Positions 1 through 40,696 of a stretch of DNA of 40,696 nt are shown in pieces (the first letter of the stretch is position 1; each line of letters opens with the position of its first letter). Location of the stretch: the NCBI GenBank assembly GCA_017478625.1, contig JAFVDF010000012.1, positions 1 through 40,696 of the forward strand, written 5' to 3'. Position numbers and translations under genes: made by a program. The notes under the pieces are model-generated. The model made no database searches. It saw only the letters and a program-made list of their open reading frames with translations, and was not told where the DNA came from. The stretch comes from Alloprevotella sp. (GTDB taxonomy: Bacteria; Bacteroidota; Bacteroidia; Bacteroidales; Bacteroidaceae).

Positions 1-201
1 AGAGAACCCTTCTACTATTTGAAATGGAAGTCAGCTACAAAAATCCCCCGACAGGCGATAACTCCTTCTGTAAAATTCCTCCGTGAAAACATTGAATATG
101 CCTGTCTTGATGAAGGCCTTTGGGAGCTGCTTCAAGACCCAGAGACGAGAAATGAATTGAGGGATGCTATCATCCAGCATTTCATAACACCGAGAACGTA
201 A
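1..201 (+). CDS. C-terminal fragment of an unidentified protein (probable upstream BREX gene)
   Basis: The frame is open from base 1 to the stop at 199-201, so this is the 3' end of a gene that begins left of the window; about 66 residues are visible. The tail is mixed-charge and probably helical (it contains FLRENIEYACLDEGLWELL) and shows no catalytic motif. The stop lies 25 nt before the brxC start on the same strand, so it probably belongs to the same operon. In type 4 BREX the gene before brxC encodes BrxP, a PAPS-reductase-like protein, but nothing in this tail proves that identity; a nuclease or other accessory protein is equally possible. Confidence 0.6.
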   Translation, partial: REPFYYLKWKSATKIPRQAITPSVKFLRENIEYACLDEGLWELLQDPETRNELRDAIIQHFITPRT

Positions 202-226
202 AAATAGAAATAAAAAGCCAATAGCT

Positions 227-3200
227 ATGCCTTACAGCAAAATAGTGACGCTGCGCAATATGCGTCCAGCATACAATATCAAAGAAGAAAGTCAGGGAGA
301 ATGGAAATCGTTCATCGCCAATGACCAGTTCAACGACATATTGATGAAAACCATCCGTGCTGTACGCAACAATGATGCCGACACGCACAAGTCGATATGG
401 ATAGCAGGAACTTACGGCACAGGAAAGTCTCACGCAGGAGCTGTGATCCAGCATTTGCTTTGCGACCCCGTGGATGACATCCGTGAGTATGTGGAGGAAG
501 AATATCAGAAGTCTAAGTACGACATTCTGCGTGACTCGTTGCTGCAACTTCGCAAAACAAAGCGGCTCTTTCCTGTAAACATGTATGGACAGCAAAGCAT
601 AGCACACGAGGAAGACCTTTCGCTACAACTGCAAAGGGAAATCAAACGTTCTTTGATAGCTGCAGGAATAGACATTACCGTGCAAACAGACTTCGACATG
701 TATGTGCAGCACATAGAAAGTCAGCCACAGTTCTGGGAGAACCTGGTAGCGCAGAACGCACAGTTAGAGAGTGTGGCGCCAGATGTTCACAAACTGAAAC
801 AGAGGTTGACGGCTGCAGATACAGACGTGCTGGACTATGTGCGCCAAGCCCTGCGCAAAGGCGGCTATGACATCCGCTTGCAGAGCAACAACCTGAAGCA
901 ATGGATATTTGAGGTGCAGAATGCGCTACGTGAAAAGACCGCCTACAACGGCCTGCTAATTATCTGGGACGAGTTCACAGAGGTAATGACATCCGTTATC
1001 GGTACACGGCTATTGGTGCAACTTCAGGAAATATCTGAGGCTATGATGAACGATGAGAATGACTCCTACTTCCTGTTTATCTCTCATCCGTCTGCCCTAA
1101 ACTCATTGAAAGAAGAAGAGCGTGAAAAGACTAAAGGCCGCTATCACTATGTTATATATAACATGGAACCCGTTTCGGCATTCAAGATTATGTCGAAGAA
1201 GTTCAAGATAGTGAACTACACGCTCTACATGATGCGCCAGGAGCGTTTCTTTGGCATCCATCCTGAGCTACTCGACTTGTTTAGCTCTGCCAGTGCCGAT
1301 GCCGAACAAACCAAGGAGAACATCCAGAACCTCTTCCCCCTGCATCCCTGTACAGCTAACCTTGCCACCTACTATGCCCGTGAGGCCGGATCCAGCAGTC
1401 GAAGTGTGTTTGAGTTTATCGCCAGCGACTCCGTAAGGGCATTCTTGGACGACGAGGAGGCCTATAATCAGGACCGCACCATTACGGCTGACTATCTGTG
1501 GGACTATGTGCAGGAGTATTTCGAAAGCGATGCTGCAAAGTTTGGTGCCGTAACGGAACGCTACAACAGCCATCATCTTTCAGTGGAAAGCCAAGGAGAA
1601 AACCATCTTAAGGTGTTTAAGGGCATACTGCTACTGAATGCTCTTAACAATATTGCCAATAGTGATACCGTGACTCCAAGCACGGAGAATATAGAGAACC
1701 TCTTCTTAGGAACAGAAGTAGAAGGCCAGTTGGAAGAAATTCTCGACTTCTTCAACGATAAGAGTATCATTCAGCGTCAGCCCAATGGTAACTTCTCCAT
1801 CCTCTTCACCGCTCTGCCAGGCAATGAGATTCAGAAAATCAAGGAGCAGCTGAAAGCCTCCAGTTTCCTCTATACTGATCAAGTCATCAAGTTTGGCACT
1901 ACGGCTGAGAACATCTTCATGAGGAACTTCTCGCAAGTGGCTCGTCCTTTCAGCTTCCAATTCTTCAGTATCCAAGGCAACGAATACACGCTGATGAACC
2001 GCATAGAAAATGCCAAGCGGATGGCACAGCCCTACGAGACATTCATGGCCATTATGGTAGGTCGTGACACTCAAGAACTGATACAGTTGAAGGACATTGC
2101 AGAAAGGAATAGTGGAGATGAGCGCTATCAGGCAATTGCCTTCGTAGTGATGGAAACAGCCATGGGCACGAAAGAATATGAACGGTTTATAGAGTATCAG
2201 GCTAATGCCCAGGTTGCCCAGAGCCATAACCTGCCCCAGCAGCACCAGACATACACCAAGCAGGCATCAGAGATGATACAACAATGGGTGAACAGTATGC
2301 GAGGCAAAAATGTGACATTCTACCTGAATGGAGAGAGCATGACCATCGTAGGCAGCAAGATGACCAGTACTATCAACGCTGCCATTGCTCCTGCCATATT
2401 CACTTCTGGTCCGGAATCATTGGAGTCTATCAGGATCAAGAGCAGCACCACCTATTGGAAGAAAGCATCTGTGAAGGCAACGGTGGATGCCGTGCTGAAC
2501 TACAATACAAAACAGGACATTCTGGACCGTTGTGGCGGTCCGGCGCGCCATGTGGAGTTCCTGTTGCAAGACAGCGTAGACGACAACCTGCAATGGAAAG
2601 ACACCGTCTCGCCCAAGCATCCGCTGAAGTTGGTATGCGACTACGTGGACGAGTGGCTTAGCGGACGACATACCAGCAAGAACCAAAGCTTCAATCTGGG
2701 CGAGAAGCTGATAGGTCTGACGGAACCGCCTTTTGGATTGTTCCAGAGCTATGCACCTATGGCTATGGTAGCGTTTGCTATGCGGAAATATGTCAATGTC
2801 ATCTTCGACACCAACGGTAAGCAGCGTACAGCTCAGCATCTGGTGGACGACGTAGTGGAACTGTTCAAAGCATGGGAGAGCGGCAAGAACAGCAATAAGC
2901 TGAACTTCATCTTCGAGAGTAAAGAGGCAGGTCGCGTGAGCAAGAGCCTCATCAGGATGTTTGGACTCAATAAGCTGAAAGGCTATTCCGACATCAGCAG
3001 CCTGAAAGATGCCCGTTGGGCAGTTCTCCACGTTTATTCGAAAGAGAAGGGTTACCCCCTGTGGTCGCTGAAATATACAGAAGACTGTACAGGCGACATG
3101 AAGGAGTTTATCGACAACCTGATGAAGGTGGTGACAGACCCAGAGAGCATGAAGAATCCTCGCTTGCTGGAGGCCACCATTAACGGATATGACATGTTGA

Positions 3201-3640
3201 AAACTGACTTCGGTAACCTGCTGCTGCTTCAGGAAGACAACTTCCGGAAAGGATTTGTGACTTACATGAAGGGCGTTGAAATCGTAAACGTGAAAAACGA
3301 GGAAGTGGAGGCTGCCATCAAGTATCTGCACGGACACTTGGAAAGCGAAGTGGGTATGTGGACCGAAGAGGAAGTAAAGGACAAACTGAAAGACTGGCGA
3401 ATGACTACGATTCAGCCCGTGACACCTGTGATTCCTCCAGTTATGCCCATACCGCCCACAACCGTTCCTGGGATGCATCCAGTTCAACCTGTGCCAGTAA
3501 TCAGCCCTGATGACTTGAAGAAGAAACGCAACAAAGCCATCAACCGAGTGAACAATACTGACGACCTGCGTCAGGCTATTGAGAACATGATCAATGCAGA
3601 AGACAGTAACGTGATTGATATTCTGTTGAAATATGTATAA
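227..3640 (+). CDS. brxC: BREX system ATPase BrxC-like
   Basis: A large P-loop ATPase of 1137 residues. Walker A is GTYGTGKS at residues 61-68 and Walker B is LLIIWDEF at 243-250. The long remainder is typical of BrxC/PglY proteins, which are essential for BREX phage defence although their reaction is not settled. A proline-rich linker spans about residues 1062-1088 (repeated P-V/I-P and P-P steps) and precedes a short helical tail, perhaps a docking segment. The stop overlaps the pglZ start by 8 nt, so translation is probably coupled. The neighbouring PglZ and BrxL-type genes support the BREX call strongly. The BREX subtype is inferred from gene order only. A 424-residue antisense frame lies inside it and is a shadow. 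Confidence 0.82.
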   Translation: MPYSKIVTLRNMRPAYNIKEESQGEWKSFIANDQFNDILMKTIRAVRNNDADTHKSIWIAGTYGTGKSHAGAVIQHLLCDPVDDIREYVEEEYQKSKYDILRDSLLQLRKTKRLFPVNMYGQQSIAHEEDLSLQLQREIKRSLIAAGIDITVQTDFDMYVQHIESQPQFWENLVAQNAQLESVAPDVHKLKQRLTAADTDVLDYVRQALRKGGYDIRLQSNNLKQWIFEVQNALREKTAYNGLLIIWDEFTEVMTSVIGTRLLVQLQEISEAMMNDENDSYFLFISHPSALNSLKEEEREKTKGRYHYVIYNMEPVSAFKIMSKKFKIVNYTLYMMRQERFFGIHPELLDLFSSASADAEQTKENIQNLFPLHPCTANLATYYAREAGSSSRSVFEFIASDSVRAFLDDEEAYNQDRTITADYLWDYVQEYFESDAAKFGAVTERYNSHHLSVESQGENHLKVFKGILLLNALNNIANSDTVTPSTENIENLFLGTEVEGQLEEILDFFNDKSIIQRQPNGNFSILFTALPGNEIQKIKEQLKASSFLYTDQVIKFGTTAENIFMRNFSQVARPFSFQFFSIQGNEYTLMNRIENAKRMAQPYETFMAIMVGRDTQELIQLKDIAERNSGDERYQAIAFVVMETAMGTKEYERFIEYQANAQVAQSHNLPQQHQTYTKQASEMIQQWVNSMRGKNVTFYLNGESMTIVGSKMTSTINAAIAPAIFTSGPESLESIRIKSSTTYWKKASVKATVDAVLNYNTKQDILDRCGGPARHVEFLLQDSVDDNLQWKDTVSPKHPLKLVCDYVDEWLSGRHTSKNQSFNLGEKLIGLTEPPFGLFQSYAPMAMVAFAMRKYVNVIFDTNGKQRTAQHLVDDVVELFKAWESGKNSNKLNFIFESKEAGRVSKSLIRMFGLNKLKGYSDISSLKDARWAVLHVYSKEKGYPLWSLKYTEDCTGDMKEFIDNLMKVVTDPESMKNPRLLEATINGYDMLKTDFGNLLLLQEDNFRKGFVTYMKGVEIVNVKNEEVEAAIKYLHGHLESEVGMWTEEEVKDKLKDWRMTTIQPVTPVIPPVMPIPPTTVPGMHPVQPVPVISPDDLKKKRNKAINRVNNTDDLRQAIENMINAEDSNVIDILLKYV

Positions 3641-6053
3641 GGAACCGTTCAGAGATATTGAAGTCCTGAAGCAGTATGTGGAAGAGGACAAACAGGCAAA
3701 GGGCGTGGGGGCAGCAACGCTCGACCGCTATCCTATACGCTTTGTGCTGTTCGACAACTTCCGCGACTGCTACGACTTTGTAGATTATCTGCAAAGCGAA
3801 CGAGGAGCCCATGTGGAGAGCGTTGACAGGTGGATAGATTCCAACTATCCCGACCTGATGATTACCCATGTGGAACTGGCAGAGAGAATACAGGAGCACA
3901 TCAAAAAGAAAAGTCCACACGACTGCGTGATAGCCCCTTTCTCTGAACTTGCTCGTTTCTATGACAACGACGAGAAAAAATCGTTTGATGCGTTGCTGAA
4001 GACCATCAAGGCCATACAGGCAAGTAGCGAAGGTGTGGAAAGCCATCAGCGTGTCTATATCCCGTTGGTTGGACTGGAAGGCAAGATGGAAGCCTTCAAA
4101 GAGGACACACAAATCAATATCTGGCGGCTATTATCGAAAGAGAAAGACCTGACCTATAAGCTGATACTGACCAACCAAAATGATTTCGGAGTGAAAGGCT
4201 TGGAGGCAAACTACACCATTGTTAACGATATTCGCGAATGGCTGAACATCTGGAAAGACAGCAAGCAGCAGGTATCTCCACAGATTATCTGCAAGTCGCG
4301 TTCTATCTACGCCAATGCTGTGTATGCACAGCCCGATAATGCTTTCAGCTATGAGACCTGTCGAAATGCTTACGAGTTCTTGGCTCATGGGTTGGGGCTG
4401 AACTTTGGAGGCCTACAACCGCTGATGAGCGACGGCAACAACTGGGAGCTGTTGGCAGAGGAGATAGATGTCAGCAAAGGTTTTAGTTTCCCCAAATTCG
4501 TAAAACAGCATTTCGGTATCGACGATATAGAAAACTATAAGGATTTTATTCGTCTCTGGTTCAGTCATCCGAGTATCTTCGACCGATGGCTGTTGGCCCG
4601 CTACTACAACAATAAGGAAAACGGTCAGGGATACCTGTGCCGGGTATTGAAAGCAACAACCAATTATGGGACGAATGAGCTGATAGAGGCGATGGCAGGA
4701 GATATATCCGAGAATACCGCTGAGATGGACATTCGCCGTTATTGCCTGAAATATGCAGCCCAGCAGAACGTGTTGCTTACCGAAGTTGCCGAGAGTATGG
4801 TAGCAAGGATGTTGCAAGCGCTTCCTGAGAAGATGGGATATACAAGCGCTCTGCGATACTTTACAGGCATCACTCGTAAGGAGAAGGAATTTGCATTGCA
4901 GTGGTTGGGCAATGGCAAGATTCGGGCTGACGAGTTGGAGAATTTCTATCCAGACCTGTATTGTTATGCTGCAGATGGAATCGGAATCAGCGCAGGAGTG
5001 CCAGATTGGTTGACTGACTATATCGAAAAGTATAAACGTGCAAAGTTGGCTAATCGTTATAGCGAAGAAATCAGCCAAAGCATACAGAGCTTGAATGAGA
5101 CAGAATCGAAGTTCGACCTGTGGTATAACAGTTTCAGTACTGTTTACACTTTACTGAAAAACCGAGGAGACATCGAGGTGTTCTACTGGATTGACGGTCT
5201 GGGCATTGACTGGATACCATTGGTGAAACAAATCGTAGCAGAGCACAAAGAACAGCAAATCTACCTGAATGAAGTTAAGATAGCAAGAGCCAAGCTGCCA
5301 ACAAAAACCGACATCAACAAGACGGAATTGCAACGACTTCTACCTGAAGGACAGACGTTGGAGAAGTTTGGGGATTTGGATGCCCAGGCACATCGCACCG
5401 ACAACATCAGTCCCTTTACGATTATTAAGGAGATTGAACTGGTAAGAAAGAGTATAGAGGATATTCTGCAACTATATATTGGAAAGAAAATAGCCATTAT
5501 CTCTGACCACGGGCTTACATATCTTTCACAATTAGTCAGCGGGAAGAACCTTACCGGAGTTGAAAGCGATCATCACGGGCGCATTGCCATCAGGAAGAAA
5601 GCAGGAGTGGATGCTGACAGCAGTTACTTCCGTTTGGAGGACGGTAAAACACTCTGTGCCCTAAAGCATGAGTCACTATGCTCAAAGGTGCCAACCAATC
5701 AAGGTGCGCATGGAGGATGCACTCCAGAAGAAGTTTTGGTACCCATTTTCATTATCAGTAGTGCGCCAGCACCGACCAATTGGTCTGCACAACTTCTTAC
5801 ATACGAGATAAGCGGTTCCAACCCAAGGGCACAGATAGAAATCAAGAATCTTCCATCTACTGACGTACCCCACGTTATATATAATGGTAGAACCTATCAA
5901 CTGCATAATCTTGAAGGGGATATTTATGAGACCGATGATTTAATCCTTGATGTGAATTGCCAGAATATGTCATTGAACATAGGAGACGTAGAACGACCGA
6001 TGCGGATAAAGGTGAGCACGGGAGTTCAGGAAGAAGACTTATTTGGATTTTAA
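3633..6053 (+). CDS. pglZ: BREX alkaline-phosphatase-fold protein PglZ
   Basis: An 806-residue PglZ-domain protein. The alkaline-phosphatase-superfamily core is in the C-terminal half: YWIDGLG with metal-ligand-type D521, ISDHG with D625/H626, and the signature GAHGGCTPEEVLVPI from G691, which is characteristic of PglZ. Residues 1-500 form a mostly helical N-terminal region without a motif I recognise. PglZ is a core BREX component, thought to act on a phosphodiester or nucleotide, though its substrate is uncertain. It starts inside the end of brxC (8-nt overlap) and stops 14 nt before brxL, so the three genes form one transcription unit. The fold call is firm; the type 4 assignment rests on context. 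Confidence 0.85.
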   Translation: MYKEPFRDIEVLKQYVEEDKQAKGVGAATLDRYPIRFVLFDNFRDCYDFVDYLQSERGAHVESVDRWIDSNYPDLMITHVELAERIQEHIKKKSPHDCVIAPFSELARFYDNDEKKSFDALLKTIKAIQASSEGVESHQRVYIPLVGLEGKMEAFKEDTQINIWRLLSKEKDLTYKLILTNQNDFGVKGLEANYTIVNDIREWLNIWKDSKQQVSPQIICKSRSIYANAVYAQPDNAFSYETCRNAYEFLAHGLGLNFGGLQPLMSDGNNWELLAEEIDVSKGFSFPKFVKQHFGIDDIENYKDFIRLWFSHPSIFDRWLLARYYNNKENGQGYLCRVLKATTNYGTNELIEAMAGDISENTAEMDIRRYCLKYAAQQNVLLTEVAESMVARMLQALPEKMGYTSALRYFTGITRKEKEFALQWLGNGKIRADELENFYPDLYCYAADGIGISAGVPDWLTDYIEKYKRAKLANRYSEEISQSIQSLNETESKFDLWYNSFSTVYTLLKNRGDIEVFYWIDGLGIDWIPLVKQIVAEHKEQQIYLNEVKIARAKLPTKTDINKTELQRLLPEGQTLEKFGDLDAQAHRTDNISPFTIIKEIELVRKSIEDILQLYIGKKIAIISDHGLTYLSQLVSGKNLTGVESDHHGRIAIRKKAGVDADSSYFRLEDGKTLCALKHESLCSKVPTNQGAHGGCTPEEVLVPIFIISSAPAPTNWSAQLLTYEISGSNPRAQIEIKNLPSTDVPHVIYNGRTYQLHNLEGDIYETDDLILDVNCQNMSLNIGDVERPMRIKVSTGVQEEDLFGF

Positions 6054-6067
6054 ACTGGAGTTGACTT

Positions 6068-7531
6068 ATGAAAGAAGATATTTGCAATAAAATCAGGCAG
6101 CACTTTTCTGCTATGTCTATCTACAAAGACCCTGCTTCTACAGGCACTCTGTTTGCAGGGCGTAACCTTCCAGCCTTCGTGAAGGACTTCTTGTTGAAGC
6201 GTTATCTGAATGTACAGACGGGAGAAATAGACAAATTGGCGCTGACGCAATTTCTTGACAAGGTGATTCCCTCACAACAAGGAATTGTGAAAGATCGTTT
6301 GCAAAGTGGTGAAGAAGTGACGTTGCTTGCACGCTTCATGGTGTACATCGACATCGTGAAGAATGAACGTCAGTTTGCAATACCTGATTACGGCATTAAG
6401 TTGCGTGAAGGCATCATTCCTGAATATGTCTATTCAAAGAATTCTGGTGATTTTGTTGACGGAGAGCGTTGGGGCATCATCAAACTGTGCCTTCTGCCAG
6501 ATAGTAATGGAAAGACAAGTCATATCCAGATGGTTGACTATAAGGCATTCAAGCCCTATAGTTCTGTGGATGTAGGGTATTTGGCAGATGCGCGTCAGTA
6601 CTTTACAACACAAGAGTGGATAGACGTGCTGCTTTCTGCAATGGAGTATGACCCTGATGGATTCGCGTCATTGACTCAGAAGTTGGAGTTTCTTACCCGT
6701 CTTTTGATATTTATTGAACCAAGACTGAACGTAATAGAGTTAGCCCCCAAGGGTACAGGTAAAAGCTATGTATTCGGCAACTTGTCAAAATATGGCTGGC
6801 TGGTTAGCGGTGGTAAGGTAACACGTGCAAAATTGTTCTTTGACAAGGCGAAGCAGCAGAATGGTATTATTAAGAATCATGATTTTACCGTGTTCGACGA
6901 GATACAGACCATCGTTTTCCAGGAGCCAGCAGAAATACAAGCGGCCTTGAAATCATATTTGGAAAGCGGAAAGACAACCATCGATAATAACGAGTTTACT
7001 TCAGAATGTGGACTGATGTTGATGGGTAATATACCTTTGTCTGCTCATAATGTACCAATTTCTCAGATGTATTTCGATAATCTGCCAAAGAACTTCCGAG
7101 AGTCTGCGCTATTAGACAGATTCCATTGTTTTATCGAGGGCTGGCTGTTGCCTCGTGTCGATAAAAGTATGATATTCAAAGGGTGGACTATCAATGTGGA
7201 GTATTTCTCGGAGATTCTTCATGCTATGCGGACGCAGAACACTTACGGACTGCTCTTCGATCAACTGGTTAAGTTTGAGGAGAAAGCAGATGTCCGTGAC
7301 AGCAATGCCATCAAACGCATCGCAACGGCCTATATGAAGCTTCTTTTCCCCCATTGGCATAGGCTGGAGGATGTTAACGAAGACGAGTTCCGCATATATT
7401 GTCTTGAACCTGCTGTTCATAGGCGTGGCATCGTGAAAACTCAATGTCATAACATCGATCCTGAGTTCAAAACGCGTATGCCACTTGTAGACATAGTAGA
7501 GCGAGGGTTTACGGAAAACAAACTTTTCTGA
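6068..7531 (+). CDS. brxL: BREX BrxL-like AAA+ protein, short form without Lon protease domain
   Basis: A 487-residue AAA+ protein. Walker A is PKGTGKS at residues 227-233, Walker B is FTVFDE at 273-278, a sensor-1-like MGN lies near residue 320 and an arginine-finger-like LLDRF near 350. This matches the BrxL/Lon-like family, which in BREX acts with BrxC and PglZ and, in studied members, forms DNA-binding ring assemblies. The protein ends about 30 residues after the conserved CLEPA-RRG segment. The Ser-Lys Lon protease domain found in about 680-residue BrxL proteins is absent, and no downstream frame encodes it. It is therefore either a naturally short subfamily or an old truncation. Last gene of the visible BREX operon. 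Confidence 0.8.
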   Translation: MKEDICNKIRQHFSAMSIYKDPASTGTLFAGRNLPAFVKDFLLKRYLNVQTGEIDKLALTQFLDKVIPSQQGIVKDRLQSGEEVTLLARFMVYIDIVKNERQFAIPDYGIKLREGIIPEYVYSKNSGDFVDGERWGIIKLCLLPDSNGKTSHIQMVDYKAFKPYSSVDVGYLADARQYFTTQEWIDVLLSAMEYDPDGFASLTQKLEFLTRLLIFIEPRLNVIELAPKGTGKSYVFGNLSKYGWLVSGGKVTRAKLFFDKAKQQNGIIKNHDFTVFDEIQTIVFQEPAEIQAALKSYLESGKTTIDNNEFTSECGLMLMGNIPLSAHNVPISQMYFDNLPKNFRESALLDRFHCFIEGWLLPRVDKSMIFKGWTINVEYFSEILHAMRTQNTYGLLFDQLVKFEEKADVRDSNAIKRIATAYMKLLFPHWHRLEDVNEDEFRIYCLEPAVHRRGIVKTQCHNIDPEFKTRMPLVDIVERGFTENKLF

Positions 7532-7628
7532 TAAATGGTTGTATATTATATAATGTGGAATCAATTGTGGCTCGGCTTTCTTAATAGGTTGAATCTTTTC
7601 TGAGAGCCTCAAGGCTTTTGGGCGAGCC

Positions 7629-7648
7629 TTTCCCATCTTTTTGGGAAG
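7629..7648 (+). terminator. Possible brxL-side hairpin
   Basis: TTCCCA at 7630-7635 pairs with TGGGAA at 7642-7647 (plus a T-G wobble), closing a six-nucleotide T-rich loop, about 100 nt after the brxL stop. No T tract follows on the plus strand, so termination here is only a possibility. Confidence 0.3.
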
Positions 7649-7730
7649 CAAGAGTCGCCGTTTGCATATTGTACTGTCTGTTTTATGAATAGGAGGTTCT
7701 TTTCCGACGATACAATAATGACAAATTCTA

Positions 7731-7786
7731 TTTCACAGTGTGAAATATGCAGTTCACACTGTGAAATTCCCGTTTCACACTGTGAA
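7731..7786. repeat. Array A: three TTCACA-S-TGTGAA palindromes at 21-bp pitch
   Basis: Three 13-bp perfect palindromes, TTCACA-N-TGTGAA, are centred at 7738 (centre G), 7759 (C) and 7780 (C). Spacing is exactly 21 bp, two turns of B-DNA, so the sites lie on one face of the helix. The 8-bp spacers differ in sequence. A box ATAGGGCT follows, starting 19 bp after the last centre. The same structure, order and spacing recur at 29722-29777. Twofold symmetric sites in phase suggest cooperative binding of a dimeric protein; no such protein is identified here. Confidence 0.9.
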
Positions 7787-7812
7787 CTTACATTTAGCAT
7801 AGGGCTGTATTC

Positions 7813-7849
7813 AAAAAAGTCCCTCCTGTTTGTGCACGGGATGGACTTT
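7813..7849 (-). terminator. Rho-independent terminator of the gcv-lpd operon
   Basis: Read on the minus strand, AAAGTCC (7849-7843) pairs with GGACTTT (7822-7816) and the stem is followed directly by a T run (plus-strand A run 7813-7818). It lies about 85 nt after the lpd stop and is the expected end of the glycine cleavage transcript. Confidence 0.6.
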
Positions 7850-7933
7850 CTGCGTACTCGGACGAATTTTCGGTTTCGTTCTTTTTATCTGTTGAGATAC
7901 AGGTCTGATGTGGTGACTTGTAAAGCGGATTTA

Positions 7934-9286
7934 TCAGCCGATAAGCAATTCGCTCAGCGTGGGATGAGCATGGATTGTGGTGCGAAGTGTATCAAGTGTG
8001 GCTCCACATCGTATCCAAGCCGTCATTTCATGGATGAGTTCTCCTGCATGTGCGCCTAGGATATGTGCGCCAAGCACTTTGTCGTCGGTACCCACAAGTA
8101 GTTTGACCAAACCTTCGGCTGCACCCATTGTCAAGGCTCTTCCGTTGGCTCCATACTGGCTCTTAATGACACGATAGTCCGTTCCACTGTTTTTCAACTG
8201 TTCTTCTGTCAGACCAACCATGGCCAGCTCTGGTCGCGTGAATACTACGGCAGGGCAGAGGTCGTGCGTAATTTGCTCGTCATGCCCCAGAATGTGGGCC
8301 AGAACGCTTTTGCCTTGGAAAGTGGCCGCGTGTGCCAACTGCATACGACCGTTTATGTCGCCTACAGCATAAATGTGTGGCACATTTGTCTGGAAATGTT
8401 CGTCCACCACAATCCCGCGTCGGTCTGTCTCTATACCTACGGCAGCAAGATTTACGGCCTCTGTGTTTGCCCGACGGCCCACAGCCATCAGAACTACGTC
8501 GGCTTCTACGCGATCTTCTGTTTCCTCCTTGGTAAAGGCTATCTCCACAGCCTTATCTATGTTCCGTATGGCTGTAACTCGAGAGCCGAGGCGGAATTCG
8601 ATACCGCTCTTCTTCAAGGCAAGGCGCAAGCGCTTCGCTATGTCTTTGTCGAAGAAGGGAAGCACTTCAGGGCAAAATTCCACCACCGTCACTTTGGAAC
8701 CGAAAGTATTGAAGATGGACGCAAACTCCAGGCCGATGACGCCTCCGCCTATGATGCAGAGTCGTTCGGGTACGTCCTGTAAGTCCAGAAGTTCGGTCGA
8801 GGTTAGTACCTGGGGCAGGTTTGCTCCTTCGATAGGCAAAATAGCCGTGCGAGAGCCTGCTGCAATGATAATGTCCTTGGTACAGAAAGACTTCTCTGTT
8901 CCGTCGGACAACGTGACACTTACCTCATGCTGTGAAAGTAGTTTGGCTTCTCCTTGCAAGTATTCTACCTTCTGGCGCTTCAGCTGTGCTGCTATACCTG
9001 CACGCAGTTGTGCTACAATCTGATTCTTGCGTTCTACGGCAGAGGGCAGATCCAGTTCTATACTGCCGTTCAGGTTAATGCCGACCTCAGCACTTTTACG
9101 TGCTTCATCCAGAACTTCTGCGGTATGGCATAGACTTTTCGTCGGGATACAACCTACATTCAGGCAGGTTCCCCCTAATTCTGCTTTATCAGCCAGAGCT
9201 ACGCTTAGACCTGATGCAGCGGCCGACAAAGCGGTCTCGTATCCGCCAGGACCCGCGCCGATAATAAACAAATCTACATTTTGCAT
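7934..9286 (-). CDS. lpdA: Dihydrolipoyl dehydrogenase (glycine cleavage L protein)
   Basis: A 450-residue flavoprotein disulfide reductase that reoxidises the dihydrolipoyl arm of GcvH with NAD+. The FAD site is GAGPGG at residues 10-15, the redox pair is C41/C46 in GGTCLNVGCIPTKSL, the NAD site is GGGVIGLE near residue 180, the second FAD motif is YAVGDING, and the C-terminal catalytic pair is H441/E446 in HAHPTLSE. All catalytic residues are present. It is the last gene of the gcv operon, 29 nt after gcvPB, so it probably serves as the dedicated L protein, though it could also serve 2-oxoacid dehydrogenases. An antisense frame of 216 residues inside it is spurious. Confidence 0.95.
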   Translation of the reverse strand: MQNVDLFIIGAGPGGYETALSAAASGLSVALADKAELGGTCLNVGCIPTKSLCHTAEVLDEARKSAEVGINLNGSIELDLPSAVERKNQIVAQLRAGIAAQLKRQKVEYLQGEAKLLSQHEVSVTLSDGTEKSFCTKDIIIAAGSRTAILPIEGANLPQVLTSTELLDLQDVPERLCIIGGGVIGLEFASIFNTFGSKVTVVEFCPEVLPFFDKDIAKRLRLALKKSGIEFRLGSRVTAIRNIDKAVEIAFTKEETEDRVEADVVLMAVGRRANTEAVNLAAVGIETDRRGIVVDEHFQTNVPHIYAVGDINGRMQLAHAATFQGKSVLAHILGHDEQITHDLCPAVVFTRPELAMVGLTEEQLKNSGTDYRVIKSQYGANGRALTMGAAEGLVKLLVGTDDKVLGAHILGAHAGELIHEMTAWIRCGATLDTLRTTIHAHPTLSELLIG

Positions 9287-9315
9287 AATATTGCAACTTT
9301 GACTTAGGTGCTCAG

Positions 9316-10806
9316 TTATACTTCGGGCTGAAGCGTAAAATAGGTAAATTGGGCGGACTTAACTGCTTTTACATCGTCTAGACGGCGAACAGGTGTAGTA
9401 TGAGGAGCCGATTTTACCATTTCTCGCTGGTCGCGCGCCTCGAGAGCGATGGTCTTCATTACGCCGATAAAGTCGTCAAGAGTTTCCTTGCTCTCCGTTT
9501 CTGTCGGCTCTATCATAAGTGCTTCGTGGAATAGGAGAGGGAAGTATATCGTAGGCGCATGGAATCCATAGTCAAGCAGACGCTTTGCTACATCCAGCGT
9601 AGTAACGTATTCGTGGCCGTGATGTTCGCCTCCGAACTCATCCCGCAGGCCATCAAATACGAATTCGTGCTTGCACAAGCCTTCAAGTGGGAGATTGAAG
9701 TATTCTTTTAATTGCTCCTTAATGTAGTTGGCATTCAGGACAGCAAGCTTTGCAGTATTTGCAATATTCTCTTTTCCAAGTGAAAGCAGATAGCAAAGTG
9801 CACGAATGATAACAGCAAAGTTTCCATATGTTGGCGTGACGTTACCAAGAGCCGTTTCGTTGAAAGCAGGAGTTACGAAGCCGTCTTCTTCAATGTCGTA
9901 GTTTGGATTAGGCAGTAAATGTTCCAGCCCTTCACGCACTCCGACAGGACCAGAGCCCGGTCCGCCACCTCCATGAGGCGTTGAGAATGTCTTATGAAGA
10001 TTGATGTGCATTACATCGAAGCCCATATCCCCAGGACGGCACACACCGAGAATCGCATTGAGATTTGCGCCATCGTAATACATCAATCCACCACATTCAT
10101 GTACCAAACGAGCAATTTCGGGTATTTGGTACTCAAAAATGCCCAAGGTGTTGGGGTTGGTCATCATCATACCAGCCACTTCCTGGCTCAATTTTGAACG
10201 TAAGTCGTCCACATCAACGGTTCCGTCAGCCAAACTTTTTACTTGCACTACTTCAAGTCCACATACAGCAGCCGACGCAGGATTTGTGCCATGGGCAGAG
10301 TCGGGCACAAGTATCTTTTTGCGTTGTAAGTCGCCCCGCTCTTCATGATAGGCGCGGATAACCATCAAGCCCGTAAGTTCGCCATGCGCTCCGGCGTATG
10401 GGTTGAGCGTGAACTCGGACATACCACAGATTTCACTAAGGATGTTTTGTGTGTAGTGGTAGATTTCGAGTGAGCCCTGCGCCGCATAACTTGGTGTGAG
10501 AGGGTGGATGTTGAATCCGCTAAGCTGACTGAGTTCCTCATTAAGTTTAGGATTATATTTCATAGTGCAAGAACCCAACGGATAGAAGCCAGTGTCCACG
10601 CCGAAATTGTTGTTTGACATATTTGTATAATGGCGTACGACAGTTAGCTCGTCGGCTTCGGGCAAGCGCAGGTCAGATTGACGTGCAAGGCTCTCTGGAA
10701 TCGAAAAAGAATATTCGCTACCATAGTTGTTTTTAGGCAACGAATAGCCAATACGGCCAGCGTGAGAAAGTTCAAAGATGAGCTTGTTATAATACTTGTT
10801 ATTCAT
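9316..10806 (-). CDS. gcvPB: Glycine dehydrogenase (decarboxylating) subunit 2
   Basis: A 496-residue PLP enzyme, the C-terminal half of the split glycine decarboxylase P protein. The PLP-lysine motif NLHKTFSTPHGGGGPG lies near residue 272; the upstream DSAHGTNPASA and YYDGANLNAI segments are also typical. Together with GcvPA it decarboxylates glycine and passes the aminomethyl group to lipoylated GcvH. The split arrangement, rather than one chain of about 950 residues, is seen in several phyla. It starts 11 nt after the gcvPA stop, so the two subunits are almost certainly co-translated. Confidence 0.95.
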   Translation of the reverse strand: MNNKYYNKLIFELSHAGRIGYSLPKNNYGSEYSFSIPESLARQSDLRLPEADELTVVRHYTNMSNNNFGVDTGFYPLGSCTMKYNPKLNEELSQLSGFNIHPLTPSYAAQGSLEIYHYTQNILSEICGMSEFTLNPYAGAHGELTGLMVIRAYHEERGDLQRKKILVPDSAHGTNPASAAVCGLEVVQVKSLADGTVDVDDLRSKLSQEVAGMMMTNPNTLGIFEYQIPEIARLVHECGGLMYYDGANLNAILGVCRPGDMGFDVMHINLHKTFSTPHGGGGPGSGPVGVREGLEHLLPNPNYDIEEDGFVTPAFNETALGNVTPTYGNFAVIIRALCYLLSLGKENIANTAKLAVLNANYIKEQLKEYFNLPLEGLCKHEFVFDGLRDEFGGEHHGHEYVTTLDVAKRLLDYGFHAPTIYFPLLFHEALMIEPTETESKETLDDFIGVMKTIALEARDQREMVKSAPHTTPVRRLDDVKAVKSAQFTYFTLQPEV

Positions 10807-10817
10807 GGCGTAATGGA

Positions 10818-12218
10818 TTATTCGTTAACATCGTTATGGGCTTTTTCGGAATCGCTCCCAGCCAAGGGGAATTCGGTAGCCTTATTTTTCCACTCATTTA
10901 CAACTTCGACATAGTTGTCCAAGTCTTCTTTAGTATATTTCTCCGTAACGGCGATAGTTATTTCATGCTCCCCAGCTTTTACACCAGCCAGTATGCCTTC
11001 AGAAGTCATATAGCGGATGAAATTATCGGGCTCAATAGTCTCGTCAGCAAAGCGCAATGTAAATTCGTTGAGATAGGTTTTGTCGGCAAACTTATCGGCA
11101 AAGAAACCGGTCTTGAGGAGTTCGTCGTGTAGATAATGTGCTCCGGAGAATCCCAGTTCGTTTACTTCTCTAAGTCCGGTTGGGCCCATCAATGAGAGGT
11201 AGGCGGCAACATGCAAGCACATATAACCTTGTGCCGTACATATATTAGAGGTGGCTTTCTCCCTGCGGATGTGCTGTTCGCGAGCTTGAAGTGTGAGGAC
11301 AAAAGCGCGCTGACCGTTTGCATCAGTCGTAGCACCAACGAGTCGGCCCGGCATTTTGCGTACAAGTTCATTCTTTACGCATAAGTATCCTATATACGGA
11401 CCGCCGAAGTTCATAGGAATTCCCAGGCTCTGCGCATCGCCACAAGCAATATCTGCGCCCCATTCTCCGGGTGTTTTGAGTACGCCCAGATCGCTTGCGA
11501 TGGAATTCACTACAAATAGAGTCTTATGAGCGTGACATTCTTCTGCCAATCCGGATAAGTCTTCTATTACACCGTATTTGTTGTGCTGAGGCACAATAAG
11601 TCCGGCCACGTCATCTTGAGCTACCAATGTTAGCGCTTCTGCTTTGTTTGTCTCGCCATCCAGTTCGGGTACTTCAATGAGCTCAACGCCGTGAAAATGG
11701 GCATAGGTCTTTACGACATCAAGTATCTGTGGGCGGAACGTGGAAGATATGAGAACTTTATTACGCTTCTTGGCATTGGCTACGCACATAAGCATAGCTT
11801 CCGCAGTGGCTGTCGCACCATCATACATTGAAGCGTTGCTGACATCCAGACCGGTTAAATCGGCCATCAAGCTTTGATATTCGAAAATATATTGTAGAGT
11901 TCCTTGTGAAATCTCTGCTTGATATGGCGTGTAACTCGTAGAAAATTCTGAACGTGATGCCAGGTAGGGGATTACGCTGGGGGTAATGTGATCATAAGTA
12001 CCAAAACCCGCAAAGCAGGCTAAGGGAATATTTTCGTCAGCGAAGGACTTCAGTACGTTGCGTACTTCCTCTTCGCTCAAAGCCTCTGGAATTTGCAAAT
12101 CGCCTTTGTATTTCAGTTCGTCAGGCACTTCACTGTAGAGTTCATCCAGACTTTTTACGCCGACAACCTTTAGCATTTCCTGCACGTCGGTTTCTGTGTG
12201 TGGAAAGTATTTGAACAT
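10818..12218 (-). CDS. gcvPA: Glycine dehydrogenase (decarboxylating) subunit 1
   Basis: A 466-residue N-terminal half of the split P protein. It opens with MFKYFPHTETDVQEML, typical of GcvPA, and contains the conserved segments SFGTYDH-like AGFGTYDHITPSVI, YTPYQAEISQGTLQ and YDGATATAEA. It forms the alpha2beta2 decarboxylase with GcvPB. It is separated from gcvH by 111 nt holding a perfect 12-bp inverted repeat (12259-12310), the only sizeable gap within the operon, so expression of gcvT-gcvH and gcvPA-gcvPB-lpd may be set at different levels. Confidence 0.95.
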   Translation of the reverse strand: MFKYFPHTETDVQEMLKVVGVKSLDELYSEVPDELKYKGDLQIPEALSEEEVRNVLKSFADENIPLACFAGFGTYDHITPSVIPYLASRSEFSTSYTPYQAEISQGTLQYIFEYQSLMADLTGLDVSNASMYDGATATAEAMLMCVANAKKRNKVLISSTFRPQILDVVKTYAHFHGVELIEVPELDGETNKAEALTLVAQDDVAGLIVPQHNKYGVIEDLSGLAEECHAHKTLFVVNSIASDLGVLKTPGEWGADIACGDAQSLGIPMNFGGPYIGYLCVKNELVRKMPGRLVGATTDANGQRAFVLTLQAREQHIRREKATSNICTAQGYMCLHVAAYLSLMGPTGLREVNELGFSGAHYLHDELLKTGFFADKFADKTYLNEFTLRFADETIEPDNFIRYMTSEGILAGVKAGEHEITIAVTEKYTKEDLDNYVEVVNEWKNKATEFPLAGSDSEKAHNDVNE

Positions 12219-12258
12219 AGTGTGTCTTCTATAATATATTTATGGAGTATAAACAAAG

Positions 12259-12310
12259 AAAGTTTAATGCAAAATACTGAGACTAGTCCGTTCTTTTGGC
12301 ATTAAACTTT
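12259..12310 (-). other. Intra-operon hairpin between gcvH and gcvPA
   Basis: AAAGTTTAATGC (12259-12270) and GCATTAAACTTT (12299-12310) form a perfect 12-bp inverted repeat around a 28-nt loop. The A4/T4 ends of the loop can extend the stem, and the loop also contains the palindrome GACTAGTC. The stem is AT-rich with a weakly T-rich sequence after it on the minus strand, so it may be a leaky terminator or an mRNA processing/stability element. Confidence 0.55.
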
Positions 12311-12329
12311 ACAAGAGGGTTGAATTTCG

Positions 12330-12707
12330 TTATTTGCAGATTTCAGCGTAAGCTTCCGGGGTCAGCAGATTTTCCAACTCAGCTTTGTCGCTCAGCTTAA
12401 CCTTGATGATCCAATTTTCAAAGGCGTCTTGGTTAATCAACTCTGGTTCGTCCTCTAAAGCCTCGTTTACTTCTACAACTTCACCGCTTACCGGAGAATT
12501 TAGGTCACTTGCGGCTTTTACGCTCTCTACGCTACCGAATTCAGTGCCGGCACTTACTTCGTCGCCGACCTCGGGAAATTCTACATAGGTTACGTTTCCA
12601 AGTTGTTCTTGCGCAAAGTCGGTAATACCGATATAAGCAAATTCACCGTCAACGCGTACATATTCGTGAGATTCCGAATACAAAAAGTCTTTCTTAACTT
12701 CTGCCAT
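12330..12707 (-). CDS. gcvH: Glycine cleavage system H protein
   Basis: A 125-residue lipoyl-carrier protein. The lipoylation lysine is K64 in GSVESVKAASDLNSPVSG, and the flanking GIT-FAQ-LG and PEVG segments match the family. Length is normal. It shuttles the aminomethyl group from GcvP to GcvT and electrons to the L protein. It lies 21 nt downstream of gcvT and clearly belongs to the same transcript. Confidence 0.96.
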   Translation of the reverse strand: MAEVKKDFLYSESHEYVRVDGEFAYIGITDFAQEQLGNVTYVEFPEVGDEVSAGTEFGSVESVKAASDLNSPVSGEVVEVNEALEDEPELINQDAFENWIIKVKLSDKAELENLLTPEAYAEICK

Positions 12708-12728
12708 AATAATAGAGTGGTTTATTGG

Positions 12729-13814
12729 TTATTTTTTATAATTTTTTTGATAAAAACGTTTCTTTACGACAACGCCTTGGCGAGGTTTTCCGTGTACAAG
12801 CACTTGCACTTCTGTGTCCAGCTTGGCGAATTGAGCGTCAATTAAGGCCATGCAGACGAAAGCGCCTGTTGAGATGGATTTATATCCTGTGGTAACATAG
12901 CCAATCTCCTTGCCGTCGGCACAAACGGGGTATCCGTGGCGAGGAATGCCTTTTTCTTTGAGTTCTATGCCTACGACCTTTTTCGCCACGCCCTCGGTTT
13001 TCTGTTTCAGGCAGGCGTCGCGACCAATAAAGTCCTTGGCATCAATTTTTACAAACATGCCTAAACCGCACATGATAGGGCTGATTTCATCTGTGAGCTC
13101 GTCGCCATAGAGCGGGAGGCCCACTTCAAAGCGCAAGGTATCGCGACAACCCAATCCGCAGGGTTGTACACCATTCGCGATTAGTTTGCGCCACGCCTCT
13201 ACGATATAATGCGTTGAGCCGTATATTTCAAAGCCATCTTCGCCCGTATAGCCCGTGCGTGAGAGTATGATATTATTGCCTTCAACAGTGATGGTCTTAA
13301 AAGTATAGAAAGCAAGTTCTTCACAATCTAGTCCGAGAACACTTTTTACTATTTCTTCAGCCTTGGGGCCCTGCACTGCCAGTTGTCCCCAAGTATCGCT
13401 TTCATTTTCTAAACGAACATTATAGCCTGTAGCCTGGCTCTGAATCCACGCAAAGTCTTTCTCTATGTTTGCCGCATTGACTACGAGCAATAATTCTTCG
13501 GCGCCCATTTTATAAACCAGGAGGTCGTCTACCGTTCCGCCGTCTTCACGAAGCATCATGCCGTAGAAAATTTTTCCCACCTCGGCGTTTGCGATGTCAT
13601 TGGTAAAGATATGCTGTACAAATGCCTCTGCTTCGGCACCACGCACAAATACTTCACCCATGTGCGATACGTCAAAGACGCCACATGTGCCTCGTACGGC
13701 TTCGTGTTCAGTTACAATGTCTGAATAGAACAGCGGCATATCAAAACCGCCGAAGGAAACCATTTTTGCACCTAAAGCAATGTGCTCATCGTGCAAACAT
13801 GTTGTCTTGTCCAT
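12729..13814 (-). CDS. gcvT: Aminomethyltransferase (glycine cleavage T protein)
   Basis: A 361-residue T protein that transfers the methylene group from GcvH to tetrahydrofolate and releases ammonia. Conserved family segments include GGFDMPLFYSD, GVFDVSHMGEV near the N terminus, LSRTGYTGEDGFEIY and the LRFEVGLPLYGDEL region. I chose the ATG at 13814 (MDKTTCLHDEH), as T proteins begin close to this point; an in-frame start at 13853 would add 13 unrelated residues and overlap the proposed -7 element. First gene of the five-gene gcv operon. Confidence 0.95.
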   Translation of the reverse strand: MDKTTCLHDEHIALGAKMVSFGGFDMPLFYSDIVTEHEAVRGTCGVFDVSHMGEVFVRGAEAEAFVQHIFTNDIANAEVGKIFYGMMLREDGGTVDDLLVYKMGAEELLLVVNAANIEKDFAWIQSQATGYNVRLENESDTWGQLAVQGPKAEEIVKSVLGLDCEELAFYTFKTITVEGNNIILSRTGYTGEDGFEIYGSTHYIVEAWRKLIANGVQPCGLGCRDTLRFEVGLPLYGDELTDEISPIMCGLGMFVKIDAKDFIGRDACLKQKTEGVAKKVVGIELKEKGIPRHGYPVCADGKEIGYVTTGYKSISTGAFVCMALIDAQFAKLDTEVQVLVHGKPRQGVVVKKRFYQKNYKK

Positions 13815-13850
13815 AAGATATTTTATTTGGTTAATCGGTTGAATATAGGG

Positions 13851-13883
13851 CAAAAATAATTCTATTTTTATATCCCACCAAAA
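13851..13883 (-). promoter_or_regulatory. Bacteroidetes-type promoter of the gcv operon
   Basis: On the minus strand a TTTTG (-33 TTG at 13881-13879) is followed after 20 nt by TATTTTTG (13858-13851), matching TAnnTTTG. The -7 element lies 37 nt before the chosen gcvT ATG. Just upstream are two inverted repeats (TACGCAAA...TTTGCGTA at 13888-13916 and a 7-bp one at 13920-13936). Confidence 0.5.
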
Positions 13884-13887
13884 TACA

Positions 13888-13936
13888 TACGCAAATCAAT
13901 AACAAATTTTTGCGTAGTAGTCATTTTTCAAATGAC
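13888..13936. promoter_or_regulatory. Two inverted repeats upstream of gcvT (possible operator)
   Basis: TACGCAAA (13888-13895) is repeated inverted as TTTGCGTA (13909-13916) with centres 21 bp apart, and GTCATTT (13920-13926) pairs with AAATGAC (13930-13936). They sit immediately upstream of the proposed -33 element, where an activator or repressor could bind. No riboswitch-like structure was recognised. Confidence 0.35.
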
Positions 13937-14206
13937 ATTAGGATATTATTTGCAGGAAACAGGTACTTGTTGCGATTAAGATTGCTTGAGTTGAAGGGTT
14001 GCCCACTTCTTAATCTCCTTTGGTAGGACATTCTTTCTTATCTCATATCTAGACGTAACGAAACAGGCCTTTTTTGTCTCAATAAATAGCTTTGGCAAGA
14101 AAAAATGTCTGACTAATATCGTCAGCGTATAAAGATTGTCCGGTAAGACCTCAGTTGGATAGAATAGAAGAATAGTCTTTGTTGGCTTTAATCTGTTTTT
14201 ATACAT

Positions 14207-14243
14207 AAAGACAAGGATGGCATGAATGGCCATCCTTGTCTTT
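14207..14243 (-). terminator. Terminator hairpin after the DUF4332 gene
   Basis: AAAGACAAGGATGGC (14207-14221) pairs perfectly with 14229-14243, a 15-bp stem with a 7-nt loop, 22 nt beyond the stop of the minus-strand gene. The stem ends in A/T pairs that give a short T run on either strand, so it may work in both directions. Confidence 0.75.
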
Positions 14244-14264
14244 TGAGAATGTGGAATAGACTTT

Positions 14265-14672
14265 TTAATATTCCATAACGGCGGGCAGTTCCTTAGCCTG
14301 CTCAATCATTTTTTCTACTTCTTTGAGAGCGGGTACGCGATTGACCAGATTTTTCTCTGTATTCACGTCTTCTAATTTTGCTTGGAGATTTTCTGCCACA
14401 CGATGCTTGAGTTCTTTTACAGTATCTACACCTGCGGCTTCCAGAAGCTCACTGAACTGTGGTCCGACGCCGTTGATGCGCATTAGGTCGGCATGATTTG
14501 TCCAGGTGAGAATGAGTTTGGGCGAAATCTCGGTTTTCTCAGCCAATTCCTTTCGACCAGCGGGCGTTTTACCTTTTTCAAGAAGTTCTTCTACGGTGTT
14601 AATGCCAGCTTCAATAAGTTTTTTGGAATACACCTCGCCGATGCCTTCGACGTCAATAATTTTGTAAGCCAT
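14265..14672 (-). CDS. DUF4332 helix-hairpin-helix protein
   Basis: A 135-residue protein of the DUF4332 type. Two helix-hairpin-helix-like units are visible: VEGIGEVYSKKLIEAGINTVEELL at the N terminus (about residues 8-31) and INGVGPQFSELLEAAGVDTVKEL in the middle (about 65-88). Such units resemble those in DNA-binding proteins and in the C-terminal region of DNA polymerase/topoisomerase partners, but no enzymatic motif is present and the function is unknown. It has its own promoter (14717-14746) and a strong terminator (14207-14243), so it is monocistronic. Confidence 0.85.
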   Translation of the reverse strand: MAYKIIDVEGIGEVYSKKLIEAGINTVEELLEKGKTPAGRKELAEKTEISPKLILTWTNHADLMRINGVGPQFSELLEAAGVDTVKELKHRVAENLQAKLEDVNTEKNLVNRVPALKEVEKMIEQAKELPAVMEY

Positions 14673-14716
14673 AATGATAAGTATTAGTTGGGGTTTAATT
14701 AGAGTTTGTTTCTACG

Positions 14717-14746
14717 CAAATATAGTGTTTTTTGATTAAAAACCAA
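14717..14746 (-). promoter_or_regulatory. Promoter of the DUF4332 gene
   Basis: On the minus strand TTG (14746-14744), 19-nt spacer, then TATATTTG (14724-14717), a full match to the Bacteroidetes TTG/TAnnTTTG promoter. It ends 44 nt before the start codon. Confidence 0.6.
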
Positions 14747-14761
14747 TTGTTTTCCACTTTT

Positions 14762-17722
14762 TTAGGCTTTGTGTGAATTAATTGATTCGTTGAATTGGGG
14801 CGTCTGTGAAATGAGTCGTTTAAATAAGGAGTCGGTCTGAAGCAACGGTGCATTGCCGACGAGAAACAGCTGTTTGCGTGCGCGAGTTAGTGCTACGTTG
14901 AGTTTTCTATCAATGAGCGTGCCTGTGGCATCCCGAAAATTATTGGCTGTAAGGAATGATAGCTGTGTAGGACTATGCACTGTGAAGCCATAAAGGATAA
15001 TATCGCGTTGGCTACCTTGGTATCTTTCCACTGTATCAATGGTTATGGGAGTAGGCCGGTCGTATCCGCGGGCTTCTTCATTCTTACGGATATATTGTCT
15101 TATGAGCGCAATCTGATTGCGGTAAGGAACAATACATCCAATTGTGCGCTCATCCTGAATCTGTAGACCATTGCGCTCATAAAGGTCTCGAATTTCTACA
15201 ACTAATTGGCCAATGAGTTCGGCTTCGGCTCGGTTGGTTTTGTTGGATAGGTCTTTTTTTAAGGGTCTAATGTCAAAAAAGCCTACGCGATGGGTGCTGA
15301 CAAACTCTTGAATAGGGTTTCTTGGATTCTCTAGCCCTATATCCGCACATTGATGAGGGAGGGGAACCGTTTCAATACGCCCGTCATAGAAAGTTTGGTT
15401 TGAAAATCGGGCTACATCGGGGTGCATTCGTCCTTGCCGGCTTAACATAATCTGCGGATGCCGTTGTAGCAAGCGCTCAAATAGACTGTTTCTGCAATTA
15501 GTCAGACCTGATTTCTGTAGTATCCTACTCTTTACTATAGATTCTTCCTCAGACTGACGCACAATGGCGGGTAATTGTTTGTGATCTCCGACTAGTACAA
15601 ATTTATCTATGGCATAGTTATTTGCATGTCGTGCCGTTATAAGAGGCAGAACTTGCGGTTCGAGGAGTTGTGAGGCTTCGTCAATAATAGCGATGTCAAA
15701 TTTCTCCAGTGCAAAGATCTCTTGATGCAAAGAAAGGTGTGACACCGTGCTAACTACGACTTGTGTATCTCTGATAAGTTTGCGGACTTCATTGATATGG
15801 TTACATTGTTGTACTTGTCGGTAGAAATTAAATCTGTGAGCCGTCTCATTGTCCACCACCAGATTGCTTAGGCGGATATAAGGGATGTCGTTTCCTGCCA
15901 GATTATCACATAACTCATCAACTGCTTGATTCGTATAGGCGGCAAGAAGTATTTTTGATTTGGGACGGTACAACATCTCGCGCACAATATTCATTATGGC
16001 ATGTGAAGTCTTTCCTGTACCGGGAGGGCCTATGATGAGAGAAAACGGATAGGCTTCTAACGCCAGTCGGACCACCTTGTCGAAATCTCCATAATTTCCT
16101 CTGAGTGTAGCTTGGGGTTGCAACTGGGAAGGACGCAAGTTCAAAAAGTAATCTCTACGCTCTGAGTCCATACAAAGCAGACTGTAAAGTGAGCGATACA
16201 TTCCTTTTGAGACTTGATTCAGGTCGTGTTCGATACACCAAGTTTTTTCTTCAAAAAGATGCTGATTTCGTTGTGGATTAAGCAACTGTATTTTTACCCC
16301 ATCGGTTTGTAGGGCAATAAGTTTGGCCTTAAAAACAATTGCATTACGAATGTCGGGGACTACATTGGGATGATAAGCATAAAAAATAACGCTGTCGTTA
16401 GGCCTAAAATTGGATGTGGCAATTATATCTTGCACTCTTTCGGAAGATCCCTTGCATGTAATTGTAGTAATAGCCTGCTGTTCGTTGTAAGTCACATCCG
16501 AAATGGTCAAACAGTCTAGAATGCAACCATTGTCGTGTTTCTCATCAAGCGAAGCATTCCAATACGAGGCAACTTCATCCACTGCCTTTGTGGCAGAACC
16601 TCGCACTGCTAATTCATCTTCCCGTTGGAGGAAGCGGTAATAGCGATAGAAATAAGCTTGGGCCAATTTGTCGGCTTCGTGTATGTTTTCAAGAAACTGT
16701 GCGATGGGAGGGAGCTTGAAGTTAGTCCAAAACTTGTTTGAAAGACTGGGATTCTGTCTGAAATCTATTGGTTGGAGTTGTTCAAACCACTTTTTTGCCG
16801 ACTGATTAGCATGTGCTACGTTATGCGCTACTATCTCATTGCGAAAACGTATTGCTTGTTGGAGCGTAGTCTTATCAAAATCAATTTTTTGAAGCCCCAT
16901 TGCGTATTTAGAATACATGAGATAATTGACGGTAGAGGCTTCTTGGAAATTATAATATAGAATAGCGCTGTAGAGGAGTATCTGAACACGATGAGACTCT
17001 TGTGCCGTGTTTCGGAATTCGTCGTTCTTCCCTGATTTTTGTTCGAGCAAAAATCGGAAATTCTCTTGCAATAAGTCCATACGTCCCTGCAATCCGAGCA
17101 TCTCACAGACAAAGGATGGCTCCAAAATAGTCTGCTGAATATCAAAATGTGCTTCTTGCTGGAGCAGATAGTCTATCTGCTGATGAATGTTATGCTGTTG
17201 AATAATGCCCTCTTTGCTCACGAAAGAAAGGCCTTTGCTGGCAGCCAATCGGAGAGGGTTTTGATGCATAAACTCTCGTGCGCTCTCCGCGTATGAGAGA
17301 GGGGTGGCGTGGTGGTATATGTCGTCGTCAAGTAACTGGCTGGCAAAATTTCCCAGCAGAGGGTAGGGAGAGTCGTCTGCATGGGAGCGTAGCAAATTGA
17401 GATAATAATCCAGCGAAGATCCAAGTTCGAAGCAGTGCGCGACATCTGTGATATTCAACAAAAAATCAGGTTCAAATACGATTAGGTCGTACCTGTCAAT
17501 CACAGTTCTTAAGCGGTGCTTAGATTCTTCTATGAAATGGGGCCGTATAATATTCAGCTGCACATCTTTTTTACATAATGGCGGCAGATAAGTAGCCTCG
17601 CTTTCTGCAAGGTATAGTAGAATTTTTTGTTTCGGTTCTCTTGCAGATACTAGCGTCAGTGTTTTTCCGCGTAAAGAGATAATCTTAACTCGGATATATC
17701 CGATTTCAGTATTCGCGACCAT
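14762..17722 (-). CDS. Dna2-like nuclease-helicase (PD-(D/E)XK + UPF1-like SF1 helicase)
   Basis: About 986 residues. The N-terminal part carries a RecB/Dna2-type nuclease signature: GRMDLL (D216), LLEQKSG (E227, K229) and QILLY (Q247, Y251). The C-terminal half is a UPF1/Dna2-type SF1 helicase with Walker A GPPGTGKT near residue 566, Walker B IIDEAS, motif III LVGDHKQLPAIV, then IVPYRNQ, DTVERYQGSQRD and LNVALTRAR. This domain order is that of Dna2, which trims flaps and resected ends; no clear iron-sulphur cysteine quartet is visible. I chose the ATG at 17722 (MVANTEIGYIRV); 17737 is an alternative. Either start overlaps the preceding glycosyltransferase gene, so the helicase is translated from the sugar operon transcript. 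Confidence 0.85.
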   Translation of the reverse strand: MVANTEIGYIRVKIISLRGKTLTLVSAREPKQKILLYLAESEATYLPPLCKKDVQLNIIRPHFIEESKHRLRTVIDRYDLIVFEPDFLLNITDVAHCFELGSSLDYYLNLLRSHADDSPYPLLGNFASQLLDDDIYHHATPLSYAESAREFMHQNPLRLAASKGLSFVSKEGIIQQHNIHQQIDYLLQQEAHFDIQQTILEPSFVCEMLGLQGRMDLLQENFRFLLEQKSGKNDEFRNTAQESHRVQILLYSAILYYNFQEASTVNYLMYSKYAMGLQKIDFDKTTLQQAIRFRNEIVAHNVAHANQSAKKWFEQLQPIDFRQNPSLSNKFWTNFKLPPIAQFLENIHEADKLAQAYFYRYYRFLQREDELAVRGSATKAVDEVASYWNASLDEKHDNGCILDCLTISDVTYNEQQAITTITCKGSSERVQDIIATSNFRPNDSVIFYAYHPNVVPDIRNAIVFKAKLIALQTDGVKIQLLNPQRNQHLFEEKTWCIEHDLNQVSKGMYRSLYSLLCMDSERRDYFLNLRPSQLQPQATLRGNYGDFDKVVRLALEAYPFSLIIGPPGTGKTSHAIMNIVREMLYRPKSKILLAAYTNQAVDELCDNLAGNDIPYIRLSNLVVDNETAHRFNFYRQVQQCNHINEVRKLIRDTQVVVSTVSHLSLHQEIFALEKFDIAIIDEASQLLEPQVLPLITARHANNYAIDKFVLVGDHKQLPAIVRQSEEESIVKSRILQKSGLTNCRNSLFERLLQRHPQIMLSRQGRMHPDVARFSNQTFYDGRIETVPLPHQCADIGLENPRNPIQEFVSTHRVGFFDIRPLKKDLSNKTNRAEAELIGQLVVEIRDLYERNGLQIQDERTIGCIVPYRNQIALIRQYIRKNEEARGYDRPTPITIDTVERYQGSQRDIILYGFTVHSPTQLSFLTANNFRDATGTLIDRKLNVALTRARKQLFLVGNAPLLQTDSLFKRLISQTPQFNESINSHKA

Positions 17723-18626
17723 ATTTGGATGTGGCATAGAAACGATAAATCCACCAACTTCCCCGATGAATAAATCGAGCATACAAATACAACAATCGTA
17801 AAGCAATAGATTGTTTTGGAATAGATGCCTGCAATTCGTTGGCTTCCTTGTAAGCTTTTTCGCGTGCAAGTTCGGCGGACAAAATTACCTTACGTGCCTG
17901 TATGGTTTCTTGTTCGGCTGGCGTCAAAGCGATATCTTCTACTGCTGAAAAAGCGGATAAATAAGAACTTAAATTGGATTTACGATTTGATCCGGTAAGG
18001 CTGTCTGCGTGTTGCATTATGTAGTGATAATGCTTTGTAAGCCAAAAGATTCTTGGTTCTAGTTTAAGCAATCTGGCGCCTAATTCCCAGTCGTTCCACA
18101 ATGGGAGTTTACTGTTCCAACCGCCTGCGTTTCTCAGAAATTCCGTTCGAATCAGCATACCCTGCGTGGAGAGTTGGCCCACAAGAATTTGATCGGAAAC
18201 GGAACCATTATAAAAAACTTTTCGCACCTTATTCCTCCCGTCTGCAAAATGCATTTTTGTAGCGCAGGCTACAATGTCTGCATCTTTCAAGTAAGGTAAA
18301 GCATCATTAAAATACTCTGGTGAAATCTCATCATCAGAATCAAAAAAATATACAAATGTGCTATCTACAAGTTTCAGCCCTGCATTTCTTGCTGCGGAAG
18401 CTCCTTGATGGGGCTCGTCTATGAGGCGAATAGAAAAGTCCGAAGTCTCGTAGTTTTCCTTAAAGGCTTCTACGAGTGCCCGCGAGTTGTCTGTAGATAA
18501 GTTATCTACAAAGATGAGCGCAATAGGCCTATACACAATTTTCCTCAAAGAATCCAATGTGCGCGGGAGCCAGTTGGATCGATTGCAGTATGGGATCACA
18601 ATTGAAATTTTATCCCTTGTTTCCAT
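17706..18626 (-). CDS. Glycosyltransferase family 2
   Basis: A 306-residue GT-A enzyme. The N terminus reads ISIVIPYCNRSNWLPRTLDSL, followed by FVDNLSTDNS and the metal-binding DSDDE at residues 96-100; SAARNAGL precedes it, as usual in GT2. It would transfer a sugar from a nucleotide donor onto a glycan in the cytoplasm. The C-terminal stretch contains a hydrophobic/aromatic segment but no sure membrane span. It overlaps the upstream glycosyltransferase gene by 17 nt and the nuclease-helicase gene at its own 3' end. Donor and acceptor are unknown; the fdt genes upstream suggest an O-antigen, capsule or S-layer-type glycan. Confidence 0.88.
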   Translation of the reverse strand: METRDKISIVIPYCNRSNWLPRTLDSLRKIVYRPIALIFVDNLSTDNSRALVEAFKENYETSDFSIRLIDEPHQGASAARNAGLKLVDSTFVYFFDSDDEISPEYFNDALPYLKDADIVACATKMHFADGRNKVRKVFYNGSVSDQILVGQLSTQGMLIRTEFLRNAGGWNSKLPLWNDWELGARLLKLEPRIFWLTKHYHYIMQHADSLTGSNRKSNLSSYLSAFSAVEDIALTPAEQETIQARKVILSAELAREKAYKEANELQASIPKQSIALRLLYLYARFIHRGSWWIYRFYATSKYGREY

Positions 18627-19416
18627 AGGCTATGTATTTTATGCCGTGCCAGGTATCTTTCAGTAATCGCACCTTTTGCTTGAAAGTGATGCCACGCAGA
18701 AATAAAATTTCCTTACCGCACCGGGCAACAGCCCCGATAGGGCCGTATAAATAACAGAGCGTTGCGCCTTTGGATCGCCTTATGCTTTCGTCGATGAGGA
18801 AGCGCTGTCCAGAGGTCTCGGCCGTGGTATTGACGATAGGAATAGGAAGGTATTGTATGGTCATCCGTAATCGTAAGGCATCGTATAAGAAAACCTCCTC
18901 TTCTCCGCAAGCCAGATACGGAGCACCTAATCCGAAGCGTTCGTCAAATAATGGAATAGAGGGTAAGTTACGAAGCGCAATTTCTACAGAACTGGGATAA
19001 TAGCCCTTGGGACGGTCTTGGAAAAAGAATGGTGCTTGGGGATATTTCTTAAGCTTATGGCCTTGTGGTGTCAGTGCCTGAAAGCAGATGATTTGTGCCT
19101 CAGGGTTTTCTGCAAAAGCCTTTAGTACGTTATCGATATACTCGGGAGTATAGGTACAATCGTCGTCTGCAATGATTAATAGTTCGCCGTGAGCGTGTTG
19201 AAGTGCATTATTTCTGTTTTTGGATAGGCCTGTTTCAGCGGAGGCTAAGAGTGTGACGTCTCTGCGCGTTGAGAGTTCTTTGGGAATAGCGTAAAATCTA
19301 TTGTCTGTATGTTGCCAAGAGATGAAATACCGAACCTTTTCGCAGGCGGGGAGTAGCATTTTATCTATGCGAAGTATGCCTGCGTTGATAGTAGAGATTA
19401 GTATTTCGACAACCAT
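18610..19416 (-). CDS. Glycosyltransferase (GT2-like), tandem paralogue 1
   Basis: A 268-residue GT-A-fold protein. It has the segment GLSKNRNNAL (about residues 63-72) and the metal-binding triad DDD at 84-86, then CGEEE near the acceptor side. It is alignable along its length with the next gene upstream, which has the same length, pointing to a tandem duplication. The start at 19416 (MVVEILISTINAG) matches the paralogue's start. It lies 19 nt after the upstream gene and overlaps the downstream one by 17 nt. Specificity is unknown. Confidence 0.82.
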   Translation of the reverse strand: MVVEILISTINAGILRIDKMLLPACEKVRYFISWQHTDNRFYAIPKELSTRRDVTLLASAETGLSKNRNNALQHAHGELLIIADDDCTYTPEYIDNVLKAFAENPEAQIICFQALTPQGHKLKKYPQAPFFFQDRPKGYYPSSVEIALRNLPSIPLFDERFGLGAPYLACGEEEVFLYDALRLRMTIQYLPIPIVNTTAETSGQRFLIDESIRRSKGATLCYLYGPIGAVARCGKEILFLRGITFKQKVRLLKDTWHGIKYIAYGNKG

Positions 19417-19435
19417 ATTTTAGAATCTTAAAAGA

Positions 19436-20242
19436 TTATGACGTCTTTTGCATAAAGCGTATCCCTTCGGACATGTGTCGCATCAGTGGCCAAAAGTGAG
19501 CCATTTTACTTTTAGCGGCATTAGTGGCAAATTGGAAACATTTGAGCCATGCTTTGCGACCATATTTGTAGTAGGATATGGCACCGTAACTTCTTTGTAC
19601 ACCAGCATCCACATAAATCATAGCCTTCTTCAACAGGGTGGAAGTTTCCACTATCTTAGTAGGGAAATAATGCATTTTGAGATTGGCCTTAGTGGCATCA
19701 ACCATCCAAATATCTTCTTCCCCACAAGTAAGGAAAGGTGTGCCCAGTCCAAAGCGTTCGTCAAATCTTACACAGCCTTGTATGCTTGTCCTACGGGCAA
19801 CCATTTCAATTGCAGATATGGTGTAATCTTTTGGCATGGTGGTAATGACACATTCTTCCTGCGGATAGTTTTTTAGGGGCTTGCCGGTGTAGGTGCTGGC
19901 GCAGAAAAATGCCACATCTATCTCGGGATTTTTTTCCATTGTATGGAATATGGTTTCGAACGCATTATCGGTCAGGCGCGTATCATCGTCCAGATACATC
20001 ACGAGTTCGGCTGTTGCTTTTTCCAGAGCCAGATTCCGGTTGGCAGAAAGGCCCTTTCCTTTGTAGGTATAAAGCGTCACGTCGCTTCTACTCTTCAATT
20101 CAGCAGGGATAAGGTCGAGATAACGCTCATCAGTGTACTGGTACGACATGATATAATGGACATCATTGCGTGCTTGGGCTAAAGCGTCGGCAATACGGAC
20201 CATTCCTTTGTCAATACAGCAGATTAAAACATCAAGAGTCAT
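19436..20242 (-). CDS. Glycosyltransferase (GT2-like), tandem paralogue 2
   Basis: A 268-residue GT-A-fold protein with GLSANRNLAL (about 64-73), DDD at 85-87 and the acceptor-side CGEED. Compared with its neighbour it shares the opening LI-x-CI/STI, the YQYTDER/WQHTDNR segment and the NRN-AL signature, but the sequences have diverged widely, so the two probably add different sugars or use different acceptors. It starts 17 nt after the fdtB-like gene. Part of the fdtA-to-helicase operon. Confidence 0.82.
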   Translation of the reverse strand: MTLDVLICCIDKGMVRIADALAQARNDVHYIMSYQYTDERYLDLIPAELKSRSDVTLYTYKGKGLSANRNLALEKATAELVMYLDDDTRLTDNAFETIFHTMEKNPEIDVAFFCASTYTGKPLKNYPQEECVITTMPKDYTISAIEMVARRTSIQGCVRFDERFGLGTPFLTCGEEDIWMVDATKANLKMHYFPTKIVETSTLLKKAMIYVDAGVQRSYGAISYYKYGRKAWLKCFQFATNAAKSKMAHFWPLMRHMSEGIRFMQKTS

Positions 20243-20259
20243 TGTGGGAAATATTTTGA

Positions 20260-21363
20260 TTATGGCTTAAATTGATTCAAGAGACTTGCAATTTGAGACA
20301 TTTGTGTTTCTGTCAGATAGGGGTTTATGGGCAAACTGACTTCTTGTTCTGCTACTTGTTCTGCAATAGGGAAATTTTCTTTTGCATACTTCGAGAAAAC
20401 AGGTTGCTTATGGAGTGGGACAGGATAGTGGACTTGGGTTTCTATTCCATTATCCAACAGGTGTTTTCTCAGTTCGTCGCGATACTCGGTAAGGAGCGGA
20501 ATAATATGGCAAACATTATCTTGGCTTTCCCGATGAGGGAAGAAGAGGAGAGGATTATCCACACGATCTGTGAGATATTGATACAGAGCCTTTCTTCGCG
20601 TGTTCTCTTCTGTCAGATAATCAAGACGCACATTTAGTACGGCTGCTTGAATCTCATCCAGCCGGCTGTTTATTCCTTCATATTTGTGCTGATACTTTTC
20701 TGGTGCGCCATAGTTGGCCAGCGTACGCACTAACGTGGCAACTTTAAGATCATTCGTGGTTACACAGCCGCCATCGCCGAGTGCTCCCAGATTTTTCCCG
20801 GGATAAAAACTAAATGCGGCTGCGTCTCCCAGATTGCCAGCCGTTTGCCCATCGATATCTTTCACACCATGGGCCTGTGCGGCATCTTCAAGTATGAGCA
20901 AGTTGTGTGTCTTGGCTAATTTCCGCAACGGGGCCATATTGCAACAACGGCCATAGAGATGTACGGGAAGAAGTGCGCAGGTCCGGTCGGTTATCTTATC
21001 CGTTATCTTTGTAGAATCTAGCAACAGGTCAATGGGGGATATATCGCAGAAAACGGGAACCAATCCAGCTCTGACCACAGATAAGGCTGTTGCCGCAAAG
21101 GTCATGGCAGGCAGTATAATCTCGCGGTCATTATCCCAGTTGTATATTATTTTGTAGGCACGCAAGATAAGTGTGAGTGCATCCAACCCATTGGCCACTC
21201 CAACGCAATAGGTTGCGCCTACATAGGAAGCAAACCGCTGTTCGAAAGCTTGGAGTTCAGGCCCATTCAAGTATCGTCCGGAGGCAACAACCCGGCTGAT
21301 GGCCTGACTTAAGGATGGCTCATAGTGGCAGACTATTTCTTTTAAGTCGTAGTACGTTATCAT
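20260..21363 (-). CDS. fdtB: DegT/DnrJ/EryC1/StrS sugar aminotransferase, FdtB-like
   Basis: A 367-residue PLP aminotransferase. The PLP lysine is K190 in SFYPGKNLGALGDGG, and the pyridine-nitrogen aspartate is D160 in LEDAAQAHG. This subfamily aminates keto-sugars on dTDP; next to an FdtA-like 3,4-ketoisomerase it most likely makes dTDP-3-amino-3,6-dideoxyhexose (Fuc3N or Qui3N). The ATG at 21363 forms a 4-nt ATGA overlap with the acyltransferase stop, a translational-coupling arrangement, so I prefer it over the in-frame ATG four codons upstream. Sugar stereochemistry cannot be read from the sequence. Confidence 0.85.
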   Translation of the reverse strand: MITYYDLKEIVCHYEPSLSQAISRVVASGRYLNGPELQAFEQRFASYVGATYCVGVANGLDALTLILRAYKIIYNWDNDREIILPAMTFAATALSVVRAGLVPVFCDISPIDLLLDSTKITDKITDRTCALLPVHLYGRCCNMAPLRKLAKTHNLLILEDAAQAHGVKDIDGQTAGNLGDAAAFSFYPGKNLGALGDGGCVTTNDLKVATLVRTLANYGAPEKYQHKYEGINSRLDEIQAAVLNVRLDYLTEENTRRKALYQYLTDRVDNPLLFFPHRESQDNVCHIIPLLTEYRDELRKHLLDNGIETQVHYPVPLHKQPVFSKYAKENFPIAEQVAEQEVSLPINPYLTETQMSQIASLLNQFKP

Positions 21364-22322
21364 AGCGTGTCGCAAATATCCAGTTCGTATTCGTCATAGC
21401 ATACACCATGTCCGCCAAAGCCTTCTTTTTGAAATATCAAGCCATTGTTTAGCTGTTGGCCCCCGTTTTCTGTGGATATGCCAAAGTCAAGAAAACAGAA
21501 ACCCTTTTGGCGACAGTCTTCAATAATCTGTTCAATCAGTAAGTCCAAAGCTCCCAGTTCGCGACCTAATGCATTGGCTGAAATGTATTGCAAGTGGGCT
21601 ACGGTAGAAGTTTTGTATATGACGCAACCAGCCAGTAGTTTGTCCTCATCATAGCATGTAGCCAGTGTGATATGATGAGAAAAACGCTGTTGAAGCAGTT
21701 TTATTTCAGTCAGCGTATGGGTCGGATTGACGCCGTGGCGTTCTAATAGCGTTTGAGTAAGCAATGGCCAAAATTCTTCCCACGCACTTTCATCCTGAAG
21801 ATGGACTGTTAATTTGTGGGATGTGGCTTTCTTTATTCCTCGCTTACGAAGAGTGGTAGTCCGATTATCGGCCGTGAGTTGAATTGCGGTGGAAAGACTT
21901 CGTTTGATAAGTCGCCCCCCATTGCGAAATATCCAATATAAGTCTTCCTGAGCAGGAGCCTGCGCATAGATATAAGGTATAGGCTTATAAGTCCATCGTG
22001 TAAATTTGTGAGTGCGGAGGTAATCAAGGACGGCATTGAAACATTGGCCGATTTCTAGGGATGTAGAATGTTGCCCCATAATGAAACCGCCATAAGTCAG
22101 GCCATTGTGGGAGCAGAACAGACTCTTTTCACAAACTTCGTGGGCAGGGAGTACAAATTGCAATGTGCCTTTGTCCGTATAGATAAGCAAAGAGTGGTCT
22201 AAAAAGCGCGAAGCGTGGTATTCCATATATCCGCGTTTCAGCAGGAATGTTCCATTGCGTGATTGCTCAATGAAATTGTCCCAGACTTCTCGGTGTTCTT
22301 GACGATATCTCTTTACAATCAT
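21360..22322 (-). CDS. GNAT/FemAB-type acyltransferase of the sugar cluster
   Basis: A 320-residue protein with the double-GNAT layout of FemAB/BioF2-like acyltransferases (an HGV-x-PTH segment, LLAGCVIYKT, then LDLLIEQIIEDC and LDFGIS near the end). It sits where fdtC, the N-acyltransferase of dTDP-Fuc3N synthesis, would be expected, but the known FdtC is a left-handed beta-helix enzyme, so this would be a non-homologous replacement; an amino-acyl or other acyl group is also possible. Start at 22322 gives a 4-nt ATGA overlap with fdtA; the same overlap joins it to fdtB. Function is inferred from context. Confidence 0.7.
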   Translation of the reverse strand: MIVKRYRQEHREVWDNFIEQSRNGTFLLKRGYMEYHASRFLDHSLLIYTDKGTLQFVLPAHEVCEKSLFCSHNGLTYGGFIMGQHSTSLEIGQCFNAVLDYLRTHKFTRWTYKPIPYIYAQAPAQEDLYWIFRNGGRLIKRSLSTAIQLTADNRTTTLRKRGIKKATSHKLTVHLQDESAWEEFWPLLTQTLLERHGVNPTHTLTEIKLLQQRFSHHITLATCYDEDKLLAGCVIYKTSTVAHLQYISANALGRELGALDLLIEQIIEDCRQKGFCFLDFGISTENGGQQLNNGLIFQKEGFGGHGVCYDEYELDICDTL

Positions 22323-22729
22323 TCTTGGGCTAGTTGTTGGCAAAACTCGGCATAATTATGTATGTATCCTGCAGCGTCGTAAGGCTCTGAGGCAAGGCAT
22401 AAACAAATGGCGTCCTCGGTAGGAAACGAAATGTCGCACCATACATTAGGAGGAATGTATAGGCCCTTATTGGGATGGGATAGAGTGAACGATTCCCGTT
22501 TCTTTCCGTCTGAAAGTTCTACAAGGACTGTTCCACGTAGGGCAATAAGCAATTCGCCACAAGTTTTATGGGCATGGCCTCCTCGCACCGAATTTTGTGG
22601 GATACCATATATCCAAAACACGCGTTGAATATCAAACGGAATCAGGTGTTGGTTGTTTTCCACGACACTAAGATGCCCCCTTGAATCAATATGCTCTTGT
22701 AGCGAAATCAGTTTCCAGTCTGCTTGCAT
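22319..22729 (-). CDS. fdtA: dTDP-4-oxo-6-deoxyhexose 3,4-ketoisomerase (FdtA/WxcM-like)
   Basis: A 136-residue cupin of the FdtA/WxcM family. It shows the N-terminal DSRGHLSVVEN, RVFWIYG, RGGHAHK (H52, H54, the catalytic-histidine region) and YIPPNVWCDI. It isomerises dTDP-4-keto-6-deoxyglucose to the 3-keto sugar, which the FdtB-like aminotransferase then aminates. The dTDP-glucose-forming genes (rmlA, rmlB) are not in this window. First gene of the sugar operon, 42 nt after the stop of the PEP-binding gene, so read-through from that gene is possible. Confidence 0.87.
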   Translation of the reverse strand: MQADWKLISLQEHIDSRGHLSVVENNQHLIPFDIQRVFWIYGIPQNSVRGGHAHKTCGELLIALRGTVLVELSDGKKRESFTLSHPNKGLYIPPNVWCDISFPTEDAICLCLASEPYDAAGYIHNYAEFCQQLAQE

Positions 22730-22771
22730 AAGCTCAATATATTCTTTGCGAAGATACGGAAAAAATCTTTT

Positions 22772-25735
22772 TTAATTGTTTTCTACGACAATACCTTTCC
22801 CTGAGCGTCCGTTTATTAAGATTTGCAATGGATTTTCATATTCCACGACGCGTAGATGTTCTGTCTCTAGAACGGAGGGCTGTTTATCCAGTTTTTCCTG
22901 ATAAAAGAGGCCATGATTTCCGAGGTCATCTACGCACATATATCCGATGCCCAGACTAGTTATATTCTGGAAAAAGTGAGTTCCTTGGCTGGGTTCTACG
23001 CGATAATTATCGTATGCACACTCCACAATGAGTTCCGCACGATTGATATCCGCAAAATCCACAGGAATACCGAGCCAGGGATCGCTGCTTCCCCATCGGC
23101 CCGGACCTACAAGTATGTAGCTGTAATCTCTCTCAGAGAAGTGTCGGTTTATCTCCGCAACCTCGGCTACGATATGTGGGGTTTGAGCTGGGTCAAACAC
23201 TTCTTTTTTGACATAGGCTATATAGCGTATATCAGAAAAAGTACCGTTCCCGAGGGCTTGATTGGAGGATACGATGACACGGCGGTCTGCGAAAAGTGCA
23301 TCAATTTGTGTGTCGTCCACCTCATTATTTACATCTACGATTGGGCGCATCTGTAGCAGGCTGAATCTTGCTACGCGAGTTTGCAGGTCTATGGTAGTGG
23401 CAAATTCGATTTCGATATTTCGGCCCATCTCTTTCTTGCCGATATCCAGTAGCCGGCTGATAGTCTGCGCGATAGGGTACTGCTCGTTTTCGATGAGGTT
23501 TTGGAACGTGATGAGCTTCCGTCCGTTCGGATAGAAGCCAGGTCTGAGCCGATGGTCGTTGGAGTCGTAGGTGGAACAAACTAGTTTCAGCACCCCATCT
23601 TCTTCCGCTTGGGAGATATCTAGTTTGCTCAGGTTGAAATCATCTTCAAGCTGGAAGTTGGCCATAGGGTGTTGCAAGTTGAGAGCCAGAAAGTGAGTCT
23701 GACAATCACGCAAAGCAAGTTCAGGTTGCGAGAGTTGCAAAATTCGCCGGGGATGTTTTGGGGAAAATTGGAGATTTTTACCGTAGTTATCTACTATGTA
23801 TTTCCCCAGTCCGAGCGCAATGCTGGCTACGCCGTCTTCCGGCTTTTCTCCATTAAGGGGATAGAAGTTAAGAGAACGCGCCACTCCGCTCAACGTAGGA
23901 TAGAAGTATTTTCCATATTGTAATCCGATGACTTCTTGCAAGACGATGGCCATTTTCTCTTCCTCTACAAGATTTCGAGTAGCCTGCAGATAGGCCTTAC
24001 TCTTCTTGAAATAAACACTGGCATACACTGCCTTAATCGCACATAGCAATTGGCGGAGCCGCTCTTGTTTGTTTTCCGAGTAAGGTATCATAAAAGTGGA
24101 ATAGATACCTGCGAATGGCTGATAATGGGAGTCTTCCAACAGACTAGAGGAGCGTACAGCGATAGGGGCCTTTATGACATCCAACAAGGCCGATAGTTGT
24201 TGATGGATTTCAGTGGGAAAATGTGCTTTCTGAAAGTGCTTGAAAATTCGCTCGTCTGTCGCATCTGAGAATGCCACGTTCTGTAGTTGATTGTTCTGTA
24301 TGAAACGATCAAATACATCCGTACAAAGCACCACTGTCTTAGGTATATCCACAGAGAATGCGGTATCTTTTTGTCGGCCGTAGCGTCTAATCATTGCCGC
24401 CATAAAGGCCAATCCTCTGCCTTTACCTCCCAATGAACCTCTTCCAATACGCGCAAATGCCGCATATCGGTCAAATCGGTCAGCCTGAAAGATGGCAACG
24501 ACACCTTCGTTCTTCAAATGGCGATAGGCCACGATCAAATCGAAAACAAATTGCCGGGCTTCGTCCATGTCGGCATATTGGCTTACGTCCACATCTATTA
24601 GTACCAGTGCGGGCTCGAACATAACGCGACTAAAGAAGAAACGTGAGAAGTCATTTCTTTTGAGGTGGTAGCGCATGGCATCATCGGGTATGTCCATAAT
24701 ACAGGTCTGCAATTCATGGAGCGTATGTACCCGATAGAGTAGTTTGTGGGAGCGCGGATCTATAATACGGAAATCGCCCATCCCAAATTGGCGTTCCATC
24801 TCACGGCGGAGTTCTTCTGCATAGCGACGGGAGTTTTTGGGAATGAAAGCCACTCCCAGTTCCTTGGCATAGGTTGCATTTTTCTCTTCACTGGATTCCA
24901 GAATCAGCCGAGCACCTGCCGAGTAGTTGCGAAGCACTTTTCCGAGGTGATATCCAGCCAGTTCGTCTTTCTCTCCATTGTGGTGGAAACTCATATCAGA
25001 CACTACTCCCAGCACATATTCGCCATAGGCTTCCAAAAGGTGTATGGCCTCTTCATAACTACGGGCCAGTAGGATTTTAGGGCGCCCTCGCTTGCGAAGT
25101 GTCTTAAGTTGGTCGTTAAGTGCCTCTTTGGCAATTTCCTGACTTTGTTCCAGTACGATACGATAAAGGTGGGGAAGTACCGCAGAATAGAATCGGATAC
25201 TATCTTCCACTAATATGATACAGCGAACGGCTGCAATGCGGGCATCTTGTTCAAAGTTCCATTTATCTTCTACCAATTTGATAATGGCCAGTAGCAAATC
25301 GGCATCTCCGAGCCAGGAAAATACATAGTCGATATCGCTCAGGTCTTCTTTGGCCATTCTGCGCGACACTTCGTGGGAGAACGGTGTCAGTACCACTAGG
25401 GTGGCATCTTTGTGATGCCGTTTTATGTTTTTGGCCGAGGCAAAGGCATCCCGTTCGGCCATATTGGGCATACAGATTATCAGTTCAAAATGCTGCATGT
25501 CTAAGGCCTGCATCGCCTCCTCTTCGGTCTGCACTTTTGTGAAGCGTGGCGGATAGCGCAATCCCAGGGAGGCGTATTCCGCAAAGACCTGCTCGTCGAT
25601 TCGTCCGTCCTCTTCAAGTGCAAACAGGTCGTACTTCGTGCCCAGCAGTAACACGTTGAACACTCGTTTCTGCATCAGACTGACGAATGGGGTATCTTTA
25701 AAAACGGGAATCTCTAATGGCATGAGTTGAGACAA
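22772..25735 (-). CDS. Receiver-domain/PEP-pyruvate-binding (PPDK_N) fusion protein
   Basis: A 987-residue cytoplasmic protein. Residues about 25-155 look like a receiver domain that has lost its aspartate (LIICMPNM has C88 at that place). Residues about 170-320 look like an intact one: E177/D178 in LVEDS, D247 in VVSDMSF and K300 in FIPKNS. A PEP/pyruvate-binding, ATP-grasp-like region follows from about 430, with GGKGRG at 436-441 and AVRSSSLLEDS at 527-537. The phosphohistidine (PEP-utiliser mobile) domain is not seen, so it is not a normal PEP synthase. A TATATTTG -7 element at 25832-25825 lies about 90 nt upstream of the start. Substrate and partner kinase are unknown. Confidence 0.82.
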   Translation of the reverse strand: MSQLMPLEIPVFKDTPFVSLMQKRVFNVLLLGTKYDLFALEEDGRIDEQVFAEYASLGLRYPPRFTKVQTEEEAMQALDMQHFELIICMPNMAERDAFASAKNIKRHHKDATLVVLTPFSHEVSRRMAKEDLSDIDYVFSWLGDADLLLAIIKLVEDKWNFEQDARIAAVRCIILVEDSIRFYSAVLPHLYRIVLEQSQEIAKEALNDQLKTLRKRGRPKILLARSYEEAIHLLEAYGEYVLGVVSDMSFHHNGEKDELAGYHLGKVLRNYSAGARLILESSEEKNATYAKELGVAFIPKNSRRYAEELRREMERQFGMGDFRIIDPRSHKLLYRVHTLHELQTCIMDIPDDAMRYHLKRNDFSRFFFSRVMFEPALVLIDVDVSQYADMDEARQFVFDLIVAYRHLKNEGVVAIFQADRFDRYAAFARIGRGSLGGKGRGLAFMAAMIRRYGRQKDTAFSVDIPKTVVLCTDVFDRFIQNNQLQNVAFSDATDERIFKHFQKAHFPTEIHQQLSALLDVIKAPIAVRSSSLLEDSHYQPFAGIYSTFMIPYSENKQERLRQLLCAIKAVYASVYFKKSKAYLQATRNLVEEEKMAIVLQEVIGLQYGKYFYPTLSGVARSLNFYPLNGEKPEDGVASIALGLGKYIVDNYGKNLQFSPKHPRRILQLSQPELALRDCQTHFLALNLQHPMANFQLEDDFNLSKLDISQAEEDGVLKLVCSTYDSNDHRLRPGFYPNGRKLITFQNLIENEQYPIAQTISRLLDIGKKEMGRNIEIEFATTIDLQTRVARFSLLQMRPIVDVNNEVDDTQIDALFADRRVIVSSNQALGNGTFSDIRYIAYVKKEVFDPAQTPHIVAEVAEINRHFSERDYSYILVGPGRWGSSDPWLGIPVDFADINRAELIVECAYDNYRVEPSQGTHFFQNITSLGIGYMCVDDLGNHGLFYQEKLDKQPSVLETEHLRVVEYENPLQILINGRSGKGIVVENN

Positions 25736-25846
25736 TTATGGGGCAAGTTGGATGAATAGATCAGGCCTCCGAATACATTCTGTCGCTAAGTTAATTAAAT
25801 TATTCGTTTTTTTCGTTTACTTGTCAAATATAGCGATTCAATAAGG

Positions 25847-27901
25847 CTATTTTAACGGAAGTATATATGCTCCGTCGTTGGCCAGAAGATGTATCTTGAC
25901 GGGATAGGAGCGAATTTCGCCAAGATATTTGTTGAGTTTCCACTCTGGGAGATTTCGGTTGAAAACGACAACCTTTGGATGTAGTTGCTTACAAAGAGTG
26001 TCCAGCGGACCGTTGAATGCTTTTGTGATGTATAATACATCCGCGTGCAGGTCTGTGGACAGAGTATTTATGCTTAGGTGTTCGGTAGGTATGACTATTG
26101 TATTCGGGCCTGCCATAACGAGATGCTCATCGCAGAACAGGCTGTCTGATTGTGTGGGTATGGACAGACTGGTGGCAGGCGTGTAGTCGTGATAGGTGAT
26201 AAGGAGGTCTTCAGCCTGTTGCTGTGCAGTCTTATCGGGCGAGCCAGAGGGCGTCCACAAGAAACTGTGTGCTCGGTTGGGAATGATATGAATTGTGGGA
26301 GCCGTATTATTGTATAGCACAAGTTGTGGCTCCAAGGGGTGGAGCGTGCGATAGCCCACCTCACTTGCACCAATTAAAAGAAGAAGGAGGATAATGAGGC
26401 GTAGTTTTCGGCCCCATGTCTGGGTCTGTGCTACGATGATGAAGAGGAGGGTATATATCAGAAACGTCTGTAAGGCCGAGGGACTCACAGAGAGGGTAGG
26501 CGAAGGCAACAGGGCAACCTTTTCCAGCGAAGACAGCATTAAGTTTGTACTTCGTCCGATAATCAAGGCAAGAGGTGCCTGCAAGAAAGGAAGCAGGAAA
26601 AAGAGCAAGGCTCCCAGCAGGATAATGTAAGCAAAGGGATAGATGATGAATGAGGTGAGCAGGCTATAGACAGGAATGCGGTGGAAGTGGTAAGCCACCA
26701 ACGGGAGCGTTCCTACCTGTGCAGCCAGTGATATAGTGAAAATGCCGTATAATAACCGGGCCAGTTTGTAGCGTTGGATGAATGCCGGCTGTGGTATCCG
26801 CGGTAGGATTACATAAATACCCACCATTGCGGCAAAGGATAACTGAAAGCCTACATCATAGAGCGTGTCTGGCGAAAAGAGGAAAAAGAGAATGGCCGTA
26901 AGCGCAAGGGTGTTCAGGGGAAAGATGTCGCGTTGCAACAGCATTAAGATTTGGAACAGAATAGCCATGACGGCTGCACGGATAAGCGAAACGGGTGCTC
27001 CTGCAAGAAATACGAAACCTATAATAAACAAGATAGACAGAAGTCCACAGACGGTGCGCCACCGCCGGCTTGAGACAAAGAGGTAGATAATGAAATTGAA
27101 GATGCCGATAATTACACTGAGGTGGAAACCGCTCAAGGCAATTACATGTGCGCTTCCCGTTTGCGAAAACAGGCTTCGTGTTTCCGATTCTAACAGGGAA
27201 CGGTCTCCCAGAGTTAGCGAGGAAATGACGGCCAAGTCCTGACCTGTAAAAAACGCCTTGTATTTTTTGACAAGGTGCATTCTGGTCAGTTGGAACCATA
27301 ACGAAGTGAATATGCGAGGCTGTGCTTGGCCGATTTTTGTCCATTGGTTGGCATAGCAGAAATAGGTACCACTGTAATTGTGCCGTTTTAGGTAGCTGGC
27401 ATAGTCAAATTCTCCTGGATTACCTTGATTTTTGGGCTGGGAAATCCGTGCGTTGAACAGAATGCTGTCTGCAGGTTGTAAACGAGTGGTGTCTTTAAGC
27501 AAAACACCCAGCACTGTGCGTCCGTCCACCTGACATGTAACTCGCCAGGTCTTTGCTGTCTCCTTGTCCACTGAAGTAATCAGTGCGGCATAAGTTTGCC
27601 TCGATTCGTTCCACGTAAAGTGTTGTTTTGTAGAATTATGAATCGCATTTAATGCACCAATACTACAAGACGAGGCTATAAGTAAAAAAGCAAAGAGAGC
27701 GGTGTGGTTTGGCCGCCTGCTTAGGCAGTAAATCAATGCGGATATGCAGAGGGCTACCCCTCCTGCCATGGCGTAGAATGCCAGCCTAGTGTATTCGGGT
27801 GGAATAAGGCTGGAAAGGCTTATCCCCACGGCTAGAAAAATCGCAATGATGAGTAGCGGATTTTCCCTAAGTATGTCGTTGAACTTGAAGGGTTGTGACA
27901 T
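25847..27901 (-). CDS. comEC: ComEC/Rec2-family DNA-uptake channel protein
   Basis: About 684 residues, a polytopic inner-membrane protein. An N-terminal membrane pair and DUF4131-like soluble part (about 20-190) precede the competence domain, recognised by GSAHVIALSGFHLSVIIG and about eight hydrophobic helices. ComEC moves single-stranded DNA across the cytoplasmic membrane. The C-terminal 150 residues contain no HxHxDH metallo-beta-lactamase motif, so any nuclease activity at that end is doubtful. I chose the ATG at 27901 (MSQPFKFNDI); it overlaps the comF 3' end by 35 nt. comF lies directly upstream, forming a competence pair. Confidence 0.88.
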   Translation of the reverse strand: MSQPFKFNDILRENPLLIIAIFLAVGISLSSLIPPEYTRLAFYAMAGGVALCISALIYCLSRRPNHTALFAFLLIASSCSIGALNAIHNSTKQHFTWNESRQTYAALITSVDKETAKTWRVTCQVDGRTVLGVLLKDTTRLQPADSILFNARISQPKNQGNPGEFDYASYLKRHNYSGTYFCYANQWTKIGQAQPRIFTSLWFQLTRMHLVKKYKAFFTGQDLAVISSLTLGDRSLLESETRSLFSQTGSAHVIALSGFHLSVIIGIFNFIIYLFVSSRRWRTVCGLLSILFIIGFVFLAGAPVSLIRAAVMAILFQILMLLQRDIFPLNTLALTAILFFLFSPDTLYDVGFQLSFAAMVGIYVILPRIPQPAFIQRYKLARLLYGIFTISLAAQVGTLPLVAYHFHRIPVYSLLTSFIIYPFAYIILLGALLFFLLPFLQAPLALIIGRSTNLMLSSLEKVALLPSPTLSVSPSALQTFLIYTLLFIIVAQTQTWGRKLRLIILLLLLIGASEVGYRTLHPLEPQLVLYNNTAPTIHIIPNRAHSFLWTPSGSPDKTAQQQAEDLLITYHDYTPATSLSIPTQSDSLFCDEHLVMAGPNTIVIPTEHLSINTLSTDLHADVLYITKAFNGPLDTLCKQLHPKVVVFNRNLPEWKLNKYLGEIRSYPVKIHLLANDGAYILPLK

Positions 27902-28628
27902 CGGGGTGATGTATGTTGGGCGCAGTGGCGGGCCTGCCCGTGACATAGAGTGTAAGTATGCTGACGCGGAGGCCGGAGATTTGGGCCAGTTCAGTTATGC
28001 AGGACAACAGCGTGGCTCCGGTTGTCAGCACGTCGTCTATTAGCAAGATGTGCTTCCCCCGGAGTTTTTGGGGATGAGTGACCTTGAAAATATCAGCCAC
28101 ATTTTCGCGTCGTTCTCTACCCGAGAGATGAGTTTGACTTTGATTAGCTCGCACGCGTTTTATATAATTAGCCTTGATGGGTAGCTGGGTTATGTGGCGG
28201 ACTCCACGCGCTATTTCATAACTCTGATTATAACCACGGGAGGCTTTGCGGTCTTTGTGGAGTGGCAGAGGCACAAGGAAATCTATGCCATCAAAGAAGT
28301 CAGTCGTGGCCAGTTCCTGTGCCGCCAGCGTACCGAGGTATTCGCCCAGAAATGTCTTGCCGAAGTATTTTAGAGCCAGTACGGGGCGCGCAGAATCGGT
28401 TCCTGGAAAATAATGCAGATAGGCTGTGGCACGCAGAACAATCTTTTGTTCCCAAAACTTACGTTCTACAGGATTTCCGGGTTTGCCTTTATATCCCGTA
28501 TAAGGGAGGTGGAGCAGACAAGTAGTACACAGGAAACGCTCGTGGGCATTCAGCAGATTTCCACAACTCGCACACTTTTGTGGAAACACTATTTGGCGCA
28601 ATGCCTTTATGTAGTCTATGATTTTCAT
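27867..28628 (-). CDS. comF: ComF-family phosphoribosyltransferase-like competence protein
   Basis: A 253-residue protein. An N-terminal zinc-finger-like set C19-x2-C22 and C34-x2-C37 is followed by a type I phosphoribosyltransferase fold with the PRPP loop ILLIDDVLTTGATL near residues 195-208. ComF supports natural transformation, apparently by linking incoming ssDNA to helicase/recombination proteins. Length and motifs are normal. It precedes comEC and overlaps it, and the divergent pseudouridine synthase gene lies on the other side with 94 nt between starts. Confidence 0.92.
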   Translation of the reverse strand: MKIIDYIKALRQIVFPQKCASCGNLLNAHERFLCTTCLLHLPYTGYKGKPGNPVERKFWEQKIVLRATAYLHYFPGTDSARPVLALKYFGKTFLGEYLGTLAAQELATTDFFDGIDFLVPLPLHKDRKASRGYNQSYEIARGVRHITQLPIKANYIKRVRANQSQTHLSGRERRENVADIFKVTHPQKLRGKHILLIDDVLTTGATLLSCITELAQISGLRVSILTLYVTGRPATAPNIHHPDVTTLQVQRHT

Positions 28629-28683
28629 AAGGAAATTGGCAAACAGGAGAGGGTATCCGGCACAGACATTGGTGTAAAATTAC

Positions 28684-28691
28684 TAAATTTG
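28684..28691 (+). promoter_or_regulatory. Possible -7 element of the pseudouridine synthase gene
   Basis: TAAATTTG fits TAnnTTTG and ends 31 nt before the ATG, but no TTG lies 19-21 nt upstream, so the promoter is only half supported. Confidence 0.35.
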
Positions 28692-28722
28692 CTTCAGATA
28701 TAGCAACTCCCGCCATATATCC

Positions 28723-29604
28723 ATGCAGTTCTCCCAGCCTGAAAATACTGGACATATACAGTCTGACGCTCCCATTATGTTGATAGAGCGCCTGGGCCAG
28801 TTGTACACCACTATGAGCCGGGTACGTATGAAAGAGTACATTTCCGCCGGAAGAGTGGAAGTAGATGGGCGTGTGTGTCGTAAGGCCACGGCATTAGTGG
28901 ATAGGCGTGCGCGAGTGAAGATTCTGTCCAAACCTCAGACGCGACCTTATGTCGGCCGTGGTTTGGATTGGCTGTGGGAAGACAGGTGGCTCATCTTTGT
29001 CGTCAAGCACAGTGGACTGCTCTCTGCGCCTAATCGGGAGGGAGAACTGAGTGCTAAGACTTTGTTGGACCAATACTTTGACCGCACACATCAGCGTTGC
29101 AGGGCTCACGTGGTGCATCGGCTGGATAAGGAGACTTCAGGTGTGATGGTTTTTGCCAAGCAGATAGAGGCAGAACGCCGTTTGGAGTCGGCCTGGCACG
29201 AGCATGTCGTAGATAGGCGTTATGTGGCATTGGTTTCTCAGCCACCGGTACGGCGAGAGGGTACGGTAATCAGTTGGCTGAAAGAGAACAGTGCCTATTT
29301 AGTATATTCTTCGCCCACCGATAATGGAGGAAAGCGTGCGGTTACCCATTACAAAGTGATTGACAGCAGGCTGCCACAGGGGCGTGCACTTATAGAACTG
29401 AAACTTGAAACGGGTCGAAAAAATCAAATCCGCGTCCATCTGAGCGATTTGGGCTGTCCGGTCTGTGGGGACTATAAGTATGGAAGTCAGGAGGACCCGG
29501 AAAACAGGCTTTGCCTGCACGCTTTCCGCTTGCAACTGCGTCATCCCATAACAGGCGAAATACTTTCTTTTGAAACCCCACTACCGCGCTGGGGGCGTGG
29601 GTAG
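28723..29604 (+). CDS. RluA-family 23S/tRNA pseudouridine synthase
   Basis: A 293-residue enzyme that isomerises uridine in RNA. The catalytic aspartate is D135 in VHRLDKETSGVMVFAK. An S4-like RNA-binding segment lies at about 19-70 (MSRVRMKEYISAGRVEVDGR) and the C-terminal PI-TGE-LSFETPLP tail is typical. The target base (RluA, RluC, RluD or other) cannot be set from sequence alone. It is the only plus-strand gene between 7531 and the right edge, transcribed against the minus-strand neighbours on both sides. The downstream gap holds the second palindrome array. Confidence 0.9.
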   Translation: MQFSQPENTGHIQSDAPIMLIERLGQLYTTMSRVRMKEYISAGRVEVDGRVCRKATALVDRRARVKILSKPQTRPYVGRGLDWLWEDRWLIFVVKHSGLLSAPNREGELSAKTLLDQYFDRTHQRCRAHVVHRLDKETSGVMVFAKQIEAERRLESAWHEHVVDRRYVALVSQPPVRREGTVISWLKENSAYLVYSSPTDNGGKRAVTHYKVIDSRLPQGRALIELKLETGRKNQIRVHLSDLGCPVCGDYKYGSQEDPENRLCLHAFRLQLRHPITGEILSFETPLPRWGRG

Positions 29605-29721
29605 GCTGTTCGATTCAGAACATTATGCGATAGTGGGATACTGACCTCCCTTTTCTTCATAGTATAATGCAGTGCGGACATAGTCCGTTCTAATCCAGCG
29701 CCATCATATTGCTGTTTTGTA

Positions 29722-29777
29722 TTTCACAGTGTGAAATTTGAGTTTCACACTGTGAAATATAAAGTTCACACTGTGAA
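29722..29777. repeat. Array B: three TTCACA-S-TGTGAA palindromes at 21-bp pitch
   Basis: The palindromes are centred at 29729 (centre G), 29750 (C) and 29771 (C): same 13-bp core, same 21-bp pitch and same centre-base order as array A, with different spacers. A box ATAGGGCTAT starts 19 bp after the last centre (29790), as in array A, and a related perfect palindrome ATAGGCCTAT lies exactly 21 bp further at 29811. It sits between convergent genes and before a bidirectional terminator. On the minus strand it reads through as short 7-residue repeats in a spurious frame. Confidence 0.9.
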
Positions 29778-29823
29778 CTGGAAAATCGGATAGGGCTATC
29801 TGCAAACGGAATAGGCCTATTGT

Positions 29824-29867
29824 AAAAGCAGAGCGTGCTACATACGGATGTAACACGCTCTGCTTTT
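29824..29867. terminator. Strong bidirectional terminator
   Basis: AAAAGCAGAGCGTG (29824-29837) pairs with CACGCTCTGCTTTT (29854-29867), 14 bp; after a C-A mismatch five more pairs (TACAT/ATGTA) close a 4-nt loop. Four T residues end the stem on each strand. It serves both the pseudouridine synthase gene and the convergent small-protein operon, whose last stop is 29 nt away. Confidence 0.82.
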
Positions 29868-29895
29868 CAATGCCCTTATGGAGCAACGTCCTGTC

Positions 29896-30141
29896 TTATT
29901 TGCGTCGTTTGAATCTTTTACGCAGTCGCCACAGGGGAACCGCTATTTTTGAGGCTTGCAGTGCGTAGGTAAGTGTGGAAGCAATGCGCTCGGAGAAGCG
30001 GAGCGTCCGTTTCTCTTTTTTGAACAGACTGTGGGTCTGGCGTTGCAGGAAATAGTTTTCTTGCAATAGCTGTGCTTCTAATTCCTGCCTGCGTTGCAGG
30101 AGTTGCTGGCGAGCATTTTTCTGCGTGCGGTTCTTAGCCAT
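29896..30141 (-). CDS. Small basic hypothetical protein
   Basis: About 81 residues, rich in Arg, Lys and Gln, with a coiled-coil-like helix (RQQLLQRRQELEAQLLQENY) and a C-terminal run of basic residues ending RLRKRFKRRK. I do not recognise a family. It overlaps the 3' end of the holin-like gene by 8 nt if it starts at 30141 and is the last gene of the YtxH operon, so a role near the membrane with its neighbours is possible. It ends just before the strong terminator. Confidence 0.7.
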   Translation of the reverse strand: MAKNRTQKNARQQLLQRRQELEAQLLQENYFLQRQTHSLFKKEKRTLRFSERIASTLTYALQASKIAVPLWRLRKRFKRRK

Positions 30142-30526
30142 TGTTCTCATTGTTTATGATTTCTGTGGCATTGTCAGAATCTGTGGCCTCTGCTTTGCCC
30201 TCAAGCGGATATAAGGCTCTGATGATAGGCCCCAGGAAGATGCGATTGCGCAGCACTATGAGAATTGCGAGCAACAGAAGCCAACAGCCTCCTACCACAA
30301 GGAATGCTCCACCGTAGCCTATGACTTTGGCCAGTAAGAAGGCGCAACCTATGGATATGAAGATAATCACAATGAATCCGAAGAGGAAAGCCAGCAAAGC
30401 ACAGATTAGCCCAGTCAGCAGGAGTGAGCCTTTGTCCACAAGGTCTATCTTGGCTAATTCCAAGCGTAGGTTGAGGGTTTTCAGCAAGCTTTTAGAGAGT
30501 GATGTGACAGATTCTTTGCTCAGCAT
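30134..30526 (-). CDS. Holin-X-like (phage holin superfamily III) membrane protein
   Basis: A 130-residue protein with two hydrophobic helical hairpins at about residues 33-66 and 71-92, an N-terminal amphipathic helix with a conserved KIDLVDKG segment, and a charged tail. Families of this kind are chromosomal envelope proteins in Bacteroidetes and Actinobacteria as well as phage holins; nothing else here is phage-like, so a housekeeping stress or envelope role is more likely than lysis. It lies between the YtxH gene (48 nt upstream) and the basic hypothetical protein. Confidence 0.78.
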   Translation of the reverse strand: MLSKESVTSLSKSLLKTLNLRLELAKIDLVDKGSLLLTGLICALLAFLFGFIVIIFISIGCAFLLAKVIGYGGAFLVVGGCWLLLLAILIVLRNRIFLGPIIRALYPLEGKAEATDSDNATEIINNENNG

Positions 30527-30574
30527 AACAAGAGGGATTGCAAGGGATAATAAGCGAACGCTGAAAAAGGTCCG

Positions 30575-30817
30575 TTAGTCGGCATCCTCAGGAGAGAGCT
30601 CGTCGGCTATATCATCGGCGATATTCTCCAGATCTTTAATGGATAGGCTGATACCTTTATCCTTTAGTGTCTCATTAACCTTGTCGGCAATTTTCTTACC
30701 CTTGTCTAAGAGTTTTTTACGGGTTTCTTCGCCCTTTTCGGGGGCCAACAACAAGCCAGCTACAGCGCCCACGGCTGCACCAAGCACAAATCCTGTCAGA
30801 GTCTGTAATGTTTTCAT
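30575..30817 (-). CDS. YtxH-domain general-stress-type protein
   Basis: An 80-residue protein. A glycine/alanine-rich membrane helix (GFVLGAAVGAVAGLLLAPEKG) opens it, followed by a lysine-rich and then acidic amphipathic helix (GKKIADKVNETLKDKG). This is the YtxH family, often stress-induced in other bacteria. First gene of the three-gene operon with the holin-X-like and basic proteins. A candidate promoter lies at 30891-30920. Confidence 0.85.
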   Translation of the reverse strand: MKTLQTLTGFVLGAAVGAVAGLLLAPEKGEETRKKLLDKGKKIADKVNETLKDKGISLSIKDLENIADDIADELSPEDAD

Positions 30818-30890
30818 GACTGTATGTTTTTATGATTTAACAATATAATGCTGAAAAAAATTATTAGTGATAAGTAGAGTTACACAAAGG

Positions 30891-30920
30891 CGAAAGTAGT
30901 AAAAACAAACCAAATACCAA
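30891..30920 (-). promoter_or_regulatory. Candidate promoter of the ytxH operon
   Basis: Minus-strand TTG (30920-30918), 19-nt spacer, TACTTTCG (30898-30891), one mismatch to TAnnTTTG. It lies 73 nt before the start codon. No other protein-coding signal is seen in 30818-31059. Confidence 0.4.
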
Positions 30921-30987
30921 CAAAATGGATAGTTTCAACACATTTTTTTCAACTTTTAATCGGAAGTAAACCTATCTAAAGAGTTTA

Positions 30988-31011
30988 CCCACCATACTTT
31001 TGTAAGGTGGG
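30988..31011 (-). terminator. Hairpin after the DEAD-box helicase gene
   Basis: CCCACC (30988-30993) pairs with GGTGGG (31006-31011), with three further pairs inside after an A-A mismatch. It lies about 50 nt after the helicase stop on the minus strand. No T run follows, so efficiency is uncertain. Confidence 0.45.
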
Positions 31012-31059
31012 CATAATGAAATGACTGGGCCTCTGTATGGCCTCTTGCCATGCAAGCAT

Positions 31060-32331
31060 TTATTGTGTGGGTTTGCCAGACTTGCGCTTCGTTTGGTGCT
31101 TGGGCCGCTGGCTTTTTCTATGGCGACGATGAGAAGCCGACTTAGGACAATCGGAGCGCAAAGACTTTGGATCAGGCGGGGTACAGTCCTCGGGAAGTGG
31201 TTCGGTAGATATATGCTCTTTGAGTAGTTTCTCAATCCGACGCCAATATTGTATGTCACGACTGTTTACCAAGGTGTAGGCTTTTCCACCTCGGCCTGCA
31301 CGCGCAGTACGGCCTATGCGATGGACATATTCCTCGGGATGACGAGGCACATCATAGTTTATGACCATATCAATGTCGTTCACATCAATTCCACGGGCCA
31401 CAATGTCGGTAGCCACGAGCAGGGGGATATGCCCATTCTTGAATTGTTGCATTACATTATCGCGTTCACGCTGTTCAAGGTCGGAATGCATTGTCTCAAC
31501 CTTAAACGGTTGTGAGGCAAGGAGACGCGGAAGTTCTTTAACTTTCTGTTTGGAAGAGCAAAAGACAATGGCGCGTTGGGGAGGCGTCTGCTTGAAAATG
31601 TGTTTGAGTATTTTCACTTTGTCTGCTTCATTGCAGATGAAAGCCCCTTGGCGTATGGCTTCAACAGGTTTTGACACTGCAATTTTTACTTCCACGGGAT
31701 GGTTCATAAGGTTCTTTGCGAGCGTTTCAATTTTCTCTGGCATCGTGGCAGAGAAGAGAATGGTCTGTCGCATACGCGGAAGTTGCGAAGCAATGCGCGT
31801 AATGTCGTCGATGAAGCCCATGTCGAGCATCCTGTCGGCCTCGTCGAGCACGAGATACTGGGTACGACTCAAGTCAAGATGGCCTAAATCCAGATGGGTA
31901 AGCAAACGTCCAGGCGTGGCTATGATAATGTCCGCTCCCGTAAGCATACTGCGTCGTTCCTGTTCGAAGCGAACTCCGTCGTTACCTCCATAGACTGCAA
32001 TGCCAGTGGTATTGGTATAATAGCCAAACCCTTGAAGCGCTTGGTCTATCTGCTGGGCCAACTCGCGTGTCGGAGCCATAATCAGACAGCCAATGGAATT
32101 TTGGGGGCGTGGTTTTTGCTGTAGCAGCGTAAGGAGTGGTAATAAATAGGCCGCGGTCTTTCCTGTTCCAGTCTGTGCAATTCCGACGATATCCTTCCCC
32201 TCAAGAATGTAGGGTATGCAGGAGGCTTGTATGGGGGTGCATGTTTCAAAGCGCATATCGTAGAGCGCGTCCAAAATATCTTCGCTGAGTGGCAACTCCT
32301 CAAAAAAGGTCGTTTTCTCGTCGTTGTTCAT
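31060..32331 (-). CDS. rhlE: DEAD-box RNA helicase (RhlE-like)
   Basis: A 423-residue ATP-dependent RNA helicase. Walker A is AQTGTGKT at 52-59, DEAD box VLDEAD at 161-166, SAT at 194-196, and the HRIGRTARAGRGG motif near 340. The C-terminal 45 residues are strongly basic (RHRKSQRPKHQTKRKSG), as in RhlE-type proteins that bind RNA through such tails. Roles in ribosome assembly or mRNA decay are known for the family. It starts 24 nt after the lptG stop, so it is probably the last gene of the lon-tgt-lptG transcript. Confidence 0.9.
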   Translation of the reverse strand: MNNDEKTTFFEELPLSEDILDALYDMRFETCTPIQASCIPYILEGKDIVGIAQTGTGKTAAYLLPLLTLLQQKPRPQNSIGCLIMAPTRELAQQIDQALQGFGYYTNTTGIAVYGGNDGVRFEQERRSMLTGADIIIATPGRLLTHLDLGHLDLSRTQYLVLDEADRMLDMGFIDDITRIASQLPRMRQTILFSATMPEKIETLAKNLMNHPVEVKIAVSKPVEAIRQGAFICNEADKVKILKHIFKQTPPQRAIVFCSSKQKVKELPRLLASQPFKVETMHSDLEQRERDNVMQQFKNGHIPLLVATDIVARGIDVNDIDMVINYDVPRHPEEYVHRIGRTARAGRGGKAYTLVNSRDIQYWRRIEKLLKEHISTEPLPEDCTPPDPKSLRSDCPKSASHRRHRKSQRPKHQTKRKSGKPTQ

Positions 32332-32355
32332 AGGAGGGATAATGTCATCAAAGGA

Positions 32356-33456
32356 TTACTGCGGAGTGCGCCGATAGAGCAGGAAGGCTATGCCTGCAAA
32401 GATAATGTTGGGCAACCAGGCACTAAGCATAGGAGACCAGCCGGAATTGATGGCGAAACTGGCGCTTACGGTTTGAAACAGAATGTAGGAGAAACTGAGG
32501 GCTACTCCCAATCCTATACTTGTTCCCATACCGTTTTTGCGCTTTTCGACGGACAGTGTAAGGCCTATCAATGTCAGGATAAATGCAGCGAAGGGCATGG
32601 CAAAGCGTTTGTGGTACTCGATCTCAAACATGCTTACACCTGCAGCGCCTCGCATGGTTTGCTTGTCAATAAAGGTACGCAGTTCGGGTACAGTCATTGT
32701 CTCCTGCTGGTTTTTGATATAGAAGAAGTCCTGTGGCTCCATCATAATAACTGTGTCGAGCCTTTCTCCGCTTGTCAACTGCTCCTTGTTACCTTTGAGA
32801 ATACGCGATTGGTACGTTAGAACGGTCCAACTGTAGCGTTTCTCTGCCAGAGTGTCGTACTGGATGGTCTTTGCCGTGAGATGCTCTACGAGTTTCTTGC
32901 CGACAAATTTATCTAAGAAAAATCCGTAACCGCTCTTCCGTTGATTGTCAAAGTGGGATATATAGGCTACTACTCCAGTGTCCACCTGCATCTGTATGTT
33001 GTCGATGGCTGTAATATCGCGCTTTTTTATGTAGTGGTTTTCAAAATTTACGCGCTCCACATTGCCCTTGGGGATTACATAAGCCCCTAGAAAAAAGGTA
33101 ATGACTGCGATCAAGGTGGCAGAGAACATATAGGGGCGTAGCAGGCGATTAAAACTCATTCCTGCAGCCTTCATGGCGATTATCTCCGAGTTGCTAGATA
33201 ACTTCGTGGTAAAAAAGATGACAGCGATAAAGACGAAGAGCGGACTGAACAGGTTGGAGAAATAGGGGACAAAGTTGGCGTAATAGTCGAATACAATCTG
33301 ACTCCACGTGGCGTGGCTGGATGTGATTTTGTCGATCTTTTCATTGTAATCGAATATGATGGCAATGACGATGACTATCAGCAGGAGGAAAAAATAGGTG
33401 GTAAGAAACTTTTTTATAATGTAGAGATCTAGTTTCTTAAAGCCGAGTTTGCGCAT
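32356..33456 (-). CDS. lptG: LptF/LptG-family LPS export permease
   Basis: About 366 residues from the ATG at 33456 (MRKLGFKKLDLYIIKKF, the usual N terminus). Six membrane helices: one near the N terminus, two before residue 120 and three in the last 120 residues, flanking a periplasmic beta-jellyroll of about 140 residues. With LptB it extracts lipopolysaccharide for transport to the outer membrane. An earlier in-frame ATG at 33555 would add 33 polar residues before the membrane domain and is less likely, although it lies 3 nt from the tgt stop. Follows tgt, a common Bacteroidetes pair. Confidence 0.85.
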   Translation of the reverse strand: MRKLGFKKLDLYIIKKFLTTYFFLLLIVIVIAIIFDYNEKIDKITSSHATWSQIVFDYYANFVPYFSNLFSPLFVFIAVIFFTTKLSSNSEIIAMKAAGMSFNRLLRPYMFSATLIAVITFFLGAYVIPKGNVERVNFENHYIKKRDITAIDNIQMQVDTGVVAYISHFDNQRKSGYGFFLDKFVGKKLVEHLTAKTIQYDTLAEKRYSWTVLTYQSRILKGNKEQLTSGERLDTVIMMEPQDFFYIKNQQETMTVPELRTFIDKQTMRGAAGVSMFEIEYHKRFAMPFAAFILTLIGLTLSVEKRKNGMGTSIGLGVALSFSYILFQTVSASFAINSGWSPMLSAWLPNIIFAGIAFLLYRRTPQ

Positions 33457-33557
33457 AATCTCGCTATGGAACAGCAGATGCTTTCCTTTGCGAGTCTGTG
33501 TCTTTATGAGCTCCCAGAAATGGAGGATGTCGGCTTTTTTTATCATCGGGTGCAAAG

Positions 33558-34712
33558 TTATAACCTACGTGTCACTTTCTCCAACATAATCTTTTTCCAA
33601 TTTGCATAATTGTCTGCAAGAATCTGCTTACGCGCCTCGCTAACTAGCCACAGGTAGAAAGCCAGATTGTGTATGCTGGCAATTTCCATAGCCAACAATT
33701 CTTTGGCTTTGAATAGGTGATGGACGTATGCCTTGGAATAGATTTTGTCCACCTCACTGGTTCCGAACTCATCAAGTGGAGAAAAGTCGTTGGCCCATTT
33801 GGCATTGCGCATATTCATTATGCCCTCCGAGGTAAAGAGCATTGCGTTGCGACCATTACGCGTTGGCATCACACAATCAAACATATCCACACCTCGTTCT
33901 ATGGCTTCGAGGAGATTGGCGGGAGTACCTACTCCCATCAGATAGCGCGACTTGTCAGTGGGCAGAATATCGTTTACGACCTCAATCATTTCGTACATGA
34001 CATCAGTAGGCTCGCCCACAGCAAGACCACCGATAGCATAGCCCTCTGCATCAAGGTCGGCTACAAACCGGGCGCTTTCTTGGCGCAAATCCTTATAGCA
34101 ACACCCTTGCACAATAGGAAAGAGTGTCTGATGATAGTGGTAGAGTGGGGCGGTCTCGTTGAATCGTTTGACACAACGCTCCAGCCAATGGTGGGTAAGA
34201 TTCAGGCTTTTTCTGGCATAATCGTATGGCGCATCACCAGGAGGACATTCGTCAAAGGCCATCATAATGTCAGCTCCTATTGCCCGTTCTATGTCCATTA
34301 CTCCCTCGGGGGAAAAGAAATGTTTACTTCCATCAATGTGTGAGCGGAACTCACAACCCGCTTCGGATAGTTTGCGGATACCACTGAGGGAGAAAACTTG
34401 GAATCCGCCACTGTCGGTCAGCATCGGGCGAGAGAAACCATTGAACTTATGCAATCCGCCCACTTTCTTCAAAGTCTCAATTCCCGGACGCAAATAGAGG
34501 TGGTAGGTGTTACCTAAAATAATCTGAGCCTTAATGTCTTCTAAAAGATAGTGCAATCCTACACCTTTCACAGAGCCCACAGTGCCTACGGGCATGAAAA
34601 TAGGGGTCTGTATAGTGCCATGGTCCGTTTCGATAATACCTGCACGGGCCGAGGAGGTAGCATCTGTATGGAGGAGTTGGTAGAACTTGTCGCGTTTGTG
34701 TTCAATAACCAT
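33558..34712 (-). CDS. tgt: Queuine tRNA-ribosyltransferase, zinc-cysteine-less form
   Basis: A 384-residue tRNA-guanine transglycosylase that inserts preQ1/queuine at position 34. Base-recognition DSGGFQ carries D100, GGLAVGE is present, and the nucleophile is D279 in FDCVMPTR. The canonical zinc site C-x-C-x2-C-x25-H is replaced by G317, S319 and D322, while H348 remains, so structural zinc is probably not bound as in Zymomonas or E. coli. The ATG at 34712 lies 4 nt after the lon stop; 34742 would overlap lon. Known from several Bacteroidetes sequences by recollection, to be confirmed. Confidence 0.93.
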   Translation of the reverse strand: MVIEHKRDKFYQLLHTDATSSARAGIIETDHGTIQTPIFMPVGTVGSVKGVGLHYLLEDIKAQIILGNTYHLYLRPGIETLKKVGGLHKFNGFSRPMLTDSGGFQVFSLSGIRKLSEAGCEFRSHIDGSKHFFSPEGVMDIERAIGADIMMAFDECPPGDAPYDYARKSLNLTHHWLERCVKRFNETAPLYHYHQTLFPIVQGCCYKDLRQESARFVADLDAEGYAIGGLAVGEPTDVMYEMIEVVNDILPTDKSRYLMGVGTPANLLEAIERGVDMFDCVMPTRNGRNAMLFTSEGIMNMRNAKWANDFSPLDEFGTSEVDKIYSKAYVHHLFKAKELLAMEIASIHNLAFYLWLVSEARKQILADNYANWKKIMLEKVTRRL

Positions 34713-34716
34713 GCGT

Positions 34717-37167
34717 TCAGCTTTGTTCTTGTGAGAAGTCAATAGGATTATCCACTTTTTCTTTTAGCAAGACAATTGAAAAGACTTCTTCCACATTCTC
34801 AACGTAGTGAAAAGTCAAACCTTTTATGTAGCGCTCGTTGATGTCAAGGATGTCTTTCTCGTTGTCGCGACTGATAATAATCTCGGTAATTCCAGCCCGC
34901 TTTGCAGCTAAAATCTTTTCTTTAATGCCTCCAACGGGTAGCACTTTTCCGCGTAAGGTAATTTCGCCAGTCATGGCGGTATGAGCCTTAACCTTTCGCT
35001 GGGTCAGTGCCGAAGCAATGGAACTGGCAATGGTAATGCCAGCAGATGGGCCGTCCTTGGGAGTGGCTCCTTCTGGGACATGGACATGGATGCTCCAATT
35101 CTCGAATATGCGATAATCAATATTCAAAAGTGTAGCGTGCGACTTGACATATTCTAAAGCGAGAATGACACTTTCTTTCATGACATCGCCCAGATTTCCA
35201 GTAATGGTAAGTTTAGGTGTCTTCGCACGACTCAGGCTGGTCTCAATAAACAATATTTCGCCCCCAACAGAGGTCCATGCCAGTCCTGTTACAACACCTG
35301 CATACTTGTTTCCTTGGTATTGGTCGCGACTGTATGGAGGATTCCCAAGATACGTCTCAATATCCTTCGGTTGGATGGACTTACCGGAAACAAGGGGAGT
35401 ATTATCATTACCCACTGCCAAATCGTAGGCGAACTTTCTGAAGAGTTTGTTGAGTTGCTTTTCTAGTTGGCGCACACCGCTCTCACGGGTATATTTCTCA
35501 ATGATATACTCAAATGCCTTTGCCGAAATATGGGCAGAGTTGTTTTTGTGGAGATTTAACTCTTTCTGAATTTTCGGAACGAGATGTTTCTTTGCTATCT
35601 GGACCTTCTCCTCTGTCAAATAACCGTCTATCTTTATGATTTCCATGCGGTCAAGCAGGGGGGAGGGAATTGTGTTGAGGCTGTTGGCCGTTGCAATAAA
35701 GAGAACCTTCGACAGGTCGTAGTCAAGATCCAAAAAATTGTCATGGAATGCAGAATTCTGCTCCGGGTCAAGCACTTCCAGCAGGGCACTCTGTGGGTCA
35801 CCGTTATAATTGTTGCTAGAAACCTTGTCAATCTCGTCTAGAATAAAGATGGGATTGTCTGTTTCGGCTTTAATCAGGCTTTTGATAATCCGTCCTGGCA
35901 TTGCGCCTACATAGGTGCGTCGATGGCCACGGATTTCGGACTCGTCGTGTACTCCGCCGAGCGAGATGCGTATGTAGTTGCGGTTCAATGCCTCAGCGAT
36001 GCTCTTGCCTAAAGAGGTTTTTCCTACACCCGGAGGACCATAGAGGCAGAGAATGGGAGCTTTGTGTTGCCCCTGTAATTTCATGACGGCAAGATGCTCT
36101 AAGATGCGTTCTTTAATCTTCTCCAATCCGTAATGGTCGCGATTCAAAATACGCTCAGCACGTTTAATGTCCAGATTGTCATCTGTCGTTTTTCCCCAAG
36201 GTAGGCGAACAATGGTCTGCAACCAGTTGAGCAGAACACCATATTCGGGACTTTGGGGCATAGTTCCGCGCAGTTTGTCCAATTCCTTAGAGAACAAGGC
36301 CAATACTTTGGGCAGATGGAGTAAACGATCTTTATGAGACTCAAGTTCTCGGATTTCTGCATTGTCGTCTTCGCCTAATTCGTGCTGGATATTACGAATC
36401 TGCTGTTGCAGAAAATACTCTTTCTGTTGTTGATCGAGATCTTCCCGTGTCTTATTCTGAATTTCTTGTTTTAGTTGATTGAACTGGAGTTCCCGGTTCA
36501 GTTTGTGGAGTAAGCTATAGGCTCGTTCTTTTACATCACCCTCTTGTAACAAACTCAGCCTTTCCTCCATAGGGATACTGAAATTCGTGCAGAGATAATT
36601 AAGCAGTAAGACGGGATGCTTAACGTTATTTATGCCAAATAATACGTCGGACGAGAAGGGCTCCATAGCCTTGTAATAGTCTTGAGCCACCTCTTTGCAC
36701 GAATCCATAATGACCTGGAAGTCTCGATTATTCTGAGGTAGAATCTCGGGGAGTGATTCAACGGTTGCTTTGAGGTATGGATGTGTAGCGGTTTCCTCTT
36801 TTAGTGCCAGACGTCCGTATGTTTGCAGTATTGCGGTCTTATTTCCGTTGGGAAGGTCTATGATTCGCAACACACTGGCCGCCACAGCAATGGGATAGAG
36901 GTCAATGAGGTGTGGATGCTCTGTTTCTGCTTCTTTCTGGCAGGCCACAGCAAATACCTGCTTCTTTTTTAAGGCTCGCTCAATCAGTTTGAGAGAGGAA
37001 ACCCTACCAATGGTTATGGGGGTTACAACCGCAGGAAAAAGCAATAGGTTTCGGAGGGGAAGTACGGGCACTTCGCCTTCTACATCTCTATTGAGCAAGT
37101 TTTCTATGTCGCCTTCGTAGTCGGCGATAAGAGAAAATGAACTGTTGGGATTATCTTTTGAGTCCAT
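34717..37167 (-). CDS. lon: ATP-dependent Lon protease
   Basis: An 816-residue Lon. The N-terminal substrate domain ([17 protein letters not shown]) is followed by a coiled-coil ([19 protein letters not shown]), the AAA+ module with Walker [10 protein letters not shown] near residue 376 and ILDEIDKV, and the protease domain with the Ser in DGPSAG near 706 and Lys in the [11 protein letters not shown] region near 750. All catalytic features are present. It degrades misfolded and regulatory proteins. First gene of the lon-tgt-lptG-rhlE run. No HAIR/CIRCE-type site was recognised upstream. Confidence 0.96.
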
Positions 37168-37206
37168 AGTTGAGTCTAAGAAGTAAATACGTTTGTATTT
37201 TCACTC

Positions 37207-37239
37207 AAAAACCTCGAGTTGTAAGAGCTCAAGGTTTTT
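37207..37239 (-). terminator. Terminator between the M23 and lon genes
   Basis: AAAAACCTCGAG (37207-37218) pairs with CTCAAGGTTTTT (37228-37239) with one C-A mismatch. The T run ends the stem on both strands. It lies 30 nt after the M23 peptidase stop. Confidence 0.75.
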
Positions 37240-37268
37240 GTATGTTTGAATCTATGTAGGTTGCCTCA

Positions 37269-38198
37269 TCAATACTTCAGTATCTGACCTGGTCGAATAC
37301 TACTCTTCTTGGTTATGTGGTTAGCACTACACAATTTGTCCAGAGATATGTTCAACTTGCGTGAGATACTGTACAACGTCTCGCCTTTCTTTACTTTGTG
37401 GTAGTGACCACCCGAAGAGGAGGTCTGCTTTGTTGCCACTGGCCCAGTTCCTGTGTTTGGATTACTACTTTTACCTTTGTTTTCGGCTAATATAGGAGCA
37501 GACTTAGCCCCTCCTTTACGCTTGTAAACATAGAAGTCGCCCGTTACATCTTGATTCGCAAAGTCAAAAAGTAGGGCAGGGTCTATGGCCTCTCCCAGAA
37601 GTCGTGTCTCAAAATGGAGGTGTGAGCCTGTGGACATACCAGTACTGCCACCAAGTCCGATAGGCTGGCCGGATTGTACATAATCGTTGGTCTTTACAAG
37701 GTGCTTTGAAAGATGTCCATAGACTGTCTCAAGACCATTGTCGTGGCGTATAACAACATAATTGCCATATCCTCCGCGCTCAAAGGCCACGATGCGGACT
37801 TTACCCGAGAAAGCCGCCTTGATAGTATCACCTACATAGACTTTAATATCCAGCCCCTTGTGAAAACGGCGGAACGCCGGACGGTATCCGTATTTGCTGT
37901 TAATCTGACGACTGGGGGTAGGCATAGTATAGTCGCGCAAATCAATACGATATGATTCGGGGACAGCTTCATTGGCATAACAATGTACCGTGGAGGTATT
38001 CCAAGTGGTATAAAGGTCGGCAGACGGATTCTCTACACGTTCTTTTTTGACCAATCTGTTTAATACAAGAGTGTCAACAGCCTTGTGTCGTCTGTCAATA
38101 GGAGCCTGCATGGCCATCATATCCTGTGCCGCGACAGATGTGCCATATAGACCGAAAAGGATAAAGAAAACGAATCTAATATATTTATAGATAGACAT
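37269..38198 (-). CDS. M23 peptidase with LysM domain (cell-wall hydrolase)
   Basis: A 309-residue secreted protein. A signal peptide occupies residues 1-24 (hydrophobic core VFFILFG, cleavage after VAA). The M23 zinc site is H113 and D117 in FHKGLDI with HLHFE (H193, H195) and VYGHLS around H162; all ligands are present. A single LysM fold lies at about 265-309 (VKKGETLYSISRKLNISLDKL), for peptidoglycan binding. It probably cleaves peptidoglycan cross-links or activates an amidase in the periplasm. It has its own promoter and terminator. Confidence 0.92.
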   Translation of the reverse strand: MSIYKYIRFVFFILFGLYGTSVAAQDMMAMQAPIDRRHKAVDTLVLNRLVKKERVENPSADLYTTWNTSTVHCYANEAVPESYRIDLRDYTMPTPSRQINSKYGYRPAFRRFHKGLDIKVYVGDTIKAAFSGKVRIVAFERGGYGNYVVIRHDNGLETVYGHLSKHLVKTNDYVQSGQPIGLGGSTGMSTGSHLHFETRLLGEAIDPALLFDFANQDVTGDFYVYKRKGGAKSAPILAENKGKSSNPNTGTGPVATKQTSSSGGHYHKVKKGETLYSISRKLNISLDKLCSANHITKKSSIRPGQILKY

Positions 38199-38241
38199 AA
38201 ATGGGCGCTGTAAGTGAGTACAATTTTTCTCAAACTATCCG

Positions 38242-38273
38242 CAAATATAGTTCTTTTATTTTAATCAGAGCAA
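38242..38273 (-). promoter_or_regulatory. Promoter of the M23 peptidase gene
   Basis: Minus-strand TTG (38273-38271), 21-nt spacer, TATATTTG (38249-38242), a full match to the Bacteroidetes promoter. It ends 43 nt before the start codon. Confidence 0.6.
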
Positions 38274-38397
38274 TCTTCGCGTAGCCAACTTGCTTTTTTA
38301 TGATTTTTTAGGAGATTTTAGGATTTTGAGAGAGTTCTGTATTAAAGCCTTGAGATAGTAAAAAGATGGAGTAACCTTTTTGGAATTCAGAGAAGGG

Positions 38398-38451
38398 AGA
38401 CAGTACAGGCAAAGGCTCTCACATTTTGGAGAGCCTTTGCCTGTACTGTCT
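38398..38451 (-). terminator. 23-bp perfect hairpin after the small basic gene
   Basis: Positions 38398-38420 are the exact inverse complement of 38429-38451, with an 8-nt loop. The stem includes AAAGGCTCTC/GAGAGCCTTT. No T run follows on either strand, which is unusual for a terminator. It lies about 73 nt after the preceding minus-strand stop, so it is probably a transcript-end or protecting structure. Confidence 0.6.
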
Positions 38452-38523
38452 TGTGGTCCTATTTTGAGGAGAATAAGAACGAGCGCTTTTGGTGAGTGTT
38501 TTCCTGAACCCCGTGAGAGACGT

Positions 38524-38730
38524 CTAATTTTTATGCCTATTGGCTCTGCGTCGTCGTATATCGGCTTTTTTCTTTGCTGCACCACTTCCGTGAGCCCCTG
38601 TGACATAGTTCTTCTTCTTGGCCTTAGTCTTTACTTTCGGATTGCTTTTTGTTGAGCGTAGTTTTTCGCCCTTAAATACGATTCCGGTGGTGATAGCTTG
38701 CTCTATTTCTATGTCATCAACTTCTCTCAT
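38524..38730 (-). CDS. Small basic hypothetical protein
   Basis: A 68-residue protein beginning MREVDDIEIEQAITTGIVFKG, then lysine/arginine-rich (KVKTKAKKKNYV, KKADIRRRRANRHKN). I do not recognise a family; a basic tail of this type suggests nucleic-acid or ribosome binding, but this is inference. It starts 28 nt after the AICAR transformylase stop, in the same direction, so it may be co-transcribed. A longer frame from 38805 overlaps the transformylase and is less likely. Confidence 0.5.
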   Translation of the reverse strand: MREVDDIEIEQAITTGIVFKGEKLRSTKSNPKVKTKAKKKNYVTGAHGSGAAKKKADIRRRRANRHKN

Positions 38731-38758
38731 ATATAGCGTATTGTGTTTGTTAGTTGAA

Positions 38759-39940
38759 TTAATGGTGGAAGAGGCGGAAGCCGGTAAAGGCCATCGCAAT
38801 TCCATATTTGTCGCAGGTACTTATGACATTATCATCCCGTACACTTCCACCTGTTTGGGCCACAAATTCCACACCACTCTTATGTGCTCGCTCAATGTTA
38901 TCACCAAAGGGAAAGAAAGCATCACTTCCGAGGCAGACACCCCGTAATTGTTGTAGCCATTGTGCTTTTTCTTCTTGTGAGAGTGGTTTCGGACATTCTG
39001 AAAAGTAGTTTTGCCAAAGATCATCCTTGAAGAGATCATCCACTTCTTCGCCAAGGAATAAATCAATAGCATTGTCGCGGTCGGCACGGCCAATCTTTTC
39101 GCGCCAAGGCAGGTTCAAAACGCGCGGATGTTGGCGTAACCACCATTTGTCAGCCTTGTCACCAGCCAAGCGAGTGCAGTGGATGCGACTTTGCTGGCCA
39201 GCACCGATGCCTATAGCTTGACCGTCTTTTACATAGCACACGGAATTACTTTGTGTATATTTCAGTGTGATGAGTGCGATACGTAAATCGCGCTGTGCTG
39301 TAGCGGGTATGTCTTTGTTGGATGTGGGAATATTGTCAAAGAGGGGAGATGTGGCTAAATCGACTTCATTTCTGGCCTGTTCAAAGGTTACGCCAAATAC
39401 TTGTTTGTGCTCTATTTTTTCAGGGACATATTGTGGATCAATTTCCAGTACGTTGTAAGTGCCACGTCGTTTCTGCCGTAGAATCTCAAGTGCTTCGGGT
39501 GTGTAACCGGGGGCAATCACTCCGTCACTAACTTCGCGCTTGATAAGTAAAGCTGTTACTTCGTCGCAAACCTCACTGAGCGAGATGAAATCACCATACG
39601 ACGACATTCTGTCTGCACCTCGTGCTCGAGCGTAGGCAAGGGCTATCGGCGTAAGCGGGCGCTCAATGTCATCCACCCAATAGATCTTGCGCAAGACCGC
39701 ATCAAGGGGAAGTCCGATTGCAGCCCCTGCAGGCGAAACGTGCTTAAAACTTGCGGCTGCGGGAAGGCCTGTGGCTACAGATAGTTCGCGGACCAATTGC
39801 CAACCATTTAGTGCATCAAGTAAGTTGATGTAACCAGGGTTTCCACATAGCACCTTTATGGGCAGATTACCCGTTTCTACAAATACGCGTGCTGGCTTTT
39901 GATTTGGGTTACAGCCATATTTGAGTTGACGTTCTTCCAT
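38759..39940 (-). CDS. Free-standing AICAR transformylase (PurH C-terminal domain only)
   Basis: A 393-residue protein equal to the transformylase domain of PurH: the opening MEERQLKYGCNPNQKPA, the catalytic pair K66/H67 in FKHVSPAGAA, and IGIGAGQQSRIHCTRLAGDKA. It makes FAICAR from AICAR and 10-formyl-THF. The IMP cyclohydrolase domain is absent and no other gene in the window supplies it, so ring closure must come from elsewhere or this is a paralogue of a full PurH. A -7 element TATCTTTG (39986-39979) lies 38 nt before the start. Confidence 0.9.
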   Translation of the reverse strand: MEERQLKYGCNPNQKPARVFVETGNLPIKVLCGNPGYINLLDALNGWQLVRELSVATGLPAAASFKHVSPAGAAIGLPLDAVLRKIYWVDDIERPLTPIALAYARARGADRMSSYGDFISLSEVCDEVTALLIKREVSDGVIAPGYTPEALEILRQKRRGTYNVLEIDPQYVPEKIEHKQVFGVTFEQARNEVDLATSPLFDNIPTSNKDIPATAQRDLRIALITLKYTQSNSVCYVKDGQAIGIGAGQQSRIHCTRLAGDKADKWWLRQHPRVLNLPWREKIGRADRDNAIDLFLGEEVDDLFKDDLWQNYFSECPKPLSQEEKAQWLQQLRGVCLGSDAFFPFGDNIERAHKSGVEFVAQTGGSVRDDNVISTCDKYGIAMAFTGFRLFHH

Positions 39941-39978
39941 GCGTCAAGATTTTAGAGGGATGAAAAATCAATTTTTTG

Positions 39979-39986
39979 CAAAGATA
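39979..39986 (-). promoter_or_regulatory. Possible -7 element of the transformylase gene
   Basis: TATCTTTG on the minus strand fits TAnnTTTG at the usual distance (38 nt) from the ATG, but no clear TTG lies 19-21 nt upstream. Confidence 0.4.
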
Positions 39987-40123
39987 ATGACTTTCCCCAA
40001 ATCCACTGTGTGTCTGCAGACCTATTCGTTTTCGCTGAATAAATGTCATTCTTCGGGAGGGCTATCTTTTGCAAATTAATGAAATCGGCTACCCCTCCCC
40101 CAAAAAATATCTTCTGCGTACCA

Positions 40124-40167
40124 GTTAGGGGGCAGCATCGGCCTCGCACCGACGACTGCCCCCTAAC
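40124..40167 (-). terminator. Terminator-like hairpin after the membrane-protein gene
   Basis: GTTAGGGGGCAG (40124-40135) pairs with CTGCCCCCTAAC (40156-40167), 12 bp, with an inner TCGG/CCGA pairing. It lies about 20 nt after the minus-strand stop at 40187. No T run follows. Confidence 0.6.
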
Positions 40168-40186
40168 GAGAGAGTTTCTATGGTTG

Positions 40187-40696
40187 CTATTCAAATTCTT
40201 TCAGTTCGGCAAGACTCTTTTCTATCTCTTGCATCGTGTATTGATGCTTTTTCCAGCCCATCCAACCACATACGCCTCCAGCCATGACACCAAGAGCCAC
40301 AAAGAATAGGCCAGTGGGTGAGGTGGCATGCTCGACACAGAGCGTCAGGCAGATGCCAAAGACGGCCAGAGGGATGCCGATGACGGTCTCATAGACATAA
40401 CCGCGTTTGTAGTTGACCAGGGCGCGAAGTTGGCTCTGCAGGCCGTCCATCACGTTAAGGTGTGAGAGCAACAGCAGCCGACAGCCAACCATTAGTGCCC
40501 CCAGTAGGCAAACGGCCTCCAAAATGTAGAACGAGGTTTCGTGGAAGAGGCCCTGCATGTGCAGAATGGGGGTGAGTACAACTGCGATAAAGAGCGTGTA
40601 TAGGAAGTTAAACTTGGCCTGCCGCTGAAGTTTGTCGTAGTGCGTTTGGTTCTTGCCTTGCAGCATCTCCTGCAGCCTCCGCTTGTTATACACTTC
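40187..40696 (-). CDS. Four-helix membrane protein, 5' end outside the window
   Basis: About 170 residues are visible and the frame stays open to the right edge (a GTG near 40693 is not convincing as a start), so the N terminus is missing. After a charged helix (LQEMLQGKNQTHYDKLQRQAKF) there are four hydrophobic segments: at about 30-50, 56-78, 98-120 and 127-147. A charged amphipathic tail ends it. Such proteins often follow an ECF-type sigma-factor gene in Bacteroidales, but the neighbour is not visible. Function unknown. Confidence 0.75.
   Translation of the reverse strand, partial: EVYNKRRLQEMLQGKNQTHYDKLQRQAKFNFLYTLFIAVVLTPILHMQGLFHETSFYILEAVCLLGALMVGCRLLLLSHLNVMDGLQSQLRALVNYKRGYVYETVIGIPLAVFGICLTLCVEHATSPTGLFFVALGVMAGGVCGWMGWKKHQYTMQEIEKSLAELKEFE

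Follow-up and report, generated by a model that had tools for sequence, protein, structure and literature searches.

Phased palindrome arrays at conserved chromosomal positions in Alloprevotella as candidate sites of sequence-specific HU-fusion proteins

Dispersed short palindromes recognized by one architectural DNA-binding protein are known from the terminus macrodomain of Escherichia coli, where matS sites are bound by MatP, and tens of palindromes scattered over the chromosome serve SlmA and Noc as nucleoid-occlusion sites. Among other architectural proteins, HU shows little sequence preference and IHF uses asymmetric sites. In this report, we describe palindrome arrays found in a stretch of Alloprevotella sp. 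DNA (assembly GCA_017478625.1, contig JAFVDF010000012.1, positions 1 to 40,696; hereafter the window, 40,696 nucleotides in all) and follow them through the window's own assembly (G000; 1.26 Mb, 59% complete), its nearest relative as judged by one protein (G051; 72%, the genome being 77% complete) and other members of the genus, 58 genomes being covered in the genus-wide searches. Like matS, these arrays are dispersed short palindromes with one candidate architectural reader; unlike the single matS sites, they are phased arrays of three or more, they extend over long stretches that in one relative (G072) include dnaA instead of being confined to the terminus, several families occur in one genome while the core varies between species, and the candidate reader belongs to the HU superfamily. 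This candidate, an HU-HIG protein, shares an HU domain (PF18291, PF00216) with HU and IHF, whereas in the present case palindromes at fixed pitch would be recognized by a fused winged helix. The sites of SlmA and Noc are likewise scattered palindromes but differ from the phased arrays and from the even ladder of G051, and the folds of SlmA and Noc are of another kind. The arrays resemble REP/BIME–RAYT systems in being numerous intergenic palindromic repeats of species-specific sequence, and differ from them in occupying orthologous positions, in combining conserved sites with drifting spacers and in the absence of a RAYT match in G000, G051 and G043. We consider it probable (roughly 0.6) that the array studied here (locus B) and its counterparts are sites of sequence-specific HU-fusion architectural proteins, and that protein specificity and sites co-evolve.

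The features of the window on which the analysis rests are the following.

28723..29604, plus strand: RNA pseudouridylate synthase gene (PF00849), left neighbour and positional anchor of locus B; G051 ortholog 74%.
29701..29715: degraded unit of a second array type (beta), centre 29708, -21 from core 1 (from the profile and a palindromic triple with start 29708).
29723..29735, no strand: core palindrome 1, TTCACAGTGTGAA, centre 29729, middle base G (from sequence).
29744..29756, no strand: core palindrome 2, TTCACACTGTGAA, centre 29750, middle base C (from sequence).
29765..29777, no strand: core palindrome 3, TTCACACTGTGAA, centre 29771, middle base C (from sequence).
29785..29799: degraded beta unit, centre 29792, +21 from core 3, containing the ATAGGGCT box (register from the 38-array profile).
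29806..29820: degraded beta unit (ATAGGCCTAT), centre 29813, +42 from core 3 (from sequence and array profile).
29824..29867: terminator-type hairpin (AAAAGCAGAGCGTG...CACGCTCTGCTTTT), adjoining the array and outside the element (read by eye).
30134..30526, minus strand: holin-superfamily-like gene (PF07332), right anchor of locus B; G051 ortholog 55%.
7732..7786, no strand: twin array (locus A), cores at 7732, 7753 and 7774, downstream of BREX genes.
7794..7808, no strand: degraded beta unit of locus A, centre 7801, containing ATAGGGCT (from sequence and profile).

Locus B consists of three exact TTCACASTGTGAA palindromes at a pitch of exactly 21 bp (29723–29777), so that the centres and the G, C, C order of middle bases given in the original prediction are exact, and its twin lies at 7732–7786 as described. 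Motif triples scoring at least 36 of 39 form two arrays in the window at pitch 21 and none at pitches 18–20 or 22–24. The box that the prediction placed 19 bp past the third centre does begin there at both loci (7799 and 29790), and the further palindrome it reported beyond the box is present at 29810–29821 as AATAGGCCTATT; within the window, TTCACANTGTGAA was found eight times with at most two mismatches against 2.33 expected. Compared with the beta consensus ATTGCATWATGCAAT, the flank units of locus B reach a mean score of 8.5 of 15. BREX genes (BrxC, PglZ and BrxL) were annotated by PADLOC at 227–7531 of the window, and locus A lies 201 bp past brxL.

Throughout G000, 104 exact cores were counted in 1.26 Mb, compared with none for the reversed pattern. 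They make up at least 41 loci, and we examined the 41 formed by 100 of the sites, the last four being left out; counting sites of at least 10/13, three cores are present in 38 of the 41 loci, two cores in two and a single core in one. When the 38 arrays with three cores were superposed by their middle core and symmetrised, RKTTCACASTGTGAAMY emerged as the core unit. In this profile core and pitch are conserved and spacers drift, as had been anticipated for an alignment of genomic copies, yet a pyrimidine–purine step is kept at the spacer midpoint, half a pitch from each core. Thus the idea of a defined dispersed element stands for sites and pitch across the 41 or more loci and fails for the ATAGGGCT box: only 4 of 41 loci, including the two in the window itself, have ATAGGGC at 70 bp or less from their cores, and it is therefore not a fixed part of the element. 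In the flanks, weaker CATWATG palindromes keep to the 21-bp register, with centres at 42, 63 and 84 bp; they fade outward and match the beta type, ATTGCATWATGCAAT, found intact elsewhere. Scored against beta over 40 loci (all but locus A), flank units reach 7.4 of 15 and out-of-register controls 4.2. The ATAGGGCT and ATAGGCCTAT boxes are degraded beta units in 21-bp register. The core palindromes are separated by gaps of 8 bp and mostly come in threes, which sets them apart from the identical repeats and spacers of tens of bases of a CRISPR array. Five or six 21-bp units around TCGTTATG were also seen in G000 (L153 5391–5495, equal to C10:195391–195495); being neither core nor beta type, they possibly represent a further family.

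The gene setting of these loci bears on whether the arrays are three-operator promoters in the regulon of an ordinary global transcription factor. No open reading frame of at least 80 aa overlaps 36 of the 41 loci, which lie in 14 co-directional, 11 convergent and 11 divergent gaps; the other five are overlapped by open reading frames of 249–411 bp and were not classed. A convergent gap beyond a terminator, as predicted from the two window loci, is accordingly not supported as the general setting. The operators of such a regulon would be palindromic, as the cores are, and the candidate reader gene adjoins an array of its own kind, which would also fit a plain transcription factor beside its own operator. 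However, the sites do not all lie upstream of genes, 11 of the 36 classed loci being convergent, and together with the regular spacing in G051 this makes the regulon quite unlikely.

The same places carry other letters in the relatives. Within the genus, the core doublet with up to three mismatches was found in 2 of 58 genomes, G000 and G043, and a strict palindromic-triple scan overlooked most relatives because their cores differ. In G051, the gap orthologous to locus B carries three palindromes at 21-bp spacing with another core, TTYCARGSCYTGRAA, which occurs at 14 places with three cores each (13 of 13 among the arrays listed). When the G000 loci were mapped through their neighbour genes onto a 310-kb stretch of G051, 19 of 41 could be placed, and for 18 of these 19 the predicted orthologous place has a G051 array no more than 95 bp away, with the TTTCAAGSCTTGAAA core in 10 and intact beta in 8; displaced predictions met an array in 0–1 of 19 cases, and locus A was the sole placeable locus lacking one. 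Flank units around 13 new-core G051 arrays score 6.1 against beta (4.0 for out-of-register controls), and the beta remnants at G000 cores score 8.0 where G051 keeps beta versus 7.1 elsewhere (one-sided p = 0.04). In G043, arrays hold four TTCACA-type cores set in register inside units of what, by eye, is a third palindrome, approximately CTGTCAGSCTGACAG; the eight G043 arrays have edges common to all and spacers common to six of the eight. Since orthologous places carry different cores, and new cores sit inside older in-register units, the array positions are older than the cores. These comparisons indicate that a second, older array type (beta) underlies the present core arrays, and that new cores, differing between species, have evidently replaced the middle of older arrays with the register kept.

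This positional record weighs against REP/BIME or MITE-type repeats moved by a transposase. The many dispersed intergenic copies would suit such elements, one clear DDE transposase fragment and one below cut-off lie near G072 arrays, and the array-bearing G072, G061 and G022 have one Y1 transposase each. But insertions at places varying between species were not what we found: 18 of 19 positions are conserved, with different sequence, and spacers differ among copies. In addition, the Y1 transposase of RAYT type (PF01797) has no match in G000, G051, G043, G046 and G042 (G000 and G051 being the least complete of these five) or in G048 and G015, one each in G072, G061, G022 and G073, and two in the array-poor G003. 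RAYT was thus discarded as a partner, its presence being uncorrelated with the arrays, and we regard mobile repeats of this kind as extremely improbable. The two DDE fragments (the clear one at L101 14148–14612, the one below cut-off at L099 4294–4824) both adjoin rare-family arrays of G072.

The spacing of the arrays was most regular in G051. A 310-kb stretch on contig C4 carries 27 arrays of both types together at a mean spacing of 11.3 kb (range 5.0–19.7, CV 0.34); with places drawn at random among intergenic gaps the CV averaged 0.91–0.97 (sd 0.17), and none of 20,000 such permutations was as even. One shuffled G051 sequence contained no array of either type, G051 at pitches 20, 22 and 25 yielded no beta array, and 16 of the 27 array centres are clear of open reading frames of at least 80 aa under a crude mask. 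The spacing in G000 has a CV of 0.65 on contig C14 and 0.31 on C10. The 600 kb of G072 yield 24 peaks for lag 21 and 32 for lag 22, while every remaining lag in the range 15–29 has 0–1; two or three of the peaks are probably coding repeats. Several array families with different palindromes are present there, odd palindromes going mostly with lag 21 and even ones with lag 22 when read by eye (an array of G061, L067, is an exception). The G072 spacing is less even (CV 0.64 over 200 kb and 0.78 over 600 kb, with peak-free gaps of 24–46 kb), and its peaks extend from 5 kb to 598 kb of contig C6, beyond dnaA at 566 kb. No array at lags 21 or 22 was found in 214 kb of G003, and in 241 kb from 20 stretches of other families of the order there was no excess, lag 21 having two peaks, lag 22 one and the other lags 0–4.

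Such a distribution is also informative about centromere or terminus marks of the ParB, Noc or MatP type. A 13-bp palindrome with a central S resembles the geometry of parS, KorB sites and matS, and array density is high around the GC-skew switch on contig C4 of G051. A mark of the terminus only, which this switch had prompted us to consider, was rejected in view of the G072 peaks over 600 kb including dnaA. ParB (PF02195) matches once per genome in 10 of 12 and not at all in the incomplete G000 and G051, so it is single copy with or without many arrays, while G072 has several families; with copy number uncorrelated with the number of site families, ParB was rejected as the reader, and marks of this whole class seem very improbable. 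A dif-like 28-mer (L032 2935, minus strand) directly adjoins a core array close to where the terminus probably lies; dif-like matches are weak (21/28 to an E. coli dif sequence) and were set aside. The only contig-database matches came from two contigs of an Elusimicrobia metagenome-assembled genome. There, two or three TTCACASTGTGAA sites at 21 bp precede what seems by eye to be a sigma-54-like promoter (L005 1168–1201, L006 2728–2782); the sites likewise look like NtrC-type activator sites upstream of a -24/-12-like element, and one lies just past an open reading frame with a Fis-type helix-turn-helix at its end. Sigma-54 enhancer sites were dismissed as unrelated; in the Elusimicrobia genome this palindrome and its pitch have been put to use independently.

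A candidate reader came from the genes beside the arrays. Ten neighbour genes of G072 arrays have no common family, but one encodes an HU-HIG protein, and all five HU-HIG genes found in the 600 kb of G072 lie within about 250 bp of an array. One of the five was found as an array neighbour, two came from a paralog list and two from a model of these first three HU-like genes, which added one strong and one weak match in the 600 kb. In the stretches of G000 and G051 the same model picked up a single gene per genome; these two are orthologs, and both lie within about 250 bp of a core array. The G000 gene (C14:117252–117884) encodes a 210-aa product and starts 125 bp from its core array; it is the one long HU-HIG gene of G000, and G003 has none. 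G072, with 30 HU-HIG matches, has the most among the 58 genomes. A second long HU-HIG gene of G051 (C15, HU-Ig) has its own three-unit 22-bp array of AAGTATACTT type about 105 bp upstream, whereas three canonical 90-aa HU genes are 1.7–2.3 kb from the nearest array. Upstream of the C15 gene, three CGGMAAGTATACTTYCGG-type units at L226 827–890 were noted as a further G051 type.

At the protein level, the HU domain PF18291 exceeds its cut-off in G000 (E 4.6e-16), G051 (5.5e-16) and G072 (C6:314862; 6.3e-23), and NCBIfam HU_rel matches all five proteins tested, two of them over its cut-off. The C-terminal segment of the G000 protein (residues 149–210) reads by eye as a winged helix-turn-helix, and the G051 protein matches Pfam DIP2311-like_C at E 1.5e-4, below cut-off. 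In both G022 and G046, an array on another contig of the genome shares its core with the array that precedes the HU-HIG gene, and the array beside the G072 gene C4:83214 carries the core of family F5. The HU-HIG loci of G007 and G019 are 86% identical, and between them all four upstream palindromes differ in the centre in a similar manner. The G000/G051 HU-HIG pair is 48% identical, the seventh lowest among 108 ortholog pairs with a median of 74%. Within the presumed recognition helix, His is found in G000 and G043, both with the TTCACA core, and Arg in G051; over three sequences, this difference may offer a lead. The linkage of gene and array is thus observed directly, and HU-HIG proteins are likely candidates for the array reader, whose binding we infer from gene linkage.

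The HU-HIG/array link is partial across the genus, so that the suggestion of a DNA-binding protein co-occurring with the motif is borne out beside the arrays of G072 (5/5), G000 and G051 and only in part beyond them. Among 30 HU-HIG loci from the genus, the threshold for lags 21/22 is passed by 15 (8 at lag 21 and 10 at lag 22, other lags 0–4). Several of these are simple repeats or lack palindromes, and we count only seven as clear palindromic arrays next to the gene. Because 4 of 11 RhlE control loci also pass at lag 21, and one at lag 22, only lag 22 (10/30) is raised at HU-HIG loci. If the scan is narrowed to some 400 bp upstream of the gene, two remain at lag 21, four at lag 22 and one at lag 18, with zero at the rest. 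Of two G061 HU-HIG loci, neither has an array of the known G061 core and one has no palindromic array; the second (L229 1876–1985, C41) has five near-identical 22-bp units, TTTTCCTCATGAAGAAAA, about 690 bp off, with a core unlike that of the other array of this genome. One of two G043 loci has no array and the other is at a contig edge, and G073, G048 and G015 have HU-HIG genes with no clear palindromic array in the 40–54 kb sampled. For beta, which is the most frequent array type of G051, the incomplete G000 and G051 assemblies revealed no reader.

Together, these observations can be arranged into a model in which each array is a row of palindromes of about 13–17 bp at two-helical-turn pitch (21 bp, or 22 bp in other families); given this pitch, we propose that dimers of one protein line up along a single face of the DNA. 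The winged helix of the HU-HIG protein would read the palindrome and its HU domain would bend the flexible spacer step, and dimers stacked at two-turn pitch may form a short rigid complex, so that the array would act as an architectural peg at which the nucleoid is pinned, bent or bridged at intervals. The indifference of the arrays to gene direction in G000 and their even spacing of about 11 kb in G051 point to such an architectural job instead of gene-by-gene regulation. When the specificity of the protein shifts, or another family takes over, the array centre would be rewritten in the old 21-bp register with its position kept. We further entertain, at somewhat less than even odds, a stronger form of this model: a fixed ladder of anchors, spaced at roughly 10 kb, in which position survives longer than sequence and successive HU-winged-helix proteins rewrite the array centres in 21-bp register, leaving layers of older specificities around the current one.

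Rewriting could also serve the arrays alone. Successive HU-HIG families may have spread by overwriting older array centres, through ectopic gene conversion or active homing, with little use to the cell. New cores stand mid-array among older in-register units in G000 and G051 and, by eye, in G043; the eight G043 arrays with common edges, six of them with common spacers, look as copies would; and a 140-aa HU-HIG frame occurs many times over in G072. On C5 and C6 of that genome, the frame of about 140 aa is repeated a dozen or so times (for example C6:214142, 472767, 831540 and 862531); two that were read (214097 and 472764) are nearly identical and adjoin arrays of one family, and such frames are perhaps a mobile unit of HU-HIG gene plus array. 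The even G051 spacing, the conserved positions and, in G000, cores that are strictly kept while spacers drift suggest that the arrays are of use, however, and no recombinase or nuclease partner was noticed; we judge selfish arrays rather unlikely.

A use other than architecture would be self-marking in a conflict system, in which HU-HIG separates the cell's own chromosome, with an array about every 10 kb, from incoming array-free DNA, and the fast change of specificity reflects an arms race with mobile elements. The even spacing, with no gap above 20 kb on G051 C4, the rapid change of the reader (48% in the G000/G051 pair), the several array families and 30 HU-HIG matches of G072 and the position of locus A next to BREX genes agree with it, and Burroughs et al. 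2017 reportedly proposed a tie between the expansion of HU-HIG and mobile elements. On the other hand, the G000 HU-HIG protein has no PADLOC match, and G072 has peak-free gaps of 24–46 kb, so that self-marking appears somewhat unlikely to us. Viral contigs gave no exact matches to the core and beta doublets, which fits this and the other readings alike.

The reading we prefer, arrays as sites of HU-fusion architectural proteins, extends what is on record. HU-HIG itself is a named and already known Pfam family. No description of its target sites or of such arrays was found in the literature searched, as far as the available parts of those sources go, PMC5771137 included. HU-HIG is reportedly expanded in Bacteroidetes, with a proposed role against mobile elements (Burroughs et al. 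2017); we know of no functional test of the subfamily, and of no bacterial system with a ladder of such regularity. If our main reading is true, a little-studied subfamily of HU proteins would gain a concrete DNA target. Specific architectural sites would then seem, in some bacteria, to mark out the chromosome at near-regular distances, and the in-place rewriting at many loci, with position and pitch kept, would be an unusual record of protein–DNA co-evolution. The question of what sets chromosome domains of roughly 10 kb would then become testable by sequence in this genus.
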